A DNA stretch of 64,000 bases from Natronoarchaeum philippinense (GTDB lineage: Archaea; Halobacteriota; Halobacteria; Halobacteriales; Natronoarchaeaceae): assembly GCF_900215575.1 (NCBI RefSeq), contig NZ_OBEJ01000001.1, positions 62,001-126,000 on the forward strand, in the 5' to 3' direction. Under the pieces are notes generated by a model. That model saw only the letters and a list, made by a program, of their open reading frames with translations. It searched no databases and had not been told where the DNA came from. Within the stretch, counting starts at the first letter, position 1. Each line of letters starts with the position of its first letter. The position numbers and the translations under genes are program-made. Of the stretch, positions 1-64,000 are shown in pieces.

Positions 1-1
1 C

Positions 2-1639
2 GCGCTGTCGTGGCTCGTCCCCGCCGGCGCGCACCTGCAGGTCGAACTGTTCGGCGCGTTCCAAGCCGTCCTCTACAACGTCGACTCCTTTAGCCGGCTG
101 ATGGGCCTGATCTTCTCGTTCATCGGGCTCGTCGCCGTCGTCTACTCCTACGCCAGCGACGCCGAGCGCACACAGACCGCCTACGCGCTGTCGTACGTCG
201 GCACGAGCCTCGCGGCCGTGTTCGCCGGCGACTGGCTGACGCTGGTGTTCTTCTGGGAGCTGATGGCCGTCACCTCGACGCTACTGGTCTGGCACTACGG
301 CGGCCGGGCGGTGCGGGCCGGCTTCCGCTACGCCATCCTGCACGGGATCGGCGGCAGCCTCGTGCTCGCGGCACTGGTCTGGCACTATGCTGAAGCGGGA
401 ACCTTCCTGTTCGGCTCGCTCCCCGGCGTCGCCGTCGAGCCCGGTATCGCCGGCACCGTCGCGCCGGTCCTCATCGCAATCGGTATCGGCGTCAACGTCG
501 GCTTCGTCGGCCTGCACGCGTGGCTGCCCGACACCTACCCGCGCCCGCACATCGCGGCATCGGTGTTCCTCTGCGTGTACACGACCAAGACCGGCGTGTA
601 CGGGATGTACCGAGCGTTCCCCGACGGTCATCTGTGGATCGCCTACATGGGCGGCGCGATGGCCGTCTTCGGCGCGACGATGGCGCTGCTCCAGTCCGAT
701 ATGCGCCGGCTGCTGTCGTATCACATTCAGTCGCAGGTCGGCTACATGATCGCCGGCGTCGGCATCGGAACGAAACTCGCCACCGCCGGCGCCTTTGGCC
801 ACGTGTTCAACCACATCCTCTACAAGAGCCTGCTGTTCATGACGGTCGGCGTCGTGATCTACCGCACAGGTGAAGAGAGCCTGAAGAAGATCGGCGGCCT
901 CGCCAAAGACATGCCGATCACCGCCGGCGCCTTCGTCGTCGCGGCGCTGTCGATCTCGGGCTTCCCGCTGTTCAACGGCTACGTCTCGAAGGGGATGATC
1001 ACCTACGCCGCCCATCACGGATACGAGCCGCTGTTCTACCTGCTGATGATCGGGGGCGTCGGCACGTTCCTCTCGTTCATCAAGCTGGGCTATCACGCCT
1101 TCTTCCACGGGAGCTACGACGGCAACGTGCTCGACGCCAACCGCGGCCAGAGCGTTGCGATGGTCGCGGTCGCGGCGCTGTGTGTCTTCTTCGGCGTCGT
1201 GCCGTCCGCACTGTACGACCTCCTGCCCGAGGGCACCTACGCCGCCGGCCACTACACGGCGTACACGGTCAGTCACGTCCTCGAAGTCGCGGTGCTTGCG
1301 GTCACCGCCGTGATCGGGTTCGTGCTCCTGAAGAACGCGCTCGAAAAGGTCGGCAAGGTGCCGGACATCGACGCGATCTACAACCCGTTGACGTTCTACG
1401 GCACCCGCGCGGTCGTCGTCGGCGTCACCGAACTGTACGCCGCGGTCGACCGAGCGGTCGTCGGCTTCGTCGGCTTCGTCACCGGCGTCGCCGCCGATCC
1501 CGAGGCCGCCGTCGCTGCGACGCCGCTGGGCGATCGTGTCGACGACGAGTACGCCCACCCGCTTCGGGCGGGCGTCGGGACGAGCATCCTGCTCGTGACG
1601 CTGGTCGTGACGCTGGTCTTGTTGGTCGTGCTCGGGTAA
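2..1639 (+). CDS. Mrp/complex I-type proton-conducting antiporter subunit (MnhD/NuoM-like), 5' end outside the window
   Basis: This is a multi-pass membrane subunit of the proton_antipo_M family, which moves Na+ or H+ across the membrane as part of an Mrp antiporter or complex I-like assembly. The frame is open to the left edge, so the N-terminus is missing; the internal ATG at 101 is not the true start. Family landmarks are visible: FFWELMAVTS with the membrane glutamate, SDMRRLLSYHIQSQVGY, and NHILYKSLLF with the membrane lysine. A C-terminal helix ends the protein. Neighbouring mrp genes presumably lie to the left. MnhD, MnhA and NuoL/M paralogues cannot be told apart from this fragment. 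Confidence 0.85.
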   Translation, partial: ALSWLVPAGAHLQVELFGAFQAVLYNVDSFSRLMGLIFSFIGLVAVVYSYASDAERTQTAYALSYVGTSLAAVFAGDWLTLVFFWELMAVTSTLLVWHYGGRAVRAGFRYAILHGIGGSLVLAALVWHYAEAGTFLFGSLPGVAVEPGIAGTVAPVLIAIGIGVNVGFVGLHAWLPDTYPRPHIAASVFLCVYTTKTGVYGMYRAFPDGHLWIAYMGGAMAVFGATMALLQSDMRRLLSYHIQSQVGYMIAGVGIGTKLATAGAFGHVFNHILYKSLLFMTVGVVIYRTGEESLKKIGGLAKDMPITAGAFVVAALSISGFPLFNGYVSKGMITYAAHHGYEPLFYLLMIGGVGTFLSFIKLGYHAFFHGSYDGNVLDANRGQSVAMVAVAALCVFFGVVPSALYDLLPEGTYAAGHYTAYTVSHVLEVAVLAVTAVIGFVLLKNALEKVGKVPDIDAIYNPLTFYGTRAVVVGVTELYAAVDRAVVGFVGFVTGVAADPEAAVAATPLGDRVDDEYAHPLRAGVGTSILLVTLVVTLVLLVVLG

Positions 1640-1796
1640 GCCGTTTCGGCCGCTTTCCCCGACTGTTTTCGCGCCGTTCGCGCGGCTTACCGTCGACGCC
1701 GCTGTGAAACCGGACCATAACCAAGTACGGCATCGACGTACCAACGGCCGTGACTGGTGTCAGGTCGTCCGGCGACGCCGCGTGGGGTGTGTTGCG

Positions 1797-3275
1797 GTGG
1801 CGCTGATCGACCGGTTTTCGCGCGGCATCTCGGCGACGCTTTTGTCCCGCGGCGTCAAGATGGTCGCCAACGCGGCCTTGCTGGTCGTTCTCGCCCGATT
1901 CTTGCTCTCCCCGGACGAGTACGGCCTGCTGTACCTCACGATCTCGATCGTCGGCGTCGCTCGGCTCTTTAGCGATCTCGGGCTCGGGCGCTCGACGGCC
2001 CGATATGTCAACGAATATAAAGAGGACGGTGGCGGCCAGCTCCACCACGTGCTCCGGGTCGGCTTTGCCGTCCGACTGGGGCTCGTCATCGCCGTGGCGA
2101 TCGCGGTGGCGCTGGGCCGCGGCGTCATCGCGGACTTAGTTGGTCAGCCCGCGCTCGGTCCCTATCTGCTCGTTGGGTCGCTGTATCTGGCGGTCATCTC
2201 GTTCCAGTCGTTTTTCAGCGTCCTGTTTCAGGGGTTTTCGCGGGTGACGCTCTCGGCCTGCGTCGGCATCACAAACAGCATCTCGCGGGTCGTCTTCGCG
2301 GTCGCCTTCGTCCTGCTGGGGCTGGGCGGCGTCGGCGCCTTGCTGGGCTACGTCGTCGCGGCGGCGCTTGCCGTGGTCGTCGGCGCCGCGTTGCTGTACA
2401 CGCAACTGTACGTGCGCTACGAGCACGACGACGAGCGCGAGGACGGCCTCCGGCGGCGCATTCTGGAGTACAGCATCCCGCTGACGGCGACCCGGAGCGC
2501 GAACACGCTCGACAAGCGCGTCGACACGATCCTCGTCGGCGCGCTGGCCGGTCCGGCGGCGGCGGGCTTTTACACGGTCGGCAAGCAGGTCTCGGCGTTT
2601 CTTGACGTGCCGGCGCGTTCGATCGGCTTCACCGTCTCGCCGGCCTACGGCGAGGAGAAAGCAAACGGTGAGTACGAACGCGCCGCGCGCATGTACGAGG
2701 CCAGCCTCCGGTACGTGCTCTTGCTGTACGTCCCCGCCGCGACGGGGCTGTTGCTCGTCGCCGACCCCGCGATCGTGCTGGTGTTCGGGCAGGACTACGC
2801 GGCCGCGACGCTGGTCGTGCAGGTGATGAGCATCTACGTCGTGTTTCAGGCGATCAACCTCGTGACGACGCAGGGATTGGATTACCTCGGTCGCGCGCGC
2901 GAGCGAGCAATCGGCAAGGGTATCACCGCCGTGGGCAACGTCGTGCTCAACGTCCTCCTGATCCCGCCGTACGGCGCCGCCGGCGCTGCGGCAGCGACGG
3001 TGCTGACCTTCGGCTTCTACGTCGCCGGCAACGTCTACATCATGCACGCGGAACTGCCCGTTCGGACCGGCCGCCTCCGCAAAACTGCCGGTCGAGTGAT
3101 CGCCGTCTCCGCGGGAATGGCCGTCGGCGTCGCGCTCGTGATGCCCCACGTCTCGTCGATCGTGTCGCTGGTGGCGGTCGTCGCGCTCGGCGTCGTGATC
3201 TGGGGGGCGCTCTCGATCGCGAGCGGCCTCCTCGATGTCGGCGAAGCGGTGACTGTGCTCTCGCGGCTGACCTGA
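1797..3275 (+). CDS. polysaccharide/oligosaccharide flippase (Wzx/MATE-like)
   Basis: A membrane protein of about 492 residues with 12 to 14 predicted helices, of the polysaccharide biosynthesis (Wzx-like, MOP superfamily) type that flips lipid-linked sugars for surface glycans or N-glycosylation. It begins with an amphipathic IDRFSRGISATLLSRG segment followed by a first helix, typical of this family. An upstream in-frame start at 1704 would add an arginine-rich leader with no family resemblance, so I chose the GTG at 1797. It stands alone with no glycosyltransferase beside it, so its substrate is unknown. Confidence 0.82.
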   Translation: MALIDRFSRGISATLLSRGVKMVANAALLVVLARFLLSPDEYGLLYLTISIVGVARLFSDLGLGRSTARYVNEYKEDGGGQLHHVLRVGFAVRLGLVIAVAIAVALGRGVIADLVGQPALGPYLLVGSLYLAVISFQSFFSVLFQGFSRVTLSACVGITNSISRVVFAVAFVLLGLGGVGALLGYVVAAALAVVVGAALLYTQLYVRYEHDDEREDGLRRRILEYSIPLTATRSANTLDKRVDTILVGALAGPAAAGFYTVGKQVSAFLDVPARSIGFTVSPAYGEEKANGEYERAARMYEASLRYVLLLYVPAATGLLLVADPAIVLVFGQDYAAATLVVQVMSIYVVFQAINLVTTQGLDYLGRARERAIGKGITAVGNVVLNVLLIPPYGAAGAAAATVLTFGFYVAGNVYIMHAELPVRTGRLRKTAGRVIAVSAGMAVGVALVMPHVSSIVSLVAVVALGVVIWGALSIASGLLDVGEAVTVLSRLT

Positions 3276-3479
3276 TGCCTGCGCGACGCCGATTGTAGGA
3301 CTGCCTTATCCGGCCTCTGTGGCGGTCGCGCCGGTCTCTCGCTGCCTCGCTGATTGCCATTCTCCTCGACCCCTCGTGTTAGCGCGACAGTAAGATACAA
3401 GATCGGACATGAGAAACACGAAATTATCCGGTCCTCGCTCGCTGCCGCCCCGGCGGCGACCCGACCGAGCCAGACTACC

Positions 3480-3914
3480 ATGAACTTCGACTTGTCTTCG
3501 GACGATCGCGCGGTCGCATCGATGCTCGGAATGACGCTGCTGCTCGGCACCGCCGTCGTCGGCGCCGCCGTCGTCGGAACCTACGTCCTCGACGTGGGTG
3601 GCAGTCAAGAGACGGCGCCGCAGGTCCTGTGGGAATGGGAAGAAACACCCGACGGCGTGACGGTCCAACACGCCGGCGGCGATACCGTCGATCCGCAGTC
3701 TGTCCATATCACGGGCGATGTCGATCCGAGCTACGCCGGCACGACGCTCGATGATCCCAGCCTGTTTGGCGAGGGCGGAATCTCGGCGGGCGACGAAGCG
3801 ACGATCGACGACTCCAAACTGTCCGGCGACACGGGATCGGTGCTGCTGGTCTGGGAATCCTCTGACGGCAGCCAAGCCGTTGTTCTCTCGGAGTACGAGT
3901 TCGATCGTAACTGA
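3480..3914 (+). CDS. pilin-like membrane-anchored protein (atypical signal)
   Basis: A protein of 144 residues starting MNFDLSSDDRAVASMLGM. It has one hydrophobic helix (about residues 13-36) right after a short acidic N-terminus, then an extracellular beta-rich domain. Size and layout match haloarchaeal type IV pilin-like proteins, and two further such genes follow. The prepilin cleavage motif is poor: DDRAVASM replaces the usual RG-QSE/LSP. It may be a minor pilin or simply a membrane-anchored secreted protein. The start is set at 3480 because the region before it encodes no plausible signal. Function unknown. Confidence 0.6.
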   Translation: MNFDLSSDDRAVASMLGMTLLLGTAVVGAAVVGTYVLDVGGSQETAPQVLWEWEETPDGVTVQHAGGDTVDPQSVHITGDVDPSYAGTTLDDPSLFGEGGISAGDEATIDDSKLSGDTGSVLLVWESSDGSQAVVLSEYEFDRN

Positions 3915-4010
3915 CCCGTCGCCTCGTCCCGTTTTTCGATCGGTTCCATTTGCTATTGAATACTCGTCTATTCCATCCGATTTATTATGTCTGGGCGCCT
4001 GTGACGTTTC

Positions 4011-4511
4011 ATGAACACAGATTGGAGTTCGGACCGGGGCCAATCGGAGGTCATCGGCGTCGTGCTGATCGTCGGCATCGTCGTCCTCCTGTCGGCGCTG
4101 GCCGGGCTCTTCATTTTCGACCTATCGAGCAACAACCTCGAAACGGCGCCTCAAGCGAACTTCGAGGTCGAGCAGTACGGTGACCAGAACCAGCAAGTTC
4201 GCCTGTATCACGACGGCGGCGACGTGATTACGGACACCGATGCGATCACGGTGACTGTAAATGGCACAGAGATACTGAACAACCAAGCCGCTGAGTTGGT
4301 GAATGACGATGGGAACATCGACGCACAAACAGATGTTTTCTTTTCCACCGAAACCTCTTCAGGAAATATTGTTGCCAAGAATGAAACCATCCCTAACAAC
4401 ACATCCTACACTGGCCTTGACGCCGGAACCCCGATCAAAATAACGTGGAATCCGGAAGACGCGGACAATTCCGCAATTCTCTTCGAGTACGAGGTCGAAG
4501 ACCGTAGCTAA
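4011..4511 (+). CDS. type IV pilin (PilA-like)
   Basis: A 166-residue pilin precursor. Residues 8-38 read DRGQSEVIGVVLIVGIVVLL and onward, a canonical archaeal class III signal: PibD should cut after Gly and leave QSEV at the start of the mature hydrophobic helix. The rest is a secreted domain with several N-x-S/T sites, consistent with N-glycosylation. Its C-terminal half (about 4250-4450) is clearly richer in A+T than the surroundings. It sits between two weaker pilin-like genes and probably forms adhesion pili. Confidence 0.85.
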   Translation: MNTDWSSDRGQSEVIGVVLIVGIVVLLSALAGLFIFDLSSNNLETAPQANFEVEQYGDQNQQVRLYHDGGDVITDTDAITVTVNGTEILNNQAAELVNDDGNIDAQTDVFFSTETSSGNIVAKNETIPNNTSYTGLDAGTPIKITWNPEDADNSAILFEYEVEDRS

Positions 4512-4538
4512 GTACCGGCTTCGGCCGGACGCACTCTC

Positions 4539-5042
4539 ATGGTTAGCATCGATCCGCAGCGCTCCGACGAGTCGCTTCCGTTCTCGACGGCCCAGTTTAT
4601 CGGGATCGTCGTCGCCCTGATCGTTCTCGGGCTGGTCGTCGGCTTCGCCGCGTTCGCGCTCTTGGGCAACGCCGAGGAGCGCCCGAACGCCGATTTCGAG
4701 TTCGAGCAGTACGGCGCCAGCGAGCAGCAGGTGGCGATCACCAACCTCTCGGGTGAGCGCATCGAGAACCCCAGCGCGGTGGTCGTCGAAGTCGACGGCG
4801 AGCGCATCCAGAACAACACGGGCCACGATTGGAAGCACAGCGACGGCGGCATCGGTCCCGACAGCGCCGTCTACATCGGCTACAACGATTCTCAGGGAAC
4901 GATCCTCGTTTCGGACCGCGACGATCCGAGCCTCCAGCGCGGGCTGCCGCCGGACACCGAGATTCGCGTTCTCTGGTTCAGCCAAAACTCCGATAGCTCG
5001 GGCGAGCTCGACTCCTACGTCGTCGAGTTGCGCGAGGGGTGA
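4539..5042 (+). CDS. pilin-like protein
   Basis: A 167-residue protein with a short polar N-terminus, one transmembrane helix (about residues 18-45) and a secreted domain. Its core FEFEQYGASEQQVAITN closely parallels FEVEQYGDQNQQVRLYH of the preceding pilin, so the two are diverged duplicates. The prepilin cleavage motif is not clear (LPFSTAQFIG). It starts 27 bases after the stop of the 4011-4511 gene and is probably co-transcribed. Likely a minor pilin or pilus-associated protein. Confidence 0.65.
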   Translation: MVSIDPQRSDESLPFSTAQFIGIVVALIVLGLVVGFAAFALLGNAEERPNADFEFEQYGASEQQVAITNLSGERIENPSAVVVEVDGERIQNNTGHDWKHSDGGIGPDSAVYIGYNDSQGTILVSDRDDPSLQRGLPPDTEIRVLWFSQNSDSSGELDSYVVELREG

Positions 5043-5053
5043 GCGCGGCCGAG

Positions 5054-5389
5054 CTAGCGGCGTCCGATCGCCGCGGCGACCGCTCTGGCGGGCGTCGTGA
5101 CTCCGTGTCGAACAGCGGCCAACGATCCGTCGAACGCGGCACGTGCGACGCTACTGAACGCGGTGACTGCCCCAGTCCGGCGGTCGTGCTCGTCGAACGT
5201 CGGGCGGCGCTCGACGACGGCGTTGCAGTCGGGACAGCGACTGATCTCCCGGTCGCCGACGCGACGGCGTCGCCAGTCGCCGCTGGGAGGGCTTCGGTGC
5301 TCGCACTCCGGACACAACAGCGTCGCCTTGCGCGCGGTGAGCGGCCGCGTTTCGGACGACTGACTGCGGGTGTTCGTAGCGGGTGCCAT
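5054..5389 (-). CDS. small zinc-ribbon protein, conserved in haloarchaea
   Basis: A 111-residue soluble protein with two CxxC pairs (LLCPECEH and SRCPDCNA) about 25 residues apart, forming a likely zinc ribbon. The C-terminal half is Ala/Arg-rich with an amphipathic helix. I start at the ATG at 5389 (MAPATNTRS) because the longer reading adds unlike sequence. It converges on the pilin genes and diverges from the phosphoribosyltransferase at 5505. Function unknown; such proteins could bind nucleic acid or protein partners. Confidence 0.55.
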   Translation of the reverse strand: MAPATNTRSQSSETRPLTARKATLLCPECEHRSPPSGDWRRRRVGDREISRCPDCNAVVERRPTFDEHDRRTGAVTAFSSVARAAFDGSLAAVRHGVTTPARAVAAAIGRR

Positions 5390-5504
5390 CGCTCTATTGT
5401 AGGTGCTTGAGGCTCCTAAGGGCAGCGACCGCGTCGGAACGATCGTGAGGAACTTCGGCGAGTGCGTTCCGTCATCTTTACTTCTCGGCTCCAGTAGTTC
5501 CACC

Positions 5505-6074
5505 ATGGACCAGTTGAAGCGGTCGCTCCTCGATGCGCCGATCATCGAAAAGGATGGGTACCATTACTTCGTCCACCCGATCAGCGACGGCGTCCCGATG
5601 CTCAAACCCGAACTGCTCCGGGAGATCGTCATCCGAATCATCCGGAAGGCCGACCTCGAAGACGTCGACAAGATCGTCACGCCCGCCGCGATGGGCATCC
5701 ACATCTCCACGGCGGTGTCGCTGATGACCGACATCCCGCTGGTGGTCATCCGCAAGCGTCAGTACGGCCTCGACGGCGAGGTCGCGCTGTTCCAAGAGAC
5801 CGGCTACTCCGAATCGGAGATGTACATCAACGACGTCTACGAGGGCGACCGCGTGCTCGTGCTCGACGACGTGCTCTCGACCGGCGGGACGCTGAAGGCG
5901 ATTCTGGGTTCGCTCGAAGATATCGGTGCCGATGTCGTCGACCTCGTCGCCGTTATCAAGAAGGTCGGCGGCGAGAACGCGCTGGAATCGACTGATTACG
6001 ATGCGAAGACGCTGATTAACGTCGACGTCGACGACGCCGAAGTCGTCATCGTCGACGAGCACGGCGACGGGTAA
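5505..6074 (+). CDS. hpt: hypoxanthine/adenine phosphoribosyltransferase-like purine salvage enzyme
   Basis: A 189-residue type I phosphoribosyltransferase that joins a purine base to PRPP in purine salvage. The PRPP-binding loop is [13 protein letters not shown] (about residues 121-133), and the upstream PAAMGIH and VVIRKRQYG segments match the archaeal HGPRTase/APRT-like family. The ATG at 5505 lies about 25-30 bases after a TCTTTA box at 5475-5480, which fits a leaderless message. Whether it prefers hypoxanthine, guanine or adenine cannot be decided from sequence; haloarchaeal members have been annotated as both. Confidence 0.88.
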
Positions 6075-6278
6075 CGCCGCCGATACTCTTTTGGCAATTG
6101 CCAGCCGCGATCGGATGATCGCACTCTGAAGCACTGTTTTGGGGTACGGGATGGCTTATCGTTCCTCGACAACTGCTGTGTAGTTGTGGACTGTTTGCAC
6201 GAATTTTGCCAATTTTGTCGTGATATGGTGCCCCCTGAGAAAATTCCTTCATAATATGGGTAGAAAACTGAGGAATAG

Positions 6279-6286
6279 TTATATAT
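6279..6286 (+). promoter_or_regulatory. TATA box of the peptide transporter operon
   Basis: TTATATAT lies 24-31 bases before the ATG at 6310, the normal haloarchaeal distance for a leaderless transcript. The stretch from about 6180 to 6300 is much richer in A+T than its surroundings and includes two ATTTTG repeats, so regulator sites may lie there. Confidence 0.65.
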
Positions 6287-6309
6287 GGGTGTGCTCTGCA
6301 ACTACTCAC

Positions 6310-8253
6310 ATGTCGCTCGACAACGACAGTCCCGTATCGAGTATCAATCGCCGTCGACTCCTCCAAGGAATGGGTGCAGCCGGTGCTGTCAGCGTCGCTG
6401 GCTGTTTCGGAGGCAACGACGACAGTAATGACGACGACGGGCCTGACATCGAACAAGCCCTGCAGCGGGAGGAAGTAGACGTTAGCAACATCGAGGAAGG
6501 GGGGACCTTCCGAGCCGCGATCGCGTCCGGGCCGGACTCGTTCGACTATCCGTACAGTAGTTCTGCCCACGCAACGATTCTGATGAATCTCATCTACGAG
6601 GGGATGACCGCGTCCGACAGCGACGGGCAGATCTACTCGTGGCTCGCGGAGTCGTACGAGCAGGTCGACGTGCAGGAACGCTCGTTGACCGACTACGAGG
6701 ACTACATGATCACGGCCGAGTACAACTCCGACGGCATTCCGCAACTCGACCGCCAGATCGTCATCTCCCATCCCGACAACGATCCCTCTTCCGGAGAAGG
6801 ACAGTTCCTCACTGTCGACGAGAGTCCCGACGCCGTCGCCGACGGCGTCTACGGGATGCACTACCGGTTCGATCTGCATCAGGGCGTCGAGTTCCACAAC
6901 GGCGAGGAACTGACCGCTGACAACGTGATCAGCTCCTACGGCCGCGTCGAGAACTCCGATCTCTCGGGGCAACTGTTCGACTCGCTGCTCCACATCGAGG
7001 CGGAGGACGATTACACGGTTCACCTCTACGCGCAGGTGCCCGACGCGAGCGCGATCCGCGAACTCGGTGGCTGGCCGATCTTCCCCTCCGAGACCGTCGA
7101 TCTACCGGCCGGCGAGATGGACCCCCGAAGCGGCAACACCCCGCTCGGAACGGGACCCTTTGCTCTCGAAGAGTTCGAGGCCGGGAGCTACGTCACGTAC
7201 TCGCGCAACGAGAACTACTGGTTCGACACGGAAATGAAAGACTGGTTCGACGGCCCCTCCGAGTTCCCGAACGGACCGGTCGTCGACGAGGTCGACGTTC
7301 GGTTCGTCTCCGAGGACTCCTCGCGCGTGGCCGCGGTCAGAAACGGGGAGATCGACATGACCTACGATCTGCCCGCCAACACGCTGACTGACTTCCTGAC
7401 CACCGATGGCTATCGGACCGCCGCTGCGCGAGGTGCCGGATACACGTTCATGCAGTACCCGGTTACGGTTGCTCCCTTCGACAACCAAGATGTTCGCCAC
7501 GCGATCAACCACCTCATCCCGCGTCAGCAGATCTCCGACAACATCTTCTCGGGCTGGGAAGCCCCGGCGTGGGTTCCGATGCCGCCGATTGCCGCCAGCA
7601 AGGGGACGACCGACTACGACCAACTCACCGAGGATCTCAAGCCCACCAACGAGTACAACCCCGACCGGGCGGAGGAACTGGTCAACAACGCCGATGTCGA
7701 GACGCCGATCGACGTGACGATTCGGACCAACGCCGACGACGACGACCGCGTCAAAAGCGCCGAGCTGATGGTGCAGGCGATGAACCGGACCGACGTCTTC
7801 AACGCCAACGTGGCGACCGAGTCCGACATCAACGCACTGGTCGTGCAGGCGCTGGATCCCTCGTTCCACGAGGAGGGCGAAATCGTGCTCGTCGGCCTGT
7901 CTGCCGGCTTTAACCCCCACGGGTACGCAAAAGCCGTTCACCACCCCGACAACTTCGCGCAGTGTTGTAACTTCCAAGACATCAACGACGAGGAGCTCAA
8001 CCAGCTGCTCGCGTCAGCCCGGTACGGGACTGATGTGGCACAGGATGCCGACCTTCGACGTCAGCGCTACGACGAGGTCTGGAATCGCGTCGTCGAACTC
8101 AACGCCAACTCCTACACCACCCACAGCATGACCGTCGCCGTGCTTGGCGGGGAGGTCAATGGATTCAACACGTATCCGAGCACGCAGGACATCCTCGGGT
8201 ACGGGCTGTTCACGCCGATGGACCAACAGGTCACCTACGTCAGCCGCGACTAA
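6310..8253 (+). CDS. dppA: peptide ABC transporter substrate-binding lipoprotein
   Basis: A 647-residue family 5 extracellular solute-binding protein (DppA/OppA type) that captures peptides or similar solutes outside the cell. Residues 14-32 carry a twin-arginine signal (INRRRLLQGMGAAGAVS) ending in a lipobox AGC, so the protein is probably Tat-exported and lipid-anchored. An acidic linker follows. The family core includes RFDLHQGVEFHNGEELTADN and GTGPFALEEFE. It is the first gene of a five-gene operon with two permeases and two ATPases. The longer reading from 6184 lacks a signal at its start and is rejected. Confidence 0.92.
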   Translation: MSLDNDSPVSSINRRRLLQGMGAAGAVSVAGCFGGNDDSNDDDGPDIEQALQREEVDVSNIEEGGTFRAAIASGPDSFDYPYSSSAHATILMNLIYEGMTASDSDGQIYSWLAESYEQVDVQERSLTDYEDYMITAEYNSDGIPQLDRQIVISHPDNDPSSGEGQFLTVDESPDAVADGVYGMHYRFDLHQGVEFHNGEELTADNVISSYGRVENSDLSGQLFDSLLHIEAEDDYTVHLYAQVPDASAIRELGGWPIFPSETVDLPAGEMDPRSGNTPLGTGPFALEEFEAGSYVTYSRNENYWFDTEMKDWFDGPSEFPNGPVVDEVDVRFVSEDSSRVAAVRNGEIDMTYDLPANTLTDFLTTDGYRTAAARGAGYTFMQYPVTVAPFDNQDVRHAINHLIPRQQISDNIFSGWEAPAWVPMPPIAASKGTTDYDQLTEDLKPTNEYNPDRAEELVNNADVETPIDVTIRTNADDDDRVKSAELMVQAMNRTDVFNANVATESDINALVVQALDPSFHEEGEIVLVGLSAGFNPHGYAKAVHHPDNFAQCCNFQDINDEELNQLLASARYGTDVAQDADLRRQRYDEVWNRVVELNANSYTTHSMTVAVLGGEVNGFNTYPSTQDILGYGLFTPMDQQVTYVSRD

Positions 8254-8289
8254 CGTCGGACCACTCCCAATCCCCCACACTCTCTATCA

Positions 8290-9243
8290 ATGAGTCTTCG
8301 ACGGTTCATACTGAAACGCGTGCTGTTGACCGTACCGATACTGCTCGGTGTGTCGGTGATCACCTTCGCGATGGTCCATCTAACGCCGGGCGATCCGGTC
8401 GACCTGATGGTCGCAATGAATCCCGACATCTCGCCGGCCGAGAAGGCGCGTCTCCGCGAGCAGTACGGGCTCAACGATCCCATCTGGGTCCAGTACTTCT
8501 CGTGGTTAACCGACGCGCTGCAGGGCGACTTCGGGCAGGTCATCCGGAGCAACCGCGAGGTCAGCAAGATCGTCGCCTCTCGGATCCCCGCAACGATCGT
8601 GCTCGGTCTGTTCGGATGGGTGTTCGCGCTGCTGATCGCAATCCCGACCGGTATCTACGCCGCAGTACGAAAAGATCAGCTCGGTGACCACGTGAGCCGC
8701 TTCGCGGCGCTGTCGGGCATCTCGATCCCGAACTTCTGGCTCGGACTGATGCTCATCTTGATCGGCTCGATCGTGCTCGGACTCTGGCCCGTGTTGCCGC
8801 CACGAGAGCCGCTGTACCACCCCGAGATGCTGTGGTACCTACTGTTGCCCGGCATCACGATCGGGACGGCGTCGGCGTCGACGCTCATGCGCATCATGCG
8901 CTCGTCGATGGCCGAGGAACTGAACAAGGAGTACGTCACTGCGGCGAAGGCCAAAGGCCTTCCTCAGCGAACCGTGATTCTCAAGCACGTGCTCCGGAAC
9001 TCCCTGATCTCGGTTACGACCGTGGCCGCCTTCCTCACTGCGAATATCGTGGCCGGTTCGGTCGTCGTCGAGGTCGTGTTCAGCTGGCCCGGACTCGGCA
9101 AGGAGTTCGTCGATGCGATTATCTCCCGTGAGGTGAATCTCATCTTGGCAATCACGCTGTTTACCGGCGCAGCGATCGTGCTGGCAAACCTGCTCGCCGA
9201 CATCGTCTACGCGATGCTCGACCCGCGAATCAGATACGACTAA
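8290..9243 (+). CDS. dppB: peptide ABC transporter permease DppB
   Basis: A 317-residue inner-membrane permease of the DppB/OppB family with about six helices. The N-terminus LRRFILKRVLLTVPILLGVS and the segment HLTPGDPVDLM are typical. The cytoplasmic EAA-like loop that docks onto the ATPase is YVTAAKAKGLPQRTVILKHV. It follows dppA after 36 bases and precedes dppC after 6, so the genes form one operon. Confidence 0.93.
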   Translation: MSLRRFILKRVLLTVPILLGVSVITFAMVHLTPGDPVDLMVAMNPDISPAEKARLREQYGLNDPIWVQYFSWLTDALQGDFGQVIRSNREVSKIVASRIPATIVLGLFGWVFALLIAIPTGIYAAVRKDQLGDHVSRFAALSGISIPNFWLGLMLILIGSIVLGLWPVLPPREPLYHPEMLWYLLLPGITIGTASASTLMRIMRSSMAEELNKEYVTAAKAKGLPQRTVILKHVLRNSLISVTTVAAFLTANIVAGSVVVEVVFSWPGLGKEFVDAIISREVNLILAITLFTGAAIVLANLLADIVYAMLDPRIRYD

Positions 9244-9249
9244 CAACAC

Positions 9250-10287
9250 ATGTCTACAGAACGAGGACGAATTCAGATCTCCGGGTTCGACCCGGCCCGC
9301 GTAGAGGACCGCGAACGCCTATCCGACTGGACCGAAGACACCGGCGGCGAGACCGAAGGCCGCTGGCGACGCGCTTGGAAGCGATTCAGGCGCAATCGGA
9401 CGGCGATGCTCGGGCTCGGCGTCGTCCTAGTGATGTCGCTGATGACGTTTTTCGCCCGCCCGATGTCGGTCGCTGGTGTCACGATTCAGCCGCTCTCGCT
9501 GGCGCCGTACGATCCCGAGGCGATTCTCTATCTCGAACCTGGCGTCGACGCGGGACGGTACGACCCGCCGTCGATGGCCCATCCGATGGGCACCGACGCG
9601 TCCGGTCGGGACATGCTCTCCCGGATCATGGTCGGCGGTCGGTACAGCATCTCGATCGGTTTCGTCGTGGTGGTCATCACCGGCACGTTCGGGATGATCT
9701 ACGGCAGCATCGCAGGCTACTACGGCGGCTGGGTCGACGAAGTGATGATGCGCTTTGTCGACACCGTGTTCGCGTTCCCCGGCCTGATGCTTGCGATGGT
9801 GCTGGTCGCCATGCTCGGCGGGGGCTACTGGCAACTCGTCGCGGCGTTTGCGATCCCCGGCTGGGCGATCTACGCGCGACTCATCCGCGGTGAGATACTG
9901 AAAGTCAAACAGGAAGAGTACGTGATGGCGGCCAAGGCGCTCGGCGCACGGGATCGGTCGGTGATCTTCAAGCACGTCGCGCCCAACGCCGTCGCGCCCC
10001 TGATCGTACAGGCGTCGCTGTCGGTCGGCACCGTCGTCATCGGCGTGGCCGCGCTTGGCTTCCTCGGCATCGGCTTCCCGCCGGGAACGCCCGAGTGGGG
10101 AACGATGCTCGACCAGACCCGCGAGACGATCATTCAGGGTCCCGGCGGCTCGATCCCGTGGTGGGCGACCGTCTTCCCCGGCGGAGCGATCTTCATATTC
10201 GTGATGGCGATGAACATGATCGGTGACGGAATCAACGACGCGCTGGACGCACAGGAGACCACTGTCAGCCAGCAGGGAGGTGGGTGA
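9250..10287 (+). CDS. dppC: peptide ABC transporter permease DppC
   Basis: A 345-residue partner permease of the DppC/OppC family. An N-terminal cytoplasmic arm of about 50 residues precedes the first helix (RFRRNRTAMLGLGVVLVMSL). The motif HPMGTDASGRDMLSRIMVGG is diagnostic for DppC, and the EAA loop is YVMAAKALGARDRSVIFKHV. Between the first helix and that motif is a longer external loop than in enterobacterial DppC. The stop is immediately followed by the ATPase gene. Confidence 0.93.
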   Translation: MSTERGRIQISGFDPARVEDRERLSDWTEDTGGETEGRWRRAWKRFRRNRTAMLGLGVVLVMSLMTFFARPMSVAGVTIQPLSLAPYDPEAILYLEPGVDAGRYDPPSMAHPMGTDASGRDMLSRIMVGGRYSISIGFVVVVITGTFGMIYGSIAGYYGGWVDEVMMRFVDTVFAFPGLMLAMVLVAMLGGGYWQLVAAFAIPGWAIYARLIRGEILKVKQEEYVMAAKALGARDRSVIFKHVAPNAVAPLIVQASLSVGTVVIGVAALGFLGIGFPPGTPEWGTMLDQTRETIIQGPGGSIPWWATVFPGGAIFIFVMAMNMIGDGINDALDAQETTVSQQGGG

Positions 10288-10289
10288 TC

Positions 10290-11369
10290 GTGTCCCTGCT
10301 CGAAGTCAACGACCTGACGGTGAAGTTCTACACGCAGGAGGGCGTCGTCGACGCCGTCGACGGCCTCTCGTACTGCATCGAGCGGGGCGAGAAGTTCGGC
10401 GTGGTCGGGGAAAGCGGCGCCGGCAAGAGCGTGACTGCGCTCTCGCTGATGCGCCTCATCGAGAACCCCGGACAGATCGAGAGCGGCGAGATTCTGTTCA
10501 AGGGCGACGACCTCTTGGAGATGAGCGAGGAGGAGATCCAGTCGATCCGCGGCAACGAGATCGCGATGATCTTCCAAGACGCTCAGACGGCGCTCAACCC
10601 CGTCTATCCCGTCGGCGAGCAGATCGCCGAGGCCGTCCGACACCACCTCGACTACGACGAGGAGGCCGCCCGCGATCGAACGATTCAACTGCTCGATCAG
10701 GTGGGGATCCCGGAAGCCGAAACCCGCTACTCCGATTACCCCCACCAGTTCAGCGGCGGGATGCAACAGCGCGCCGTCATTGCGATGGCGCTGTCCTGTG
10801 ATCCCGACCTGCTGCTCTGTGACGAGCCGACGACCGCACTCGACGTCACGATCGAGGCGCAGATCCTCGAACTCCTCGAGGAACTGGCCGAGGAGACCGA
10901 CACCGCGATCCAACTGATCACCCACGACCTCGGCGTCATCGCGGACATCTGCGATCGCGTGATGGTGATGTACGCCGGCAAACCCGTCGAGAAGGCGCCC
11001 GTCGAAGAGCTGTACTACGACCCGAAACATCCCTACACCGTTGGACTAATGAGTTCGATCCCACGATTGGGCGACACCCGAGAGCGTCTGCAGACGATCC
11101 CGGGAACCATGCCGGATCTGGTCGATCTGCCGCCGGGGTGTAGCTTCCACCCGCGATGCCCCTTCGCCGAGGAGGCGTGTACTCGCAAGGAGCCGCCGCT
11201 GCTCGACCCCGAAACCGGCGAGGAGGTGTCCGACGAGGCGGCGCCCCACGCGGCCGCCTGTCTGGAGTACAGCGGTGACCTCACTGAAGGGCTCGACTAC
11301 GAGGTCGACGTGAGCGGCACCGCCGTCGCATCCGAAGTTCCGCAGGCGGGAGGTGATTCCAATGACTGA
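10290..11369 (+). CDS. dppD: peptide ABC transporter ATPase DppD
   Basis: A 359-residue ABC ATPase powering peptide uptake. Walker A is GESGAGKS, the signature is FSGGMQQR, and Walker B is LLLCDEPTTALD. The C-terminal oligopeptide-type tail has the cysteine pattern CSFHPRCP...C...C that in relatives can bind an Fe-S cluster. Two GTG starts are possible; I prefer 10290 because GGAGGTG at 10276-10282 lies 7 bases before it, whereas it is only 1 base before the GTG at 10284 (which would overlap the dppC stop). Confidence 0.93.
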   Translation: MSLLEVNDLTVKFYTQEGVVDAVDGLSYCIERGEKFGVVGESGAGKSVTALSLMRLIENPGQIESGEILFKGDDLLEMSEEEIQSIRGNEIAMIFQDAQTALNPVYPVGEQIAEAVRHHLDYDEEAARDRTIQLLDQVGIPEAETRYSDYPHQFSGGMQQRAVIAMALSCDPDLLLCDEPTTALDVTIEAQILELLEELAEETDTAIQLITHDLGVIADICDRVMVMYAGKPVEKAPVEELYYDPKHPYTVGLMSSIPRLGDTRERLQTIPGTMPDLVDLPPGCSFHPRCPFAEEACTRKEPPLLDPETGEEVSDEAAPHAAACLEYSGDLTEGLDYEVDVSGTAVASEVPQAGGDSND

Positions 11370-12735
11370 CGACGAGCCGATTCTGCGAGCGGAGAACCTG
11401 ACGAAGTACTTCGACGCCAGCGAGGGCTTTGTCGACAACCTGCTGGGCCGCTCCCAGCAAGTCAAGGCAGTCGACGGCGTCGACCTCGAACTCAACGAGG
11501 GCGAGACGCTGGGCGTCGTCGGCGAGAGCGGCTGCGGGAAGACGACGCTCGGCCGGTCGCTGCTCAAGCTGATCGAGCCGACCGACGGCTCGGTGTACTA
11601 CCGACAACCTGACGAGGAGACGGGCGCCCGCGAGGAAGTCGACCTGACCGAGGCGTCGAGCAAGCGCCTGCGGAGCCTCAGGACGGACCTCCAGTACGTC
11701 TTTCAGGATCCGTTTTCGAGCCTGAATCCTCGACTGACCGTCGGCGATATCATCGGCGAGCCGTTGGACATCCACGATATCGCCGAGGGCGAGGAGCGCA
11801 CCGAGCGCATCTACGAACTGCTCGAAACGGTCGGTCTGAACCCGAGCCACACCAACCGATACCCACACGAGTTCTCCGGCGGCCAGCGCCAGCGAATCGG
11901 CATCGCCCGCGCGCTCGCGGTCGACCCGGAGATCATCGTCTGCGACGAGCCGGTAAGCGCGCTCGACGTGTCGGTGCAGGCTCAGATCCTGAACCTGCTC
12001 GAAGACCTCCAAGAGGAGTTCGGGCTGTCGTACATCTTCATCGCACACGACCTGAGCGTCGTCGAGCACATCTCCGACCGAATTGCGGTGATGTATCTCG
12101 GCGAGGTCGCCGAGACTGGCACGACCGAAGAGGTGTTCTCGCCGCCGTATCACCCCTACACGGAGGCGCTGCTCTCGGCGATTCCGGAGCCGGACCCGCT
12201 GTGGGAGGGCGATCAGATCCTGCTCCCAGGTACCGTTCCGTCGCCGATCGACCCGCCGTCTGGCTGTCGGTTCCACACTAGATGTCCCCGAATCATCCAA
12301 CCCGACGAGTACGACCTCGATCAGGAGGTCTGGCGATCGGTCGTCGACCTCAAGTTGCGAGTTCGGGACGCCGAGGGTCTGGCGGCGGTCACAGCCGTCG
12401 AGGAGAGCGACGACGGTCGCACCGACCCGACGACGGCATCCAGAGCCGAACTCGACGAGCTGGTCCGTGCCGAGTTCGATCTCCCGGAGACGCTCGCTGA
12501 CGCCGACGCCGAACGCGAGCTGTCGGACGCCGTCGACGCGCTCGCCGACGGCGATCTCGGCGCTGCGGGCGAACAGCTCGACGCCGCCTTCGAATCGCCC
12601 TGTGAGGCACACGAGCCCGAGCGGATCGAGACGGGCGACTCACACCGGATCGCCTGTCATCTCTACGACGACCGCTTCGAGGGCGATGCGATCTCGGTCG
12701 AAGACGGCATCGACGACGCCGTCGCCGACGACTGA
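11362..12735 (+). CDS. dppF: peptide ABC transporter ATPase DppF with an inserted segment in the C-terminal domain
   Basis: A 457-residue second ATPase of the transporter. Walker A is GESGCGKTT, the signature FSGGQRQR, and Walker B IIVCDEPVSALD. The C-terminal oligo_HPY-type tail begins normally (CRFHTRCPRII) but its last cysteines (CEAHEP, CHLYD) come only about 115 residues later, after a very acidic helical stretch. DppF proteins are usually about 330 residues, so the extra length is here. The ATG at 11362 overlaps the end of dppD by 8 bases and is preceded by GGGAGGTG. Confidence 0.92.
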   Translation: MTDDEPILRAENLTKYFDASEGFVDNLLGRSQQVKAVDGVDLELNEGETLGVVGESGCGKTTLGRSLLKLIEPTDGSVYYRQPDEETGAREEVDLTEASSKRLRSLRTDLQYVFQDPFSSLNPRLTVGDIIGEPLDIHDIAEGEERTERIYELLETVGLNPSHTNRYPHEFSGGQRQRIGIARALAVDPEIIVCDEPVSALDVSVQAQILNLLEDLQEEFGLSYIFIAHDLSVVEHISDRIAVMYLGEVAETGTTEEVFSPPYHPYTEALLSAIPEPDPLWEGDQILLPGTVPSPIDPPSGCRFHTRCPRIIQPDEYDLDQEVWRSVVDLKLRVRDAEGLAAVTAVEESDDGRTDPTTASRAELDELVRAEFDLPETLADADAERELSDAVDALADGDLGAAGEQLDAAFESPCEAHEPERIETGDSHRIACHLYDDRFEGDAISVEDGIDDAVADD

Positions 12736-12790
12736 GGTCGCGGCTCCTTTTCCCCAAACCCTTTAGTCGACGTGTCGCCAGCACTCGATA

Positions 12791-13339
12791 ATGCGCCGCA
12801 TCTACGACTCGGAGGCGCTTCGGCGGGACGACGACGCGTTCACCCCGAACGAGCGCGACGACGATGACCGTCCCCAGTCCCTCCGGTCGATCAACGGAGG
12901 CGCGTGGAGCCGTCGGCTGCTCCCCCAGCGGCTGTGTTTCCGCGCAATCGGCGTCGAGATATCGACGCCACGCACCGAGTTCCCCGAGGGCGAACCCATT
13001 CCGTTTGCCGTGACGATGAAGAACGCGCTCCCGGTTCCGGTCTCGATCCGAACGAACTCGCCGTTGTTGTGGACGTGGAACGTCGACGGCGACGAAGAAG
13101 CCGCCCGCGTTCCGCTCCGAGACCCGCCCGACGAGAGCGGCACCTTCGCGTTCGACCGCGGCGAGCGCAAGCAGTTCAGAAAGCGATGGCGACAGCTATT
13201 TCGCGTCACCGAGTCGGAGTGGGAACCGGCCGCCCCCGGCGAGTACACCATCGGTGCCGGGATCAACGTCGACGATCCAGCCGAAAAGGGCCTCTACGAC
13301 GAGACGACGATTCGAATCGTCCCAGATTCGTCCCGGTGA
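12791..13339 (+). CDS. conserved haloarchaeal protein, predicted beta-sandwich
   Basis: A 182-residue soluble protein I do not recognise by name. After a charged N-terminus of about 45 residues comes a region of alternating strands (VEISTPRTEFPEGEPIPFAV, VPVSIRTNSPLLWTWNV, GEYTIGAGINVDDP). This resembles immunoglobulin-like or BsuPI-type intracellular inhibitor folds, a weak inference from pattern only. A CTTTAG box lies about 30 bases before the ATG, suggesting its own leaderless transcript rather than read-through from dppF. Confidence 0.6.
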   Translation: MRRIYDSEALRRDDDAFTPNERDDDDRPQSLRSINGGAWSRRLLPQRLCFRAIGVEISTPRTEFPEGEPIPFAVTMKNALPVPVSIRTNSPLLWTWNVDGDEEAARVPLRDPPDESGTFAFDRGERKQFRKRWRQLFRVTESEWEPAAPGEYTIGAGINVDDPAEKGLYDETTIRIVPDSSR

Positions 13340-13345
13340 CGGCGC

Positions 13346-14245
13346 TCAGGCGGGCTGTCCGGCGTCGTCGGCTTCGATCATCGACGGATCGAACTCCAAC
13401 AGCGTCTCGTCACAGTCGATACACCGCGCCCGCGCGACATCGTAGGACCGACAGCAGGACTCGACGGTGTCAGTTCCGAGTTCGACGCCGCCGCCACACA
13501 GCGGGCAGGTCTGTCGGAACGATCGGAGCGATTCGAGGATATTGGCGCGTTGTCCGACAGGCACCTCGGTCCACCGATCCGTGTGAGCACGAAGTGCGCG
13601 GTCAGCCGCAACGTCTGCGATCAGCGCGGCTTCCGACGGCCAGCTCCGAAGGCGGTTGTACACCTCGAAGGTCGGATGCTCGCTCTCCTGTCGGGTCACG
13701 GCCTCCGGATCGGCGTCGAACAGCACCTCGATATCCTCGACCGACGGCTGCTCGTCGCGGTACTGCTCGGTGTACTCGTCGAGCCGTCGACCGAACTCGT
13801 CGGCGAAACAGAGGTCGTCCTCGTGGTCACAGGGCGCGACGACGGCGGCTGACAGCAGAAACTCCTCGGGATCGACCGCGTCTCGCTGCTCGCGCTCGCG
13901 CTGCTCGACGGCGTCCCACGACTCCTCGTCGTGCTCGTCTAGCGGATGTTTGTCGAACAGCGCGAGCACTCTATCAGGCAGGTAGCGCTTGGTCAGCGTC
14001 GGCGTCCCGGGGACGAGATAGCCCCACAAGTAGATCGTCACGAGACTACCGGCGAGCACCGCTGCGGCCAGCCCTCCGGCGACGATTTCGCCCGCCGGCC
14101 CGGCGGCGACCCAGACGAGCACGCTCGCGGCCGCCGCGATGGCGACGTTGACGATCGTACACGGCGTACATCTGTTCTCGCCGGTGTACTCGGGCTTTCG
14201 CAGACGAGCGAGCACCGACGCGTCGTTTTCGGCCATATCCGTCAT
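13346..14245 (-). CDS. membrane protein with C-terminal zinc ribbon
   Basis: A 299-residue protein with two predicted helices (about residues 30-85) after a basic N-terminus, a long acidic helical cytoplasmic part, and a C-terminal cysteine cluster (TCPLCGGG, ESCCRS, ARCIDCDE) that looks like one or two zinc-binding knuckles. There is also a CTPC pair near the first helix. The ATG at 14245 is used; a second at 14236 is possible. No named family recognised. It ends 7 bases from the convergent 12791-13339 gene. Confidence 0.55.
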   Translation of the reverse strand: MTDMAENDASVLARLRKPEYTGENRCTPCTIVNVAIAAAASVLVWVAAGPAGEIVAGGLAAAVLAGSLVTIYLWGYLVPGTPTLTKRYLPDRVLALFDKHPLDEHDEESWDAVEQREREQRDAVDPEEFLLSAAVVAPCDHEDDLCFADEFGRRLDEYTEQYRDEQPSVEDIEVLFDADPEAVTRQESEHPTFEVYNRLRSWPSEAALIADVAADRALRAHTDRWTEVPVGQRANILESLRSFRQTCPLCGGGVELGTDTVESCCRSYDVARARCIDCDETLLEFDPSMIEADDAGQPA

Positions 14246-14296
14246 TGAGCCACCCGGTGAAAATAGGTTTGGGTGCCCCACGTCTGTCGGTGGGCC

Positions 14297-15334
14297 CTAC
14301 TCGCGTGCTCGTCTGTGTGCCGCTCGCTCCCGTCTGGCGTCACCGAGGGCCAGCGCGATCGCGCCGACGCCGATCAACGCCACGATTCCCGACACCACCG
14401 GGCCGACGTACGGCACCTGCGATACGATGCCGACCAGCAGCAAGCCGACCAGCAGCGCGAGCCAGCGATTGCGTGCTCCGACGAGCCCGATCAGCCACGC
14501 TCCGACGGCGAACTGTCCGTACACCGTCGCTATCCAGACGTACAGCACGAACAACAGAACGCCAGCAATCGCCAGCGGCAGGCCGATTACCGTGATCGCC
14601 AGCAACGCTATCAGTATCGGGACGCCGATCAACACCACCAGTCCGACGCCGACGCTCCCGAGCACCGAGCCGGACGCTCTACCGGCGACATCGCGCGCGA
14701 ACCCGGGCGCGAGCAAGAGCAGGATCGCCCCGACCAGCAGATTGATCACCAGCGCGTACAGCGCCAGCACCCACTGGAGCGCCGTCGGGTACTCGATCGG
14801 CCCGGCCGCGACGCTTGGATCCTCGGCAACCTCGCCGCTGACCTCCGCGCCGTCGCTCCGTTCGAGTTCGCCAGCGTAGGTGAAATCACCGCCGATCAGC
14901 GCGCTCTCGCCGAGATAGATCGACCCCGCGGCGACTTCGGCGTCCTCGCGCACGACGCCGTTGATCGTCGCACCGCCCGCGGCCGTCGACAGCGAGCCGT
15001 TGATCTGTCCGTTCGACCCGAGTCGGACGTTTCCGCCAGCCGCGTCGACATCGCCGCCCACGTCGCCGTCGATCCGCAGGTCGCCGGTCATCGTCTCGAC
15101 GTCACCGGTCACGTTGCCGTTGACCGTCACCGACCCACCGATCACCGACAGGTCGCCATCGACGGTGCCGTCGACGACGACCGTCCCGCCGATGACGGAC
15201 AACCCGTCGACCGTCTCGTTCTCCTCGACGACGACCGTCCCCCCGGTTCGCGTCTCTTGGGCAGCCGCGGTCCCCGGCACGGCCACGAGGCCGACGAGTA
15301 GCACGACCGCCAGCATGGCCCACGTCCGATTCAT
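14297..15334 (-). CDS. secreted bactofilin-like beta-helix protein with C-terminal membrane domain
   Basis: A 345-residue protein. It starts with a Sec-type signal (NRTWAMLAVVLLVGLVAV...AAAQ), then about 140 residues of repeated short hydrophobic strands (VIGGTVVVDGTVDGDLSV, then INGSLSTAAGGATINGVV), the periodic pattern of bactofilin or polymer-forming repeats. The last third has five to six membrane helices. The repeats therefore face outside and are anchored by the helices. Related bactofilin-family membrane proteins are common in haloarchaea; the role is unknown, possibly envelope organisation. The start at 15334 (MNRTWAM) is preferred to an upstream reading. Confidence 0.7.
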   Translation of the reverse strand: MNRTWAMLAVVLLVGLVAVPGTAAAQETRTGGTVVVEENETVDGLSVIGGTVVVDGTVDGDLSVIGGSVTVNGNVTGDVETMTGDLRIDGDVGGDVDAAGGNVRLGSNGQINGSLSTAAGGATINGVVREDAEVAAGSIYLGESALIGGDFTYAGELERSDGAEVSGEVAEDPSVAAGPIEYPTALQWVLALYALVINLLVGAILLLLAPGFARDVAGRASGSVLGSVGVGLVVLIGVPILIALLAITVIGLPLAIAGVLLFVLYVWIATVYGQFAVGAWLIGLVGARNRWLALLVGLLLVGIVSQVPYVGPVVSGIVALIGVGAIALALGDARRERAAHRRARE

Positions 15335-15655
15335 GTGCCGTGCTACCGTCACTGTCGGCAAGTAGTTAGTTCGGAAGTCGTTTCCTACCCGACCGATCTT
15401 GCTGGGTTCGGTTTCTGGTCACTGATCGGTACTCTACAGGCGGTTGATCTCCACAGTCCGCTTGCTCTCTCCGGCATCCGTCCGGAGCGACGCCGCTGCC
15501 GCGGCTTCTCGGCGCTGCTTGACGCCGTAGGTTGGGCTCTCGACTCGGAGGCATCGTCCGGTCGGCGTCCAGTCTTGCCGTGCAGTTGTGTCTCCAGATC
15601 GTTGTGAGGAGTGCCAGCGGCATCGGCTCGTCGACGTAATGGAACGTATTGACAG
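15335..15655. other. gene-free stretch between the bactofilin-like gene and the tRNA-Met region
   Basis: About 320 bases with no convincing gene. Open frames exist on both strands, but they are compositionally random, rich in Arg and Ser, and resemble no family. The right end runs into the copies of the tRNA-Met 3' end at 15656. It may be decayed remains of something once inserted at the tRNA, but nothing in it identifies an integrase or transposase. Confidence 0.5.
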
Positions 15656-15676
15656 AGCGGGAGGTGGATTTGAACC
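15656..15676 (-). repeat. detached copy of the last 21 bases of the initiator tRNA-Met gene
   Basis: This 21-base stretch is identical to 15792-15812, which is the T-arm and acceptor 3' strand of the tRNA-Met gene, and lies 115 bases downstream of it in the direction of tRNA transcription. A shorter inverted copy (11 bases, TTCAAATCCAC on the + strand at 15707-15717) pairs perfectly with 15664-15674. A direct copy of a tRNA 3' end is the usual scar of site-specific integration, but no element remains. Confidence 0.8.
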
Positions 15677-15728
15677 TCGGTCGTTCCGCGTCGCTTCACT
15701 CCCTGCTTCAAATCCACTCCGGACGATA

Positions 15729-15786
15729 TTTGCCGAACTCAGCACTGCTCGACGATAAAACGTCTCGCAGTATTGAGTTCGGCAAA
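15729..15786. repeat. 58-base near-palindrome just downstream of tRNA-Met
   Basis: The outer arms TTTGCCGAACTCA (15729-15741) and TGAGTTCGGCAAA (15774-15786) are perfect 13-base inverted repeats. Inside them ACTGC pairs with GCAGT and GACG with CGTC around an ATAAAA loop, separated by two-base mismatches. It begins 5 bases past the tRNA 3' end, so it could end transcription, but it is far longer than a normal archaeal terminator and lacks a T-run on the transcribed strand. It could also be a recombination site. Confidence 0.8.
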
Positions 15787-15790
15787 AGTA

Positions 15791-15865
15791 TAGCGGGAGG
15801 TGGATTTGAACCACCGGTCTGCGGGTTATGAGCCCGCCGGAATCTCCTGGCTATCCCATCCCGCT
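15791..15865 (-). tRNA. initiator tRNA-Met (CAT)
   Basis: A 75-base cloverleaf read on the minus strand. The acceptor stem pairs AGCGGGA with TCCCGCT, the anticodon loop is CTCATAA, and the T-arm contains GGTTCAAATCCACC. Three G-C pairs (GGG/CCC) next to the anticodon loop and the A-T first pair mark it as the archaeal initiator rather than the elongator. CCA is not encoded and no intron is present. Confidence 0.93.
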
Positions 15866-15886
15866 ACCACATCGTACCGCCGTCCG

Positions 15887-15895
15887 CTAGTTAAG
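15887..15895 (-). promoter_or_regulatory. TATA box for tRNA-Met
   Basis: On the minus strand the sequence CTTAACTAG lies 22-30 bases before the tRNA 5' end, the expected position for a haloarchaeal tRNA promoter. Confidence 0.6.
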
Positions 15896-15928
15896 GGTTG
15901 CGTTTCGGGAGCCCTGTGGGGATTCCTG

Positions 15929-16375
15929 TCATCGATGGACGCGCCACGTGAAGTAGCTCTCCGCGAGGAAGTTCACGACGAAGCCACAGGCGATGCCGAC
16001 AGCGTTCGCTGGCAGGTACGACAGACCAGCATAGCGTACCAGCAAGACGAGGACGGTCGTTGCGACGACGAGTCCGCCTGTCCGCACGAGGTTGGACGTG
16101 AGCAGCCGCCTGACCGTCGGCCGAAGACCGGTTCGTCCCCACTCCGAGAACGTCCACCGTTCGTTGACGACGAACATCACGATGATCGCCGCCTCGGCGC
16201 CGACGAGCTTGCCGGCCGCGGGCGAGTACCCGTGGAACTCGACGAGCAGGTACAGGAGCGCGAAATCGACGGTCGTACCGGCAAATCCGACGGCGGCAAA
16301 CTGCGCGAGGCGGCCGCTGTTGACCAGCCCTCGGATGCGGCTCTGGACGATCTCCAGCGAGGATTCACCGGACAT
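15929..16375 (-). CDS. GtrA-like membrane protein
   Basis: A 148-residue protein with four membrane helices of the GtrA family, thought to pass lipid-linked sugars across the membrane for surface polysaccharides. The FAAVGFAGTTVDFALLYLLV opening, the NERWTFSEWG loop and the final NFLAESYFTWRV helix are characteristic. The ATG at 16375 (MSGESSLEIVQS) is used; the long upstream extension is unlike the family. No glycosyltransferase is adjacent. Confidence 0.85.
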   Translation of the reverse strand: MSGESSLEIVQSRIRGLVNSGRLAQFAAVGFAGTTVDFALLYLLVEFHGYSPAAGKLVGAEAAIIVMFVVNERWTFSEWGRTGLRPTVRRLLTSNLVRTGGLVVATTVLVLLVRYAGLSYLPANAVGIACGFVVNFLAESYFTWRVHR

Positions 16376-16540
16376 CAGTGGCGGAGCGGCACAGCACCTC
16401 CGTGGTGCTCTCGTGTGTTCCGGCCTCTCTCGATCGCGTTGCGACGCACCATCTTTCCAGACTCTTTTGCTTGCGAGGTTAAAAGGTTCGGCCGCGAGAA
16501 AGTGCGCAACGACTAACTTTGCCTCCGACGAGACACTGGT

Positions 16541-16912
16541 ATGACGCGGATCGCGCTCATCGCACACGACGAAGAGAAGCCCTCGATGATCGAATTTGCG
16601 AGCAATCACGAGGAGACGCTCGCACAGTTCGATCTGACAGCGACGGGAACGACCGGTAAGCGTCTGATGGAAGAGACCGATCTCGAGGTCGAACGCAAGG
16701 AGTCGGGACCGCTGGGCGGCGATATGATGATCGGCGCCGAGGTCGCCGACGGCAGCATGGACGGAATCATCTTCCTGCGCGATCCGTTGACCGCACAGCC
16801 CCACGAGCCCGACATCTCGGCGCTGCTGCGGATCTGTGACGTCAAAGACACCGCGCTGGCGACGAACCGTGCCTCCGCGGAGTTCCTCATCGAGGGACTC
16901 GCGGATCAGTAG
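16541..16912 (+). CDS. mgsA: methylglyoxal synthase
   Basis: A 123-residue enzyme that turns dihydroxyacetone phosphate into methylglyoxal and phosphate, a bypass of lower glycolysis. Family motifs are present: the opening ALIAHDEEK, the phosphate loop TGTTGK, and [12 protein letters not shown], whose Asp is the catalytic residue in the bacterial enzyme, followed by [12 protein letters not shown]. Length is normal for the family. It stands alone and converges with the small gene at 16919. Confidence 0.92.
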
Positions 16913-16918
16913 CGCGAT

Positions 16919-17173
16919 TTAGCCCGCGCGCTGGACGACGCTAACATCGCCGGCGTCGTAGCGCTCGACGTCGAGGAAGTGGGGGATATACTCTCGTTTC
17001 TCGTAGGTCTCGCGTTCGCCCTCGGTGCCGGCGACGCACCACAGCTGGACCTCCTCGGGGCCGTGCCACTCGCCGTTGCGGTTGATCTGGAACAGCGTCA
17101 GTTCCTCGCCGTCTATCTCGACGACGCCGTTTTTCCGGACGCCGGGGTCCCCAGTGATGATGAGACGCTTCAT
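16919..17173 (-). CDS. HAH_0734-type small conserved protein
   Basis: An 84-residue protein starting MKRLIITGDPGVRKNG, matching what I recall of the haloarchaeal HAH_0734 family. It is mostly short strands with a central Trp-containing segment (NRNGEWHGPEEVQLWCVAG). No enzymatic motif is seen; despite GDPGVRK it lacks a true Walker A. It diverges from the ribosomal operon starting at 17296. Function unknown. Confidence 0.65.
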   Translation of the reverse strand: MKRLIITGDPGVRKNGVVEIDGEELTLFQINRNGEWHGPEEVQLWCVAGTEGERETYEKREYIPHFLDVERYDAGDVSVVQRAG

Positions 17174-17295
17174 GACCGGGGTTTCGGACGAACGCCAATT
17201 AAGCGCTTCGAGACTCCGCGGGCTGACGGGGCCGTTCCGAACCAAACGCGTTTTAAGCGACGGTGGCCAACGACGTTCCAAGGAGATCGATATCT

Positions 17296-17574
17296 ATGGA
17301 GATGCCACGCCGATTCAACACGTACTGCCCGCACTGTAACGAACACCACCAGCACGAAGTCGAGAAGGTCCGCCGCGGCCGCGAGACCGGCATGAAGTGG
17401 ATCGACCGACAGGAGCGACGCAACAAGGGCATCGGTAACGACGGTAAGTTCTCGAAGGTGCCCGGTGGTGACAAGCCCACCAAGAAGACCGACCTCAAGT
17501 ACCGCTGTGGCGACTGCGGCAAGGCCCACCTCCGAGCGGGCTGGCGCGCCGGCCGACTGACGTTCCAAGAGTGA
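17296..17574 (+). CDS. rpl44e: 50S ribosomal protein L44e
   Basis: A 92-residue large-subunit protein, almost identical in layout to Haloarcula marismortui L44e. It begins [17 protein letters not shown] and carries a second pair CGDCGK near the end; the four cysteines hold a zinc ion. The ATG at 17296 gives the canonical N-terminus. It heads the translation cluster rpl44e-rps27e-aIF2alpha-nop10-PAC2, a conserved archaeal order. Confidence 0.97.
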
Positions 17575-17579
17575 TTATT

Positions 17580-17753
17580 ATGGCAGGAAACTATTTCAGC
17601 GTTGCATGCCCCGACTGCGAAAACGAACAGGTCGTCTTCGGTAAGGCTTCCAGCGAGGTCGCCTGCGCCGTTTGTGGACACACGCTCGCACGCCCGACCG
17701 GCGGCAAGGCCGCCTTCGAAGGCGAAGTCCTCGAGACCGTCGAGGCGCGGTGA
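17580..17753 (+). CDS. rps27e: 30S ribosomal protein S27e
   Basis: A 57-residue zinc-finger protein of the small subunit. Cysteine pairs CPDC and CAVC bind zinc. The start is the ATG at 17580 (MAGNYFSVACPDC), just after the L44e stop; the three codons before it are not part of the family. Normal length. Confidence 0.96.
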   Translation: MAGNYFSVACPDCENEQVVFGKASSEVACAVCGHTLARPTGGKAAFEGEVLETVEAR

Positions 17754-17773
17754 GCGTCCCGAGGTGATCCCGA

Positions 17774-18574
17774 ATGCAATATAGTGGCTGGCCCGAATCC
17801 GGGGAACTCGTGGTCGGAGAGGTCGACGAGATCGAGGACTTCGGCGTCTTCGTGGACCTCAAAGAGTACGAGGACAAGCGCGGTCTCACCCACGTCAGCG
17901 AGGTCGCTTCCGGCTGGATCAAGAACGTCCGGGATCACGTCCGCGAGGGACAGACTGTCGTCGCCAAGGTCTTAGATGTCGACGAGGACGCCCAGCAGAT
18001 CGACCTCTCGATCAAGGACGTCAACGACCACCAGCGCTCGGACAAGATCCAAGAGTGGAAAAACGAGCAGAAGGCCGACAACTGGATGCTGCTCGCGTTC
18101 GGCGAGGACATCGGCGACGACGAGTACGCTCGGATCGCAAACGAACTCCTCGCCGAGTTCGGCAGCCTCTATGCCGGCTTCGAGGAGGCCGCGATCCACG
18201 GCCACGAAGCGCTCGAACCGACCGACCTCGACGACGACGATATCGACGCGCTCGTCGAAACCGCACGCGAGAACGTCTCGGTGCCCTACGTCAACGTCAC
18301 CGGCTACGTCGACCTCGAATGTGGCACCAGCGAGGGCGTCGACGCGGTCAAGGAGGCCCTGCAGGCCGCCGAGGGCAACGGCGAAGTGCCCGACGAGGTC
18401 GATCTGGAAGTGACCTACGTCGGCTCGCCCGAGTACCGCATCAAGGTGCGAGCGCCCAACTACAAGACCGCCGAGTCCCAGCTCGAAGACAGCGCCGACC
18501 GCGCCGTCGCGGCCATCGAGGAGATCGGCGGCACCGGCGGCTTCCACCGCGAGCGACGCACCGAAGAAGAGTAA
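17774..18574 (+). CDS. eif2a: translation initiation factor 2 subunit alpha
   Basis: A 266-residue aIF2-alpha, which with the beta and gamma subunits carries initiator tRNA-Met to the small subunit. An N-terminal S1 RNA-binding domain (about residues 8-85, [20 protein letters not shown]) is followed by a helical middle domain and an alpha/beta C-terminal domain that contacts gamma. A GAGGTGAT purine-rich site precedes the ATG by about 6 bases, so this internal operon gene probably uses Shine-Dalgarno initiation. Confidence 0.96.
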
Positions 18575-18580
18575 TCGACG

Positions 18581-18763
18581 ATGAAGGCGGATCTCCGGGT
18601 GTGTTCGGCGTGGCGAAATCGCCACGAACGCCCGGTGTACACCCTTTCTGCGAGCTGTCCGGAGTGTGGCGCCGACGCCGTCAACAGCGCTCCCGCTCCC
18701 TTCGATCCCGAGGACTCCTACGGGGAGTACCGACGCTCACTTAAGCGCCGCGCCCGGGAGTAA
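18581..18763 (+). CDS. nop10: H/ACA ribonucleoprotein protein Nop10
   Basis: A 60-residue component of the archaeal H/ACA pseudouridylation complex, with Cbf5, Gar1 and L7Ae. The N-terminal zinc-binding half (VCSAWRNRHERPVYTLS, CPECG) and the extended PAPFDPEDSYGEYRRSLKRR tail that binds Cbf5 are both present. One of the usual four zinc cysteines is replaced (CSAWRNR instead of CxxC), as in other haloarchaea as far as I recall. Confidence 0.94.
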   Translation: MKADLRVCSAWRNRHERPVYTLSASCPECGADAVNSAPAPFDPEDSYGEYRRSLKRRARE

Positions 18764-18768
18764 GCCGT

Positions 18769-19530
18769 ATGGACGAACTCGATATCGAGTCGGTAGCGGA
18801 CGCCGAACTGGACGATCCGGTGCTGGTCGAGGGGCTGCCGGGCGTCGGCCACGTCGGCAAACTCGCCGCCGAGCACCTGCTCGACGAGTTCGACGGGACG
18901 CTCGTTCGTCGCGTCTACTCCGAGCACTTCCCACCGCAGGTCGAGGTCGGGGGTGACGGCGTCGCCGAACTCACGAGCGCCGAGTTCCACGCCGTCGAGA
19001 CCGAGGGCCGCGATCTGCTGGTCCTGACCGGCGACAATCAGGCCCAGAGCAACGAGGGTCACTACCGGCTGACTGATGCCTTCCTCGACGTGGCCGAGGA
19101 CTTCGGCGTCGAGGCGGTGTACGCACTTGGCGGCGTCCCGACGGGCGAACTCATCGAGGAGTACGACGTGCTCGGCGCCGCCACCGCCGAGTCGCTCGTC
19201 GAGGATCTCGAAGATGCTGGCGTCGACTTCCGCGAGGACGAACCCGCCGGCGGCATCGTCGGCGTCAGCGGCCTCCTGCTGGGGCTGGGCGAGCGCCGCG
19301 GCGTCGATGCCGCCTGTCTGATGGGCGAGACCAGCGGCTATCTGGTCGATCCCAAGAGCGCACAGGCCGTACTGGAGATCCTGCAGGACCAACTCGACTT
19401 CGAGGTCGACTTCGCCGATCTGGAGGACCGCGCCGAGGAGATGGAGGAGGTCATCGGCAAGATCCAAGAGATGGAACAACAACAGCAGCCGAACGTGCCG
19501 AGCGACGACGACCTGCGCTACATCGGCTGA
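18769..19530 (+). CDS. PAC2-family proteasome assembly chaperone (PbaB-like)
   Basis: A 253-residue protein of the PAC2 family that in archaea and eukaryotes helps assemble the 20S proteasome. Family features are VEGLPGVGHVGKLAAEHLL at the N-terminus, AVYALGGVPTGEL in the middle, and a C-terminal coiled coil (EEMEEVIGKIQEMEQQQQ). It ends in RYIG, near but not matching the HbYX tail used to dock on the proteasome. It follows nop10 after 5 bases; proteasome alpha itself is at 35170. Confidence 0.85.
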   Translation: MDELDIESVADAELDDPVLVEGLPGVGHVGKLAAEHLLDEFDGTLVRRVYSEHFPPQVEVGGDGVAELTSAEFHAVETEGRDLLVLTGDNQAQSNEGHYRLTDAFLDVAEDFGVEAVYALGGVPTGELIEEYDVLGAATAESLVEDLEDAGVDFREDEPAGGIVGVSGLLLGLGERRGVDAACLMGETSGYLVDPKSAQAVLEILQDQLDFEVDFADLEDRAEEMEEVIGKIQEMEQQQQPNVPSDDDLRYIG

Positions 19531-19619
19531 GACAGCCTTTTTTCGACGCCGAAATTCGGATTCGACTGGTTTGAACGCCCCGCTCGCCGACTCCCAGCGA
19601 CGGCATCGTATACCACGGC

Positions 19620-19629
19620 TTATATTATA
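19620..19629 (+). promoter_or_regulatory. TATA box of the thiolase operon
   Basis: TTATATTATA lies 22-31 bases before the ATG at 19651, consistent with a leaderless transcript for the thiolase/OB-fold pair. Confidence 0.6.
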
Positions 19630-19650
19630 CCGAGGGCTGAGAGTCAGACC

Positions 19651-20805
19651 ATGGACCGCGTTGCAGTCATCGGCGCGTCGATGACGAAGTTCGGGCAGCG
19701 CGACGCTTGGATCCGCGAGCTGCTCTCGCAGGCCGGCGAGGAGTGTCTCGCGGACGCCGACGTCGAGCCCGACGAGATCGACCACCTGTACGTATCGAAC
19801 ATGGCCAGCGGCGAGTTCGAGGGCCAAGGCGGCACCCCGAACCTGCTCGCTCACGACCTCGGCGCCATTCCGGCCTACACCGAGCGCATCGACCAGACCA
19901 GCTCCAGCGGCGGCGCGGGCATCTACGCCGCGTGGCGCTCGATCGCAAGCGGCGCCAGCGACATGACGCTGCTGGTCGGCGGGGAGAAGATGACCCACAA
20001 GACGACCGCCGAGGCGACCGACGTAATCGCCTCGATCACCCATCCCGCCGAGTACAAGCACGGCCTGACGCTGCCGAGTTTCGCGGGCATGACCGCCCGG
20101 CGCTACCTCCACGAGCACGACGCGCCCCGGGAGAGCCTCGGGAAGGTCGCCGTCAAGAACCACAAGAACGGCGTCGACAACCCCAACGCCCAGTTCCAGA
20201 AGGAGGTCGGCCTCGACACCGTCCTCGAATCACCGATCGTCGCCGACCCGCTGCGCCTGTACGACTTCTGCCCGATCACGGACGGAAGCGCGGCGCTGTT
20301 GCTCTGTCCCGAATCGGTCGCAAAAGAGCACGCCGACGAGTACGCCGTCATCTCGGGCATCGGCGGCGCGACCGACACCCACGTCGTCCACGAGCGCGAC
20401 GACCCCACCGTGATGGGTGGCGTCGTCGACAGCGGGGAAGAGGCCTACGAGATGGCCGGTATCGGCCCCGACGATATCGACGTGGCCGAGCTCCACGACA
20501 TGTTCACCATTCTGGAGTTCCTCCAGATGGAGGGGCTGGGCTTCGCCGAGCAGGGCGAGGCGTGGAAGGAGATGGACAAAGGGACGACCGAGCGCGACGG
20601 CGAACTGCCGATCAACACGTCCGGCGGACTCAAGTCCAAGGGCCATCCGCTGGGCGCCAGCGGCATCGCACAGGCCGTCGAGATCTACGAGCAGGTGCTC
20701 GGCGAGGCCGGCCCGCGGCAGGTCGACGCCGATGTCGGGCTGGCGTGTAACGTCGGCGGCTTCGGCAACTGCGTCATCACCACGATCATGGAGGCAGCAC
20801 AATGA
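19651..20805 (+). CDS. thiolase-fold protein (SCP2-type), Ser in place of the nucleophilic Cys
   Basis: A 384-residue thiolase-superfamily protein that by family would condense or cleave acyl-CoAs (acetoacetyl-CoA in the mevalonate route or beta-oxidation). Conserved His282 (ELHDMF), His332 (GHPLGASG) and Cys366 (LACNVGG) are present. At the usual nucleophile site CASGG it reads SSSGG (Ser84-Gly88), so the acyl-enzyme cysteine is missing. It overlaps the OB-fold gene by ATGA. In methanogens this pair forms a channelling complex with HMG-CoA synthase; no HMGS is in this window. Confidence 0.85.
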   Translation: MDRVAVIGASMTKFGQRDAWIRELLSQAGEECLADADVEPDEIDHLYVSNMASGEFEGQGGTPNLLAHDLGAIPAYTERIDQTSSSGGAGIYAAWRSIASGASDMTLLVGGEKMTHKTTAEATDVIASITHPAEYKHGLTLPSFAGMTARRYLHEHDAPRESLGKVAVKNHKNGVDNPNAQFQKEVGLDTVLESPIVADPLRLYDFCPITDGSAALLLCPESVAKEHADEYAVISGIGGATDTHVVHERDDPTVMGGVVDSGEEAYEMAGIGPDDIDVAELHDMFTILEFLQMEGLGFAEQGEAWKEMDKGTTERDGELPINTSGGLKSKGHPLGASGIAQAVEIYEQVLGEAGPRQVDADVGLACNVGGFGNCVITTIMEAAQ

Positions 20806-21179
20806 GCGACGAGCCACCGATGGAAGCACAGCGCTACGAGGACGGGTCGATCTCCTACCCGACCCACCCCCGGAGTCTGAACGGCGCCGAGCCCACCGAG
20901 ACGATCGACCTCAGCGAGTACACCGCCGAGGTGGTCACGTGGACCGAAAGCACCGCGACGCCGCCGGGCGTTCGCCAGCCCAACACGATCGCAATCGTCG
21001 AGTTCGACGTTGACGGCGAGCGCGTGCGCGCGGTCGGGCAGGTCGTCGAGGACGCCGACGTGGAGATCGGCGACGAAGTCGAGCCGGTGTACGCCGAGGA
21101 ACTCCGCGAGCCCGGCGCCGGCATCAAAGAGCCGGAAAGTCAGGAGTGGGACGGGTACCGCTTCCAGCCTGTCCAGTGA
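20802..21179 (+). CDS. DUF35-type OB-fold partner of the thiolase, zinc ribbon lost
   Basis: A 125-residue protein related to the acyl-CoA-binding DUF35/OB-fold partner of archaeal thiolases. The OB-fold core is visible (YTAEVVTWTESTATPPGVRQ, IAIVEFDVDGERVRAVGQVV). The family usually starts with a four-cysteine zinc ribbon; this protein has no cysteine at all, only a short N-terminal strand region with YPTHPRSL. Its start overlaps the thiolase stop. The stop codon lies inside a strong hairpin (21164-21205). Confidence 0.75.
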   Translation: MSDEPPMEAQRYEDGSISYPTHPRSLNGAEPTETIDLSEYTAEVVTWTESTATPPGVRQPNTIAIVEFDVDGERVRAVGQVVEDADVEIGDEVEPVYAEELREPGAGIKEPESQEWDGYRFQPVQ

Positions 21180-21296
21180 GCGCGTCGGCGCGAACAACAG
21201 GCTGGGAGTGGAGGTTCCGACCGACACAGTGAGCGCGTCGGCGCGAGCAGTAGGTTCGGAGCGAAGGTGAGAGCCTGTCCAGTGAGCGCGTCGGCG
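21164..21296. repeat. hairpin cluster with three copies of CAGTGAGCGCGTCGGCG
   Basis: The 17-base core CAGTGAGCGCGTCGGCG occurs at 21174-21190, 21227-21243 and 21280-21296. The first and third copies share 25 bases (21166-21190 and 21272-21296). The first sits in the loop of a perfect 8-base-pair hairpin (CCAGCCTG at 21164-21171, CAGGCTGG at 21198-21205) that contains the stop codon of the OB-fold gene. The second is flanked by TCCGACC/GGTTCGGA arms with one bulge. May act as terminators or be a small repeat element. Confidence 0.75.
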
Positions 21297-21348
21297 AGTT
21301 CCCTTCGCCTACGTAACATTTTATTGGCGGTGTGCGAAACCCATTCGT

Positions 21349-21726
21349 ATGACTGACACGGCCGAGCGGAGGCTGATACTTCAGGACCTCATGCTCGCGG
21401 CCTCGAACCTCGTTATGTTCCTCCTGCTGGACGGGACGCTCTCGGCGACCGGCGAGTGGTGGATCGCCGCGGTCGTCGCACTCGTCAGCGGCGGTCTGTT
21501 CGCCGCGGCGGATCGAACCCGCGCAGGGTTGTGGGCGTTGTTCGTCGCCGGGGTGGCCGCTATCGGAGGGATCGTCTGGATGACGACCCTCGACGCGCCT
21601 CCGGTTGGCGGCTTCACGCGGCTCTTTCTCGGCCTCGCGCTCGGGCTGGGCGGCAACAGATTCGTCTTCGGCGTCGTTCGGCCGGTGCCCGAATTCCGGC
21701 GTCGACGACAGGCGAGCGCCAAATGA
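21349..21726 (+). CDS. small four-helix membrane protein
   Basis: A 125-residue protein that is almost entirely four membrane helices joined by short loops, with a basic C-terminal tail (RRRRQASAK). No family recognised. A TTTTATTG box at about 21319 is 30 bases before the ATG. It follows the hairpin cluster and is probably transcribed alone. Confidence 0.55.
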   Translation: MTDTAERRLILQDLMLAASNLVMFLLLDGTLSATGEWWIAAVVALVSGGLFAAADRTRAGLWALFVAGVAAIGGIVWMTTLDAPPVGGFTRLFLGLALGLGGNRFVFGVVRPVPEFRRRRQASAK

Positions 21727-21816
21727 ATGGGCCACAATCAGACAAAGCGGCGGTTGACCTTCGCGCACGCTTTTCAGCACGACCGGCCCCGGCAGCGACG
21801 GCGCGCTCGACGCCGG

Positions 21817-22539
21817 CTACGCTTCGTCCTCCTCGTCCTCGTCGTCGTACTGATCCTTGATCGACTGGAGTTCGGCGTCCACGTCGACCTGCGGACCGGT
21901 GTTTTCGCTGCTCTCCTGCTCGCCGCCGTCGCTGGTGCCTTCCTCGTCAGCTTCGCCGTCACCGTCGCTCGACGCCGAAATGCCCGCGTCGCGCTCGGCC
22001 TCGCGCTCACGACGCCGTTGTTCGTCGGCGGTGTCTTCGGCGTCACGCACCTGTGCTTCGAGGTCGTCCCGCAGTTCGCGTGCTTCGGTCAGAATCTCGC
22101 GGGCGGTTTCCTCTCGTGGGAGTGACCCCTCCTCGACGGCTGTCTGGAGTTCGTCCAGCGCGTCGTCGAGACGGTCCAGCGTTTCGCGGCCGATCCGGTT
22201 GGCGCCCTCGCGCACGACCCGGCCGCCCTCGCGGGCCCGATCGGCGGCTTCGGTGCCCTGATCGCGCGCTCGGCGTTCCGTCTCGGCGAGCCGGATCGCC
22301 TTCTGGACGGCTTCGAGTAGCTTGATGTTGACTTCGAGCACGGCGATCGTCGCCGGAATCGCCACCTCGTCGGTGAATCGCAGGACCTCCCGCGGCGTCG
22401 GCGGGCGGGGGAGACCGAGGGGGCCCCGCGGCGGCCGGCGACGCGGACCGACCTCGTCGCGGAGGTCGCGCAGGGAGTCCGCGAGTTCACCGGCCGTCCG
22501 GGCGAGCTCCTCGTCGCTGGCGTCGGACCTGTCGCTCAT
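21817..22539 (-). CDS. conserved haloarchaeal coiled-coil protein, strongly acidic
   Basis: A 240-residue soluble protein. A Pro/Arg-rich segment (about residues 30-50) is followed by a helix-rich core (VAIPATIAVLEVNIKLLEAVQKA) and long coiled coils, and it ends in a very acidic tail. No catalytic motif. Such proteins recur in haloarchaea with no known role. It ends the minus-strand group after the BioD-like gene, 43 bases downstream. Confidence 0.6.
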   Translation of the reverse strand: MSDRSDASDEELARTAGELADSLRDLRDEVGPRRRPPRGPLGLPRPPTPREVLRFTDEVAIPATIAVLEVNIKLLEAVQKAIRLAETERRARDQGTEAADRAREGGRVVREGANRIGRETLDRLDDALDELQTAVEEGSLPREETAREILTEARELRDDLEAQVRDAEDTADEQRRREREAERDAGISASSDGDGEADEEGTSDGGEQESSENTGPQVDVDAELQSIKDQYDDEDEEDEA

Positions 22540-22582
22540 GCCTTCGCGTTGGCGCGGCCACGACAAAAATGAGGCGGTCGGA

Positions 22583-23668
22583 TCAGTCGTCGTCGCCGCT
22601 CGCGCTGACGCCGGCGAGGATTTCGTCCACGTCGGCGTGGTCGGCCAGCAGCGCGCGCATGCGCTCGACGGTCGTCGCGTCGCGGGTCCGCCCCTCGCTG
22701 ACGACGCCCTCGGCGCGGTCGATGGTGGTGAGGGTGTCGGTCTGGACGACCAGAATCGGGACGCCCTTCTCCTCTGCCTTGCCGACGACGGCGCCGGAGG
22801 GCCGGTGGCCGCCGGTGAGGATCAGACACTCGACGCCCGGCGCTTGCAGCGCGGTCGTCTGGATGTCCGAGCGGTCACCGCCGGTGATGACGGCGGCGTC
22901 GCGGGTGCGCCGGAAGTGCCGAAGCGCGGCGTCGCTGCCCATCGCGCCGACGCTGAACCGCTCGACGTAGGCGTCGGTCGGCACGTCGGTCAGCACGTCG
23001 GCGCCGAGTTCGTCGGCCAGATCGCCGACGGTGATGCCGGCGAGATCCTGCTCGCGGGGCAGCGCGCCGAAGACCGGCACGTCCTCGCCTTCGAGGAACG
23101 GCGTGATGTCGGTCTCTAGCTGGTCGAACGCGTCGTCGGTGACGGCGTTGAACAGCACGCCCGCCAGCCGGTCTTCGAGGCTGCGAGCCGCGGCGAGCAC
23201 GTCGTCGGCGTCGCCGGGATGGCCGTAGCCAGCTAGCACCAGCACCTCGGCGTCGAGCAACTCGGCAACGTCGGCGTCGGTCAGATCGACGATGCCGCCG
23301 GTCGTCAGCGAGCCGCCGCCCTCGACGATCATCAGGTCGCGGCCGGCCGACAGCGAGTCGAAGTGCTCGCTGACCTGTTCGCGGAGGTCCTCGGCGGACT
23401 CTTGGCCGCGAACCGCCTGCTCGATGAACGTCGGCGAGTAGACGACGGGTTCGAGCTCGTGCATCTCGGCGTCGAGATCGAGCAGCTCGCGGGCGAGCAT
23501 GGGATCTTCGTCCAGCGTCTTCCCGACGCGGCTGCGCAGGCGGGTGCCCTTCGGTTTCATGTAGCCGACATCGAGGCCGCGTTCGCGGGCCAGCAGCCCG
23601 AGCGCGACGGAGACGGCTGTCTTTCCGGTTCCTTCTTCGGTCGAGGTGACGAGTATCGTCTTGGTCAT
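22583..23668 (-). CDS. BioD-like P-loop/DRTGG protein (phosphotransacetylase-family)
   Basis: A 361-residue two-domain protein. Residues 1-220 form a dethiobiotin-synthetase-like P-loop domain with Walker A STEEGTGKTA and MIVEGGGSL. The rest is a DRTGG-type domain (AVITGGDRSDIQTTAL, CLILTGGHRPSGAVV), as found in the regulatory part of bacterial phosphotransacetylase. The catalytic Pta domain itself is absent, so it is probably not a phosphotransacetylase. It overlaps the acetyl-CoA synthetase gene by ATGA, implying a linked role, perhaps regulatory. Confidence 0.8.
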   Translation of the reverse strand: MTKTILVTSTEEGTGKTAVSVALGLLARERGLDVGYMKPKGTRLRSRVGKTLDEDPMLARELLDLDAEMHELEPVVYSPTFIEQAVRGQESAEDLREQVSEHFDSLSAGRDLMIVEGGGSLTTGGIVDLTDADVAELLDAEVLVLAGYGHPGDADDVLAAARSLEDRLAGVLFNAVTDDAFDQLETDITPFLEGEDVPVFGALPREQDLAGITVGDLADELGADVLTDVPTDAYVERFSVGAMGSDAALRHFRRTRDAAVITGGDRSDIQTTALQAPGVECLILTGGHRPSGAVVGKAEEKGVPILVVQTDTLTTIDRAEGVVSEGRTRDATTVERMRALLADHADVDEILAGVSASGDDD

Positions 23669-25761
23669 AGTTCCTCCGTGTCAACGGTGAGTCTGAGGTC
23701 GATCGCCTGTACGCCGTCGGGGCCCGCCACGAGCGGGTTCACGTCGAGTTCCAGTATCGCCGGGAAATCGGTCGCCAGTTGCGAGAGCCGCTGGAGTGTC
23801 TCGACGACGGCGTCGAGATCGGCCGGCGTGCGTCCGCGGGCGCCCCGCAGCAGCGGCGCGGCCTGAATGTCGTCGATCATCTCCGTGGCTTCGGGTTCGC
23901 TGATCGGCGCGATCTTCACTGTGGTGTCCTCTAGGACCTCGACGAAGATCCCGCCGAGGCCGAAGAGGACCATCGGTCCGAACTGCGGATCGCGGTTCAG
24001 CCCGACGATCGTCTCAGTGCCGGCGTCGAGGTCGGCCATCTCTTGGACCTGCACGCCGGTGATCGAGGCGTCGGGCTGGTAGTTGTGCGCGCGGGTAACG
24101 AGATCCTCGTAGGCGTCGTAGACGTCTTCGGTCTCGACGCCGACTTTGACGCCGCCGATGTCGGACTTGTGGAGGATGTCCGGCGAAACGATCTTCATCA
24201 CGACCGGCCCGTCGATGCCTTCTGCGACCGACTCTGCCGCTTTGGGGGAGTCGACGACATCGCCTTCAGGCGTCGGGACGCCGTAGGCATCGAGCAGCTC
24301 CATCGCTTCGACGCCGAGCCGGTTGTCGTCGCGGTCCTCGGCGCGCTCGAGAATCTCGCGTGCGCGCTCGCGGTCCACGTCGAAGTCGGCGGGCGCCTCG
24401 TGGTCGCGCCGGCTCACGTCGCGGTACTCCGAGAGGGCGCCGACGCTGCGCACTGCGCGGGCCGGATCGAAGTAGTTTGGAACGCCGCTGTCTTCGAGCA
24501 CTTCGGCGGCCTCCTCGGTGCTCTCGCCGCCCATCAGCGCCGTCACGATCGGCGCGTCGTACTCGTCCCGAACGTCGGCGACGATGTCTGCCAGTTCCTC
24601 GAAATCCAGCACTGCCGTCGGCGCCGCGACGATGATCGCCGCACCGACGCCGTCGTCTTCGAGCGAGATTTCGAGGGCCTCGCGGAACCGCTCTGCAGGG
24701 GCGTCGCCGAGCACGTCGACGGGGTTGTAGATGTTCCCCTCGTCGGGGAGCATCTCGCCGTACGTTTCGAGCGTCTCGTTCGAGAAGTCAGCGAGACCGA
24801 GCCGCGAGTCGCCGATGGCGTCAGTCGTCATCACGCCCGGGCCGCCGGCGTTGGTGATCACGGCAACGTCGTCGCGCTCGGGGACGGGCTGGCCCGAGAG
24901 CATCTGCGCGTAGTCGAACATCTCCTCGACGGTGTTCACCCGGAGGACGCCAGCCTGATCGAGTCCGGCTTCGTAGGCCTGCTCGCTGCCGGCGATCGTC
25001 CCCGTGTGCGAGGACGCCGCCTGCGCGCCGGCCTCGGTCCGTCCGGACTTCACGAGCACGATCGGCGTGTCCTCGGACACCTCGCGAGCCGTGTCGATGA
25101 ACTCCCGCCCGTGGTCGATCCCTTCGAGGTAGCCGATGATCACGTCGGTCTCGGGGTCGTCGCCCCACTCGCGGATGAAGTCCGTCTCGTCGAGGACGGC
25201 CTCGTTGCCCAGCGAGACGATGTCTTTGAACCCGAGGTCCTGATCGTTCGCCCAGTCGAGCACGGCCGTGATGAACGCGCCCGATTGACTCATAAAGGAG
25301 ATCGAGCCCTCCAGCGCGTTCTCGGGGCCGAACGTCGCGTTGAGCCCGCTGGTCGTGCTCATGATCCCGATGCTGTTGGGGCCGACGAGGTTCATATCGT
25401 ACTCCTCGGCGACCTCGATCAGCTCGCGCTCGCGGGCGGCGCCCTCGCTGCCGGTCTCGCTGAAGCCGGCGGTGATGACGACCACGTCGTCGACGCCTTC
25501 CTCGCCGGCCTCGCGGACAGCATCGACCACGATACCCGGCGGAACGACCACCACGGCGAGGTCGACTGGCGGCGCGTCCGCCAGCGATTCATAACAGTCC
25601 AGTCCCAGCACCGCGTCACGGTTCGGGTTTATCGGAACGACGCCTCCGTCGAAGTCGGCCTGCAGATTGGTCAGGATCGCACGTCCGACAGATCCTTCCC
25701 GGTCTGTGGCGCCGACTACGGCCACGCGCTCCGGCCCGAACAGGTCCGATAACGCTCCCAT
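23665..25761 (-). CDS. acd: acetate-CoA ligase (ADP-forming), alpha-beta fusion
   Basis: A 698-residue enzyme making acetate and ATP from acetyl-CoA, ADP and phosphate, the archaeal route of acetate formation. The alpha part begins with a CoA-binding Rossmann domain (RVAVVGATDREGSVGRA) and contains the phosphorylated His252 (ASSHTGTIAG). The beta part, from about residue 470, is an ATP-grasp domain (GPVVMKIVSPDILHKSDIGG) ending ELDVNPLV. Alpha and beta are separate proteins in Pyrococcus but fused in haloarchaea. Substrate range cannot be read from sequence. Confidence 0.93.
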   Translation of the reverse strand: MGALSDLFGPERVAVVGATDREGSVGRAILTNLQADFDGGVVPINPNRDAVLGLDCYESLADAPPVDLAVVVVPPGIVVDAVREAGEEGVDDVVVITAGFSETGSEGAARERELIEVAEEYDMNLVGPNSIGIMSTTSGLNATFGPENALEGSISFMSQSGAFITAVLDWANDQDLGFKDIVSLGNEAVLDETDFIREWGDDPETDVIIGYLEGIDHGREFIDTAREVSEDTPIVLVKSGRTEAGAQAASSHTGTIAGSEQAYEAGLDQAGVLRVNTVEEMFDYAQMLSGQPVPERDDVAVITNAGGPGVMTTDAIGDSRLGLADFSNETLETYGEMLPDEGNIYNPVDVLGDAPAERFREALEISLEDDGVGAAIIVAAPTAVLDFEELADIVADVRDEYDAPIVTALMGGESTEEAAEVLEDSGVPNYFDPARAVRSVGALSEYRDVSRRDHEAPADFDVDRERAREILERAEDRDDNRLGVEAMELLDAYGVPTPEGDVVDSPKAAESVAEGIDGPVVMKIVSPDILHKSDIGGVKVGVETEDVYDAYEDLVTRAHNYQPDASITGVQVQEMADLDAGTETIVGLNRDPQFGPMVLFGLGGIFVEVLEDTTVKIAPISEPEATEMIDDIQAAPLLRGARGRTPADLDAVVETLQRLSQLATDFPAILELDVNPLVAGPDGVQAIDLRLTVDTEEL

Positions 25762-25869
25762 CGCTAGTCGGTACTGATGATATCCACTACAAAAAGCACC
25801 CCGACCTCTCTCGCATTATAAGAACGTCGAACATATTCGGAAGCTACTTTGGCACTAAGATACGGTTGA

Positions 25870-25881
25870 GAAGAATTCTTC
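25870..25881. repeat. 12-base perfect palindrome between znuB and acd
   Basis: GAAGAATTCTTC lies 24 bases beyond the znuB stop and about 110 bases before the acd start, both on the minus strand. It may be part of a terminator or an operator; its distance from the acd start is long for a haloarchaeal repressor site. Confidence 0.4.
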
Positions 25882-25904
25882 ACGTTCGTACGTTTACGTC
25901 GTCG

Positions 25905-26741
25905 TCACACGACGTACCGATCGGCTACCGTCGCCGCGGCGTACAGTCCGATGGCGATGAGCACGATCGCGCCGCTTGCGGCCACGTCGTTGGTGTACGA
26001 CAGCGTGACACCCGAAAAAACCGACAGCTCGGCGACCACGATCGAGAGCAGCACCGACGCCTTGAAGCTCGGCGCGATCTGGCCTGCCGCGGCGACGGGA
26101 ACCACCAGCATCGCTGCGACGAGGATCACACCCATAATCTGCATCGCCGCGACGATGACGAGGGCGGTCAGCACGACCAGCAGACTGTTCTGCAGGTCGA
26201 CGTCCAGCCGCGCGACCCGGGCCGCGCTCTCGTCGAACGTGATATACAGCAGGTGCTTGTAGCTGACTGCGACGACGCCGCCGACGAGCGCGGTCAGGGC
26301 GGCCATGATCCGGACGTGGTGCCACGAGACGGTGCTGATCGAGCCGAAGATGTACTGATTGATGCTGACGGCGATCCCGCCGGTCAGGCTGATCACGACG
26401 GTGCCCAGCGCGAACCCGCCCGAGAGGACGATTGCCATCGACACGTCGTTGTAGGCGTCCGTTCGGTCGGCGAGGAACTGGATCACCAGCGCCGCCAGCG
26501 CAGAGACGACCAGCGCCGAGAGGAACGGCGAGACGCCGCCCCAGCCCAGCCCGTCCCGGACGTAGACGCCGATAGCGACGCCGGCGAAGGCGACGTGAGC
26601 CAGCGTATCGCCGATAAAGGCCATCCGCCGGTAGACCAGAAACGAGCCGACAAGCGGCGCCAGAATGGCGACGAACAGCCCGGCCAACAGCGCGCGCTGC
26701 ATGAACGAGTAGCTGAGCATCTCGACGAGCGTTCCGAGCAT
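25905..26741 (-). CDS. znuB: Zn/Mn ABC transporter permease
   Basis: A 278-residue ABC-3 family permease with about eight helices, forming the membrane channel for uptake of zinc or manganese. FLVYRRMAFIGDTLAHVAFAG and the GVILVAAMLVVPVAAAGQIA helix are typical. The ATG at 26741 overlaps the znuC stop as TGATG; a GTG one codon earlier is also possible. Last gene of the operon. Confidence 0.9.
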   Translation of the reverse strand: MLGTLVEMLSYSFMQRALLAGLFVAILAPLVGSFLVYRRMAFIGDTLAHVAFAGVAIGVYVRDGLGWGGVSPFLSALVVSALAALVIQFLADRTDAYNDVSMAIVLSGGFALGTVVISLTGGIAVSINQYIFGSISTVSWHHVRIMAALTALVGGVVAVSYKHLLYITFDESAARVARLDVDLQNSLLVVLTALVIVAAMQIMGVILVAAMLVVPVAAAGQIAPSFKASVLLSIVVAELSVFSGVTLSYTNDVAASGAIVLIAIGLYAAATVADRYVV

Positions 26742-27505
26742 CACTGGTCACCTCCGTGGTCGTGGGCCGAGTGATCGTGTTCGAGCACTCGCTGTCCGGC
26801 GCCGTAGGCGTCGGCGAGCGCGTCGCTTTCGGCAAAGCCCTCCGGATCGCCGTGGTAGTGGACGCGCTGGTTGATACACGCGACGGTCGTCGCGTACTCG
26901 GTGACCGTGCCGATGTCGTGTTCGATCAGCACGATGGCGATGCCGCGGTCGTTGAGTTCGGCCAGCAGATCGTAGAAGGCGTCCCGCGATTCGGCGTCGA
27001 CGCCGACCGTCGGCTCGTCGAGAGCGAGGAGGTCAGCCTCGCAGGCCAGTGCTCGGGCGATGAACACGCGCTGGCGCTGGCCGCCGGACAGTTCGTCGAG
27101 CTTGCGACTCGCTAGGTCGGAAACACCGACTGTCTCCATGGCGTCCTCGACCGCGTCGCGGTCGTCGGCGTCCAGTCGTCCGTAGCCGGCGTGGGGAAAC
27201 CGGCCCATCGTGACCGCCTCGGAGACGGTCACTGGGATCGACTGGTCCAGACTGGTCGTTCCCTGTGCGACGTAGCCGATCCGGTGGCCGTCGTCGAACG
27301 CCTCGGCAGGTTCGCCGAACAGCTCCGCCGTCCCCGAATCCGGCGACTCCAGCCCCAGCGCGATCCGAAGCAGCGTCGACTTTCCCGAACCGTTTGGACC
27401 GACCAGACCCAGAAACTCCCCTTCCTCGATCGAGAGATCGACCCCTTCGAGCACCGGCACTTCCGTGTACGAGAACGTCACGTCCTCCAACTCGACGACG
27501 CTCAT
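26741..27505 (-). CDS. znuC: Zn/Mn ABC transporter ATPase
   Basis: A 254-residue ATPase of the metal-uptake transporter. Walker A is GPNGSGKST, the signature is LSGGQRQR and Walker B is LLALDEPTVGVD. The C-terminus is His-rich (EHDHSAHDHGGD), suggesting metal binding. The start is the ATG at 27505, which overlaps the znuA stop as ATGA. Confidence 0.92.
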   Translation of the reverse strand: MSVVELEDVTFSYTEVPVLEGVDLSIEEGEFLGLVGPNGSGKSTLLRIALGLESPDSGTAELFGEPAEAFDDGHRIGYVAQGTTSLDQSIPVTVSEAVTMGRFPHAGYGRLDADDRDAVEDAMETVGVSDLASRKLDELSGGQRQRVFIARALACEADLLALDEPTVGVDAESRDAFYDLLAELNDRGIAIVLIEHDIGTVTEYATTVACINQRVHYHGDPEGFAESDALADAYGAGQRVLEHDHSAHDHGGDQ

Positions 27506-28485
27506 GCGGCCCCCAATGCTTTCTCGAAGGTGTTCAGGTTGACGTTTCGCATCACGTCGATGTAGCCCCAGTCTTGCTCGATCCACTCCTCTTTCATGCC
27601 CGATAGCGCAGAGATCGTCAGGTACTCGCTTGCGTCGGTATTCTCGACGAGTTGTTCGGCCGCGCGGTCGGACTCCATCGCCGGCGTCAGGACGTACTCG
27701 ATGTCGTGCTCCGCGATCGTCTCTTGGGCCTCGCTGATCGCCTGATTGCTGGGCGTGTCGTCGGGCGAGATGCCCGAGAGCGCGTGGACGGTGAAGCCGT
27801 AGCGCGCGCCGGTGTATTGGAACGCGTTGTGACCCGCGACGAGCACGTGAGATTGGTCGCCACCAGACAGACGTGACTGGTAGCTCTCGTGGAGGTCGTC
27901 GATTTCGGACTTGTACGCGGTGGCGTTCTCGCTGAAGGCGTCTTCGGCGTCCGGAACGGCCTTGATTAGTCCGTCCCGGATGTTGTCGACGGCCTGTTTC
28001 GCTCGCATCGGATCGAGCCAGAAGTGTGGATCGCCAGTCCCGTGGCCATGGTCGTGGCCGTCGTCCCCGCTCTCGTTGCCGTGCTCTTCCTCGTGACTCG
28101 CGTTCGTCCCCAGCAACTCGATGCCGTGCCGAGCGGGGACGACCGTCACGCCGGCATCGTCAGCCCGGAGGTTGTTCACGATGTCGTCGGCCCACGGCTG
28201 GAACCCCTCGCCCATGTAGACGAACGCCGCCGACTGGTAGATCCCCTTTTGAACTTGTCCGGAGGGTTGCCAGCCGTGGCCGTGCTGCCCGAACGGGACG
28301 ATGCTCTCGGCGTTAGTCTCGTCCCCGACGATCTGGTCGGCGAAGTCGTACAACAGGTAAAACGACGCCTCCACCCCACTTCCGGGCGATGAATCGAGAT
28401 TGAGGGCGTCGGTACAGCCAGCCAGTGCACCCGTGGTCAGCGCCCCTGCTCCCGCCGTCAGGATGTCGCGTCGTGTCGTGTTCAT
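27502..28485 (-). CDS. znuA: Zn/Mn-binding ABC transporter lipoprotein
   Basis: A 327-residue cluster 9 solute-binding protein that captures divalent metal. A twin-arginine signal (NTTRRDILTAGAG) ends in the lipobox AGC. Between the N-terminal lobe and the metal-site His of DPHFWLDP is a long His/acid-rich loop (GHDHGHG), typical of zinc-type proteins. Further ligands are likely VAGHNAFQY and the final Asp/Glu region. The ATG at 28485 lies 22-29 bases after a TATA box, so I prefer it to the GTG two codons upstream. Zn versus Mn is not settled. Confidence 0.9.
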   Translation of the reverse strand: MNTTRRDILTAGAGALTTGALAGCTDALNLDSSPGSGVEASFYLLYDFADQIVGDETNAESIVPFGQHGHGWQPSGQVQKGIYQSAAFVYMGEGFQPWADDIVNNLRADDAGVTVVPARHGIELLGTNASHEEEHGNESGDDGHDHGHGTGDPHFWLDPMRAKQAVDNIRDGLIKAVPDAEDAFSENATAYKSEIDDLHESYQSRLSGGDQSHVLVAGHNAFQYTGARYGFTVHALSGISPDDTPSNQAISEAQETIAEHDIEYVLTPAMESDRAAEQLVENTDASEYLTISALSGMKEEWIEQDWGYIDVMRNVNLNTFEKALGAA

Positions 28486-28506
28486 ACTCACGTATCGTCA
28501 CCGGTC

Positions 28507-28528
28507 GAATAAAAGTGTTATTATACAC
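28507..28528 (-). promoter_or_regulatory. znuA promoter with candidate operator
   Basis: On the minus strand TTTTATTC (28507-28514) is the TATA box. Immediately upstream, touching it, is GTGT-N6-ACAC (28515-28528), a dyad in the position where a metal-dependent repressor (DtxR/SirR type) would block TFB/TBP. Further out two TTAATAA elements recur (about 28539-28546 and 28570-28577). The regulator itself is not in the window. Confidence 0.45.
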
Positions 28529-28674
28529 GAGCACCATCTTAATAACTCGTGATATGGTTGGGGTCGGTGTTAATAATCGAGTAGCGGGACTGCCTCCTCG
28601 CCGTCGGCGTCGACACGCGAGCCTGGTGATTCGTTCTGTCGAAAAACACGACAGCCACATGTGTATCGACCGAC

Positions 28675-29208
28675 TTACTGAACGTCGATCGTCCCGACCA
28701 TCCCTTGGGACTCGTGGGGCTCGCAGACGTACTCGTAGGTACCGGTGGTCTCGAACGTGTGCTCGTACTCGAACCCGGTGTTCTCGATCGGTTGGTGGCC
28801 CTGCCAATTGGCGCCGTCGGGCTGGCTCGTCGGAACGACGTTGTGGTTGTCCGACTCCCACGTCCAGCGGACGGTCGTTCCTGGCGCGATCGAGAGCTGG
28901 GCGGGCTCGAATATGAACTCGCCGCCCGGCCCGGCGAGCACTTGCACCGTCCCTCCATCGCCGGTCTGGTTGCCACCTGTTTGATTGCCACCCGTCTGAT
29001 TGCCGTCGGTCTGGTTGGTTCCGGTTTGGTTATCTCCAGTCTGGTTCCCGTCAGTCTCGTTGTCGACGCCGTCCCCCGTCTCGTTTCCGTCTGCGGGTTC
29101 TTGCTCGCCGTCCCCTCCACCGTCCGTACAACCGGCGAGCGCCACGCCCGCGAGGACGCCGCTAGCGCGCAGAAACGTTCTCCTGTCGACGCTGGATTGA
29201 TCGTCCAT
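28675..29208 (-). CDS. hcy: halocyanin (blue copper protein) with NQT repeat linker
   Basis: A 177-residue copper protein that shuttles electrons outside the membrane. A twin-arginine signal (DRRTFLRASGVLAGVALAGC) gives a lipid-anchored protein. Residues 42-82 form a spacer of eight N-x-T sequons; from Asn50 to Asn80 they come exactly every five residues. The cupredoxin domain follows, with ligands His in SDNHNVV and Cys, His, Met in YVCEPHESQGM. It lies next to a metal-sensing regulator, and the copper link is plausible. Confidence 0.9.
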   Translation of the reverse strand: MDDQSSVDRRTFLRASGVLAGVALAGCTDGGGDGEQEPADGNETGDGVDNETDGNQTGDNQTGTNQTDGNQTGGNQTGGNQTGDGGTVQVLAGPGGEFIFEPAQLSIAPGTTVRWTWESDNHNVVPTSQPDGANWQGHQPIENTGFEYEHTFETTGTYEYVCEPHESQGMVGTIDVQ

Positions 29209-29334
29209 GAGCGGCTAGATCTAGACGTAACGGCGTCAAAAGGGTGTTATCGGGTCGCTTACCGACACGCGCGGGACTCGTTCCGATCTGTTGTCGGTTG
29301 GCCGCGAATCGGTGGTCGAAGTGTCGCTATGCCG

Positions 29335-29925
29335 TCAGGCTGACTGCTTGATCGTCTCTAAGTGCTCCTCGTAGGCGCTTCGGCAGGTCGACGAGCAAAA
29401 TTCCCGCTGTTGGCCGTCGATCTCGACGGCGACACCGTCGCCCTCGATACTCGACCCGCATTCCTCGCACGTGGCGTCGATGCCTGGACCGTCAATGTGG
29501 GGCTGCCACGCCGAATCGACGAGCAATCGAACGTCGTACTCGACGACGCGTCCGAGGTCGACTGCCTCGGTCAGGACCGAGTGGATCTCGGCTTCGTCGA
29601 CGGTTGCCTTCGCGACGACGTGGGCGTCCGCCGTCGCGAAGACGTGCTCGATACACTCGATTCCGGCCAGTTCGTTCATCACCTGCGTCTCGAACCCCGG
29701 ACGCAGATGAACGTCGACGAGGACGCCGACGCCGTCTCGGAGTGTCGACCGGTCGACATCGAGCGTGAACCGCTCGATCACGCCCAGATCCTCAAGTCGG
29801 TCGACGCGGTCCGACACCGTCGGGGGCGAGACGCCGACCTTCTCGGCGATTTCGCTGTACGGCCGCCGCGAGTCCTCCGCGAGTAACTCCAGAATGTTCA
29901 GATCCGTGTCGTCCAGTTCGACCAT
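29335..29925 (-). CDS. Lrp/AsnC-type regulator with C-terminal TRASH metal-binding domain
   Basis: A 196-residue transcription regulator. Residues 1-60 are the Lrp winged helix (DTDLNILELLAEDSRRPYSE), followed by the Lrp effector-type domain, and then a TRASH motif with CEECG and FCSSTC cysteines that binds metal, usually copper, in haloarchaeal homologues. The expected role is metal-dependent control of copper homeostasis or copper-protein genes; the halocyanin gene downstream on the same strand is an obvious target. The A+T-rich stretch 29930-30020 holds its promoter. Confidence 0.85.
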   Translation of the reverse strand: MVELDDTDLNILELLAEDSRRPYSEIAEKVGVSPPTVSDRVDRLEDLGVIERFTLDVDRSTLRDGVGVLVDVHLRPGFETQVMNELAGIECIEHVFATADAHVVAKATVDEAEIHSVLTEAVDLGRVVEYDVRLLVDSAWQPHIDGPGIDATCEECGSSIEGDGVAVEIDGQQREFCSSTCRSAYEEHLETIKQSA

Positions 29926-30151
29926 ACGCCGGGATTCAGTGTATTCACATAAACTACTTTCGACATTCCTTTCCTAAATTTATCGGAGAATATTCCACTC
30001 GGCGCCCAATATACCCGACTCTAAATTATATTCGTGTGTTTAGTGCCAGTATAACTGGAATCTTGCTTTTGGCGATTACTATCAGCTATCACCCCGTCCG
30101 ATTCTCGTGCCGATCGACAGCTACGAGAGCGTCGGCTTCGTACGACTCGGC

Positions 30152-30667
30152 GTGTACAAACTCGGTCACTACGGCGTCTCGCTGGGGCTGTATGCACCCT
30201 GTAGTGCTTGGCTTCTCCGCCGAGAACTCCCCGCCCTCGCCGTTCTCGGCGGCGCCGCCCTCCTGCGGCTGACGATGCTGCCTGACGCCGACACTCGCCT
30301 GCCGATGGTCTCCCATCGTGGCCCAACCCACACAGTTCTGTTCGCGCTCGCGGTCGGCGTCGCCGTCGGTCTCGTATCGGAGTTGGCAATCGCGCCGACG
30401 CTCGGCGGGCTCGACGCCGCAGCGTTTGCAGCCGTACCGGGCTTTCAGACCGGACTCGGCGGATTCGGATTTTTCATCGGGACCTTGGCGATCGTCTCGC
30501 ACCTGCTCGCGGACGTGATTACGCCGATGGGAATCAGACCGTTCTGGCCGATCTCGGGCCGATCGTTCACGCTCGACATTACGCCGGCCAAGAACACGCT
30601 GGCCAACTACGCGCTGCTGGCGCTCGGCACGCTCTTGTCGGCCAGTGCGATCCTGACAGCGCTCTGA
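30152..30667 (+). CDS. YdjM-like membrane-bound metal-dependent hydrolase family protein
   Basis: A protein of 171 residues with four membrane helices, of the family annotated as membrane-bound metal-dependent hydrolases (YdjM/LexA-regulated type). The conserved polar motifs are GHYGVSL at the start, LPDADTRLP, SHRGPTHTVLF and SHLLADVITPMGIRPFWP; the His and Asp residues could bind metal. I start at GTG 30152 because the family begins right at this point; an in-frame GTG at 30107 would add 15 residues. Biochemical role unknown. Confidence 0.72.
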   Translation: MYKLGHYGVSLGLYAPCSAWLLRRELPALAVLGGAALLRLTMLPDADTRLPMVSHRGPTHTVLFALAVGVAVGLVSELAIAPTLGGLDAAAFAAVPGFQTGLGGFGFFIGTLAIVSHLLADVITPMGIRPFWPISGRSFTLDITPAKNTLANYALLALGTLLSASAILTAL

Positions 30668-30722
30668 GCGGCGGCGCCCCGGCGCCACGCTCACCGTCCC
30701 CCGGCTGCCGGAGTCCACATCC

Positions 30723-30730
30723 TATTTAAT
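30723..30730 (+). promoter_or_regulatory. TATA box of gshA
   Basis: TATTTAAT lies 24-31 bases before the ATG at 30754, matching a leaderless haloarchaeal promoter. Confidence 0.6.
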
Positions 30731-30753
30731 CGCGGCTGTCCAACGGTCGTGCG

Positions 30754-31824
30754 ATGGAACGGGGTTCGGCCGACGTATTCGACGAGCTCGGAACGCTGGG
30801 CATCGAGGAGGAGTTTTTCGTCGTCGACGAGGACGGCCGTCCCACGTCGGGCACGGACGAACTCGTCTACGACTCGACACCCCCGGAGATTCTGGAAGGC
30901 CGCCTCGACCACGAGCTGTTCAAGTTCGTCGTCGAGACGCAGACGCCGAAGATCGACTCGCTCGACGATGCCGCCGCGACGCTCTCGGCGGTCCGTACGG
31001 CGCTGGTCGAGCACGCCGCGGCGCAGGGGTTCCAGATCGCCGCTGCCGGCCTCCATCCGACCGCGAAGTGGCGCGATCTCGAGCACGCCGAAAAGCCCCG
31101 CTATCGAGCGCAACTCGATCGGATCCAGTATCCCCAGCACCGCAACACGACGGCCGGGCTGCACGTCCACGTCGGCGTCGACGACGCCGATAAGGCGACG
31201 TGGATCGCCAACGAGCTTCGGTGGTATCTCCCACCGATGCTGGCGCTGTCGGCAAATTCGCCGTACTGGAACGGCTTCGACACGGGGCTGCAGTCGGCCC
31301 GGGCCAAGATTTTCGAGGCCCTGCCAAACACCGGGATGCCGACTCGCTTCGAGGACTTCGAGGAGTACCGACAGTTCGAGGAGACGATGATCGAGTCGGG
31401 CTCGATCAACGACCGCGGCGAGTTGTGGTACGACGTGCGACCCCACTCGGGCATCGGCACCGTCGAGGTGCGCACGCCCGACGGACAGGCCGACGAGGGC
31501 CGCATCATGGCCTTCGTCGAGTACGTCCACGCGCTCGTGATGGATCTCGCGGCCCGCTACGAGGATGGCGAGTCCGGCACGGAGATCCGCCGCGAACTAC
31601 TCGACGAGAATAAGTGGCGCGCGATCCGGTACGGGCAGGAGGCCTCGTTCGTCCGACCGGATGGCGACGTGGTCGATCTGGGCGAACTCGTTGAGGCCGA
31701 ATGCGAGCGCCTCGGCGTCTCCGGCATCCGCGAACTGTACGACGCCGAAAGCGGGGCCGAGAAACAACGGCGGCTGCTCGAATCTGAGGGCGAGAACGCG
31801 CTGTGCGAGTCGCTGCTGCTCTAA
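30754..31824 (+). CDS. gshA: glutamate-cysteine ligase
   Basis: A 356-residue GCS2-type ligase joining glutamate and cysteine with ATP. Haloarchaea use the product gamma-glutamylcysteine as their main thiol, as known for Halobacterium GshA. Motifs are [11 protein letters not shown] at the N-terminus, [12 protein letters not shown] in the middle and [21 protein letters not shown] further on. No glutathione synthetase accompanies it, consistent with gamma-glutamylcysteine being the end product. Length is normal. Confidence 0.93.
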
Positions 31825-31831
31825 ACAAGGC

Positions 31832-31870
31832 TTTTATTCCCGTGTGACTTTTGTCCTTCTAGAAAGGACA
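31832..31870 (+). promoter_or_regulatory. TATA box and palindromic candidate operator of the wHTH gene
   Basis: TTTTATTC (31832-31839) is a TATA box 31-38 bases before the ATG. TGTCCTT-CTAGA-AAGGACA (31852-31870) is a perfect inverted repeat with 7-base arms that ends on the A of the start codon and therefore covers the transcription start. A repressor bound here would block its own gene. Confidence 0.55.
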
Positions 31871-32454
31871 TGTCTTCGCACAACTCCGACGACGGCGACG
31901 AAGAATCGGACGCTCCCACGGCGGAGGGCGGAGAATCCAGCCCTCGCGATCGTATCGAACAGGAGGCAGACCGCGCCGTCGAGCAGTTCGACCAAGGCGT
32001 CGTGGATCTGCTGTCGTGGATCCTCGACACCGAGACCCGAGCGCGTATCTTCGTGTACCTCCGTCAACACCCCGCGAGCACGAGCGAGGAGATCGCCGAG
32101 GGAACCGGACTGTACCCGAGCACCGTCCGCGAAGCGCTGGCCGAACTCCACGACGAGGAGAAAGTAAAGCGCCACAAGCGCGAGAGCGAGGGCGCCGGCA
32201 ACAACCCCTACGAGTACACCGCGATTGCCCCCAGCGAACTCGTCGGCGGCGTCGCTGGACAGGTCCAATCGGAGCTCAACACGGTGTTCAACCTCGACCA
32301 GTACATCGGCCGCGAGTCCTCGACGCTCGGGGACGCCGACGAACCGGTCACGATCACCGTCGACGACGCCGACAGCGCGGCCGCCGACGAAGAGAGTGAT
32401 GCGGACGACATCGCCGACGCTGACGGAGATGGCGACGCGGACGACGACGCCTGA
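31870..32454 (+). CDS. winged-helix transcription regulator
   Basis: A 194-residue haloarchaeal regulator. After an acidic N-terminus the helix preceding the wing (VVDLLSWILDTETRARIFVYL) and the HTH (STSEEIAEGTGLYPSTVREALAEL) resemble ArsR/TrmB-type DNA-binding domains. The wing is EEKVKRHKRESEG. A helical segment likely for dimerisation follows, then a low-complexity acidic tail. No ligand domain is visible. Palindrome overlap at its start suggests autoregulation. Confidence 0.78.
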   Translation: MSSHNSDDGDEESDAPTAEGGESSPRDRIEQEADRAVEQFDQGVVDLLSWILDTETRARIFVYLRQHPASTSEEIAEGTGLYPSTVREALAELHDEEKVKRHKRESEGAGNNPYEYTAIAPSELVGGVAGQVQSELNTVFNLDQYIGRESSTLGDADEPVTITVDDADSAAADEESDADDIADADGDGDADDDA

Positions 32455-32517
32455 CCCACGCTGATCGGACTACCGGACTCCGACTATTTTTAAGCCTCGA
32501 CCGCATGAACGACGGGT

Positions 32518-33012
32518 ATGGATGTCGCGCTGGGAGGCACGTTCGATCCGGTCCACGATGGCCACCGGGCCCTGTTCGACCGCGCGTTCGAACTGGGTAA
32601 CGTCACGATCGGCCTGACCAGCGACGCGCTCGCGCCGAAGACTCGCTCGGAAGACCGGTACGTCCGCCCCTACGACGAACGGCGCGACGACCTCGCGGCC
32701 GAACTAGAAGCCTACGCCGACGAGTACGGCCGCGAGTTCGAGATACGAACGCTGGACGATCCGACCGGCATCGCCACCGAACCGCAGTTCGACTATCTCG
32801 TCGTCTCGCCCGAGACAGTCGACGGCGCCGAACGCATCAACGAACTCCGCGAGGACCGCGGGCACGATCCGCTGTCGATCGAGGTCGTCGACCACGTCAC
32901 GGCCGACGACGGCGAGATCATCTCCAGCACCCGGATCGTCCGGGGCGAGATCGACGAACACGGCAACCTGACGCCCGACAACGACGGCCGCGGGCAGGTC
33001 CAGCCGGACTGA
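32518..33012 (+). CDS. coaD: phosphopantetheine adenylyltransferase, archaeal type
   Basis: A 164-residue nucleotidyltransferase catalysing the fourth step of coenzyme A synthesis. The HxGH-type motif is GGTFDPVHDGHRALFDRAF, and the second motif ISSTRIVRGEI is the ISSTxIR signature. Archaeal enzymes of this type differ from bacterial CoaD and resemble eukaryotic PPAT. A TTTTTAAG box is about 28 bases before the ATG. It ends against the convergent mini-TFB gene with no gap. Confidence 0.92.
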   Translation: MDVALGGTFDPVHDGHRALFDRAFELGNVTIGLTSDALAPKTRSEDRYVRPYDERRDDLAAELEAYADEYGREFEIRTLDDPTGIATEPQFDYLVVSPETVDGAERINELREDRGHDPLSIEVVDHVTADDGEIISSTRIVRGEIDEHGNLTPDNDGRGQVQPD

Positions 33013-33321
33013 TCACCAACTCGGCGGCTCCAGTCCCGCCTCGCGCAGCAGCTCCTTCCAGCGCTGTTGAATCGTCAGCCGCGCGACGCCCGCTGCGTCG
33101 GCGACGGCACCTTGGGATCGCGCGTCGCTCTCGATCAGCGCGCCGGCGTAGAGGCTGGCCGCCAGCACGGCCCGCTTGGAACGCTCTTTCTCGGGGACGT
33201 TCGACAGAAACAGATCGACCGCGGTCGAGCGCGCGTCGGCGTCGAGATCGAGTTCCTCGGCGACGCCATCGAGGCGCTCGATCCACTCCTCGTTCTCGAC
33301 GCGCTCGCGGGCGCTGTACAT
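33013..33321 (-). CDS. short TFIIB-like protein with a single cyclin fold
   Basis: A 102-residue protein that looks like one cyclin repeat of TFB: helices ENEEWIERLDGVAEELDL, ARSTAVDLFLSNVPEK, RAVLAASLYAGALI and the recognition-helix-like GVARLTIQQRWKELL. It lacks the zinc ribbon, B-reader and the other repeat. It could be a modulator of TFB-dependent transcription or a degenerate paralogue. It diverges from tRNA-Leu at 33406. Family assignment is by pattern and by the conserved position of Arg and Trp in the last helix. Confidence 0.7.
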   Translation of the reverse strand: MYSARERVENEEWIERLDGVAEELDLDADARSTAVDLFLSNVPEKERSKRAVLAASLYAGALIESDARSQGAVADAAGVARLTIQQRWKELLREAGLEPPSW

Positions 33322-33375
33322 CGACGGTGGCTATGGGTTCGAGGGGCTTAACTCCGACTCCGGAGCGACAGGTAC

Positions 33376-33383
33376 TTATTTTT
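33376..33383 (+). promoter_or_regulatory. TATA box of tRNA-Leu
   Basis: TTATTTTT lies 23-30 bases before the 5' end of the tRNA gene. Confidence 0.6.
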
Positions 33384-33405
33384 CTCCCCGGAAGTTGCGT
33401 GCCGA

Positions 33406-33490
33406 GCGCGGGTTGCCGAGCTAGGCCAAAGGCGCAGCGCTTAGGACGCTGTCCCGTAGGGGTCCGCCGGTTCAAATCCGGTCCCGCGCA
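33406..33490 (+). tRNA. tRNA-Leu (TAG)
   Basis: An 85-base class II tRNA. The acceptor stem pairs GCGCGGG with CCCGCGC, the anticodon stem CAGCG/CGCTG frames the loop CTTAGGA with anticodon TAG, and a long variable arm follows, as required for leucine. The T-arm has CCGGTTCAAATCCGG. CCA is not encoded. It is followed by partial copies of its own 3' end. Confidence 0.94.
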
Positions 33491-33700
33491 TACCGTCTCG
33501 AACGTCAGTGAGAGACGTGTCTGCGCAACAAACGGATTTGAACCCTAGAAGACGAACGGAGTGAGTCTTCGTCCGGTTCAAATCCGGTCCCGCGCATTGC
33601 TGCTGCGAGCAAGTCCGCGAGCAGCAGCAATCGTAACGATCGGATTTGATGCCCAGAGGACGAGCAACGCGAAGTCCCCGTGGTTCAAATCCGGTCCCCA
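33491..33700 (+). repeat. array of direct and inverted copies of the tRNA-Leu 3' end with hairpins
   Basis: Direct copies of the tRNA 3' end lie at 33573-33597 (25 bases identical to 33467-33491) and 33682-33698 (17 bases). Inverted pieces lie at 33533-33544 (CGGATTTGAACC) and 33641-33649 (CGGATTTGA), each pairing with the next direct copy. Four hairpins occur: CGTCTC/GAGACG (33494-33517), GAAGAC/GTCTTC (33548-33570), ATTGCTGCTGC/GCAGCAGCAAT (33596-33631) and GGAC/GTCC (33658-33677). Their loops share a GARC...YGA pattern. No protein gene is visible here. Confidence 0.85.
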
Positions 33701-33767
33701 TCTGCACTACATTTGATACCGCGATTGCGCGCTGGCGAGCACGAAGTAGCCTCTACTCTCGCTTAGC

Positions 33768-34409
33768 CTATGACTCGCCGTCTGTCAACCTGACCCGTTC
33801 TGCGAGCAGCCGACTCACCTCCTCGAAGTAGCCCGTTCCCCAGATCGCGACCAGAATCGCCCCGACGGCGTTGAACAGCAGGTCGAGTACGATGTCGGTC
33901 GAGCCGTACTGGACGAGCACGGGTTTGCCCCCGATCACGACGGCAAGTCCTTCTGTGGCGAACTCGGCGATCTCCCAGAGGACGCCGAAGGCCAGCACGA
34001 ACAGGAGGATGAACACGGCGCGCAGGCGCTCTGGGATCACGACGCCGTCGTGTTCTCCCTCGATGGCGACGACGATGGCGTAGCCTGCACCGGCCACCAG
34101 CGACGCCGAGACGGTGTGTGCGACCTGATCGAACCAACCGACCGTCGTGTAGAGTTCGAGCACGCCGACTGCGTGAAGCGCGGCGGCGACGCCGATCCAC
34201 GCCGCCAGCCCGCCACCCATCTCGTAGTCGTACTCGCGACGGAGCACCGACGGGAGTAGCGTGATCGAAAGCGGGATGGCGCTGTTGACGAGCAACCGCA
34301 ACTGCCCCGACAACACAGCGTAGCCCACGATCAGCGCGAGCAGCACCTGCATGGCGCGGGCGAGGAGCCACCCCCCGGAGTGCGCGTAGTCAGTGTCGAG
34401 AACGGTCAT
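33768..34409 (-). CDS. YjdF-like integral membrane protein
   Basis: A 213-residue protein with about six membrane helices. The polar motifs in helices, WFDQVAHTVSASLVAG, FGVLWEIAEF and GSTDIVLDLLFNAVGA, match the DUF2238/YjdF layout (a His, a Trp-Glu pair and Asp/Asn residues within the membrane). Function unknown. It overlaps the preceding membrane-protein gene by 20 bases. Confidence 0.68.
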   Translation of the reverse strand: MTVLDTDYAHSGGWLLARAMQVLLALIVGYAVLSGQLRLLVNSAIPLSITLLPSVLRREYDYEMGGGLAAWIGVAAALHAVGVLELYTTVGWFDQVAHTVSASLVAGAGYAIVVAIEGEHDGVVIPERLRAVFILLFVLAFGVLWEIAEFATEGLAVVIGGKPVLVQYGSTDIVLDLLFNAVGAILVAIWGTGYFEEVSRLLAERVRLTDGES

Positions 34410-34989
34410 CAGGATTCACGTCCGTTGTCTCGTGATCGACTGTCTCGCCGGAGCGCCGGAAATACGCCTCGAACAGCAGGCCGGCCCCGATCCCGACGAC
34501 GGTGGCGACGATAAGATCCCACATCAATCGGGTCTGGCCGGGGAGCCACGCGGTGCCGAGCAGGCTGTCGGCGGCAAACTGCGCGATCGTCCAGAGGCTC
34601 GCGACAGCCATCGTCGTCACGACGACGAAGCCGACGGCGAACCGGGGCGGCATCGCCGCCGAGCTAAAGGAGTCGATCTCGACGGCGATCAGCAGCGCCA
34701 GCGTCGCCACCGCCAGATACGTCGCTGCCTGCGTGCCGACGCCAAGCGAACGGCTGACCAGCGGCAGCGCGAGCAACGCGAGCACCTCCCACGCGGCGAT
34801 GACGCTGGGATCGCGTGCGCCGAGGGGGACCAGCAGCGCGACGGCGGCGGCGACGACGGCAAAGCAGCTCCACAGCAAGCGTCCATCGAGCAGGCTCTCG
34901 ACTGCAGCGAACGCGATCAGGCCGACGACGCCCCACGCCAGCACGGCGTTGGCGCCGCCGTCGTCGATCACGTCGACGAGAGACGGCAT
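34390..34989 (-). CDS. integral membrane protein, diverged partner of the YjdF-like protein
   Basis: A 199-residue protein with about six helices. Its final part (SLWTIAQFAADSLLG...QTRLMWDLIVATVVGIGAGLL) parallels the VLWEIAEF...DIVLDLLFNAVGAIL region of the downstream protein, so the two are likely ancient duplicates; the acidic residue of the first motif is lost here. The 20-base overlap indicates one operon. Three tandem 20-base repeats lie 44 bases before its start. Confidence 0.6.
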   Translation of the reverse strand: MPSLVDVIDDGGANAVLAWGVVGLIAFAAVESLLDGRLLWSCFAVVAAAVALLVPLGARDPSVIAAWEVLALLALPLVSRSLGVGTQAATYLAVATLALLIAVEIDSFSSAAMPPRFAVGFVVVTTMAVASLWTIAQFAADSLLGTAWLPGQTRLMWDLIVATVVGIGAGLLFEAYFRRSGETVDHETTDVNPDDRSRH

Positions 34990-35032
34990 CGTTCGGAGCT
35001 ACGAGGAACGTGGCGTTAACGGTTCGCCCGCG

Positions 35033-35092
35033 GGAGGCTGTCAACACTCTATGGAGGCTGTCAACACTCTATGGAGGCTGTCAGCACTCTAT
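35033..35092. repeat. three tandem 20-base repeats
   Basis: The unit ggaggctgtcaacactctat occurs three times head to tail at 35033-35052, 35053-35072 and 35073-35092, the last with one change (A to G). It lies upstream of the membrane-protein gene starting at 34989 and past the psmA stop. The short unit and absence of spacers exclude CRISPR. It may be binding sites or a slippage expansion. Confidence 0.9.
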
Positions 35093-35169
35093 CCATCTTC
35101 GCCGACCGACGGCGTCGCTGTCCAGCGTTTCGAATCGGAAAAAGCACCCGGGGCAGGCCCAAGGGCGCG

Positions 35170-35940
35170 TTACTCTTCGTCGGCGTCAGCGTCGTCTTCG
35201 TCGTCGCCCTCGTCGAGGAGGTCTTGATCGTCGAGATACTCGCCGATCTCGTCTTTCGTGAGTTCGACGTACTCCTCGCTCTCGGCGTCGACGGTTGCCA
35301 TCCCGAGCCCGTCGGGACTGAGCGAGCCGTCGTTGACCGAGGCGAGCGCTTCGAGCGCGAGCACGATGCCGGAGTCGAGGTCGCCGCCCTCGTCGTAGTT
35401 GTCTTCGAGGTACTGTTGGATCTCGTTGCGGTCGGCGCCCACCGCGAGGGCCTTCCACTCGTAGGGCGTCCCGGAGGGGTCGGTCTCGTAGAGGCGGGGC
35501 TCGCCGTTCTCGATGCCGCCGATGATCAGCGCGACGCCGAAGGGCCGGGCGCCGCCGACCTGCGTGTACTGCTGGATGTGGTCGGTGACTTCCTTGGTCA
35601 GCGTCTCGACGCCGATCGGCTCGCCGTAGCGCAGGCGGTTGGTCTGGGCGTTCCGGCGCGCGAAGTCGATTAGCTGGCGCGCGTCGGCGACGTGGCCGGC
35701 GCTTGCGATGCCGATGTGGTTGTCCGCCTTGTGTAGCTTCTCGACGCTGGTCCCTTCGAGCAGCGGCGATCGGATGCGCTTGTCGACCGCCAGCACGACG
35801 CCTTCGGCCGTTCGGATGCCGATGCTCGCGGTGCCGCGCTTGACCGCCTCGCGGGCGTACTCTACCTGATAGAGCCGGCCGTCCGGCGAGAAGATCGTAA
35901 TCCCGCGGTCGTAGGCCTGCTGTTGGGCTTGTCCCTGCAT
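35170..35940 (-). CDS. psmA: proteasome alpha subunit
   Basis: A 256-residue 20S proteasome alpha subunit. The N-terminal gate segment is QAYDRGITIFSPDGRLYQVEYAREAVKRG, diagnostic of the family. The C-terminus is longer and much more acidic than in non-halophiles. Many haloarchaea carry two alpha proteins; only one is here. It follows Pop5 after 4 bases in a conserved archaeal gene cluster. Confidence 0.96.
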   Translation of the reverse strand: MQGQAQQQAYDRGITIFSPDGRLYQVEYAREAVKRGTASIGIRTAEGVVLAVDKRIRSPLLEGTSVEKLHKADNHIGIASAGHVADARQLIDFARRNAQTNRLRYGEPIGVETLTKEVTDHIQQYTQVGGARPFGVALIIGGIENGEPRLYETDPSGTPYEWKALAVGADRNEIQQYLEDNYDEGGDLDSGIVLALEALASVNDGSLSPDGLGMATVDAESEEYVELTKDEIGEYLDDQDLLDEGDDEDDADADEE

Positions 35941-35944
35941 GGTA

Positions 35945-36424
35945 TCACTTGAAATCGAGTTCCGTCGCGCCGACGAACGAGGATCCGACCCGAACGTCGA
36001 TCCGGTCGTCGCGCGCCACCGCGGGTCGCTCCTCGCCCTCGAACACGACGTTTCTCTCCTGAGAAAGTTCCGGAGCGCGTCCTAAATACTTTTCTTCACA
36101 GGCGCGGATCGTGCCGCTGACGCCCCGGATCCGCACAGCGATCTCGTGGCCATCGATCTCGTCGAGACAGGCCAGTGCCGCGCGCGCTTCGGTGGCGTGA
36201 CCGTGTCGAGCCCGGACGATCGTCTCGCCTGTGCCGCCGTCGAACGCGAAGTCGAGCACGGTGAGATCTGCGTCTGCGCTCCCGGCGTCGCCGATCAGGT
36301 TTTGGGCGGCGTACCACAGCTCTCGCTGGAAGTCCCCCCGGTCGATGTCGGCGTCCGGCCACCCTTCGAGCCCGACTGCTAGGTAGCGCCAGCGCGGCCG
36401 CAGATGCTTCGGCAGGTGCTTCAT
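35945..36424 (-). CDS. rnp2: ribonuclease P protein component 2 (Pop5)
   Basis: A 159-residue Pop5/Rpp14 protein that with Rpp30 helps RNase P RNA cut the 5' leader of pre-tRNAs. The opening MKHLPKHLRPRWRYLAVGLE is typical, and the core DFQRELWYAAQNLIGDAG matches the family. The start is the ATG at 36424. The tail after about residue 125 is variable and may be specific to halophiles. Confidence 0.92.
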   Translation of the reverse strand: MKHLPKHLRPRWRYLAVGLEGWPDADIDRGDFQRELWYAAQNLIGDAGSADADLTVLDFAFDGGTGETIVRARHGHATEARAALACLDEIDGHEIAVRIRGVSGTIRACEEKYLGRAPELSQERNVVFEGEERPAVARDDRIDVRVGSSFVGATELDFK

Positions 36425-36475
36425 GCCGACTCCCCGTCGGCGTCGCTCGGCTGTCCGGCGCACCGACCGGCGTGG

Positions 36476-37180
36476 TTATCCAGCGTCGTCATATCGACCC
36501 TGTTCGACTCCGGGTTCAATGAACGTCTCGGACTGTATCGTACGGTTGCGCTCGGCGAGTTCCCCCCACTCGCGCAGGCCCGCCTCGATAGCCTCCGAAT
36601 CGAAGCCGATCACCTCGCCGACGGCCCGAAGCTCTCTGGGCGCGCGCAACTGGAGGTGCGAGCGCGGACCGGCGCTGACGACGTAGGGTGCGTCGTACTG
36701 AGTGACGATCTCGCGGAGTTTCCGCAGCTCCTGAATGGCCTGTACTCGCTGGCCGCCGGTCGACCGAAGCACGGGGGCGAGGTCGAACTCGATCCGGACG
36801 CCGTTCTCGCGGGCGGCCTTCGCCAGCACGTGGTTGACATCGCCGCTGCCGGCCATCGGGTTGGCGAGCACGTCGACGCGCTCCTGTTCGACGGCGAAGC
36901 GATTGAGCGCGTTCGTCCCGCCGTCGACGGCGACGATCGTCCGCTTGCCCCGGTAGTTGCCGATCGCGCCGCTGGCCTGTTCGGGGCCTCCGGCGCGCAC
37001 CGTGATCCCCTCGACGACGTCGACGCCCGTCGCCTCGGCGATCGCGTCGGCGTCGTAGTCGGCCTTGGCGTCGCTGTGGTTGCACACGACCACGCCGCCG
37101 TAGCCGACCCCGCCTGCGGCGTCTGCGAGTCGTGCGACCGTCGCGTCGCCGTCGGGCCTGGCCCGGACCGCCTCGTACAT
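36476..37180 (-). CDS. rnp3: ribonuclease P protein component 3 (Rpp30)
   Basis: A 234-residue TIM-barrel protein of the PHP-like Rpp30 family. Recognisable segments are YGGVVVCNHSDAK, DVVEGITVRAGGPEQ, VDVLANPMAGSGDVNHVLAKAARENGV with its conserved His, and YVVSAGPRSHLQLRAPREL. It lies 52 bases before rnp2. Together with rnp2 and psmA it preserves part of the archaeal exosome/proteasome supercluster. Confidence 0.93.
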   Translation of the reverse strand: MYEAVRARPDGDATVARLADAAGGVGYGGVVVCNHSDAKADYDADAIAEATGVDVVEGITVRAGGPEQASGAIGNYRGKRTIVAVDGGTNALNRFAVEQERVDVLANPMAGSGDVNHVLAKAARENGVRIEFDLAPVLRSTGGQRVQAIQELRKLREIVTQYDAPYVVSAGPRSHLQLRAPRELRAVGEVIGFDSEAIEAGLREWGELAERNRTIQSETFIEPGVEQGRYDDAG

Positions 37181-37265
37181 ACCACTACGAGCGCCGCGAC
37201 GGCTCTTTGCAGTTACGCTCCGGAGAAAAGACGAGCCGCCGTCCGCACTGTCCGCCGAGCACCGC

Positions 37266-37421
37266 TCAGTGCGGCGAGAAGCCGTCGATGACCTCGTCGC
37301 AGTCGGGACACGACACCAGCTCCGGCCCCGTGCTCTTTCGACCCGGCGCCGTGTCGCCTCTAGTACGCCTGTGGCTCGCAGTTCCTATCAGATCTGAGTC
37401 GCAGTACGGACACTCTTGCAT
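37266..37421 (-). CDS. small zinc-finger protein
   Basis: A 51-residue protein with two CxxC pairs, ECPYCDSD and SCPDCDE, about 30 residues apart, so a likely single zinc ribbon. It is one of the many tiny zinc-finger proteins of haloarchaea. The start is the ATG at 37421 (MQECPYCDSD). It sits between rnp3 and the RNA-binding protein gene. Confidence 0.6.
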   Translation of the reverse strand: MQECPYCDSDLIGTASHRRTRGDTAPGRKSTGPELVSCPDCDEVIDGFSPH

Positions 37422-37544
37422 GATTCTCACTCCACGCGGTTCGTGGTAACGATACCCATGTCCATGGCCCACATAATAAGCCTTGTGTCGGGATACCACG
37501 AAGAACGCGAGCCGGGGTGCCGAGCGCCCGGCGTGAGGAGTACG

Positions 37545-37985
37545 TCAGTACGCGCCGTCGCGGACGTTCTCGAACGCCTCGCGGGCGTTCTCGACGGCGG
37601 CTTCCTTCTTTGCGGGGTAGGCCTCGACCTTGGCGCGAAGCGTGATGCCTTCGCCCAGCGCCGAGCGGCCCCCGAATGCCGCCTGCTTGTCGAGGCGCAA
37701 GAACAGGGACGTGTTGTCGTCGATGCGCTCGTCGAGCTCCTCGATCACGCGCTCGATCTCGTCGACCTCGGCGACCTGTCCGAGCACGTGACGCATCTCG
37801 TCGGCGCGCTCGACGCGGGCCGAGAGCACGACGATCCGGTCGCCGTGGTGACCCTCCGTCGGCGCGACCTCGATCTCGAACTCCTCGGGGAGGTAGTGAC
37901 GGAGCGCCGCTTCGACGCGCTTGTCGTCCTCGGTGGCGTAGCAGAACGTTCGCAGGTCGACGTAGTGAAACGGGACGCTCGGCAT
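37545..37985 (-). CDS. RNA-binding protein of the exosome-linked family (PF01877-like)
   Basis: A 146-residue alpha/beta protein of the archaeal RNA-binding family often encoded near RNase P and exosome genes. Family markers are FHYVDLRTFCYATEDDKRVEAAL at the start, ALRHYLPEE, and LFLRLDKQAAFGG in the second half. It starts this cluster with the DUF1918-like gene just upstream. The precise RNA target is unknown. Confidence 0.85.
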   Translation of the reverse strand: MPSVPFHYVDLRTFCYATEDDKRVEAALRHYLPEEFEIEVAPTEGHHGDRIVVLSARVERADEMRHVLGQVAEVDEIERVIEELDERIDDNTSLFLRLDKQAAFGGRSALGEGITLRAKVEAYPAKKEAAVENAREAFENVRDGAY

Positions 37986-37994
37986 CTGGAGTCG

Positions 37995-38174
37995 TTACTC
38001 CGCGGCTTCGAGATTGTCTTCGGGAACGCCCGCTTCTTGGCCCTCCTCGAAGTTCACGGTGTAGGTCTCGTCGCCGAACATCGTCTCCATGACCTGCGTG
38101 ACCGTCCCTTCCTCGCCGTCGTACTCGCTGTGTTCGTCGTGCAGAATGACGCTGTCGTCTTCTTCGAAGCTCAT
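37995..38174 (-). CDS. short DUF1918-like protein
   Basis: A 59-residue acidic protein starting MSFEEDDSVILHDEHSEYDG and continuing EGTVTQVMETMFGDETYTVN. It looks like a small SH3-like beta barrel (DUF1918 type). It ends 9 bases before the RNA-binding protein start, so the two are probably co-transcribed. Function unknown. Confidence 0.75.
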   Translation of the reverse strand: MSFEEDDSVILHDEHSEYDGEEGTVTQVMETMFGDETYTVNFEEGQEAGVPEDNLEAAE

Positions 38175-38228
38175 GGGAGTTGTTTCCTCGCCGGTCTGTA
38201 AAAAGGGACTGATTTGCGCGACCCGTTC

Positions 38229-39206
38229 TCACTCCGCAGCGTCGCGCGTCCGGAGGTAGTGAAACACGTACGTCTGGACGTAGCCGGCGTACGCGTCGTC
38301 GCGTCCGGTATCCGACGCCCCATCCGTCTCGACGCCGAACGCCGATCGAATCGCCCGCGACGTTTCCCTGTAGTTGCCCCGGTCGCACTCGGGGTAGTAC
38401 TCCTCGACGGCGGTCTTGATCCACGTATCCAGCGGCACGGCTTCCAGATAGCCAAGCGAGAACAGCAGGATGCAGTCGGCAACCTTGTCGCCGACGCCGA
38501 CGAACCGGGTCAACTCCTCGCGCGCGTCCTCGTACGGCAGGCCCGCGGCGTCGCGCGGGTGGGCCTCGCCGCTTGCGACCATTTCGGCCGTTCGGACGAC
38601 GTAGGGCGCGCGATAGCCCAGCCCCAACTCCCGCAGCTCCGACTCGGTCGCCGCCGCAAGCTGGTCCGGCGTCGGAAAGGCGTGGTAGGTCCGATCCCGG
38701 AACTCGACCGCGTCGCCGTACTCGCGGGCCAGCGTCGACACCATCGAGTGGATGCGCGCGACGCGCATCTGCTGGGAGCAGATAAACGCGATCAGCGTCG
38801 GAAACGGCGGATCGTCGACGAGGCGCAGCCCGCGAGCGTAGTCGTAGGACGCCTCGACGAGGTCGTCGTCCGGCGCCGACTCGAAAATTTCGGGAAGGTC
38901 GTCGTCCAGTCGCAAGAGCGTTCGGACCGCTGTCTCGGCGTCGGTCGTGCTCTCCCACTCGATCGCCTCGTCGGTCTGTCGAACGCGCAACGCTTCGGCG
39001 TCTCGCGGGCGCTGCCCGCTCGTCCCGTCCGAGTCGCGTAGCGTCTCGCCGCCGATCACGGTGCAGTACCACGGCTGGCCGTCCGGGGCATCCTCGTACA
39101 TCCGGCCGTCCTCGCGACGCCAGAGGTACGACTGCCCGCTTTCGAGCGTGGCATAGAGGTCGATACCGCCCGGGAGCGTGTCGATCGGAATCGAGCCTGT
39201 CGGCAT
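38229..39206 (-). CDS. ogg: 8-oxoguanine DNA glycosylase (OGG1-type)
   Basis: A 325-residue HhH-GPD DNA glycosylase/lyase removing oxidised guanine. The N-terminal OGG domain has SGQSYLWRRED and GLRLVDDPPFPTLIAFICSQQ. The helix-hairpin-helix FVGVGDKVADCILLF contains catalytic Lys241, and Asp260 lies in PLDTW; the 19-residue spacing is the same as Lys249 to Asp268 in human OGG1. The protein is probably monomeric and soluble. Confidence 0.92.
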   Translation of the reverse strand: MPTGSIPIDTLPGGIDLYATLESGQSYLWRREDGRMYEDAPDGQPWYCTVIGGETLRDSDGTSGQRPRDAEALRVRQTDEAIEWESTTDAETAVRTLLRLDDDLPEIFESAPDDDLVEASYDYARGLRLVDDPPFPTLIAFICSQQMRVARIHSMVSTLAREYGDAVEFRDRTYHAFPTPDQLAAATESELRELGLGYRAPYVVRTAEMVASGEAHPRDAAGLPYEDAREELTRFVGVGDKVADCILLFSLGYLEAVPLDTWIKTAVEEYYPECDRGNYRETSRAIRSAFGVETDGASDTGRDDAYAGYVQTYVFHYLRTRDAAE

Positions 39207-39312
39207 CTACCCGTCCGGTAGGACGGTGCCGATTTGGGGCTTTCGAGTGGGCGACGACGCCGAGTGGACACTCCGACGGATTCAAGCGCCCGCTGGCTGA
39301 ACTACCCGGCAG

Positions 39313-40758
39313 ATGACGCTGCACGTATCGAACTCGCTGACCGGCGATCGCGAGCCGTTCGAGCCACAGGATCCCGACTCCGTGCTGCTGTACTACTGCG
39401 GGCTGACGGTCTCGGATCTGGCCCACCTCGGGCACGCCAGATCGTGGGTTCACGTCGACGTGATGCACCGCTGGCTGGAGCACTTGGGCTACGACGTGCG
39501 CCACGTCGAGAACTTCACCGACGTGAACGAGAAGATCGTCGCCCGCGTCGGCGAGGACGACCTCGGCGAGAGCGAACCCGATGTCGCCCGCCACTTCGTC
39601 GAGGAAGTGCTGACCGACATGCGCTCGCTGAACCTCAAGCGCGCCGACGTGTACCCCCGCGTCAGCGAGCACGTCCCGGAGATCGTCGGGATGGTCGAGA
39701 CGCTGGTCGAGAAGGGCTACGCCTACGAGGCCAACGGCTCGGTGTACTTCGACGTCACCGAGTTCGAGGACTACGGCAAACTCTCGAACCAGCAGTTAGA
39801 CGAGATCGAACAGCAGGGCGATCCCGACGAGCGCTCCGAAAAGCGCAATCCGGCCGATTTCGCGCTCTGGAAAGCCGGCGAGGCCCATCCCGACGACGCC
39901 GAATCCGGCGGCGAGACGTGGGACTCGCCGTGGGGCGAGGGACGCCCCGGCTGGCACATCGAATGCTCGGCCATGAGCACGACCCATCTGGGCGACTCGA
40001 TCGACATCCACGTCGGCGGGCGCGACCTCGTCTTCCCCCACCACGAAAACGAGATCGCCCAGAGCGAGGCCGCCACCGGCGAGCAGTTCGCCCGATACTG
40101 GCTGCACGTCAACCTGCTCGAAACCGCCGGCGAGAAGATGTCCTCCAGTCTGGAGAACTACTTCACGGTCCGCAACGCCGTCTCGGAGTTCGGCCCGAAC
40201 GCGATCCGGATGTTCCTGCTGTCGGCGGCCTACGACAACGCACAGACCTACAGCGAGGCCGCACTCGACGAGGCCGTCGAGCGCTGGGAGCGACTCGAAC
40301 GCGGCTACCGGACAGCGGTCGAGACCGCCGACGGCGTCGACGCGCGCACGAAAGTCGAGGACGGCGAGCTGCGCGACGCCGTCGCCGAGGCCCGCGAGAC
40401 GTTCACCGCGGCGATGAACGACAACTTCAACACCCGCGAAGCGATCGCCGCCGTGCTCTCGATCGCCTCCGCGGTCCACCGCCACGTCGACGAGCGCGAG
40501 GAATACGACTATCGGGCGCTGTGTGATGCTATCGATGCCTTCGAGGAACTCGGTGGCGAGGTGCTCGGCTTCGCGCTGGCGGGCGACGCCGACGGCACGG
40601 CCCGACTGGCCGAGGAACTGGTCGAACTCGTCGTCGAGGTCCGAGAAAACGAACGCGAGGCCGGCAACTACGAGCGAGCGGACGACCTGCGGGACGAACT
40701 AGAGGCGCTCGGCGTCACCGTCGAGGACACGGCCGACGGCGTCGAGTATCACCTCTGA
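39313..40758 (+). CDS. cysS: cysteinyl-tRNA synthetase
   Basis: A 481-residue class I synthetase charging tRNA-Cys. The HIGH motif is HLGHAR, and KMSSSLENY is the KMSKS loop. Zinc ligands are expected at YYCGLTV, WHIECS, and the FPHHENE site. The C-terminal DALR-like domain and a tRNA-binding tail follow. The long -rich linker around residues 155-205 is acidic, as expected of a halophile. Single gene, convergent with the pilin-like giant at 40810. Confidence 0.96.
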   Translation: MTLHVSNSLTGDREPFEPQDPDSVLLYYCGLTVSDLAHLGHARSWVHVDVMHRWLEHLGYDVRHVENFTDVNEKIVARVGEDDLGESEPDVARHFVEEVLTDMRSLNLKRADVYPRVSEHVPEIVGMVETLVEKGYAYEANGSVYFDVTEFEDYGKLSNQQLDEIEQQGDPDERSEKRNPADFALWKAGEAHPDDAESGGETWDSPWGEGRPGWHIECSAMSTTHLGDSIDIHVGGRDLVFPHHENEIAQSEAATGEQFARYWLHVNLLETAGEKMSSSLENYFTVRNAVSEFGPNAIRMFLLSAAYDNAQTYSEAALDEAVERWERLERGYRTAVETADGVDARTKVEDGELRDAVAEARETFTAAMNDNFNTREAIAAVLSIASAVHRHVDEREEYDYRALCDAIDAFEELGGEVLGFALAGDADGTARLAEELVELVVEVRENEREAGNYERADDLRDELEALGVTVEDTADGVEYHL

Positions 40759-40809
40759 AAACTGTCGCGTTCGGCCATCGGCGTCCGGGTGACGCCGATT
40801 TCCGTCGGG

Positions 40810-43800
40810 CTACTCCGAACCGATGACGATCTGGTTGTTCTCGATGTTGACGGTGTAGGTGTAGTCCTCGTTTTCGTCCAGCGGCGAGCCGTTGGGGCCT
40901 TCGGTGACCGTCTCGCCGCTGCCGTCGGTCCAGTGTTGGTCGGTGATCTCGTAGAGCATCACCACGTCGTTGTAGTCGGCCGACGAGCGTCCGGCGACGG
41001 CATCGTCGAAGTTGGCGCGCGTCTCGTCGAGTTCGAAGGCGATGACGAACTCGCCATCGTCGAGATCGAGCGTGTCATCGGCGTTGAGCCGCGACCCGAG
41101 CATGTCCTTCATGCCACGCTGGCCGCCCGCGGGCTCGACGTGGGGCACTTTGTCGCCGTCGCGAAGGATCTTCAACTGATTCTGCGCACTGCCGGGGTCG
41201 TACTCGATCGTCGATTCGACGCGATCGTTCGAGCTACAGCCGACCTCGAAGTGTCGCGTCCCGTCGATCATTTTCGAGGTGCCGGCGTAGCTGGTGGTGT
41301 CGCCACAGAGGCGGAACCGATACTCCATCTCGACGGAGAAGCCGGTCCCCGGTTCGAGTCCTTCTAGTGACGTGCTCCTGACCTCCGGCACTGCCGGGTG
41401 GTTCACGTCGTCGTTCCAGCCTGCACCGGGATAGCCTCGCGCGTCGAGACGCGGATCCGGCCACGGCTCACGGTAGTTCGCACTGGAGTTTGGCGGGTTC
41501 GTCACCAGATCGACCTTGATCGGGCCGTGGGAGAGCAGCGGGGCGTTCTCGATTTTCGTCCGTTTCAGCGAGATGTCGTAATCGAACTCCGTTTTGTTCG
41601 ACGTGCTGGACACACGGATCGTGTGCTGGCCCTCTGCGAGAGAGTCGGCGGTGAGCGTCACGTCGGACCCGCCCTCTTCGACCGCTACTCGACCGCCCCC
41701 GGGACCAATTAGCTCGACGTACGGTGATGCCTCGGTTGATGAGACTTCGATTTCGACATCGTCCCCGTTTCTGGCGTCGAACATCACGTCCTCGTGGTAG
41801 AACGTTTCGCCATCACCGGGATCGGGCGATGTTTCTCGCAGTTCGAGCCGATAGTCGACCGAATTGTACGACATGACTTGAACAGTATATGTGTCGTCCG
41901 ATGGCAACGTGAGAGACAGTCCATCCCAACTCTCTGAGACACGATTCCCGTTTGAGTCGTATAGACGCAGGAAAACGTTTCCGTAACTTGCCATCCCGGA
42001 TAGTTGAATCTCGTCTCCGCTCTGACCGTTAAAGCGGACGCTTTCCCAATACACACCGCGGTGGAAATTATCACCGCGATTTAGCCGGGAAATCCCGTAC
42101 TCACCATACGCGAGCCGATCGAGGTCGTTCCCCCTGTACCGCTCGGTCAACGACTCGCCGTCGGGATCCCGCAACTCGCTTCCATCGTCAGCCGACACGC
42201 GACTACTCGTCTCCTGCCAGTACGACAGCGAGTCGAGGTCGTCGTCGTTGGTTACGGATTCCAACTCTAGTGACGGATAGATATCTTGCATTCGCCCGTC
42301 GTTCGAGAATTCGCTCCCGAGAATTGTCGCCCTAGCGTCGAACGATTCCAGTTCGGGATCGCTCGGGCCGGTCACCTGTCCGTCCTCGATGACCGCACTG
42401 GTTCCGTCGCCGCTAATGCGTTCGAGCGCGTTGTCGTAGTGGAAGTCGACATCCCGGATCTGACCGTCGAAGCCTCCGATGAGCGAGCCGTACACGTCGA
42501 GGTCGCGGTCGAGCGTCATCTCGGCGTCCGGTGCGTAAGCGACGCCGGTGAACTCGTCGCCGCTCAGCGAGACGCTTGCGGTCGAGGGTGCGTACCAGAA
42601 GTTCTTGTAGGAACGGTCGCCGGCGACCGTGACATCGCCCCCGACCGTCACGTCGGCGCCGGAGAAAATGCGGACCTGATTGGCGTCGCCGCCGACCACG
42701 TCGACGCTCGCATCGTCTTCGACCTGCACCCCGTTTTCGGCGGCGATGACAACGTCGCCCGACGAGGTGTCAAGCGTCAGCGTGGCGTCCTCGGGTACCG
42801 TCAGCGTATCGAGGTGGTAGACGCCGGACGTGAGGGTCACAGCGCCGCCATCCGAGAGGACGAGATCATCGGCGGTTACGGCGCTCGTCTCACTGTTCTC
42901 GGCGTTCGTGTCGATCGCGTCGATGGCATCCCTAATCTCGCCGTCGATCGTCGGCGGCGCGTCGATGTCGGCGTTCGGGTGCTCTTCGCCGTCGATCGAG
43001 TTGCCGCGGCCGGGGATCCTGATCGAGTCGCCCGCGAACACGTCGCCGTAGAAGTCGAAGTTGCCGTTCAGTGTCACATCCGTCGCGCTGGCGAGTTTTC
43101 CGGTCTTCGAGTCGTACCGGCCGCTGTCGTCGTAGCCGGCCATCTGCGAGTCGTACCCGTCGAAGAACACGTCGTTGAGATTGCTCGGATTGAACGCGGA
43201 TCCGGTGTGAAGCGCTCCGAACGTATCGGGATTTTCGATCGTGAAGTCGGCGGGCTGGATCGGTGCCCCGAGCGGCGATGTCGCCACGACCGCGTCCCCG
43301 TCCCAGCGAACTGTCCCGGCCGCCCCGATCTGTTCGTCGAGGTAGCGATACCATGCGTCGGCGTACTGATTTCCTTCGATGCGGATTTCGATGTTGCGGA
43401 CTCGGTCGCTGTCGTCCAGACAGTTAAACAAGTTGCGCTGCATCTCGGTCTGACGCGCCTCCGAGACCGACCGGTTTTGCTGTGCCTCGACGGTCGACCC
43501 CGTCAGCGAACTGTTGTCGGGATCGACGTTCGTCGCCGGGAAGTCGATCGAGCGCACAGTACGTCCTTCGATCGTCTGCTTGCTGATCGTCAGATCGGGC
43601 TGGGAGACCATCAACGGTGATCCGCCGTCGGACCGCCAGACGCCGCCGGCCTGAAATCCGACGGTACTGTCGCCGCGCTCGTACTCCAGCGTCCCGATGT
43701 CCATCTCGGCCTCGCAGCTACCCGCCGCCGTTCGTCCGGGGTTGATGTTGAAGATCATCTGCCCGTCGTCGACGATGGACGCTTGCCCCTCCTCGAAGTT

Positions 43801-44046
43801 ACCCAGTGTGAGCTCTGTCTCGCGATCGCTCGGCGAGTTTGCCAACTCACTGAGGTCCGACCCGACCTGTTGCATCGACGTCTCAGCGCGGTCGAGCGAC
43901 GACTCCGTCTGCATCGTATCGACGAGCGACATCCCTGCCACCGCGACCAGCGTCGCTCCGAACAGCACCAGACCGAACAGCAGGACGATGCCGATGACTG
44001 GCGACAGGCCTCGCTCGTCGTCCGCCCGATCGGCCATAAGATTCAT
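40810..44046 (-). CDS. very large pilin-like surface protein with beta-helix and two PPC-like domains
   Basis: A 1078-residue protein. It begins MNLMADRADDERG-LSPVIGIVLL, an archaeal prepilin signal with cleavage expected after Gly and one hydrophobic helix. Residues about 390-560 are a repetitive beta-helix region (VTLTSGVYHLDTLTVPEDAT, then ADVTVGGDVTVAGDR) of the haloarchaeal pilin-associated type. Residues about 660-745 and 750-840 are two tandem PPC-like beta-sandwiches (GDEIQLSGMASYGNVFLRLYD, then GDDVEIEVSSTEASPYVELI). A cysteine-bearing C-terminal domain ends it. It is probably a surface adhesin or pilus-tip-like protein. The PPC-1 coding region (about 41830-42110) is less G+C-rich. 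Confidence 0.8.
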   Translation of the reverse strand: MNLMADRADDERGLSPVIGIVLLFGLVLFGATLVAVAGMSLVDTMQTESSLDRAETSMQQVGSDLSELANSPSDRETELTLGNFEEGQASIVDDGQMIFNINPGRTAAGSCEAEMDIGTLEYERGDSTVGFQAGGVWRSDGGSPLMVSQPDLTISKQTIEGRTVRSIDFPATNVDPDNSSLTGSTVEAQQNRSVSEARQTEMQRNLFNCLDDSDRVRNIEIRIEGNQYADAWYRYLDEQIGAAGTVRWDGDAVVATSPLGAPIQPADFTIENPDTFGALHTGSAFNPSNLNDVFFDGYDSQMAGYDDSGRYDSKTGKLASATDVTLNGNFDFYGDVFAGDSIRIPGRGNSIDGEEHPNADIDAPPTIDGEIRDAIDAIDTNAENSETSAVTADDLVLSDGGAVTLTSGVYHLDTLTVPEDATLTLDTSSGDVVIAAENGVQVEDDASVDVVGGDANQVRIFSGADVTVGGDVTVAGDRSYKNFWYAPSTASVSLSGDEFTGVAYAPDAEMTLDRDLDVYGSLIGGFDGQIRDVDFHYDNALERISGDGTSAVIEDGQVTGPSDPELESFDARATILGSEFSNDGRMQDIYPSLELESVTNDDDLDSLSYWQETSSRVSADDGSELRDPDGESLTERYRGNDLDRLAYGEYGISRLNRGDNFHRGVYWESVRFNGQSGDEIQLSGMASYGNVFLRLYDSNGNRVSESWDGLSLTLPSDDTYTVQVMSYNSVDYRLELRETSPDPGDGETFYHEDVMFDARNGDDVEIEVSSTEASPYVELIGPGGGRVAVEEGGSDVTLTADSLAEGQHTIRVSSTSNKTEFDYDISLKRTKIENAPLLSHGPIKVDLVTNPPNSSANYREPWPDPRLDARGYPGAGWNDDVNHPAVPEVRSTSLEGLEPGTGFSVEMEYRFRLCGDTTSYAGTSKMIDGTRHFEVGCSSNDRVESTIEYDPGSAQNQLKILRDGDKVPHVEPAGGQRGMKDMLGSRLNADDTLDLDDGEFVIAFELDETRANFDDAVAGRSSADYNDVVMLYEITDQHWTDGSGETVTEGPNGSPLDENEDYTYTVNIENNQIVIGSE

Positions 44047-44072
44047 GTTAGGACTATCCTGCACGCACAGCG

Positions 44073-44080
44073 TAATAAAA
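44073..44080 (-). promoter_or_regulatory. TATA box of the giant pilin-like gene
   Basis: On the minus strand TTTTATTA lies 27-34 bases before the ATG at 44046. This supports 44046 rather than the GTG at 44064 as the start. Confidence 0.6.
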
Positions 44081-44128
44081 TGTTCCCTATAACTAACAGC
44101 GAATAGAACGTTGAAAGCCGTTTGTGAC

Positions 44129-45397
44129 TTACTCCAGCGCGCTTCCCGCCCGGACCAGTGTCTCCTCGTCGAACGCCGGCGCGACGAGTTGGAGGCCGAC
44201 CGGAAGTCCGTCGGTTTCGCCCGCCGGCACCGAGATGGCGGGCAGATCGGCGAGGTTGACCGGGACAGTGTTGGCGTCAGCGAGATACATCTTCAGCGGG
44301 TCGTCCAGACTCTCGCCGAGTTCGAAGGGCGGAATCGGCATCGTCGGGCTCGCCAGCACGTCGGCGTCGGACAAGGCCTCGTCGAAGTCCTGTTTCACCC
44401 ACGCCCGGGCGTCTTGGGCCTTCTTGTAGTACTTGTCGTGGTACCCCGCAGAGAGCGCGTAGGTACCGAGCAGAATGCGACGCTTGACCTCGTCGCCGAA
44501 CCCTTCGCGGCGCGCTTGGGCAAACATCTCGTTCCAGTTGCCATCGAAGCCCCCCGAGTGGCCGTATCGGACGCCGTCGAACCGCGCGAGATTGGAGGAC
44601 GCCTCCGACATAGCGATGACGTAGTACGCCTCGACGGCGTGCTCGACGGAGGGCAGGCTCACCTCGTGGTAGCTGGCACCCTGTGCTTCGAGGTCGTCGA
44701 TCGCACTCCAGAACTGCTCGACGACGCCGTCGTCGGCGCCCTCGACGAGCTCCGTGGGGACGCCGATCTCCAGCCCGTCGACATCGCCGTCGGCCGCCGC
44801 GGCGTAGTCGCTGTCGGCGCCCGCGTCGCGGGTCGTCGCGTCGTTGGGGTCCGGACCGCTGATGACATCGAGCAGTTCGGCGGCCTCCTCGACGGTCGGC
44901 GCGAGCGGGCCGATCTGTTCGAGGCTGTTGGCGTAGGCGACCAGCCCGTATCGCGAGACCAGCCCGTAGGTCGGCTTGATGCCGACGACGCCACAGAACG
45001 CGGCGGGACAGCGCACCGAGCCGCCGGTGTCCGAGCCGAGCGCGAGATCGGCCTCGCCCGCGGCGACTGCCGCCGCGGAGCCGCCGGAGGAACCGCCTGG
45101 AACGTGGCCCGGTGCGGCCGGGTTGTCGGTCGCGCCGAAGGCCGAGGTTTCGGTCGTCGTTCCCATGCCGAACTCGTCCATGTTGGCCTTCCCCGCGACC
45201 GTCGCGCCGGCGTCCTTCAGGCGTTCGACGACCGTCGCGTCGTACGGCGGCACGTACTCTTCGAGCATGGCCGACCCACAGGTCGTCCGGATGCCTTCGG
45301 TCGAGATGTTGTCCTTGATCGCAACCCGCTTGCCGGCCAGCGGGCCGTCCTCGTCGCCGGCGGCCGTCTCCTCGGTGATGTAGATGTTCTCGGCCAT
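44129..45397 (-). CDS. gatA: Asp/Glu-tRNA amidotransferase subunit A
   Basis: A 422-residue amidase-signature enzyme that frees ammonia from glutamine for GatB to amidate Asp-tRNA(Asn) or Glu-tRNA(Gln). The Ser-cisSer-Lys triad is present: KRVAIKDNIS, GGSSGGSAAAVAAG and GSDTGGSVRCPAAF. The ATG at 45397 is used; the N-terminal part is shorter than in bacteria, as usual in haloarchaea. GatC is 2 bases upstream; gatB is not in the window. Confidence 0.95.
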   Translation of the reverse strand: MAENIYITEETAAGDEDGPLAGKRVAIKDNISTEGIRTTCGSAMLEEYVPPYDATVVERLKDAGATVAGKANMDEFGMGTTTETSAFGATDNPAAPGHVPGGSSGGSAAAVAAGEADLALGSDTGGSVRCPAAFCGVVGIKPTYGLVSRYGLVAYANSLEQIGPLAPTVEEAAELLDVISGPDPNDATTRDAGADSDYAAAADGDVDGLEIGVPTELVEGADDGVVEQFWSAIDDLEAQGASYHEVSLPSVEHAVEAYYVIAMSEASSNLARFDGVRYGHSGGFDGNWNEMFAQARREGFGDEVKRRILLGTYALSAGYHDKYYKKAQDARAWVKQDFDEALSDADVLASPTMPIPPFELGESLDDPLKMYLADANTVPVNLADLPAISVPAGETDGLPVGLQLVAPAFDEETLVRAGSALE

Positions 45398-45399
45398 CG

Positions 45400-45678
45400 T
45401 TAGGATACGTTCGGCCCCTTGAAGTAGCCGTCCTCGGTCTCTTCGGCGTTCTGCAGCGCCTCGGCTTGACTCAGCCCCTCGCGCTCCTCGTCGGGGCGCA
45501 TCACGTTCACCAGATCGGCCTCGCGGTCGACCTCGGGCACCTCGTCTAGCGTCTCGAAGTAGTCGAGGATGTCCGCGAACTGTGCGGCGAACTCGTCGAC
45601 GGTGTCGTCGTCGAGGTCGACCCGCGCCAGCTCGGCGACGTGACGGACCTCCTCGGGACCGGCGGGCGTGTCGCTCAT
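45400..45678 (-). CDS. gatC: Asp/Glu-tRNA amidotransferase subunit C
   Basis: A 92-residue stabilising subunit of GatCAB. HVAELARVDLDDDTVDEFAA and VPEVDREADLVNVMRPDEE are the family's two conserved regions. Start is the ATG at 45678 after a short untranslated stretch. It precedes gatA by 2 bases. Confidence 0.95.
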   Translation of the reverse strand: MSDTPAGPEEVRHVAELARVDLDDDTVDEFAAQFADILDYFETLDEVPEVDREADLVNVMRPDEEREGLSQAEALQNAEETEDGYFKGPNVS

Positions 45679-45884
45679 GCACGGAGCAACTGTCGGACCG
45701 GGAGTAAGCATTTCGATTACGACCCTTGGTGCCGACGCGGACGTTGTACGACGCCGCCGATCGGCGTCGCTCTGAACCCGTTCTGAACACCCGAACCGCG
45801 GCCGCTACGGACCGGTTTCTGACGGCTTCCAGACAGGCCGCTTAGACGCCGATACCACCGCGTAGAAACCGCCACAACCGAAAA

Positions 45885-45890
45885 TTTTAA
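45885..45890 (+). promoter_or_regulatory. TATA box of the TFB gene
   Basis: TTTTAA follows CGAAAA in a perfect AAAATTTT palindrome (45881-45888). It lies 70 bases before the ATG at 45960, so the mRNA should carry a leader of about 45 bases, unlike most genes in the window. Confidence 0.5.
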
Positions 45891-45959
45891 GTCGCTGGCG
45901 GTACGACATAACATTGCAATTGAGGGTTTTCCAGCCCCGGCTGTCTCACCAGCACCACA

Positions 45960-46952
45960 ATGACTGACACCACCATTCGAGCGCACACGGGAGAGAGCGC
46001 GCGCGAGGAACAGCCGACCGAACGTGACGAAGCGTCGGCCGAGCGCGAGTCGGAGAGCCTCGTCTGTCCGGAGTGTGGCGGAACACTCGTCTCCGACGAG
46101 GAGCGCGGCGAGACTGTCTGTTCGGAGTGCGGACTGGTCGTCGAGGAAGACGAGATCGACCGCGGGCCGGAGTGGCGCGCGTTCGACGCCGCCGAGAAGG
46201 ACGAGAAATCCCGCGTCGGCGCCCCGACGACGAAGATGATGCACGACGAGGGCCTGTCGACCAACATCGGCTGGCAGAACAAAGACGCCTACGGCCAGTC
46301 GCTCTCGTCGAGCCAGCGCGAGAAGATGTCGCGACTTCGCACGTGGAACGAGCGGTTCCGCACGCGGGACTCCAAAGAGCGCAATCTCAAGCAGGCGCTG
46401 GGCGAAATCGACCGCATGGCCAGTGCGCTCGGACTCCCTGACACCGTCCGGGAGACCGCCAGCGTGATCTACCGGCGCGCGCTCGACGAGGATCTCCTGC
46501 CCGGCCGTTCCATCGAGGGGGTGGCGACGGCGTCGCTGTACGCCGCCGCACGGCAGGCCGGCACGCCGCGGAGCCTCGACGAGATCACCGCGGTGAGCCG
46601 GGTAGAACGCGACGAGATCGCCCGAACGTATCGCTATATCGGCCGCGAACTCGGACTGGAGATCCAGCCCGCCGACCCCGAGCAGTACGTCCCCCGCTTC
46701 GCCTCCGAACTGGAGATTTCCGACGAGGCCGAGCGGCGCGCGCGGATGCTCTTGGAGAGCGCCAAAGAGGAGGGCATCCACTCGGGCAAGAGCCCCGTCG
46801 GGATGGCTGCCGCGGCCGTCTACGCCGCCGCCCTGCTCACCAACGAGCAGGTGACTCAGAGCGAGGTCGGCGAGGTCGCAAACGTCAGCGAGGTCACGAT
46901 CCGCAACCGCTACCACGAACTGCTCGACGCCGACGATGCCGCGGCGCCCTGA
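45960..46952 (+). CDS. tfb: transcription initiation factor TFB
   Basis: A 330-residue TFIIB homologue that bridges TBP-DNA and RNA polymerase. The zinc ribbon has Cys36, Cys39, Cys54 and Cys57, the B-reader region is GPEWRAFDAAEKDEKSRVG, and two cyclin repeats follow; the second contains AAAAVYAAALL and the HTH VGEVANVSEVTIRNRYHEL. Haloarchaea have several TFBs; this one is a complete, standard copy. Leader sequence suggests translational or stress control. Confidence 0.95.
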   Translation: MTDTTIRAHTGESAREEQPTERDEASAERESESLVCPECGGTLVSDEERGETVCSECGLVVEEDEIDRGPEWRAFDAAEKDEKSRVGAPTTKMMHDEGLSTNIGWQNKDAYGQSLSSSQREKMSRLRTWNERFRTRDSKERNLKQALGEIDRMASALGLPDTVRETASVIYRRALDEDLLPGRSIEGVATASLYAAARQAGTPRSLDEITAVSRVERDEIARTYRYIGRELGLEIQPADPEQYVPRFASELEISDEAERRARMLLESAKEEGIHSGKSPVGMAAAAVYAAALLTNEQVTQSEVGEVANVSEVTIRNRYHELLDADDAAAP

Positions 46953-47067
46953 CGCCGTCGCGGTGCTCGGAACATTCGCCGTTTTCTCCGCTTTTGCGCC
47001 CGAGTAGCGCCACGCAACCGATCGTCCGGACGCCGAACTACTAACGACAGGTCGTCGTAGTCGGCGT

Positions 47068-47493
47068 ATGGCACACTCGATACTCGTGCCGGTCGACGGC
47101 TCCGAACGAGCGTTCGAGGCGCTCGAGTTCGCGCTGGAACACTACCCGGACGCGGACGTGACGGCGCTCCACGTCATCGAGTTGGGGACGCCGCGCTACG
47201 GACAGGGGTCGCTGCAGGGATGGAGCGACGAGGTCCGACGCGAGGAAGAAGCCCACGCCGACGAGGTGCTTGCCGAGACCGAGCGCATCGCCGCCGAGTA
47301 CGGCGACGATATCACTACGGAGACGGGGATCGGTCGCCCTTCGCGGTCGATTCTCGACTACGCCGACTTGATCGACGCCGAGCAGATCGTCATGGGGAGC
47401 GAGGGACGGACGGGGCTCTCGCGCATGCTGCTGGGTAGCGTCGCCGAAACCGTGACGCGCCGCGCCGAGGTTCCGGTGACGATCGTCCGGTAG
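47068..47493 (+). CDS. universal stress protein, single domain
   Basis: A 141-residue UspA-fold protein. The start HSILVPVDGSERAFEALEFAL and the ATP-binding G-2x-G-9x-G-S motif GSEGRTGLSRMLLGSVAETV are intact, so it likely binds ATP. It lies tail to tail with the tandem USP at 47494, sharing no spacer. The function is probably stress protection or signalling. Confidence 0.9.
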   Translation: MAHSILVPVDGSERAFEALEFALEHYPDADVTALHVIELGTPRYGQGSLQGWSDEVRREEEAHADEVLAETERIAAEYGDDITTETGIGRPSRSILDYADLIDAEQIVMGSEGRTGLSRMLLGSVAETVTRRAEVPVTIVR

Positions 47494-48366
47494 TCACTCC
47501 TCGTCAGGGCTGCGCACCGTCATCACCGGCGCCGGCGCGGTCCGGAGGACGCGCTCGGTGACGCTGCCCAGCAGGACGCGGTCGACGCCGCGGCGGCCGT
47601 GGGTGCCCATCGAGAGCAGGTCGATCTCGTTGTCGGCCGCGTAGGACCGAATCTCGCGCGGGATCGAGCCGGTGATCACGTCGGTGACGACATCGACGCC
47701 GGCCTCGCCAGCCTCGGCACCGGCGTCTTCGACGGCATCGCGGGCGCGGTCTTCTAACTCGTCGAGCACGATATCGGCCCGAACGTCGACGCCGACGGCC
47801 ATCACGTCGACGACCGAGAGCACGTGCAGCGTGGCGTCGTGGCGTCGGGCGAGGTCGACGCCCTGCTCCAGCGCCTTCGAGGCGTGGCCGCTCCCGTCGG
47901 TCGGGACCAGCACCGAGTCGTAGGGATACTCGACGCGAACCTCCTCGTCGGCGCGCACCGTCAGTACCGGTACCTCGGCGCGCCGGACGACGTGTTCTGC
48001 GACGCTGCCGAGCAAGAACCGTCGGACGCCGCCGCGTCCTCTCGTCCCCATCGCCACGAGATCGACATCGCGCTCGTCGGCCGCTTCGAGGATCGTATCG
48101 CCCGGCTCGCCCTGTAGGACCTCGTCTTCGAAGGCGACGCCGCGGCTGGCAGCCTGCTTGCGGGCTCCTTCGATCACGTCCTCGCCTTCGGCTTCGAGCG
48201 CATCGCGGACGTTAGTGCCAACTGTCGTCACGCTGTCGCGGTTCGTGTCGGCGACGTAGAGCGCGCGGACTGTTGCGCCGCAGTCGGCTGCGATGTCGAG
48301 TGCGTGCTCGAACGCGGCGTCTGCGGGCTCGCTGCCGTCGACGGCGACCAGTATCCGATCGTACAT
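47494..48366 (-). CDS. universal stress protein with two tandem USP domains
   Basis: A 290-residue protein with two UspA domains, about residues 1-140 and 148-285. Both keep the ATP-binding glycine motif (GTRGRGGVRRFLLGSVAEHV and GTHGRRGVDRVLLGSVTERV). Such duplications act as built-in dimers. It is convergent with the single-domain USP and divergent from the NUDIX gene at 48451. Confidence 0.9.
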   Translation of the reverse strand: MYDRILVAVDGSEPADAAFEHALDIAADCGATVRALYVADTNRDSVTTVGTNVRDALEAEGEDVIEGARKQAASRGVAFEDEVLQGEPGDTILEAADERDVDLVAMGTRGRGGVRRFLLGSVAEHVVRRAEVPVLTVRADEEVRVEYPYDSVLVPTDGSGHASKALEQGVDLARRHDATLHVLSVVDVMAVGVDVRADIVLDELEDRARDAVEDAGAEAGEAGVDVVTDVITGSIPREIRSYAADNEIDLLSMGTHGRRGVDRVLLGSVTERVLRTAPAPVMTVRSPDEE

Positions 48367-48450
48367 GCTGTCGGCTTAGACGCCGGTGCACTTAATCGGT
48401 GGCCAGCACGGAGCGACGCCTACTTGGCCGCGGCGTCGCAGGGTGAGGGC

Positions 48451-48927
48451 ATGGAGACGACGCGTCACTTCGTCGCCACCGTCTACGTCGTCAACGACGG
48501 CGCGACGGCGCTGCACGAACACGACAAACTCGACATGTGGCTCCCGCCCGGCGGCCACCTCGATCGGGACGAACTCCCACACGAGGCGGCGATTCGGGAG
48601 GCCCGCGAGGAGACCGGGCTCGACATCTCGCTGCTGGCGTCCGCCGACGGCCCCGAGTCCGAGACCGCCAGCCAACTCCCCCAGCCCCGGCAGTTCCTGC
48701 TCGAAGACATCAACGTCACGCCGGAGGGCGTGGGCCACCAACACGTCGATTTCGTCTACTACGGTGAGGCCACACACCGCGACATCACGCCCTCACCGGG
48801 CGAGCAGGACGCCGCCGACTGGGAGTGGTTCGAGCCGGCTGACTTGCGCGCACGGGCCGACGAGCTGGCCGACGATGTCGTCGAGGTCGGACTCGACGCC
48901 ATCGAAGCGGTCGACGGCAGCCGATAA
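48451..48927 (+). CDS. NUDIX hydrolase
   Basis: A 158-residue NUDIX enzyme cleaving a nucleoside diphosphate linked to some group. The Nudix box is GGHLDRDELPHEAAIREARE followed by ETGLD, matching the G-x5-E-x7-REUxEExGU pattern. The start is the ATG at 48451, and the longer reading is rejected because it crosses the USP promoter. The substrate cannot be read from sequence. The His-rich surface (HEHDKLDMWLPPGGH) is typical of an unassigned haloarchaeal subgroup. Confidence 0.87.
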   Translation: METTRHFVATVYVVNDGATALHEHDKLDMWLPPGGHLDRDELPHEAAIREAREETGLDISLLASADGPESETASQLPQPRQFLLEDINVTPEGVGHQHVDFVYYGEATHRDITPSPGEQDAADWEWFEPADLRARADELADDVVEVGLDAIEAVDGSR

Positions 48928-48934
48928 CGGCCGT

Positions 48935-49291
48935 TCAGAGCGTGGCCTCGGCGGCGTCGACGATGTCGAGCACCGGACTGTCGGGACCGCGGTCGAGCGA
49001 GACGAACACGCCCTCGTACCGCCCGATCGGGATGATCACGACGATCACGTCCTCGAACACCTTGATCCGAGCCTGCTGTTCGCCGCCGGGCAACTGCTGG
49101 TCGATGTCGTCGTTAGCGATCCTATCGGAAACGAGCGTTCGGTAGAGATCGTCCAGATCCCCCCTGTTGTAGCCCTCGCTGACGTCGTCGCGGACGAACG
49201 CCAGCTCGTAATCGAGCTTGCCGAACGTCGCCACGGCGCGAAGTTCATCGCCCGCCAGCGACCGAAGCTCGTCAGTAAACTCCTCGACCAT
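48935..49291 (-). CDS. conserved haloarchaeal protein
   Basis: A 118-residue acidic alpha/beta protein with a long N-terminal helix, a central RDDVSEGYNRGDLDDLYRTL and strands KVFEDVIVVIIPIGRYEGVFVS. I recall similar proteins widely in haloarchaea but know no function. It converges on the NUDIX gene with 7 bases between. Confidence 0.6.
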   Translation of the reverse strand: MVEEFTDELRSLAGDELRAVATFGKLDYELAFVRDDVSEGYNRGDLDDLYRTLVSDRIANDDIDQQLPGGEQQARIKVFEDVIVVIIPIGRYEGVFVSLDRGPDSPVLDIVDAAEATL

Positions 49292-49376
49292 CTGCGAATA
49301 GTTTACAGCACCGTTACAAAAAAGTTGTCTGTGAGCTGGCCGGTGTCTGTCACGCCCGAACTGTCCTCGACAAGGG

Positions 49377-50438
49377 TTACAGCTCGATCTCCCCCTCGGC
49401 GAGTGCCAGCGCGTACTCGGCCAGCCGAGGGACGCCGTCCTCCATCTTCGGGTACAGCGGGTCGGCGGCGTTGCCCTCCAGATGGCGCCGGTAGAACATC
49501 TCGCCCAGCGCGCCGAGCTTGTAGGCCGCGAGCACCTGATAGAACCGGCGGTGCTCGAAGGCGATCCCTGTCCGGTTCTCGTAGCGCTCGAACAGTTCCT
49601 CGCGGGTCGGATACCCCTCGCGCTCGGTAAAGGGCTGGAGCAGTTCCGGCGTCGGCGGCTCGGGGTCGCCGGGGTCGCGCCAGAACAGCGCGAGCAGCCC
49701 CAGATCGGTGCGGGGATCGCCCAGCGTCGACAGCTCCCAGTCGAAGACGGCGGTGAGTTCCGGCGGCGTTCCCGGCGCGAACATGAGGTTGTCGAGCTTG
49801 AAGTCGCCGTGGACGAGCGTGTGGGGATGCTCGTCGGGGACGTGTTCCATGAGCCAGCCGGTCAGATCGTAGATTTCGGGCACTTCGCGGTCCTCGCTGG
49901 TGACCTCGAACGCCCACGTGTACTGCTCGGACCAGCGCTGGACCTGCCGCTCGGTAAAGCCCTCCGGATAGCCGAACTCACCGAGGCCGGCCGCCTCGTA
50001 GTCGACCTCGTGGATCGCCGCCAGCGCGTCGATGACCTCCTCGCCGAGACGCCGCCGATGCGCCGGCGTCCCGAAGCGCTCGGGCTCGTCGTCGCGGGGT
50101 ACGTCGCCGCGAGCGCGCTCCATCAGGTAGAACTCGCTGCCGATCACGTCCCGGTCATCGCAGGAAAGCACCGTCGTCGGAACCGGCACGTCAGTCCCCT
50201 GAACGGCGTCCATCACCTGATACTCGCGGGTCACGTCGTGGGCCGTGTCGGCCGTCTCGCCGGCCGGCGGGCGACGCAGGACCAACTCCCGATCGCCCCA
50301 CGTCACTGCCAGCGTCTCGTTGGAGTGGCCCTCGCCGAGGCGTTCGTACTCGAACGTTTCTGCCGGCCCGAGTTCGGCGTCGAGATACGACGCCAGCGCA
50401 TCGTCGTCGACCAGCCGATCGAGATACTCGTCGCTCAT
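49377..50438 (-). CDS. ACAD10/11-type phosphotransferase (hydroxyacyl-CoA kinase-like)
   Basis: A 353-residue choline/aminoglycoside-kinase-fold protein. The nucleotide loop region YERLGEGHSNETLAVTWGDR is followed by the catalytic HGDFKLDNLMF (Asp212, Asn217) and metal-binding FDWELSTLGDP (Asp233). The spacing and wording of these motifs match the kinase domain of human ACAD10/11 rather than aminoglycoside kinases. In Pseudomonas LvaA and in ACAD10/11 this domain phosphorylates 4-hydroxyacyl-CoAs, and a partner dehydrogenase removes the phosphate. The divergently transcribed acyl-CoA dehydrogenase beside it supports this reading. The start is the ATG at 50438. Confidence 0.82.
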   Translation of the reverse strand: MSDEYLDRLVDDDALASYLDAELGPAETFEYERLGEGHSNETLAVTWGDRELVLRRPPAGETADTAHDVTREYQVMDAVQGTDVPVPTTVLSCDDRDVIGSEFYLMERARGDVPRDDEPERFGTPAHRRRLGEEVIDALAAIHEVDYEAAGLGEFGYPEGFTERQVQRWSEQYTWAFEVTSEDREVPEIYDLTGWLMEHVPDEHPHTLVHGDFKLDNLMFAPGTPPELTAVFDWELSTLGDPRTDLGLLALFWRDPGDPEPPTPELLQPFTEREGYPTREELFERYENRTGIAFEHRRFYQVLAAYKLGALGEMFYRRHLEGNAADPLYPKMEDGVPRLAEYALALAEGEIEL

Positions 50439-50661
50439 CGGTCGCTCCCGCCTCCGTCGCTCGATGCCGCGCCTCGGCGTCTCGACGCCGCTGTGTCGTC
50501 GGCATCGCCTCGCCGATATCTTTTGTGAACGTTCATGTTGGTGTGGTACGCGTAACGTTGGCAAGTATCTTGGGCCACGAGAATAAACGAAATCGGCGTT
50601 GTTCGGACCGCACGACGCCGTTCGGGGCCAGCTTTTTACAACGCAACTACGATGAACGATC

Positions 50662-51879
50662 ATGGAGTACGACGACCCCGAACGCGGCAGCGCGGCCGCC
50701 GAGCGAACCCGCGAGTTCGTCGACGAAGTCGTGATTCCGGCCGAGCGCGAGTATCTCGGCGCAGGGCCCGTCCCGGACGACGAGATCGAGCGCCTGCGCG
50801 AGCGAGCACGCGAGTACGACGTGTACGGCCCGCAGATCCCCGAGGAGTACGGCGGGCTCGGGCTCGATTTCCGGGAACTACTGCCGGTCTTCGAGGAGGC
50901 CGGTCGAAGCCTGCTCGGGCCGACAGCGCTGCGCTGTGGCGCGCCCGACGAGGGGAACATGCACACTCTCGAAATGGTCGGCACCGACGCCCAGAAAGAG
51001 CGCTGGCTCGCCCCGCTGGCCGCTGGCGAGGCACGCTCCGGCTTCTCGATGACCGAGCCGATACAGGGCGGCGGCTCGGACCCGAAGATGCTTCGAACGA
51101 GCGCCGAGAAGTCGGGTGACGAGTGGGTGATCGACGGCCACAAGTGGTGGACGACGCAGGGCAGCGAGGCCGACGTGTTGCTGGTGATGGCCCGGACCGA
51201 CGACGAGGCCCACCCCTATCAGGGAACCTCGATCTTCCTCGTGCCCGCCGACGCCGACGGCGTCGAGATCGTCCGCGACATCCCCCACGTCGGCGGCGCG
51301 CCGATGGGGATGAGTCACGCCGAGATCCGTTACGACGAGGTGCGGGTCCCCGAGGAGAACCTGCTCGGCGCCGAGAACGCCGGCTTCGCCATCGCCCAGG
51401 AGCGTCTCGTTCCCGCGCGGCTCACCCACTGCATGCGATTCCTCGGGATGGCCGACCGCGCGCTCGACATCGCAACGGCGTACGTCACAGAGCGCGACGC
51501 GTTCGGCTCGTCGGTCGCGGACAAGCAGGCCGTGCGCTTCGACGTTGCGGACCACCGGACGCAACTGCACGCCGCCCGGACGATGGTGCGCCACGCCGCC
51601 GGCCAGTACGCCGACGGCGCCGAGGCTCGCGTCGAGGTGGCGATGTGCAAGACGTTCACCGCAAACGCCGTCCAAGACGCCATCGACTCGGCGGTGCAGT
51701 ACTGCGGCGGCAACGGCATCGGCAAGGACCTGCCGCTGGCCGATTTCTACGAGAACGTCCGTCAGTTCCGGATCGTCGACGGCGCCGACGAGGTCCACCG
51801 CCGCACGATCGCTCGGGACGCCTTCGAGGACCCGCCGATGGAGGAACTCGACCCGATCACTCGCTTCGGGGAGTTCTAA
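50662..51879 (+). CDS. acyl-CoA dehydrogenase, ACAD10/11-like
   Basis: A 405-residue FAD enzyme with the three-part acyl-CoA dehydrogenase fold. FAD and substrate loops are FSMTEPIQGGG and WWTTQGSEADVLLVMARTD, and RDAFGSSVADKQAVRFDVAD is the helical C-terminal domain. Where MCAD has the catalytic YEGT, this protein reads VDGADEVH (Asp373), the same DGxDEVH signature as ACAD10/11. That subgroup works on phosphorylated hydroxyacyl-CoAs instead of simple fatty acyl-CoAs. Divergent from the kinase at 50438 with a 223-base shared promoter. Confidence 0.88.
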   Translation: MEYDDPERGSAAAERTREFVDEVVIPAEREYLGAGPVPDDEIERLRERAREYDVYGPQIPEEYGGLGLDFRELLPVFEEAGRSLLGPTALRCGAPDEGNMHTLEMVGTDAQKERWLAPLAAGEARSGFSMTEPIQGGGSDPKMLRTSAEKSGDEWVIDGHKWWTTQGSEADVLLVMARTDDEAHPYQGTSIFLVPADADGVEIVRDIPHVGGAPMGMSHAEIRYDEVRVPEENLLGAENAGFAIAQERLVPARLTHCMRFLGMADRALDIATAYVTERDAFGSSVADKQAVRFDVADHRTQLHAARTMVRHAAGQYADGAEARVEVAMCKTFTANAVQDAIDSAVQYCGGNGIGKDLPLADFYENVRQFRIVDGADEVHRRTIARDAFEDPPMEELDPITRFGEF

Positions 51880-52370
51880 AACAGCCCGCGCAGGCTATCG
51901 ACGCCGTAGACCGAGACCGTCGCCAGCGCGGCGGTCCACGCGAGCAGGCTGGTCGCCATCCACGTTGCGACGGCGCGCCGCTTCGACCCCAGCGAGAGCG
52001 CGAGCACTGCCGCGAGGTGGGCGCCGGTCGTGATCGGCGCCGCCAGCGCGAGACCGGCGGTACCGTACTGACGCCAGAGCCGCTTCGCGCGCCGGACGCG
52101 CTTCGAGGGCTCGTCGTCGTCGGCACTGCCGAAGCGTCGGCGGACGAACGCCAGCGCCCGATCGGAGCCGGCGAGGACGAGCAGGACGGTTGCGAGGTTG
52201 CCAGCGAACGCCGCCAGCGCGACCAGCGGCGGGTTCAGCCCGACCGCGACGCCCGCGGGAACGACGACCAGCACCTCGACGACGGGTATCGCCGCCAGCA
52301 CGAACACGAGCGCGTAGCCGAGGACGCCCTCTGCTCCCGAAAGCGCGTCGACGCCGATCGTCGGGTTCAT
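51876..52370 (-). CDS. small multidrug export-family membrane protein
   Basis: A 164-residue protein with four to five helices of the Sm_multidrug_ex (PF06695) type. The FVLAAIPVVEVLVVVPAGVA helix with its Pro/Glu and the APITTGAHLAAVLAL helix are characteristic. Transport has not been shown for this family in archaea. Its stop overlaps the acyl-CoA dehydrogenase stop by 4 bases. Confidence 0.75.
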   Translation of the reverse strand: MNPTIGVDALSGAEGVLGYALVFVLAAIPVVEVLVVVPAGVAVGLNPPLVALAAFAGNLATVLLVLAGSDRALAFVRRRFGSADDDEPSKRVRRAKRLWRQYGTAGLALAAPITTGAHLAAVLALSLGSKRRAVATWMATSLLAWTAALATVSVYGVDSLRGLF

Positions 52371-52398
52371 CAGCCTGGCGTAGACCGTGGGCGCACCT

Positions 52399-53553
52399 TT
52401 ACCCGTCGATCCGCGATCGGACGTACTCGGTGACGTGATCGTCCATCGTGCGCTTGAACCCAGCTTCCCGGGCGAGTCGGTCCAGTTCTCGTGCGGCGAG
52501 ACTGCCGTACTGGACGGCCTTTTTCTCGCGGAACGCGACCCGATCGGGGACGAACTCGCGGGCGGCCAGCCGGAAGGCGCGCTTGCGCTCGCCCCGAGCG
52601 TCGACCAGCGCGTCGCCCGGCAACCGGAGCGCCGCCCCGACGACGGCGTCGTGCAACAGCGGCGCCACCGGTTCGGCGCCGGCGCCCCGCAAGGCGAGCA
52701 CGTCCCGCTCTAACTGGCTGGGAAGTGTCCCGAGCAGCTCGTCGCGCGCGCCCCGGACGGTGTCGGCGTCGACTCGCGGGTCGTCGGGTGCCCGGGCGAT
52801 TTTCGCGTAGCCGCCGAACAGCTCGTCGGCGCCCTGTCCGACCGCGAGGTGATCGTACCCGTCGACGGCGGCGCGCTCGGCGACCAGATAGAGCGGCAAG
52901 GCGATCTGGACGGCCATCGCGTCCGGGCGGTCGATCGCCCGCGCGACCTCGGGAACCGCGCGTTCGATGTCCGCGACGGTGAACTCGACGACCCGAAGCT
53001 CACGGTCCATCGCGTGCGCTGCGGATCGGGCGGCGCCGAGGTCGTGGCTCCCGGGAAACCCGCCGGCGTACAGCGGCGCGTCGACGCCCGCCGCGTCGAG
53101 GCCGGCGGCGACCACCGCCGAGTCGACGCCGCCGGAGAAGGCGACCGCAATATCGGCGTCCGGATCAGTTGTGCCGGATGCCGCCGACGCCGCGGCGTCG
53201 ACGCCAGTTCGAATAGCAGCTTGGAGGTCGGCGACGGCGGCGCGCTCGTCCTCCATGGGAGCAGGCTCGGGAAGCGCCCAGCGCTGCTGGAACTTGGCGT
53301 CGTCGCCGTCGAGCCGCCGGACGTGGCCGGCGGGAACGGATCGCGGCTCGTCTAGGGTGCTCGGCGACGCCGCGTGCTCGCCGGTGTAATCGTCGACGAA
53401 CAGCGGGTAGCGACCGAGCACGTCCCGGACGAGCGTGTCGTGGCCGTCGCTCTGTTCGGCGGCGAGAACGCCAGCAAATCCGGCGGTCCCGGGCAGCGGT
53501 TCGGCGTCGTCGAGCGCCCGGCGGACGACGGCGGGATCGGCGCCCTGCACCAT
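52399..53553 (-). CDS. asparagine synthase-like ATP pyrophosphatase without a glutaminase cysteine
   Basis: A 384-residue protein. Residues about 140-370 are the AsnB synthetase domain, with the pyrophosphatase loop AVAFSGGVDSAVVAAGL and QGADELFGGYAKIAR. The N-terminal part is a reduced version of the class II glutaminase domain (DVLGRYPLFVDDYTG) that starts MVQGADPAV and has no N-terminal Cys2. It therefore probably uses ammonia or a different amide donor, or acts on another substrate. Its ATG overlaps the PHP gene stop as TAATG. Confidence 0.8.
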   Translation of the reverse strand: MVQGADPAVVRRALDDAEPLPGTAGFAGVLAAEQSDGHDTLVRDVLGRYPLFVDDYTGEHAASPSTLDEPRSVPAGHVRRLDGDDAKFQQRWALPEPAPMEDERAAVADLQAAIRTGVDAAASAASGTTDPDADIAVAFSGGVDSAVVAAGLDAAGVDAPLYAGGFPGSHDLGAARSAAHAMDRELRVVEFTVADIERAVPEVARAIDRPDAMAVQIALPLYLVAERAAVDGYDHLAVGQGADELFGGYAKIARAPDDPRVDADTVRGARDELLGTLPSQLERDVLALRGAGAEPVAPLLHDAVVGAALRLPGDALVDARGERKRAFRLAAREFVPDRVAFREKKAVQYGSLAARELDRLAREAGFKRTMDDHVTEYVRSRIDG

Positions 53554-54236
53554 TAGAACAGTTCGAGCAGTTTGGCGACGACCCGGCGCTTGGCGCCGCC
53601 GGCGGCCTGTCGGAAGCTGATCCGCCACGGCGTTCGCTTGCCGTCGACCGCGGTTCGGCCCTCGCGAACGGCGTCGAGGATACTCTCGGCCGACCGCTCG
53701 TCGGCGTCAACGCGCGTGACGGCCTGCCCGACCATCTCGCTGATGTGGGCGTCGCTCCCTGCGGTCATCGGCAGCCCGTACGTCTGGGCGAACTCCTCGG
53801 CTTGCCGGTTCCCCCGACCGGTCAACAGCCGGGAGTTGTACACTTCGATGGCGTCGGCGGCCCGGAGCTGGCCGCGCGTGATGTTTGCCATCACGCCGTG
53901 GCGCGACTCCTGAAACGGGTGGGGGACGACTGCGACCCCGCCCTGCTCGCGGATGCGGTCGAGCGTTTCGTCGAACGGCAGTCCAGCCTCGATGGCTTCC
54001 TCGATGCCCAGCCCGAGGACGTGTCCGGCTTTGCTGGTGATCTCCATGCCGGGAATCCCGACGAGCCCGTACTCGGGGGCCTTGCGGGCGGCTTCGAGGC
54101 TGGCGTCGAACTCGTCGTGATCGGTGATCGCCAGCGCGTCGAGGCCGACAGCCTCGGCCTGCTCTAAGAGGAGATCGACGGGATCCCGACCGTCGTGCGA
54201 CAGCTCGGAGTGGGCGTGTAGCTCGACCGACAGCAC
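53553..54236 (-). CDS. PHP-domain phosphoesterase
   Basis: A 227-residue PHP protein, a metal-dependent phosphoesterase fold. The metal ligands are in VELHAHSELSHDG, TDHDEFDAS, GMEITS, VVPHPFQ and SDAHISEMVG. The GTG at 54236 is the most probable start; a TTG at 54263 is far less likely. It is the first gene of an operon with the asparagine synthase-like gene. Substrate unknown; the fold is also in histidinol phosphatase and 5' nucleases. Confidence 0.82.
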   Translation of the reverse strand: MLSVELHAHSELSHDGRDPVDLLLEQAEAVGLDALAITDHDEFDASLEAARKAPEYGLVGIPGMEITSKAGHVLGLGIEEAIEAGLPFDETLDRIREQGGVAVVPHPFQESRHGVMANITRGQLRAADAIEVYNSRLLTGRGNRQAEEFAQTYGLPMTAGSDAHISEMVGQAVTRVDADERSAESILDAVREGRTAVDGKRTPWRISFRQAAGGAKRRVVAKLLELF

Positions 54237-54344
54237 GGCCGACCCTTCGGACGGTGCCCCCAAAAGTACCTCGGTCTCCCCGACGCCGCGCGGACAGCTA
54301 GCACGGCTGCCGACGGGCGGCCGTCACGTGGGCCGGAATTGTCC

Positions 54345-54376
54345 TGCACGTTCGTGCACATGGAAAGCCCTTTATC
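54345..54376 (+). promoter_or_regulatory. purL promoter with palindromic candidate operator
   Basis: TGCACG-TT-CGTGCA (54345-54358) is a perfect 6-base-arm dyad. It ends 12 bases before TTTATC (54371-54376), the TATA box, which is 25-30 bases from the ATG at 54401. The TATA box is also framed by GCCC and GGGC. The dyad is a good candidate for a purine regulator binding site. Confidence 0.5.
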
Positions 54377-54400
54377 GGGCCTGAGTCAACAGAGGGATGA

Positions 54401-56599
54401 ATGAGTCTCTCCGATCCGGACCGGGATCTCGTCGTCGAGGAACTCGGGCGGGAGCCGACCCCGGCCGAGGCCGCGCTGTTCGAGAACCTCTGGAGCGAGC
54501 ACTGCGCGTATCGCTCCTCGCGGCCGCTTCTGGGCGCGTTCGATAGCGAGGACGAACGCGTGATCGTCGGACCGGGCGACGACGCCGCCGTCGTCGCCTT
54601 GCCCGAGTACGACGCCGGTGACGCGGCCGACGCCGACGTGGAAAACGCCGAGACGTACATCACGATGGGGATCGAGAGCCACAACCATCCCTCCTACGTC
54701 GATCCGTTCGACGGCGCCGCGACGGGCGTCGGCGGCATCGTCCGGGACACGCTGTCGATGGGCGCGTACCCCATCGCGCTGACGGACTCGCTGTACTTCG
54801 GCGAGTTCGACCGCGAACACTCCCGCTATCTCTTCGAGGGCGTCGTCGAGGGGATCAGCCACTACGGCAACTGCATCGGCGTCCCCACAGTCGGCGGTAG
54901 CGTCGACTTTCACGAGGACTACGAGGGCAACCCGCTTGTCAACGTCTCGTGTGTCGGGCTGGTCGACGCCGATCGGATGATCACGGCCGTCGCTCAGGAG
55001 GCCGGCAACAAGCTCGTCCTCGTGGGCAACTCGACGGGCCGGGATGGCCTCGGCGGGGCGTCGTTCGCCAGCGAGGACCTGAGCGAAGACGCCGAAACCG
55101 AGGACCGACCGGCCGTACAGGTCGGCGACCCCTACACCGAGAAGCTCCTCATCGAAGCCAACGAGGAGCTGATCGACGAGTCGCTCGTCGAATCGGCCCG
55201 CGACCTCGGTGCGGCCGGGCTGGGCGGGGCGTCAAGCGAACTCGTCGCCAAGGGCGGCCTCGGCGCCGACATCGAACTGAGCGAGGTCCACGAGCGCGAA
55301 CCCAACATGTCCGCGCTGGAGTACCTGCTCGCGGAGTCCCAAGAGCGCATGTGCTACGAGGTCCGCCCGGAGAACGTCGAGCGCGTCGCCGAGATCGCCG
55401 AGAAGTTCGATCTCGGCTGTTCGGTCATCGGCGAGGTCACCGAGGGCAACTACACCTGCACGTTCGAGGGCGAGACGGTCGTCGACGTGGACGCCGAGTT
55501 CCTCGGCGAGGGCGCGCCGATGAACGACCTGCCACACGAGGACCCCACAGCGCCCAAGCGAGATCTGCCGGACGCCGATCTCGCCGAGGCGTTCCAAACC
55601 GTGGTCTCGGCGCCGAGCACCGCGAGCAAGCGCTGGGTCTACCGGCAGTACGACCACGAGGTCGGCGTTCGCACGAGCGTCGCGCCCGGCGACGACGCCG
55701 CCGTGATGGCGATCCGCGAGACCGAAAGCGAGGCGTCGCCCGGCGTCGGCCTCGCGCTGTCGGCCGGTGCGGCGCCGAACTGGACCGAGGCGGCGCCCTA
55801 CGAGGGCGCTCGCGCCGTCGCGTTGGAGAACGCGACCAACCTCGCCGCGAAGGGCGCAGCACCGCTCGCAGCGGTCGACTGTCTCAACGGCGGTAACCCC
55901 GAGAAGCCAGACGTGTACGGCGCGTTCAAGGGGATCGTCGACGGGCTGGCCGACATGTGTGCCGACCTCGACGTGCCCGTCGTCGGCGGCAACGTCTCGC
56001 TGTACAACGACTCGCCGACGGGGCCGATCCCGCCGACGCCGACGCTGGCGATGACCGGCACGAAGCCCGGCTACGACGCCCCGCCGCTGTCGGTCGAGCC
56101 CGAGGGCGAACTGCTACTGGTCGGGGATCTCGCGGCCGGCGATGACTCGGCTGCTCGCCTCGGCGGCTCCGAGTTCCTCGCGCAGCTCGGCGGCACCGAT
56201 CGGTTCCCCGAGCTCCCCGACGAGCCCGCCGCCGTCGTCTCCGCGCTGGCCGCGGTGGCCGATCGAGACGGGACGCTGGCGGTCCACGACATCAGCCACG
56301 GCGGGTTGGCCGTCGCGCTGGCCGAGATGGTCACCGACGAGGCCGGACTCGACGTGAGCCTGCCCGACGCCGACGATTCGATCGCCGCGCTGTTCCACGA
56401 ACAGCCCGGTCGGGCGCTCGTCCAGACGACCGAGCCAGACGCCGTCGCCGAGGCGTTCGAAGGCGTCGCGCCGGTCACCAAGATGGGGGAGGCGACCGAC
56501 GACGGTCGGCTCTCTATCGAGGCTGGCGAGACAACGATCCTCACCGACGCCGACGCGATCGCCGACTGGCGCGCCGTCATCGAGCGCGAACTGGATTGA
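54401..56599 (+). CDS. purL: phosphoribosylformylglycinamidine synthase subunit PurL
   Basis: A 732-residue ATP-dependent subunit that makes FGAM from FGAR in step four of purine synthesis, taking ammonia from PurQ. The N-terminal [20 protein letters not shown] and the active site [25 protein letters not shown] are canonical, and DDAAVVA recurs in both pseudo-repeated halves. Length is normal. purS and purQ are not in the window, so the enzyme complex is encoded in separate places. Confidence 0.96.
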
Positions 56600-56667
56600 C
56601 GACGGTGCGGTCGCGCTGTCGAGCGTTCCTGTACTGTTAGCTCACTATCATTATACGCTCACAGTCG

Positions 56668-56675
56668 TTATATTG
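56668..56675 (+). promoter_or_regulatory. TATA box of the HalX regulator gene
   Basis: TTATATTG lies about 29-36 bases before the ATG at 56704 and 54-61 before the regulator ATG at 56729, so the transcript should begin near 56698-56704. Confidence 0.5.
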
Positions 56676-56703
56676 AAGTTGATTGGTTGGGAAACTAACG
56701 ACA

Positions 56704-56745
56704 ATGGCTGGTACAGGGGGTAGCGCAGATGGGACGGTCGAGTGA
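56704..56745 (+). other. 13-codon leader reading frame overlapping the HalX start
   Basis: An ATG at 56704 opens MAGTGGSADGTVE and stops at 56745 (TGA), in a different frame from the regulator at 56729. It sits at the likely transcript start. A GGGGGT stretch at 56712-56717 precedes the regulator ATG by 11 bases. It could be a non-functional start, or a small uORF controlling translation. Confidence 0.35.
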
Positions 56746-57301
56746 CCCGACCGTCCTGATCGTCGAGGACGAGCCCGATCTCGCGGACCTGTACGCCGCT
56801 TGGCTGGAAGACAGTTGCTCGGTGCGGACGGCGTACAACGGCAGTCAGGCGCTCGACGCCATCGATCAGGTTGTCGACGTAGTGCTGCTCGACCGCCGGA
56901 TGCCGGGCCTCTCTGGCGATACCGTGTTGAACACGATCCGGGACCGCGGACTCGATTGCCGCGTGGCGATGGTGACGGCTGTCGAACCCAGCTTCGACAT
57001 CGTGGAAATGGGCTTCGACGACTATCTCGTCAAACCGGTCTCAACGGACGACCTGACCAGCACTGTCGACCAACTCTTGTTGCGCTCGACCTACGACGAA
57101 CAGCTACAGGAGTTTTTCGCGCTCGCATCGAAGAAGGCGATCCTCGACAAGCAAAAGACGGAGGCGGAACTCCGTTCGAGCGAGGAGTACGCCCGACTCG
57201 AGGACCGCCTCGCCGTGTTGCGCTCGGATATCGACGACACGATGGCACAACTCGACGATCAGAACGGGTACAGCCGGGCGTGTCGTGATATTACCCGCTA
57301 G
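56729..57301 (+). CDS. HalX-domain response regulator
   Basis: A 190-residue regulator. The receiver domain (about residues 7-122) has acidic pocket residues in IVEDEPDLAD, the phosphorylation site Asp55 in VVLLDRRMPG, a Thr in MVTAVEPSF and Lys in YLVKPVS. It is followed by the haloarchaeal HalX domain with helices around SKKAILDKQKTEAELRSSEE and a coiled-coil tail. HalX has no DNA-binding fold known to me. It converges with a degenerate sensor gene, so their partnership is uncertain. Confidence 0.88.
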   Translation: MGRSSDPTVLIVEDEPDLADLYAAWLEDSCSVRTAYNGSQALDAIDQVVDVVLLDRRMPGLSGDTVLNTIRDRGLDCRVAMVTAVEPSFDIVEMGFDDYLVKPVSTDDLTSTVDQLLLRSTYDEQLQEFFALASKKAILDKQKTEAELRSSEEYARLEDRLAVLRSDIDDTMAQLDDQNGYSRACRDITR

Positions 57302-57304
57302 TTG

Positions 57305-58537
57305 TCACTGCGAGATTGTCGTCACGTCGTCGACCTCGAAGCGGACGCCGTCGCTCGTTTCGCCAGTCGTGATCGACAGCCTCCAGCCGTTCGCGGCCGC
57401 AATCTCTGCGGCCAGCGCCGGTCCGAGCCCCGGCGTCGAAGCTGCCGCCGCGTGCTCGGGATCGAGCACGCGTTCGCACTCGTCCTCGGAGAGGCTCGGA
57501 CTGTCTACACCGACGTAAAATCCGTTGCGATCGTCGAGGCGGCCGACGCACACACTGACAGGCCGATCGGTTTCTGCGTCGACGAACCGGAACAGGGCTA
57601 CGAGGCAGCGCTCGAAACGATGCCGATCGGTCCGCAGCGTCGGCTCGTCGTGCACTCGAACGGCGACGCCGTCGACGCGGTCGGCGGCGGCGACCGCGGC
57701 GTCGGCAAGCGAGACGCGCCGTCGCGGCGTTCCATCGGCCCCCGCGCCAGCGAGTTCCCTGACATCGGCGACAAGACGTGTTGCTGCGTCCAGTTCTTCC
57801 CGCGCCGTCGCCCGGTCGTCCGTGACAGCCGTCTGTCCACCTCCGCCGAGCGATCTGTCGGTATCCGCTGCTCGTCGGTCCGGTGCCGATAGCGCGTCTT
57901 GAGCGGCCGAGAGACGGTCCTCGATATCGCGTGCGAGCACCGTCGCCACGGTCTCCATGCGCTCGCGCTGGCGCTGGAGCGTCTCGTTCCGCCGGCGGAG
58001 GGTCCGCTCCCGCTCTGTCCGCTTCAGTGCGGTCTCGACATTCGAGGCCAGAATGCTGGCCAACTCCAGATCGGTGGGATCGAACGCTCCCGGGTCGAGC
58101 GCACCGGCCATCAACACGCCGCGATCACCGATCGGTACGATCAGCTCGCTTCGGATCGGCGTCTCGTCGTTGTAGACGCCCGGCACGTCCCGGAGATCGT
58201 CGAACAGCTCGGCGTCGCCGCTGCGGAAGACATCCCAGATCAGCCCCTCGTTCTCCGCGAACTGTGGCAAGCCGCCGAGCACCTCGTGCGTGTCTGCGGT
58301 CGCGGCGACCGGATCGAGACGGTTGTACTCCTCGTCGAGCAGCCAGACACCCGTGAGCGTCAGGCCGAGTAGCTCTGCGCCCGTCTCGACGGCGGTGGCA
58401 CAGATCTGTTCCGGACCGTCGGCATCGCACAGCCGAGTCGAAATGTCGTGTAACGCGGTGACGAGCTGCTCGCGCTCGCTGGCGTCCGCGCCGGCAGTGT
58501 TGGTATCGCCTCGATGTCGGTCGGTACGGTCGGTCAT
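57305..58537 (-). CDS. GAF sensor with degenerate histidine kinase region
   Basis: A 410-residue protein. A GAF domain (about residues 25-175) is followed by a helical bundle where a kinase HisKA helix should be. At the position of the usual SHDLRNPL it reads VLARDIEDRLSA, so the phospho-acceptor His is absent. The C-terminal region has a HATPase-like shape (HDEPTLRTDRHRFERCLVAL...PGLGPALAAEIAAANG) but is weak. It is probably a non-catalytic sensor. It ends 4 bases from the HalX gene, on the opposite strand. Confidence 0.7.
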   Translation of the reverse strand: MTDRTDRHRGDTNTAGADASEREQLVTALHDISTRLCDADGPEQICATAVETGAELLGLTLTGVWLLDEEYNRLDPVAATADTHEVLGGLPQFAENEGLIWDVFRSGDAELFDDLRDVPGVYNDETPIRSELIVPIGDRGVLMAGALDPGAFDPTDLELASILASNVETALKRTERERTLRRRNETLQRQRERMETVATVLARDIEDRLSAAQDALSAPDRRAADTDRSLGGGGQTAVTDDRATAREELDAATRLVADVRELAGAGADGTPRRRVSLADAAVAAADRVDGVAVRVHDEPTLRTDRHRFERCLVALFRFVDAETDRPVSVCVGRLDDRNGFYVGVDSPSLSEDECERVLDPEHAAAASTPGLGPALAAEIAAANGWRLSITTGETSDGVRFEVDDVTTISQ

Positions 58538-58579
58538 CGGTGACGGCTCGGTTGCGTCGTCGGTTCGACAAGCAGCTAC

Positions 58580-59515
58580 TTACCTTTCGTGGCCGCCGTC
58601 TGCTCCCGTCGCCAGTTCGACGGCTAGCTCTGCTGCCTCGACGGCGGTCCGACCGAGCACGAACGTGACCGGTTCGATGCCGAAGGCGCCGCGGTGATAC
58701 AGCACCGCCGGCACCTCGCCGCGGTCGGCCATCGCCTCGCGCAGGTGCTCGCGGCGGTCCTCGTAGCCCGGATCGAACTCCAGTGGCTCGATACCGCGTT
58801 CGCTGGCGGCCGCGAGCAGGTCGTCGCTCGTTGCGACGTTGAGCGCCGCCCGCGCGTCGGCGTCGACGCTGCGGGCGGCGAGGATGGTCTCGGCGACGTG
58901 CTCTGAGGCGCCGAACTCGGGGTTGGCGGGAACCTCGACGTTTCCTCGCATCCGGTAGATACGGCCCGGAATGGCCGCCACGTCGGTCCCGTCGGCGGCG
59001 TCCGGCAGCGCCATCCCGACGTTTGTGCCGACGTTCGGCACGTGCTCGGCCATCCCGTCGGTGCCGGCAAGTAGCCGGGCGGCGCGCCGGACCGACGCGA
59101 GCACGTCGCGCTCGGCCAGCACCTCCGAGTCGGGTCCTTGGACGCACAGATCACAGCCGAGTCCCTCCAGCGCCGGCATCTCGTCCTCGTGGACGGCACA
59201 GATCGGGCCGCGGTCCTCGAACGCCTCGACGAGCGCGAGCAGTTCGGCCATGGCGTCGACGCCGTCCATCCGGTCGGCGGCGAACCCGTCGGCGATCCGC
59301 TCGATCGTCGCCTCCATCCGTGGATCCTCGCTGAAGCGCTCCTCGACGGCGACGTTTCCGTTGACGAGGTTGCTCACCGCCGCCTGCGTGACACCGATTC
59401 GATCGGCGATTTCCTGCTGGGTGAACCCCCGTTCGTCGAGCGCGCCAGCCAGCATGGCCCGCGCCGTTGGAACGAAACGCTCGACGACGATCTCGCTCGG
59501 GAGCACCAGCGACAT
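58580..59515 (-). CDS. ThiR-like regulator: HTH fused to a ThiN domain
   Basis: A 311-residue protein. After SLVLPSEIVVERFVPTARAML comes an HTH (GFTQQEIADRIGVTQAAVSN), and then a helical middle with a CDLC pair. The C-terminal 170 residues are a ThiN-like fold (VPNVGTNVGMALPDAADGTD, MRGNVEVPANPEFGASEHVA), as in haloarchaeal ThiR, which represses thiamine genes when thiamine phosphate is sensed. It is not the enzyme. TTTTATTA on the minus strand, about 25 bases before the ATG, is its TATA box. Confidence 0.85.
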   Translation of the reverse strand: MSLVLPSEIVVERFVPTARAMLAGALDERGFTQQEIADRIGVTQAAVSNLVNGNVAVEERFSEDPRMEATIERIADGFAADRMDGVDAMAELLALVEAFEDRGPICAVHEDEMPALEGLGCDLCVQGPDSEVLAERDVLASVRRAARLLAGTDGMAEHVPNVGTNVGMALPDAADGTDVAAIPGRIYRMRGNVEVPANPEFGASEHVAETILAARSVDADARAALNVATSDDLLAAASERGIEPLEFDPGYEDRREHLREAMADRGEVPAVLYHRGAFGIEPVTFVLGRTAVEAAELAVELATGADGGHER

Positions 59516-59720
59516 ACGCCGGCGTACTCGCGGCGCTAATAAAAGTCCCTCGCGTCGGCACGTCGCGGTCTCGGCGTCCACGCAGCGGCGTCACGCCGGG
59601 GGTTTATATCGGATCGGGCGGCCAGCGTGCCCGTGCCCGACTCGTCAGCCCCGCGGCGTCCGCGATTGTGCGACGCAGCGCCGCGGCGGCGACACACCCC
59701 ACTGCGTCGCCTGTTCGCCA

Positions 59721-60512
59721 CTATAGGTTCGATGCGCCCGACCCGCCGTCGATCGGGATCGCGGTCCCGTTGACGTAGCTCGATTTGGGCGAGCTGAGGA
59801 ACGCGACGACCTCCCCCAGTTCCATCGGATCGCCGATGCGCTCGGAGGGGTTGCCATCGGCCCAGTCGTCGAGGCCCTCCTCGTAGCTGTCGTACTCGCC
59901 TCGGTCCATCGACTGCTCGATCAGCTCCTCGATCCGAGACGTCTCGTGCGACCCCGGCAGCACGGCGTTGGCTCGCACCTCCGGCGCGAGTTCCTTCGAG
60001 AGCGTCTTCTCCAACCCGATCACGCTCATCCGCACCGAGTTCGACAGCACGAGTTGGTCGATCGCCTCCTTGACGCTCCGGGACGTGACGTTGACGATCG
60101 TGCCGCCGTCGCCCTCGCGCAGGTGGGGTTCGGCCGCACGGACGAGCCGGACGACGCTCATCACCAGCAGATCGAACGCCTCGTACCAGTCTTCGTCGGT
60201 CGTCTCCAGAAACGGCCCGCTCGGCGGGCCCCCTGCGCTCGTGACGAGATGGTCGACGGTGCCGAACTCCTCGACGGTGCGTTCGACGAGCTGTTCGATG
60301 TCTTCTTTCTCGGTCAAGTCGCCGGGCTGTTCGACGACCTCGCCGGACGCCACCGCGCGGATCTCGTCTGCGGCGTCGGCCAGTTGCGCCTCGTCGCGTC
60401 CGTTGACGACGACGTTTGCCCCCTCGCGTGCGAGCGCTTTGGCTGACGCCTTGCCGAGACCGCTACTCGATGCCGTGACCAGCGCCGCGTTTCCGTCGAT
60501 CTGTAGGTCCAT
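59721..60512 (-). CDS. SDR-fold protein lacking the YxxxK catalytic motif
   Basis: A 263-residue Rossmann-fold short-chain dehydrogenase. NAD(P) binding is by ALVTASSSGLGKASAKAL and VTSAGGPP. In normal SDRs the active site is YxxxK; here the aligned residues are SNSVRMSVIGL, that is Ser and Arg instead of Tyr and Lys. The SDR family has such members (annotated 3-oxoacyl-ACP reductase-like), but their reaction is unclear. It diverges from the CapA gene. Confidence 0.8.
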   Translation of the reverse strand: MDLQIDGNAALVTASSSGLGKASAKALAREGANVVVNGRDEAQLADAADEIRAVASGEVVEQPGDLTEKEDIEQLVERTVEEFGTVDHLVTSAGGPPSGPFLETTDEDWYEAFDLLVMSVVRLVRAAEPHLREGDGGTIVNVTSRSVKEAIDQLVLSNSVRMSVIGLEKTLSKELAPEVRANAVLPGSHETSRIEELIEQSMDRGEYDSYEEGLDDWADGNPSERIGDPMELGEVVAFLSSPKSSYVNGTAIPIDGGSGASNL

Positions 60513-60648
60513 GGTAGAAACGGGCGCGAGCGATCAAATAAAAGGTTCGCGTCGACGTGTTCTCTCCTCGGTGTACTGCGATGCCCATCGTTACGGGCAG
60601 TCCCGTCGTAGCGCCGCGTGTGAAACACCCTGCCAGAGGTGGGCCGGC

Positions 60649-61641
60649 GTGCCGAGAATCGGACTAACCGGCGACGTGATGCTCGGACGACTCGTCGACG
60701 AGCACCAGCGCTATCGTGCTGTTGACGCTGTCTGGGGAAACACCGTAACGACGCTCCGTGAACTCGACGGGCTCGTGATCAATCTGGAGTGCTGCCTCTC
60801 CGATCGCGGTAGTCCGTGGCGACGCACGCGTCGGGTGTTTCACTTCCGGGCCGACCCGGAGTGGGCAATACCGGCGCTCCGGCGCGCTGGCGTCGACGCC
60901 TGTGCGCTGGCGAACAACCACGTGCTGGATTTCGAGGAGACGGCGCTCCGGGATACGCTCTCCCATCTGGACGAGGCCGGCATCGAGCGCAGCGGCGCCG
61001 GCACTGATCTCGAGGAGGCGCTGGCGCCGGCGTCGTTCGCTGCGGACGGCGTCGATGTCGCCGTCGTCTCGCTGACGGACAACACCCATGAGTACGCTGC
61101 CGGCCAGACCTCACCGGGGACCGCGTGGATCGAAATCGACCGCGGCGACCCCGAGACGAGAGCGCGCGTCGAGGATGCACTCTCACGGGTGCAGGAACTG
61201 GATTCCGATCTCGTGATCGCATCGCTGCACTGGGGACCGAACATGGTTGAGGAACCGCCCGAGTCGTTCCGGACGTTCGCCCGCTGGCTGGTTGACATGG
61301 GCGTCGACGCGGTCCACGGCCACAGCGCCCATCTGTTCCACGGGATTGAGGTTTACGAGAGCGCACCGATCATCTACGACGCCGGCGACTTCGTCGACGA
61401 TTACGCGGTCAACCCGCGTCGACGCAACGACCGAAGCTTCCTGTTCGTGCTGTCGGCCGACAGCGCCGGGACGCCGAAGACGCTTCGACTCGTTCCAACC
61501 GAGATCCACGACTGCAGCGTCCACCTCGCCGGTGAGGACGCCGCCGCGTGGAGTCGCTCGCGGATGCGCTCGCTGTCGAGCGAGTTCGGGACCGAGTTCG
61601 AGCGAGCAGACGAAGCGCTGATCGTCAACCTTGGCAAGTAG
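60649..61641 (+). CDS. CapA-family poly-gamma-glutamate/metallophosphatase-like protein
   Basis: A 330-residue calcineurin-fold phosphoesterase relative of CapA/PgsA. Metal and catalytic motifs are GLTGDVMLGR, INLECCLSD, ALANNHVLDFEETAL, SLHWGPN and VHGHSAHLFHGIEV. Archaeal relatives have no membrane anchor, and none is seen here either. The GTG at 60649 is the only reasonable start. Whether it makes poly-glutamate is doubtful without capB or capC nearby. Confidence 0.83.
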   Translation: MPRIGLTGDVMLGRLVDEHQRYRAVDAVWGNTVTTLRELDGLVINLECCLSDRGSPWRRTRRVFHFRADPEWAIPALRRAGVDACALANNHVLDFEETALRDTLSHLDEAGIERSGAGTDLEEALAPASFAADGVDVAVVSLTDNTHEYAAGQTSPGTAWIEIDRGDPETRARVEDALSRVQELDSDLVIASLHWGPNMVEEPPESFRTFARWLVDMGVDAVHGHSAHLFHGIEVYESAPIIYDAGDFVDDYAVNPRRRNDRSFLFVLSADSAGTPKTLRLVPTEIHDCSVHLAGEDAAAWSRSRMRSLSSEFGTEFERADEALIVNLGK

Positions 61642-61685
61642 GGGATTCCTCGAGAATCTGCGACGGCGGTCGAGAGATCGAGTCG

Positions 61686-62474
61686 TCAGTCAGCCTTTCG
61701 AAGCGTCCATACTTGGATCGTATCGCCGTCCTCGATCGTGTCGTCACCGGAGGCCAGTTCTCCCGCGGCGCCGTCGAACCCACCGGCGACCGACCACTCG
61801 TCGAACGGCGAGCGGCGAGCCAGCAGCTCGATTTCGCGCTTTGGGAGCATCTTCAGGTGATCCGTCGACGAGAAGACGCGCTCACCGTCGGGATCGTAGA
61901 GCTCGGTTTCTACCTCGAAGCGCTGTTCGATCTCGTCGACGATCCGCGTGCGCTTGCGGTGGCGGTGCTCTGCGCCCCGAAACTCGACATCGTTCTCGTG
62001 CCACTCGCCGTAGGTCTCGGCGATCAGGTCGAACGACGGGACAAACACGTCGAAGACGAACCGACCGCCGGGAGCCAGCGCGTCGTGGGCACACCGGAGC
62101 GCGGCGAGCTGGTCTTCGATAGTCACCAAGTGCTGGAGTGCGTTAAACGGACAGTAAAGGAGGCCGTACTCGCGCCCGACCGCAAAATCTGTTACGTCGG
62201 CTCGCCAGACCGACGGCTCCAGCCCCGCTCTGTTGGCCTTCTGCCGGAGTATCGAGAGCATATCGGCCGAGACATCGATACCGTCCGCGTCGATGCCCGC
62301 ACTGAGCAGGTCGAGGTAGATCCGCCCGGTGCCGCAGGCGAGCTCGAGCGCTGCCCCATCGACATTCCGGGCGAGATCGGCGTAGAACGCGGCATCGCGG
62401 CGGTCCAGATCGTACAGCAACTGGTCGTATAACTCAGCGCGTGCGTCGCCGTAGCCGGCACTCGTATTGACCAT
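61686..62474 (-). CDS. class I SAM-dependent methyltransferase
   Basis: A 262-residue methyltransferase. The SAM loop is ALELACGTGRIYLDL, followed by GIDVSADMLSILRQKA and YCPFNALQHLV. The C-terminal part is a beta-rich lid (FSSTDHLKMLPKREIELLA). The target is unknown. Convergent with the CapA gene and 42 bases downstream of the CGFS glutaredoxin gene's 3' end. Confidence 0.85.
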   Translation of the reverse strand: MVNTSAGYGDARAELYDQLLYDLDRRDAAFYADLARNVDGAALELACGTGRIYLDLLSAGIDADGIDVSADMLSILRQKANRAGLEPSVWRADVTDFAVGREYGLLYCPFNALQHLVTIEDQLAALRCAHDALAPGGRFVFDVFVPSFDLIAETYGEWHENDVEFRGAEHRHRKRTRIVDEIEQRFEVETELYDPDGERVFSSTDHLKMLPKREIELLARRSPFDEWSVAGGFDGAAGELASGDDTIEDGDTIQVWTLRKAD

Positions 62475-62515
62475 ACGATCCGGTCGCGGCGGCGCGAAGA
62501 AAAGATTCGGGGGCG

Positions 62516-62857
62516 CTAGGCCTGCAGCGTCTCCGCGAGCTCACCGCGCTCGTCGAGTTCCACGAGAATGTCGCTGCCGCCGACGAACTCCCCGTCGACG
62601 TACGTCTGGGGGATCGTCTCCCAGCCGCTGTGGTCCTCAAGGGCGTCGCGGTACTCGTCGAGCGCGTCGAGCACGTCGACGGTTTCGTAGTCGTCGCGGT
62701 GCTGCTGGATCAGCGTCAGGGCGCGGTCCGAAAAGCCACACTGGGGCATCAGCTCGTTGCCTTTCATGAACAGGACGACTTCGTTGTTCTCGATCGCGTC
62801 GTCGACCCGCGACTCCACTTCGTCGGCGGAGAGGTCGGACTCGGGTTCGAATGCCAT
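62516..62857 (-). CDS. monothiol CGFS glutaredoxin
   Basis: A 113-residue glutaredoxin of the Grx4/Grx5 type that carries [2Fe-2S] clusters. The active-site motif is MPQCGFSDRAL with Cys40, and the GSH-binding TIPQTYVDGEFVGGSDIL is intact. The start is the ATG at 62857. It is 95 bases downstream of the BolA gene on the same strand, which suggests they are functionally linked. Because haloarchaea use gamma-glutamylcysteine, that thiol may bind the cluster. Confidence 0.92.
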   Translation of the reverse strand: MAFEPESDLSADEVESRVDDAIENNEVVLFMKGNELMPQCGFSDRALTLIQQHRDDYETVDVLDALDEYRDALEDHSGWETIPQTYVDGEFVGGSDILVELDERGELAETLQA

Positions 62858-62952
62858 GTGTGACTGTGGTGTGCGTGGACGCAAATGCCTACCGCACTCG
62901 TCAACGCTGCGCCCGGCCTGCGCGTGGCCCGGACGCCGCGGCCGCGCCGGCG

Positions 62953-63198
62953 TCAGTCCTCGTACTCATCGGGCGTGAACGTCTTCAGCTCCAGCGCGTG
63001 GATGTCGGTCGTCATCCGGTCGCCCAGCGCGTCGTAGACCAGTTCGTGCTGTTCGACCAGCGATTTGCCCTCGAACGCCGGCGAGACGACGAGTGCGGCG
63101 AGGTGATCGTCGTCCTCGGGGCCCCGGGGCTGGACGACATCTGCGCTCGCATCCGGTAGAGAGGTTTCGATGACTTCAGTGAGCTCCTCGGTGTCCAT
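62953..63198 (-). CDS. BolA-family protein
   Basis: An 81-residue BolA protein. Features are VIETSLPDASADVVQP, DDDHLAALVVSPAFEGKSLVEQHELVYDAL with the conserved His and Leu, and the final strand DIHALELKTFTPDEY. In eukaryotes and bacteria BolA binds CGFS glutaredoxins through a shared [2Fe-2S] cluster; the neighbour is precisely such a glutaredoxin. Confidence 0.93.
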   Translation of the reverse strand: MDTEELTEVIETSLPDASADVVQPRGPEDDDHLAALVVSPAFEGKSLVEQHELVYDALGDRMTTDIHALELKTFTPDEYED

Positions 63199-63292
63199 GT
63201 ATCTCAGAGAGAATCGGGGACGGAAAAAGCGTTACTCACTTGCTGGGGCTGGTGCGCGTGGTAATGGCGGACTGCCGGCTCGTATCAGTCGC

Positions 63293-64000
63293 CTAGCTCA
63301 CGAACGTCTCGATCCGAGCCATCGCCTCGCGCAGGTCGTCGAGCCCGGTCGCGTAGGACACCCGGAGATGGCCCTCGCCGTCCTCGCCGAACACAGAGCC
63401 CGGCACCGCGGCGACGCCGTGCTCCTGTAGCAGCTCCTCTGCGAAGGCTTCGTCGTCGCCGCCGGGCACTTCCGGGAACACGTAGAAGGCGCCCTCGGCC
63501 TCGAAGCAGTCGATACCCATCTCCTCGAACCGGGAGAGGACGAAGCGACGCCGGCGGTCGTACTGGCTCACCATCTCCGCGACCTCGTCGTCGCAGTTTT
63601 CGAGCGCCTCGATCGCGGCGTACTGGGCGGTCGTCGGCGCCGACAGCATCGCGTACTGGTGGATGCGGTTCATCCCCGCGACGGCGTCGGCCGGCGCGAG
63701 CGCGTACCCGAGTCGGAGTCCGGTCATCGCGTAGGCCTTCGAGAAACCGTTGAACACGACCGTCCGCTCGCGCATCCCCTCGAACGTGGCGATCGAGGTG
63801 TGCTCGTGGCCGTAGGTCAGCTCCGAGTAGATCTCGTCGGAAAACACCGTCAGGTCGTGCTCGCGGGCGAACGCGGCGACCGGTCGCAGGTCGTCTTCGG
63901 TCATGATCGCCCCGGTCGGGTTGTTCGGGTAGCAGTACAGCAGGGCGTCGGCGTCGGCGGCGCCGGCCCGTTCTAAGGCGTCGGCCGTGAGCTTGAACTC
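63293..64000 (-). CDS. class I/II aminotransferase, 5' end beyond the window
   Basis: The C-terminal 235 residues of a PLP-dependent aminotransferase. The frame is open to the right edge; YCYPNNPTG is the NPTG motif near the PLP site, VFSDEIYSELTY carries the DEIY pair, and the PLP lysine is in VFNGFSKAYAMTGLRLGY. Substrate could be aspartate or an aromatic/branched amino acid; not distinguishable here. The internal ATG at 63904 is not the start. Stop at 63293 follows the BolA promoter region. Confidence 0.9.
   Translation of the reverse strand, partial: EFKLTADALERAGAADADALLYCYPNNPTGAIMTEDDLRPVAAFAREHDLTVFSDEIYSELTYGHEHTSIATFEGMRERTVVFNGFSKAYAMTGLRLGYALAPADAVAGMNRIHQYAMLSAPTTAQYAAIEALENCDDEVAEMVSQYDRRRRFVLSRFEEMGIDCFEAEGAFYVFPEVPGGDDEAFAEELLQEHGVAAVPGSVFGEDGEGHLRVSYATGLDDLREAMARIETFVS

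Follow-up and report, generated by a model that had tools for sequence, protein, structure and literature searches.

What lies behind the tRNA-Leu(TAG) gene of Natronoarchaeum philippinense? In the 64-kb stretch of DNA analysed here (the window), this gene is followed by alternating direct and inverted pieces of its own 3′ end with hairpins between them. A first-pass annotation had read this arrangement as either a new kind of tRNA-derived repeat array or multiple nested insertions. The repeat pieces were recovered where it had placed them, and they belong to two consecutive units.

33406–33490, + strand: tRNA-Leu(TAG) gene, the anchor of the array (ARAGORN; Rfam tRNA, 48 bits).
33467–33491, + strand: X0, the 3′ end of the tRNA from the T-arm through the discriminator base and 1 nt beyond, source of the downstream copies (repeat search, D1).
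33494–33517, + strand: h1 of unit 1, a hairpin with the tandem G-A core CGAAC..GTGAG (hairpin scan; fold).
33522–33544, + strand: X′ of unit 1, the inverted tRNA 3′ end (repeats I2/I3; fold).
33545–33572, + strand: h2 cassette of unit 1 (CTAGAAGACGAACGGAGTGAGTCTTCGT), with a regular hairpin inside at 33548–33570 (hairpin scan; fold).
33573–33597, + strand: X1, a direct copy of the tRNA 3′ end, 25/25 identical to 33467–33491 (repeat search).
33596–33631, + strand: h1 of unit 2, a hairpin with an 11-bp stem and a tandem G-A core (hairpin scan; fold).
33638–33649, + strand: X′ of unit 2, the inverted T-arm GATCGGATTTGA (repeats I1/I6).
33650–33681, + strand: h2 cassette of unit 2 (fold).
33682–33698, + strand: X2, a second direct copy, truncated, with the T-arm intact and the acceptor tip lost (third D1 copy).

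The inverted piece of unit 1 consists of TGCGC (33522–33526), complementary to the acceptor tip, and CGGATTTGAACC (33533–33544), complementary to the T-arm; in the fold the two are separated by an unpaired stretch. Each inverted piece pairs with the next direct copy, as had been claimed. In unit 1 the piece at 33533–33544 is paired at 12 of 12 positions, and in unit 2 the piece at 33638–33649 is paired with 33685–33696 at 11 of 12, with a core (33641–33649) that pairs at 9 of 9. Shuffling had been proposed as a check on this pairing. Against dinucleotide shuffles of the + strand the unit folds have z = −5.84 and −5.81, and 0 of 200 shuffles were as good for either unit, i.e. the pairing is beyond chance. 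Chance pairing is excluded by these shuffles and by two further controls described below, swapped tRNAs and a reversed pattern. Within the window, tandem-GA hairpins with a stem of at least 6 bp are confined to the two of unit 1 and the first of unit 2. Only about 85 nt of hairpins and inverted piece lie between the copies, which leaves no body of a gene-bearing element, and nothing unusual adjoins the array: the nearby genes encode a cytidylyltransferase-like protein, a TFIIB-repeat protein and a proteasome subunit.

Is this array a peculiarity of tRNA-Leu? The architecture is one case of a family that stands behind many tRNA genes. The family has the layout X-h1-X′-h2-X, in which X stands for the final ~22 nt of the tRNA gene and X′ for an inverted copy, and h1 and h2 are hairpins. 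Of 65 haloarchaeal genomes 37 contain a strict T-arm pattern, and of 231 other Halobacteriota none does; the reversed-pattern control gave 0 matches in every genome scanned. In a scan of public genomes, 70 of 81 pattern sites were directly behind a same-strand tRNA; these covered 26 anticodons, which rules out a speciality of tRNA-Leu. Most of the remaining haloarchaeal sites lie behind a partial or cut-off tRNA, and the few bacterial matches are different things. The collected set comprises 219 distinct units from 35 tRNA types, many of them picked up via the perfect T-arm pattern, so counts from it are biased towards intact T-arms. About 40% of tRNA genes have a unit in the genome of the window (G000; 16/41) and in that of a congener (G001; 11/27), where the tRNA sets come from an Rfam search and, for G001, from the 30 best-scoring tRNA loci only; the control with the wrong tRNA end gave 48/1327 (3.6%). 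A T-run 3′ of the tRNA was also tried as a marker of units and showed no clear difference.

The copies are specific to the tRNA that they follow. An own-tRNA copy was found in 178 of 223 cases, compared with 24–36 when ends were swapped (in a sample enriched for the pattern), and the acceptor of the copy agrees with its own tRNA in 177 of 198. The recurrence at 35 anticodon types, a copy number that varies across species and this specificity all bear out the proposal of a new kind of tRNA-derived repeat array. No description of the units was found in a literature search that covered open-access papers. They appear to be a widespread repeat class at essential genes, undescribed within the open-access literature searched.

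Some related observations can be recorded here. Foreign acceptor ends were considered as general traces of movement and set aside, with a single convincing case: in Haloferax denitrificans a copy behind tRNA-Asp (L172) has an acceptor end resembling that of tRNA-Arg(cct), possibly a trace of movement between tRNAs. The X-h1-X′-h2-X layout is seen outside the haloarchaea on a Woesearchaeota contig (SURF_65, L138), behind tRNA-Ser(cga). A second class of unit is found in G000 at tRNA-Ala(ggc), Gly(tcc), Arg(gcg) and Arg(ccg) (L078, L076, L108 and L073). There the acceptor end, not the T-arm, is repeated directly and inverted, and the hairpins are of opposite strandedness.

How do units come and go? 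At tRNA-Leu(TAG) the number of copies ranges from 0 to at least 3 among the loci compared, and the hairpins differ; an array that is unchanged everywhere was not found. When G000 and G001 are aligned, the loci of tRNA-Phe, Val(gac), Thr(cgt), Tyr and Asp differ by one complete unit. The extra unit stands exactly at the tRNA 3′ end and is followed by the common flank or by an older unit. These differences do not prove gains, because precise loss between the 22-bp direct repeats could produce the same empty sites, and the direction of single events is thus unproven. In arrays of at least two units the tRNA-proximal copy is the better one in 15, the distal in 2, and they are equal in 22. The idea of multiple nested insertions survives only in part: whole units are gained or lost and the best-preserved copy adjoins the tRNA, but the units were not left behind as nested scars by ordinary elements that bear an integrase.

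This last point deserves some explanation. In archaea tRNA 3′ ends are the usual att sites, and integrases are known to target three regions, the T stem-loop among them (PMC8371274). The units could accordingly be what remained after ordinary elements had integrated into tRNA genes and been deleted, and the G000 genome does hold 13 integrase-domain matches. A search for a tyrosine integrase with a matching att site had been suggested; none of these integrase-domain matches lies inside the window, and PF00589 has no match there. The units are also regular in size and architecture, and their hairpin types recur at many tRNAs. Genome G043 offers a direct comparison. Its tRNA-Leu(TAG) is occupied by an element of 29 kb in which an integrase gene is apparent (read by eye). 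The element inserted by way of a 52-nt block of identity, and a unit now lies at its far end. This unit was displaced, hence units are chromosomal flanks that were already present and not scars of the G043 element; since that element inserted differently and moved a unit aside, ordinary att scars do not explain the units. We consider deleted integrase elements a most improbable source.

Another idea is that the host keeps the units as decoys, whose spare tRNA ends absorb integrating elements and so shield the tRNA. In G030, what reads by eye as an integrase gene does lie behind copy X and not behind the tRNA itself. However, the element of G043, and apparently those of L165, L182 and L188, entered the tRNA itself, and a decoy function seems very unlikely.

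We also asked whether mobile elements carry the cassettes. The h2 cassette had no match in phage records. Seven IMG/VR contigs have the pattern; those that are recognisable are bifidobacterial-type prophages or a tRNA cluster, and none of these is haloarchaeal. Carriage by haloviruses was rejected on these two results. A plasmid search returned one match, in Natronorubrum bangense (96% coverage, 82% identity). The Bifidobacterium-type prophage sequences (L281–L284, L286, L126 and L127) contain a perfect palindrome of a tRNA 3′ part, which encloses a short loop; the orientation of this loop varies between contigs. Like the units, these are inverted tRNA-end copies around a short loop, but they are prophage-borne and single, lack h1 and form no array behind a tRNA.

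Do the hairpins act as RNA or as DNA? Their core is conserved, with tandem G-A pairs in CGARC..GYGAG and inner pairs GC/GC or AC/GT. The core alone is not specific to tRNAs, with 58 exact matches in G000, below the reversed-pattern control. Clusters of tandem-GA hairpins remote from tRNA genes were seen at G000:C2:283400-285800 (L233) and G000:C1:681800-684100 (L236). If the units were transcribed together with the tRNA and acted as a structured RNA, for instance as a processed trailer or as a regulator of tRNA maturation, this would agree with the strong folds, with copies that end at the RNase Z cleavage point and with the strand bias of the tandem-GA hairpins (173 on the tRNA-sense strand, 20 antisense, 3 in shuffled sequence). 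The way in which the pairs vary points elsewhere. Among intermediate pairs A-C outnumbers G-T (21 versus 8) with no preference for G-U, and this is unlike RNA because G-U (G-T) would then be favoured. Changes in the copy mostly have no matching change in X′, entire h2 hairpins are found inverted, many tRNAs have no unit in either sister species, and in an Rfam search of the array no family except tRNA reaches the gathering threshold. The pair types and the flips disfavour an RNA element, and we regard a co-transcribed structured RNA as distinctly unlikely. The commonest loops are the triloops GAA, GGA, GCA and GTA. Loops of the GNA type are known from very stable DNA minihairpins.

The two hairpins of a unit behave differently. 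The nearest h1 in other genomes sits at the same tRNA type in 40 of 53 cases (expected 6.5%), while the nearest h2 is at the same tRNA in only 32 of 166 and mostly at other tRNAs. Near-identical h2 hairpins are found at different tRNAs; in one case an identical 47-nt h2 stands behind tRNA-Arg(tct) and behind tRNA-Asp, each time flanked on both sides by the local T-arm bases. The h2 type of unit 1 in the window is also present in G001, G027 and G033. Adjacent units have a common h1 in 14 of 44 cases and a common h2 in 2 of 44. Overall, h1 stays with its tRNA and h2 is shared among different tRNAs.

The h2 hairpin is also found inverted. Among 138 h2 hairpins of assigned orientation, four are antisense, and three of the four were confirmed by similarity to other h2 once reverse-complemented; no flipped h1 was seen. 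At tRNA-Ile(gat) the tRNA and the flanks adjoining the cassette agree between G000 and G001, but the stretch bounded by GATTTGAA and TTCAAATC runs in opposite orientations in the two. The breakpoints therefore lie within these 8-bp inverted T-loop sequences (GATTYGAA / TTCRAATC); the G000 copy has one additional base in its T-loop stretch (TTCACAATC). Thus h2 occurs in both orientations between inverted repeats, as an invertible segment does, and the breakpoints are compatible with the known T stem-loop target site of integrases. Together the swapping and the in-place flips of hairpins point to what would be an undescribed form of small-scale DNA rearrangement.

We propose that the units are DNA hairpin cassettes which can be exchanged, with recombination at T-loop sequences, a reading to which we give a probability of about one half, the recombination itself being inferred. 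We count as shown that X is copied from the local tRNA end, that units vary as wholes, that the arrays are polar, and that h2 is shared between tRNAs and inverted with breakpoints in the T-loop. T-loop sequences would serve as the recombination sites: units would be gained or lost between the directly oriented tRNA and copy, and the h2 cassette would be inverted or traded between the oppositely oriented X′ and X. This might be the work of a putative recombinase acting in trans, or of template switching driven by the hairpins. Several points count against cassette recombination. No recombinase was linked to the arrays, the empty sites could stem from precise loss, the h2 cassette has no match in phage records, and the recognisable viral contigs with the pattern are not haloarchaeal. 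Loop flips can arise by template switching during replication with no enzyme, and the local match of X′ must come from selection or correction within the hairpin.

Enzyme-free replication errors might even account for the whole pattern. Hairpins at tRNA ends would provoke template switching, which would duplicate X, make and correct X′, flip loops and swap h2 via short matches. Such switching is known to flip loops and to correct imperfect palindromes, and the hairpins are long and stable. In addition, the T-loop base R57 is equal in tRNA, X′ and copy in 191 of 219 units, though shared h2 hairpins have the same or a different R57 about equally (27 versus 26). Template switching does not readily explain that nearly identical h2 hairpins occur at different tRNAs across genera, that the units are restricted to haloarchaea, or that the copies end exactly at the 3′ terminus of the mature tRNA; overall we think it unlikely. 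A fuller form of cassette recombination is plausible but somewhat less likely than not: haloarchaea would harbour gene-less cassettes at tRNA ends genome-wide, and a putative recombinase, crossing over at the universal T-loop, would insert units and flip and trade cassettes between tRNA genes.

Several known systems have something in common with the units. The att sites of archaeal and bacterial tyrosine integrases in tRNA genes likewise have a duplicated tRNA 3′ end and a T stem-loop target (PMC8371274). The units differ from these in being ~100 bp long and gene-less, with an inverted copy and swapped hairpins, and the G043 element used another block. Their palindromic T-stem around a 7-bp T-loop is like the core site of a tyrosine recombinase. 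Integrons hold arrays of gene cassettes with folded attC hairpins, structure-defined sites, array polarity and cassette exchange. The folded X′-h2-X resembles such a hairpin recombination site and might likewise be defined by its structure; hairpins, a polar array beside one site and the trading of cassettes are seen in the units. The units have no genes, no linked integrase (intI) was found beside the tRNA-Leu(TAG) array, and the equivalent of attI would be the tRNA itself. Downstream of E. coli tyrT there are tandem 178-bp repeats (rtT RNA), each ending in a copy of the tRNA 3′ end, as in the units; to our knowledge this is one locus without an inverted copy or swappable hairpins. Repeats of the rtT type are transcribed, and their RNA is set free when the tRNA is processed. 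REP/BIME and MITE sequences are, like the units, short non-coding palindromic repeats, which are probably moved in trans; the ends of the units, however, copy the local tRNA, and their location is bound to tRNA 3′ ends. Insertion of the CRISPR/casposase (Cas1) type, which duplicates its target, was considered solely for its similar polar growth.

If cassette recombination is correct, the universal T-loop would be a common point of exchange between tRNA genes. An archaeal order with genetically tractable members would then possess a natural DNA system whose segments can be inverted and exchanged. The annotation of haloarchaeal genomes would also change, for genomic islands and att sites as well as for the 3′ flanks of tRNA genes.

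A parallel to the tRNA-end copies was observed at protein genes. A terminator-like element, TTTTTGGCCSAGNTTTTT..hairpin..AAAAAGGT, recurs at L239, L246, L247, L257–L260, L267 and L275 (G000, G001, G003 and G005). In some cases the protein gene that precedes the element has its 3′ end repeated behind it, over 30–115 nt and mostly at 91–100% identity.
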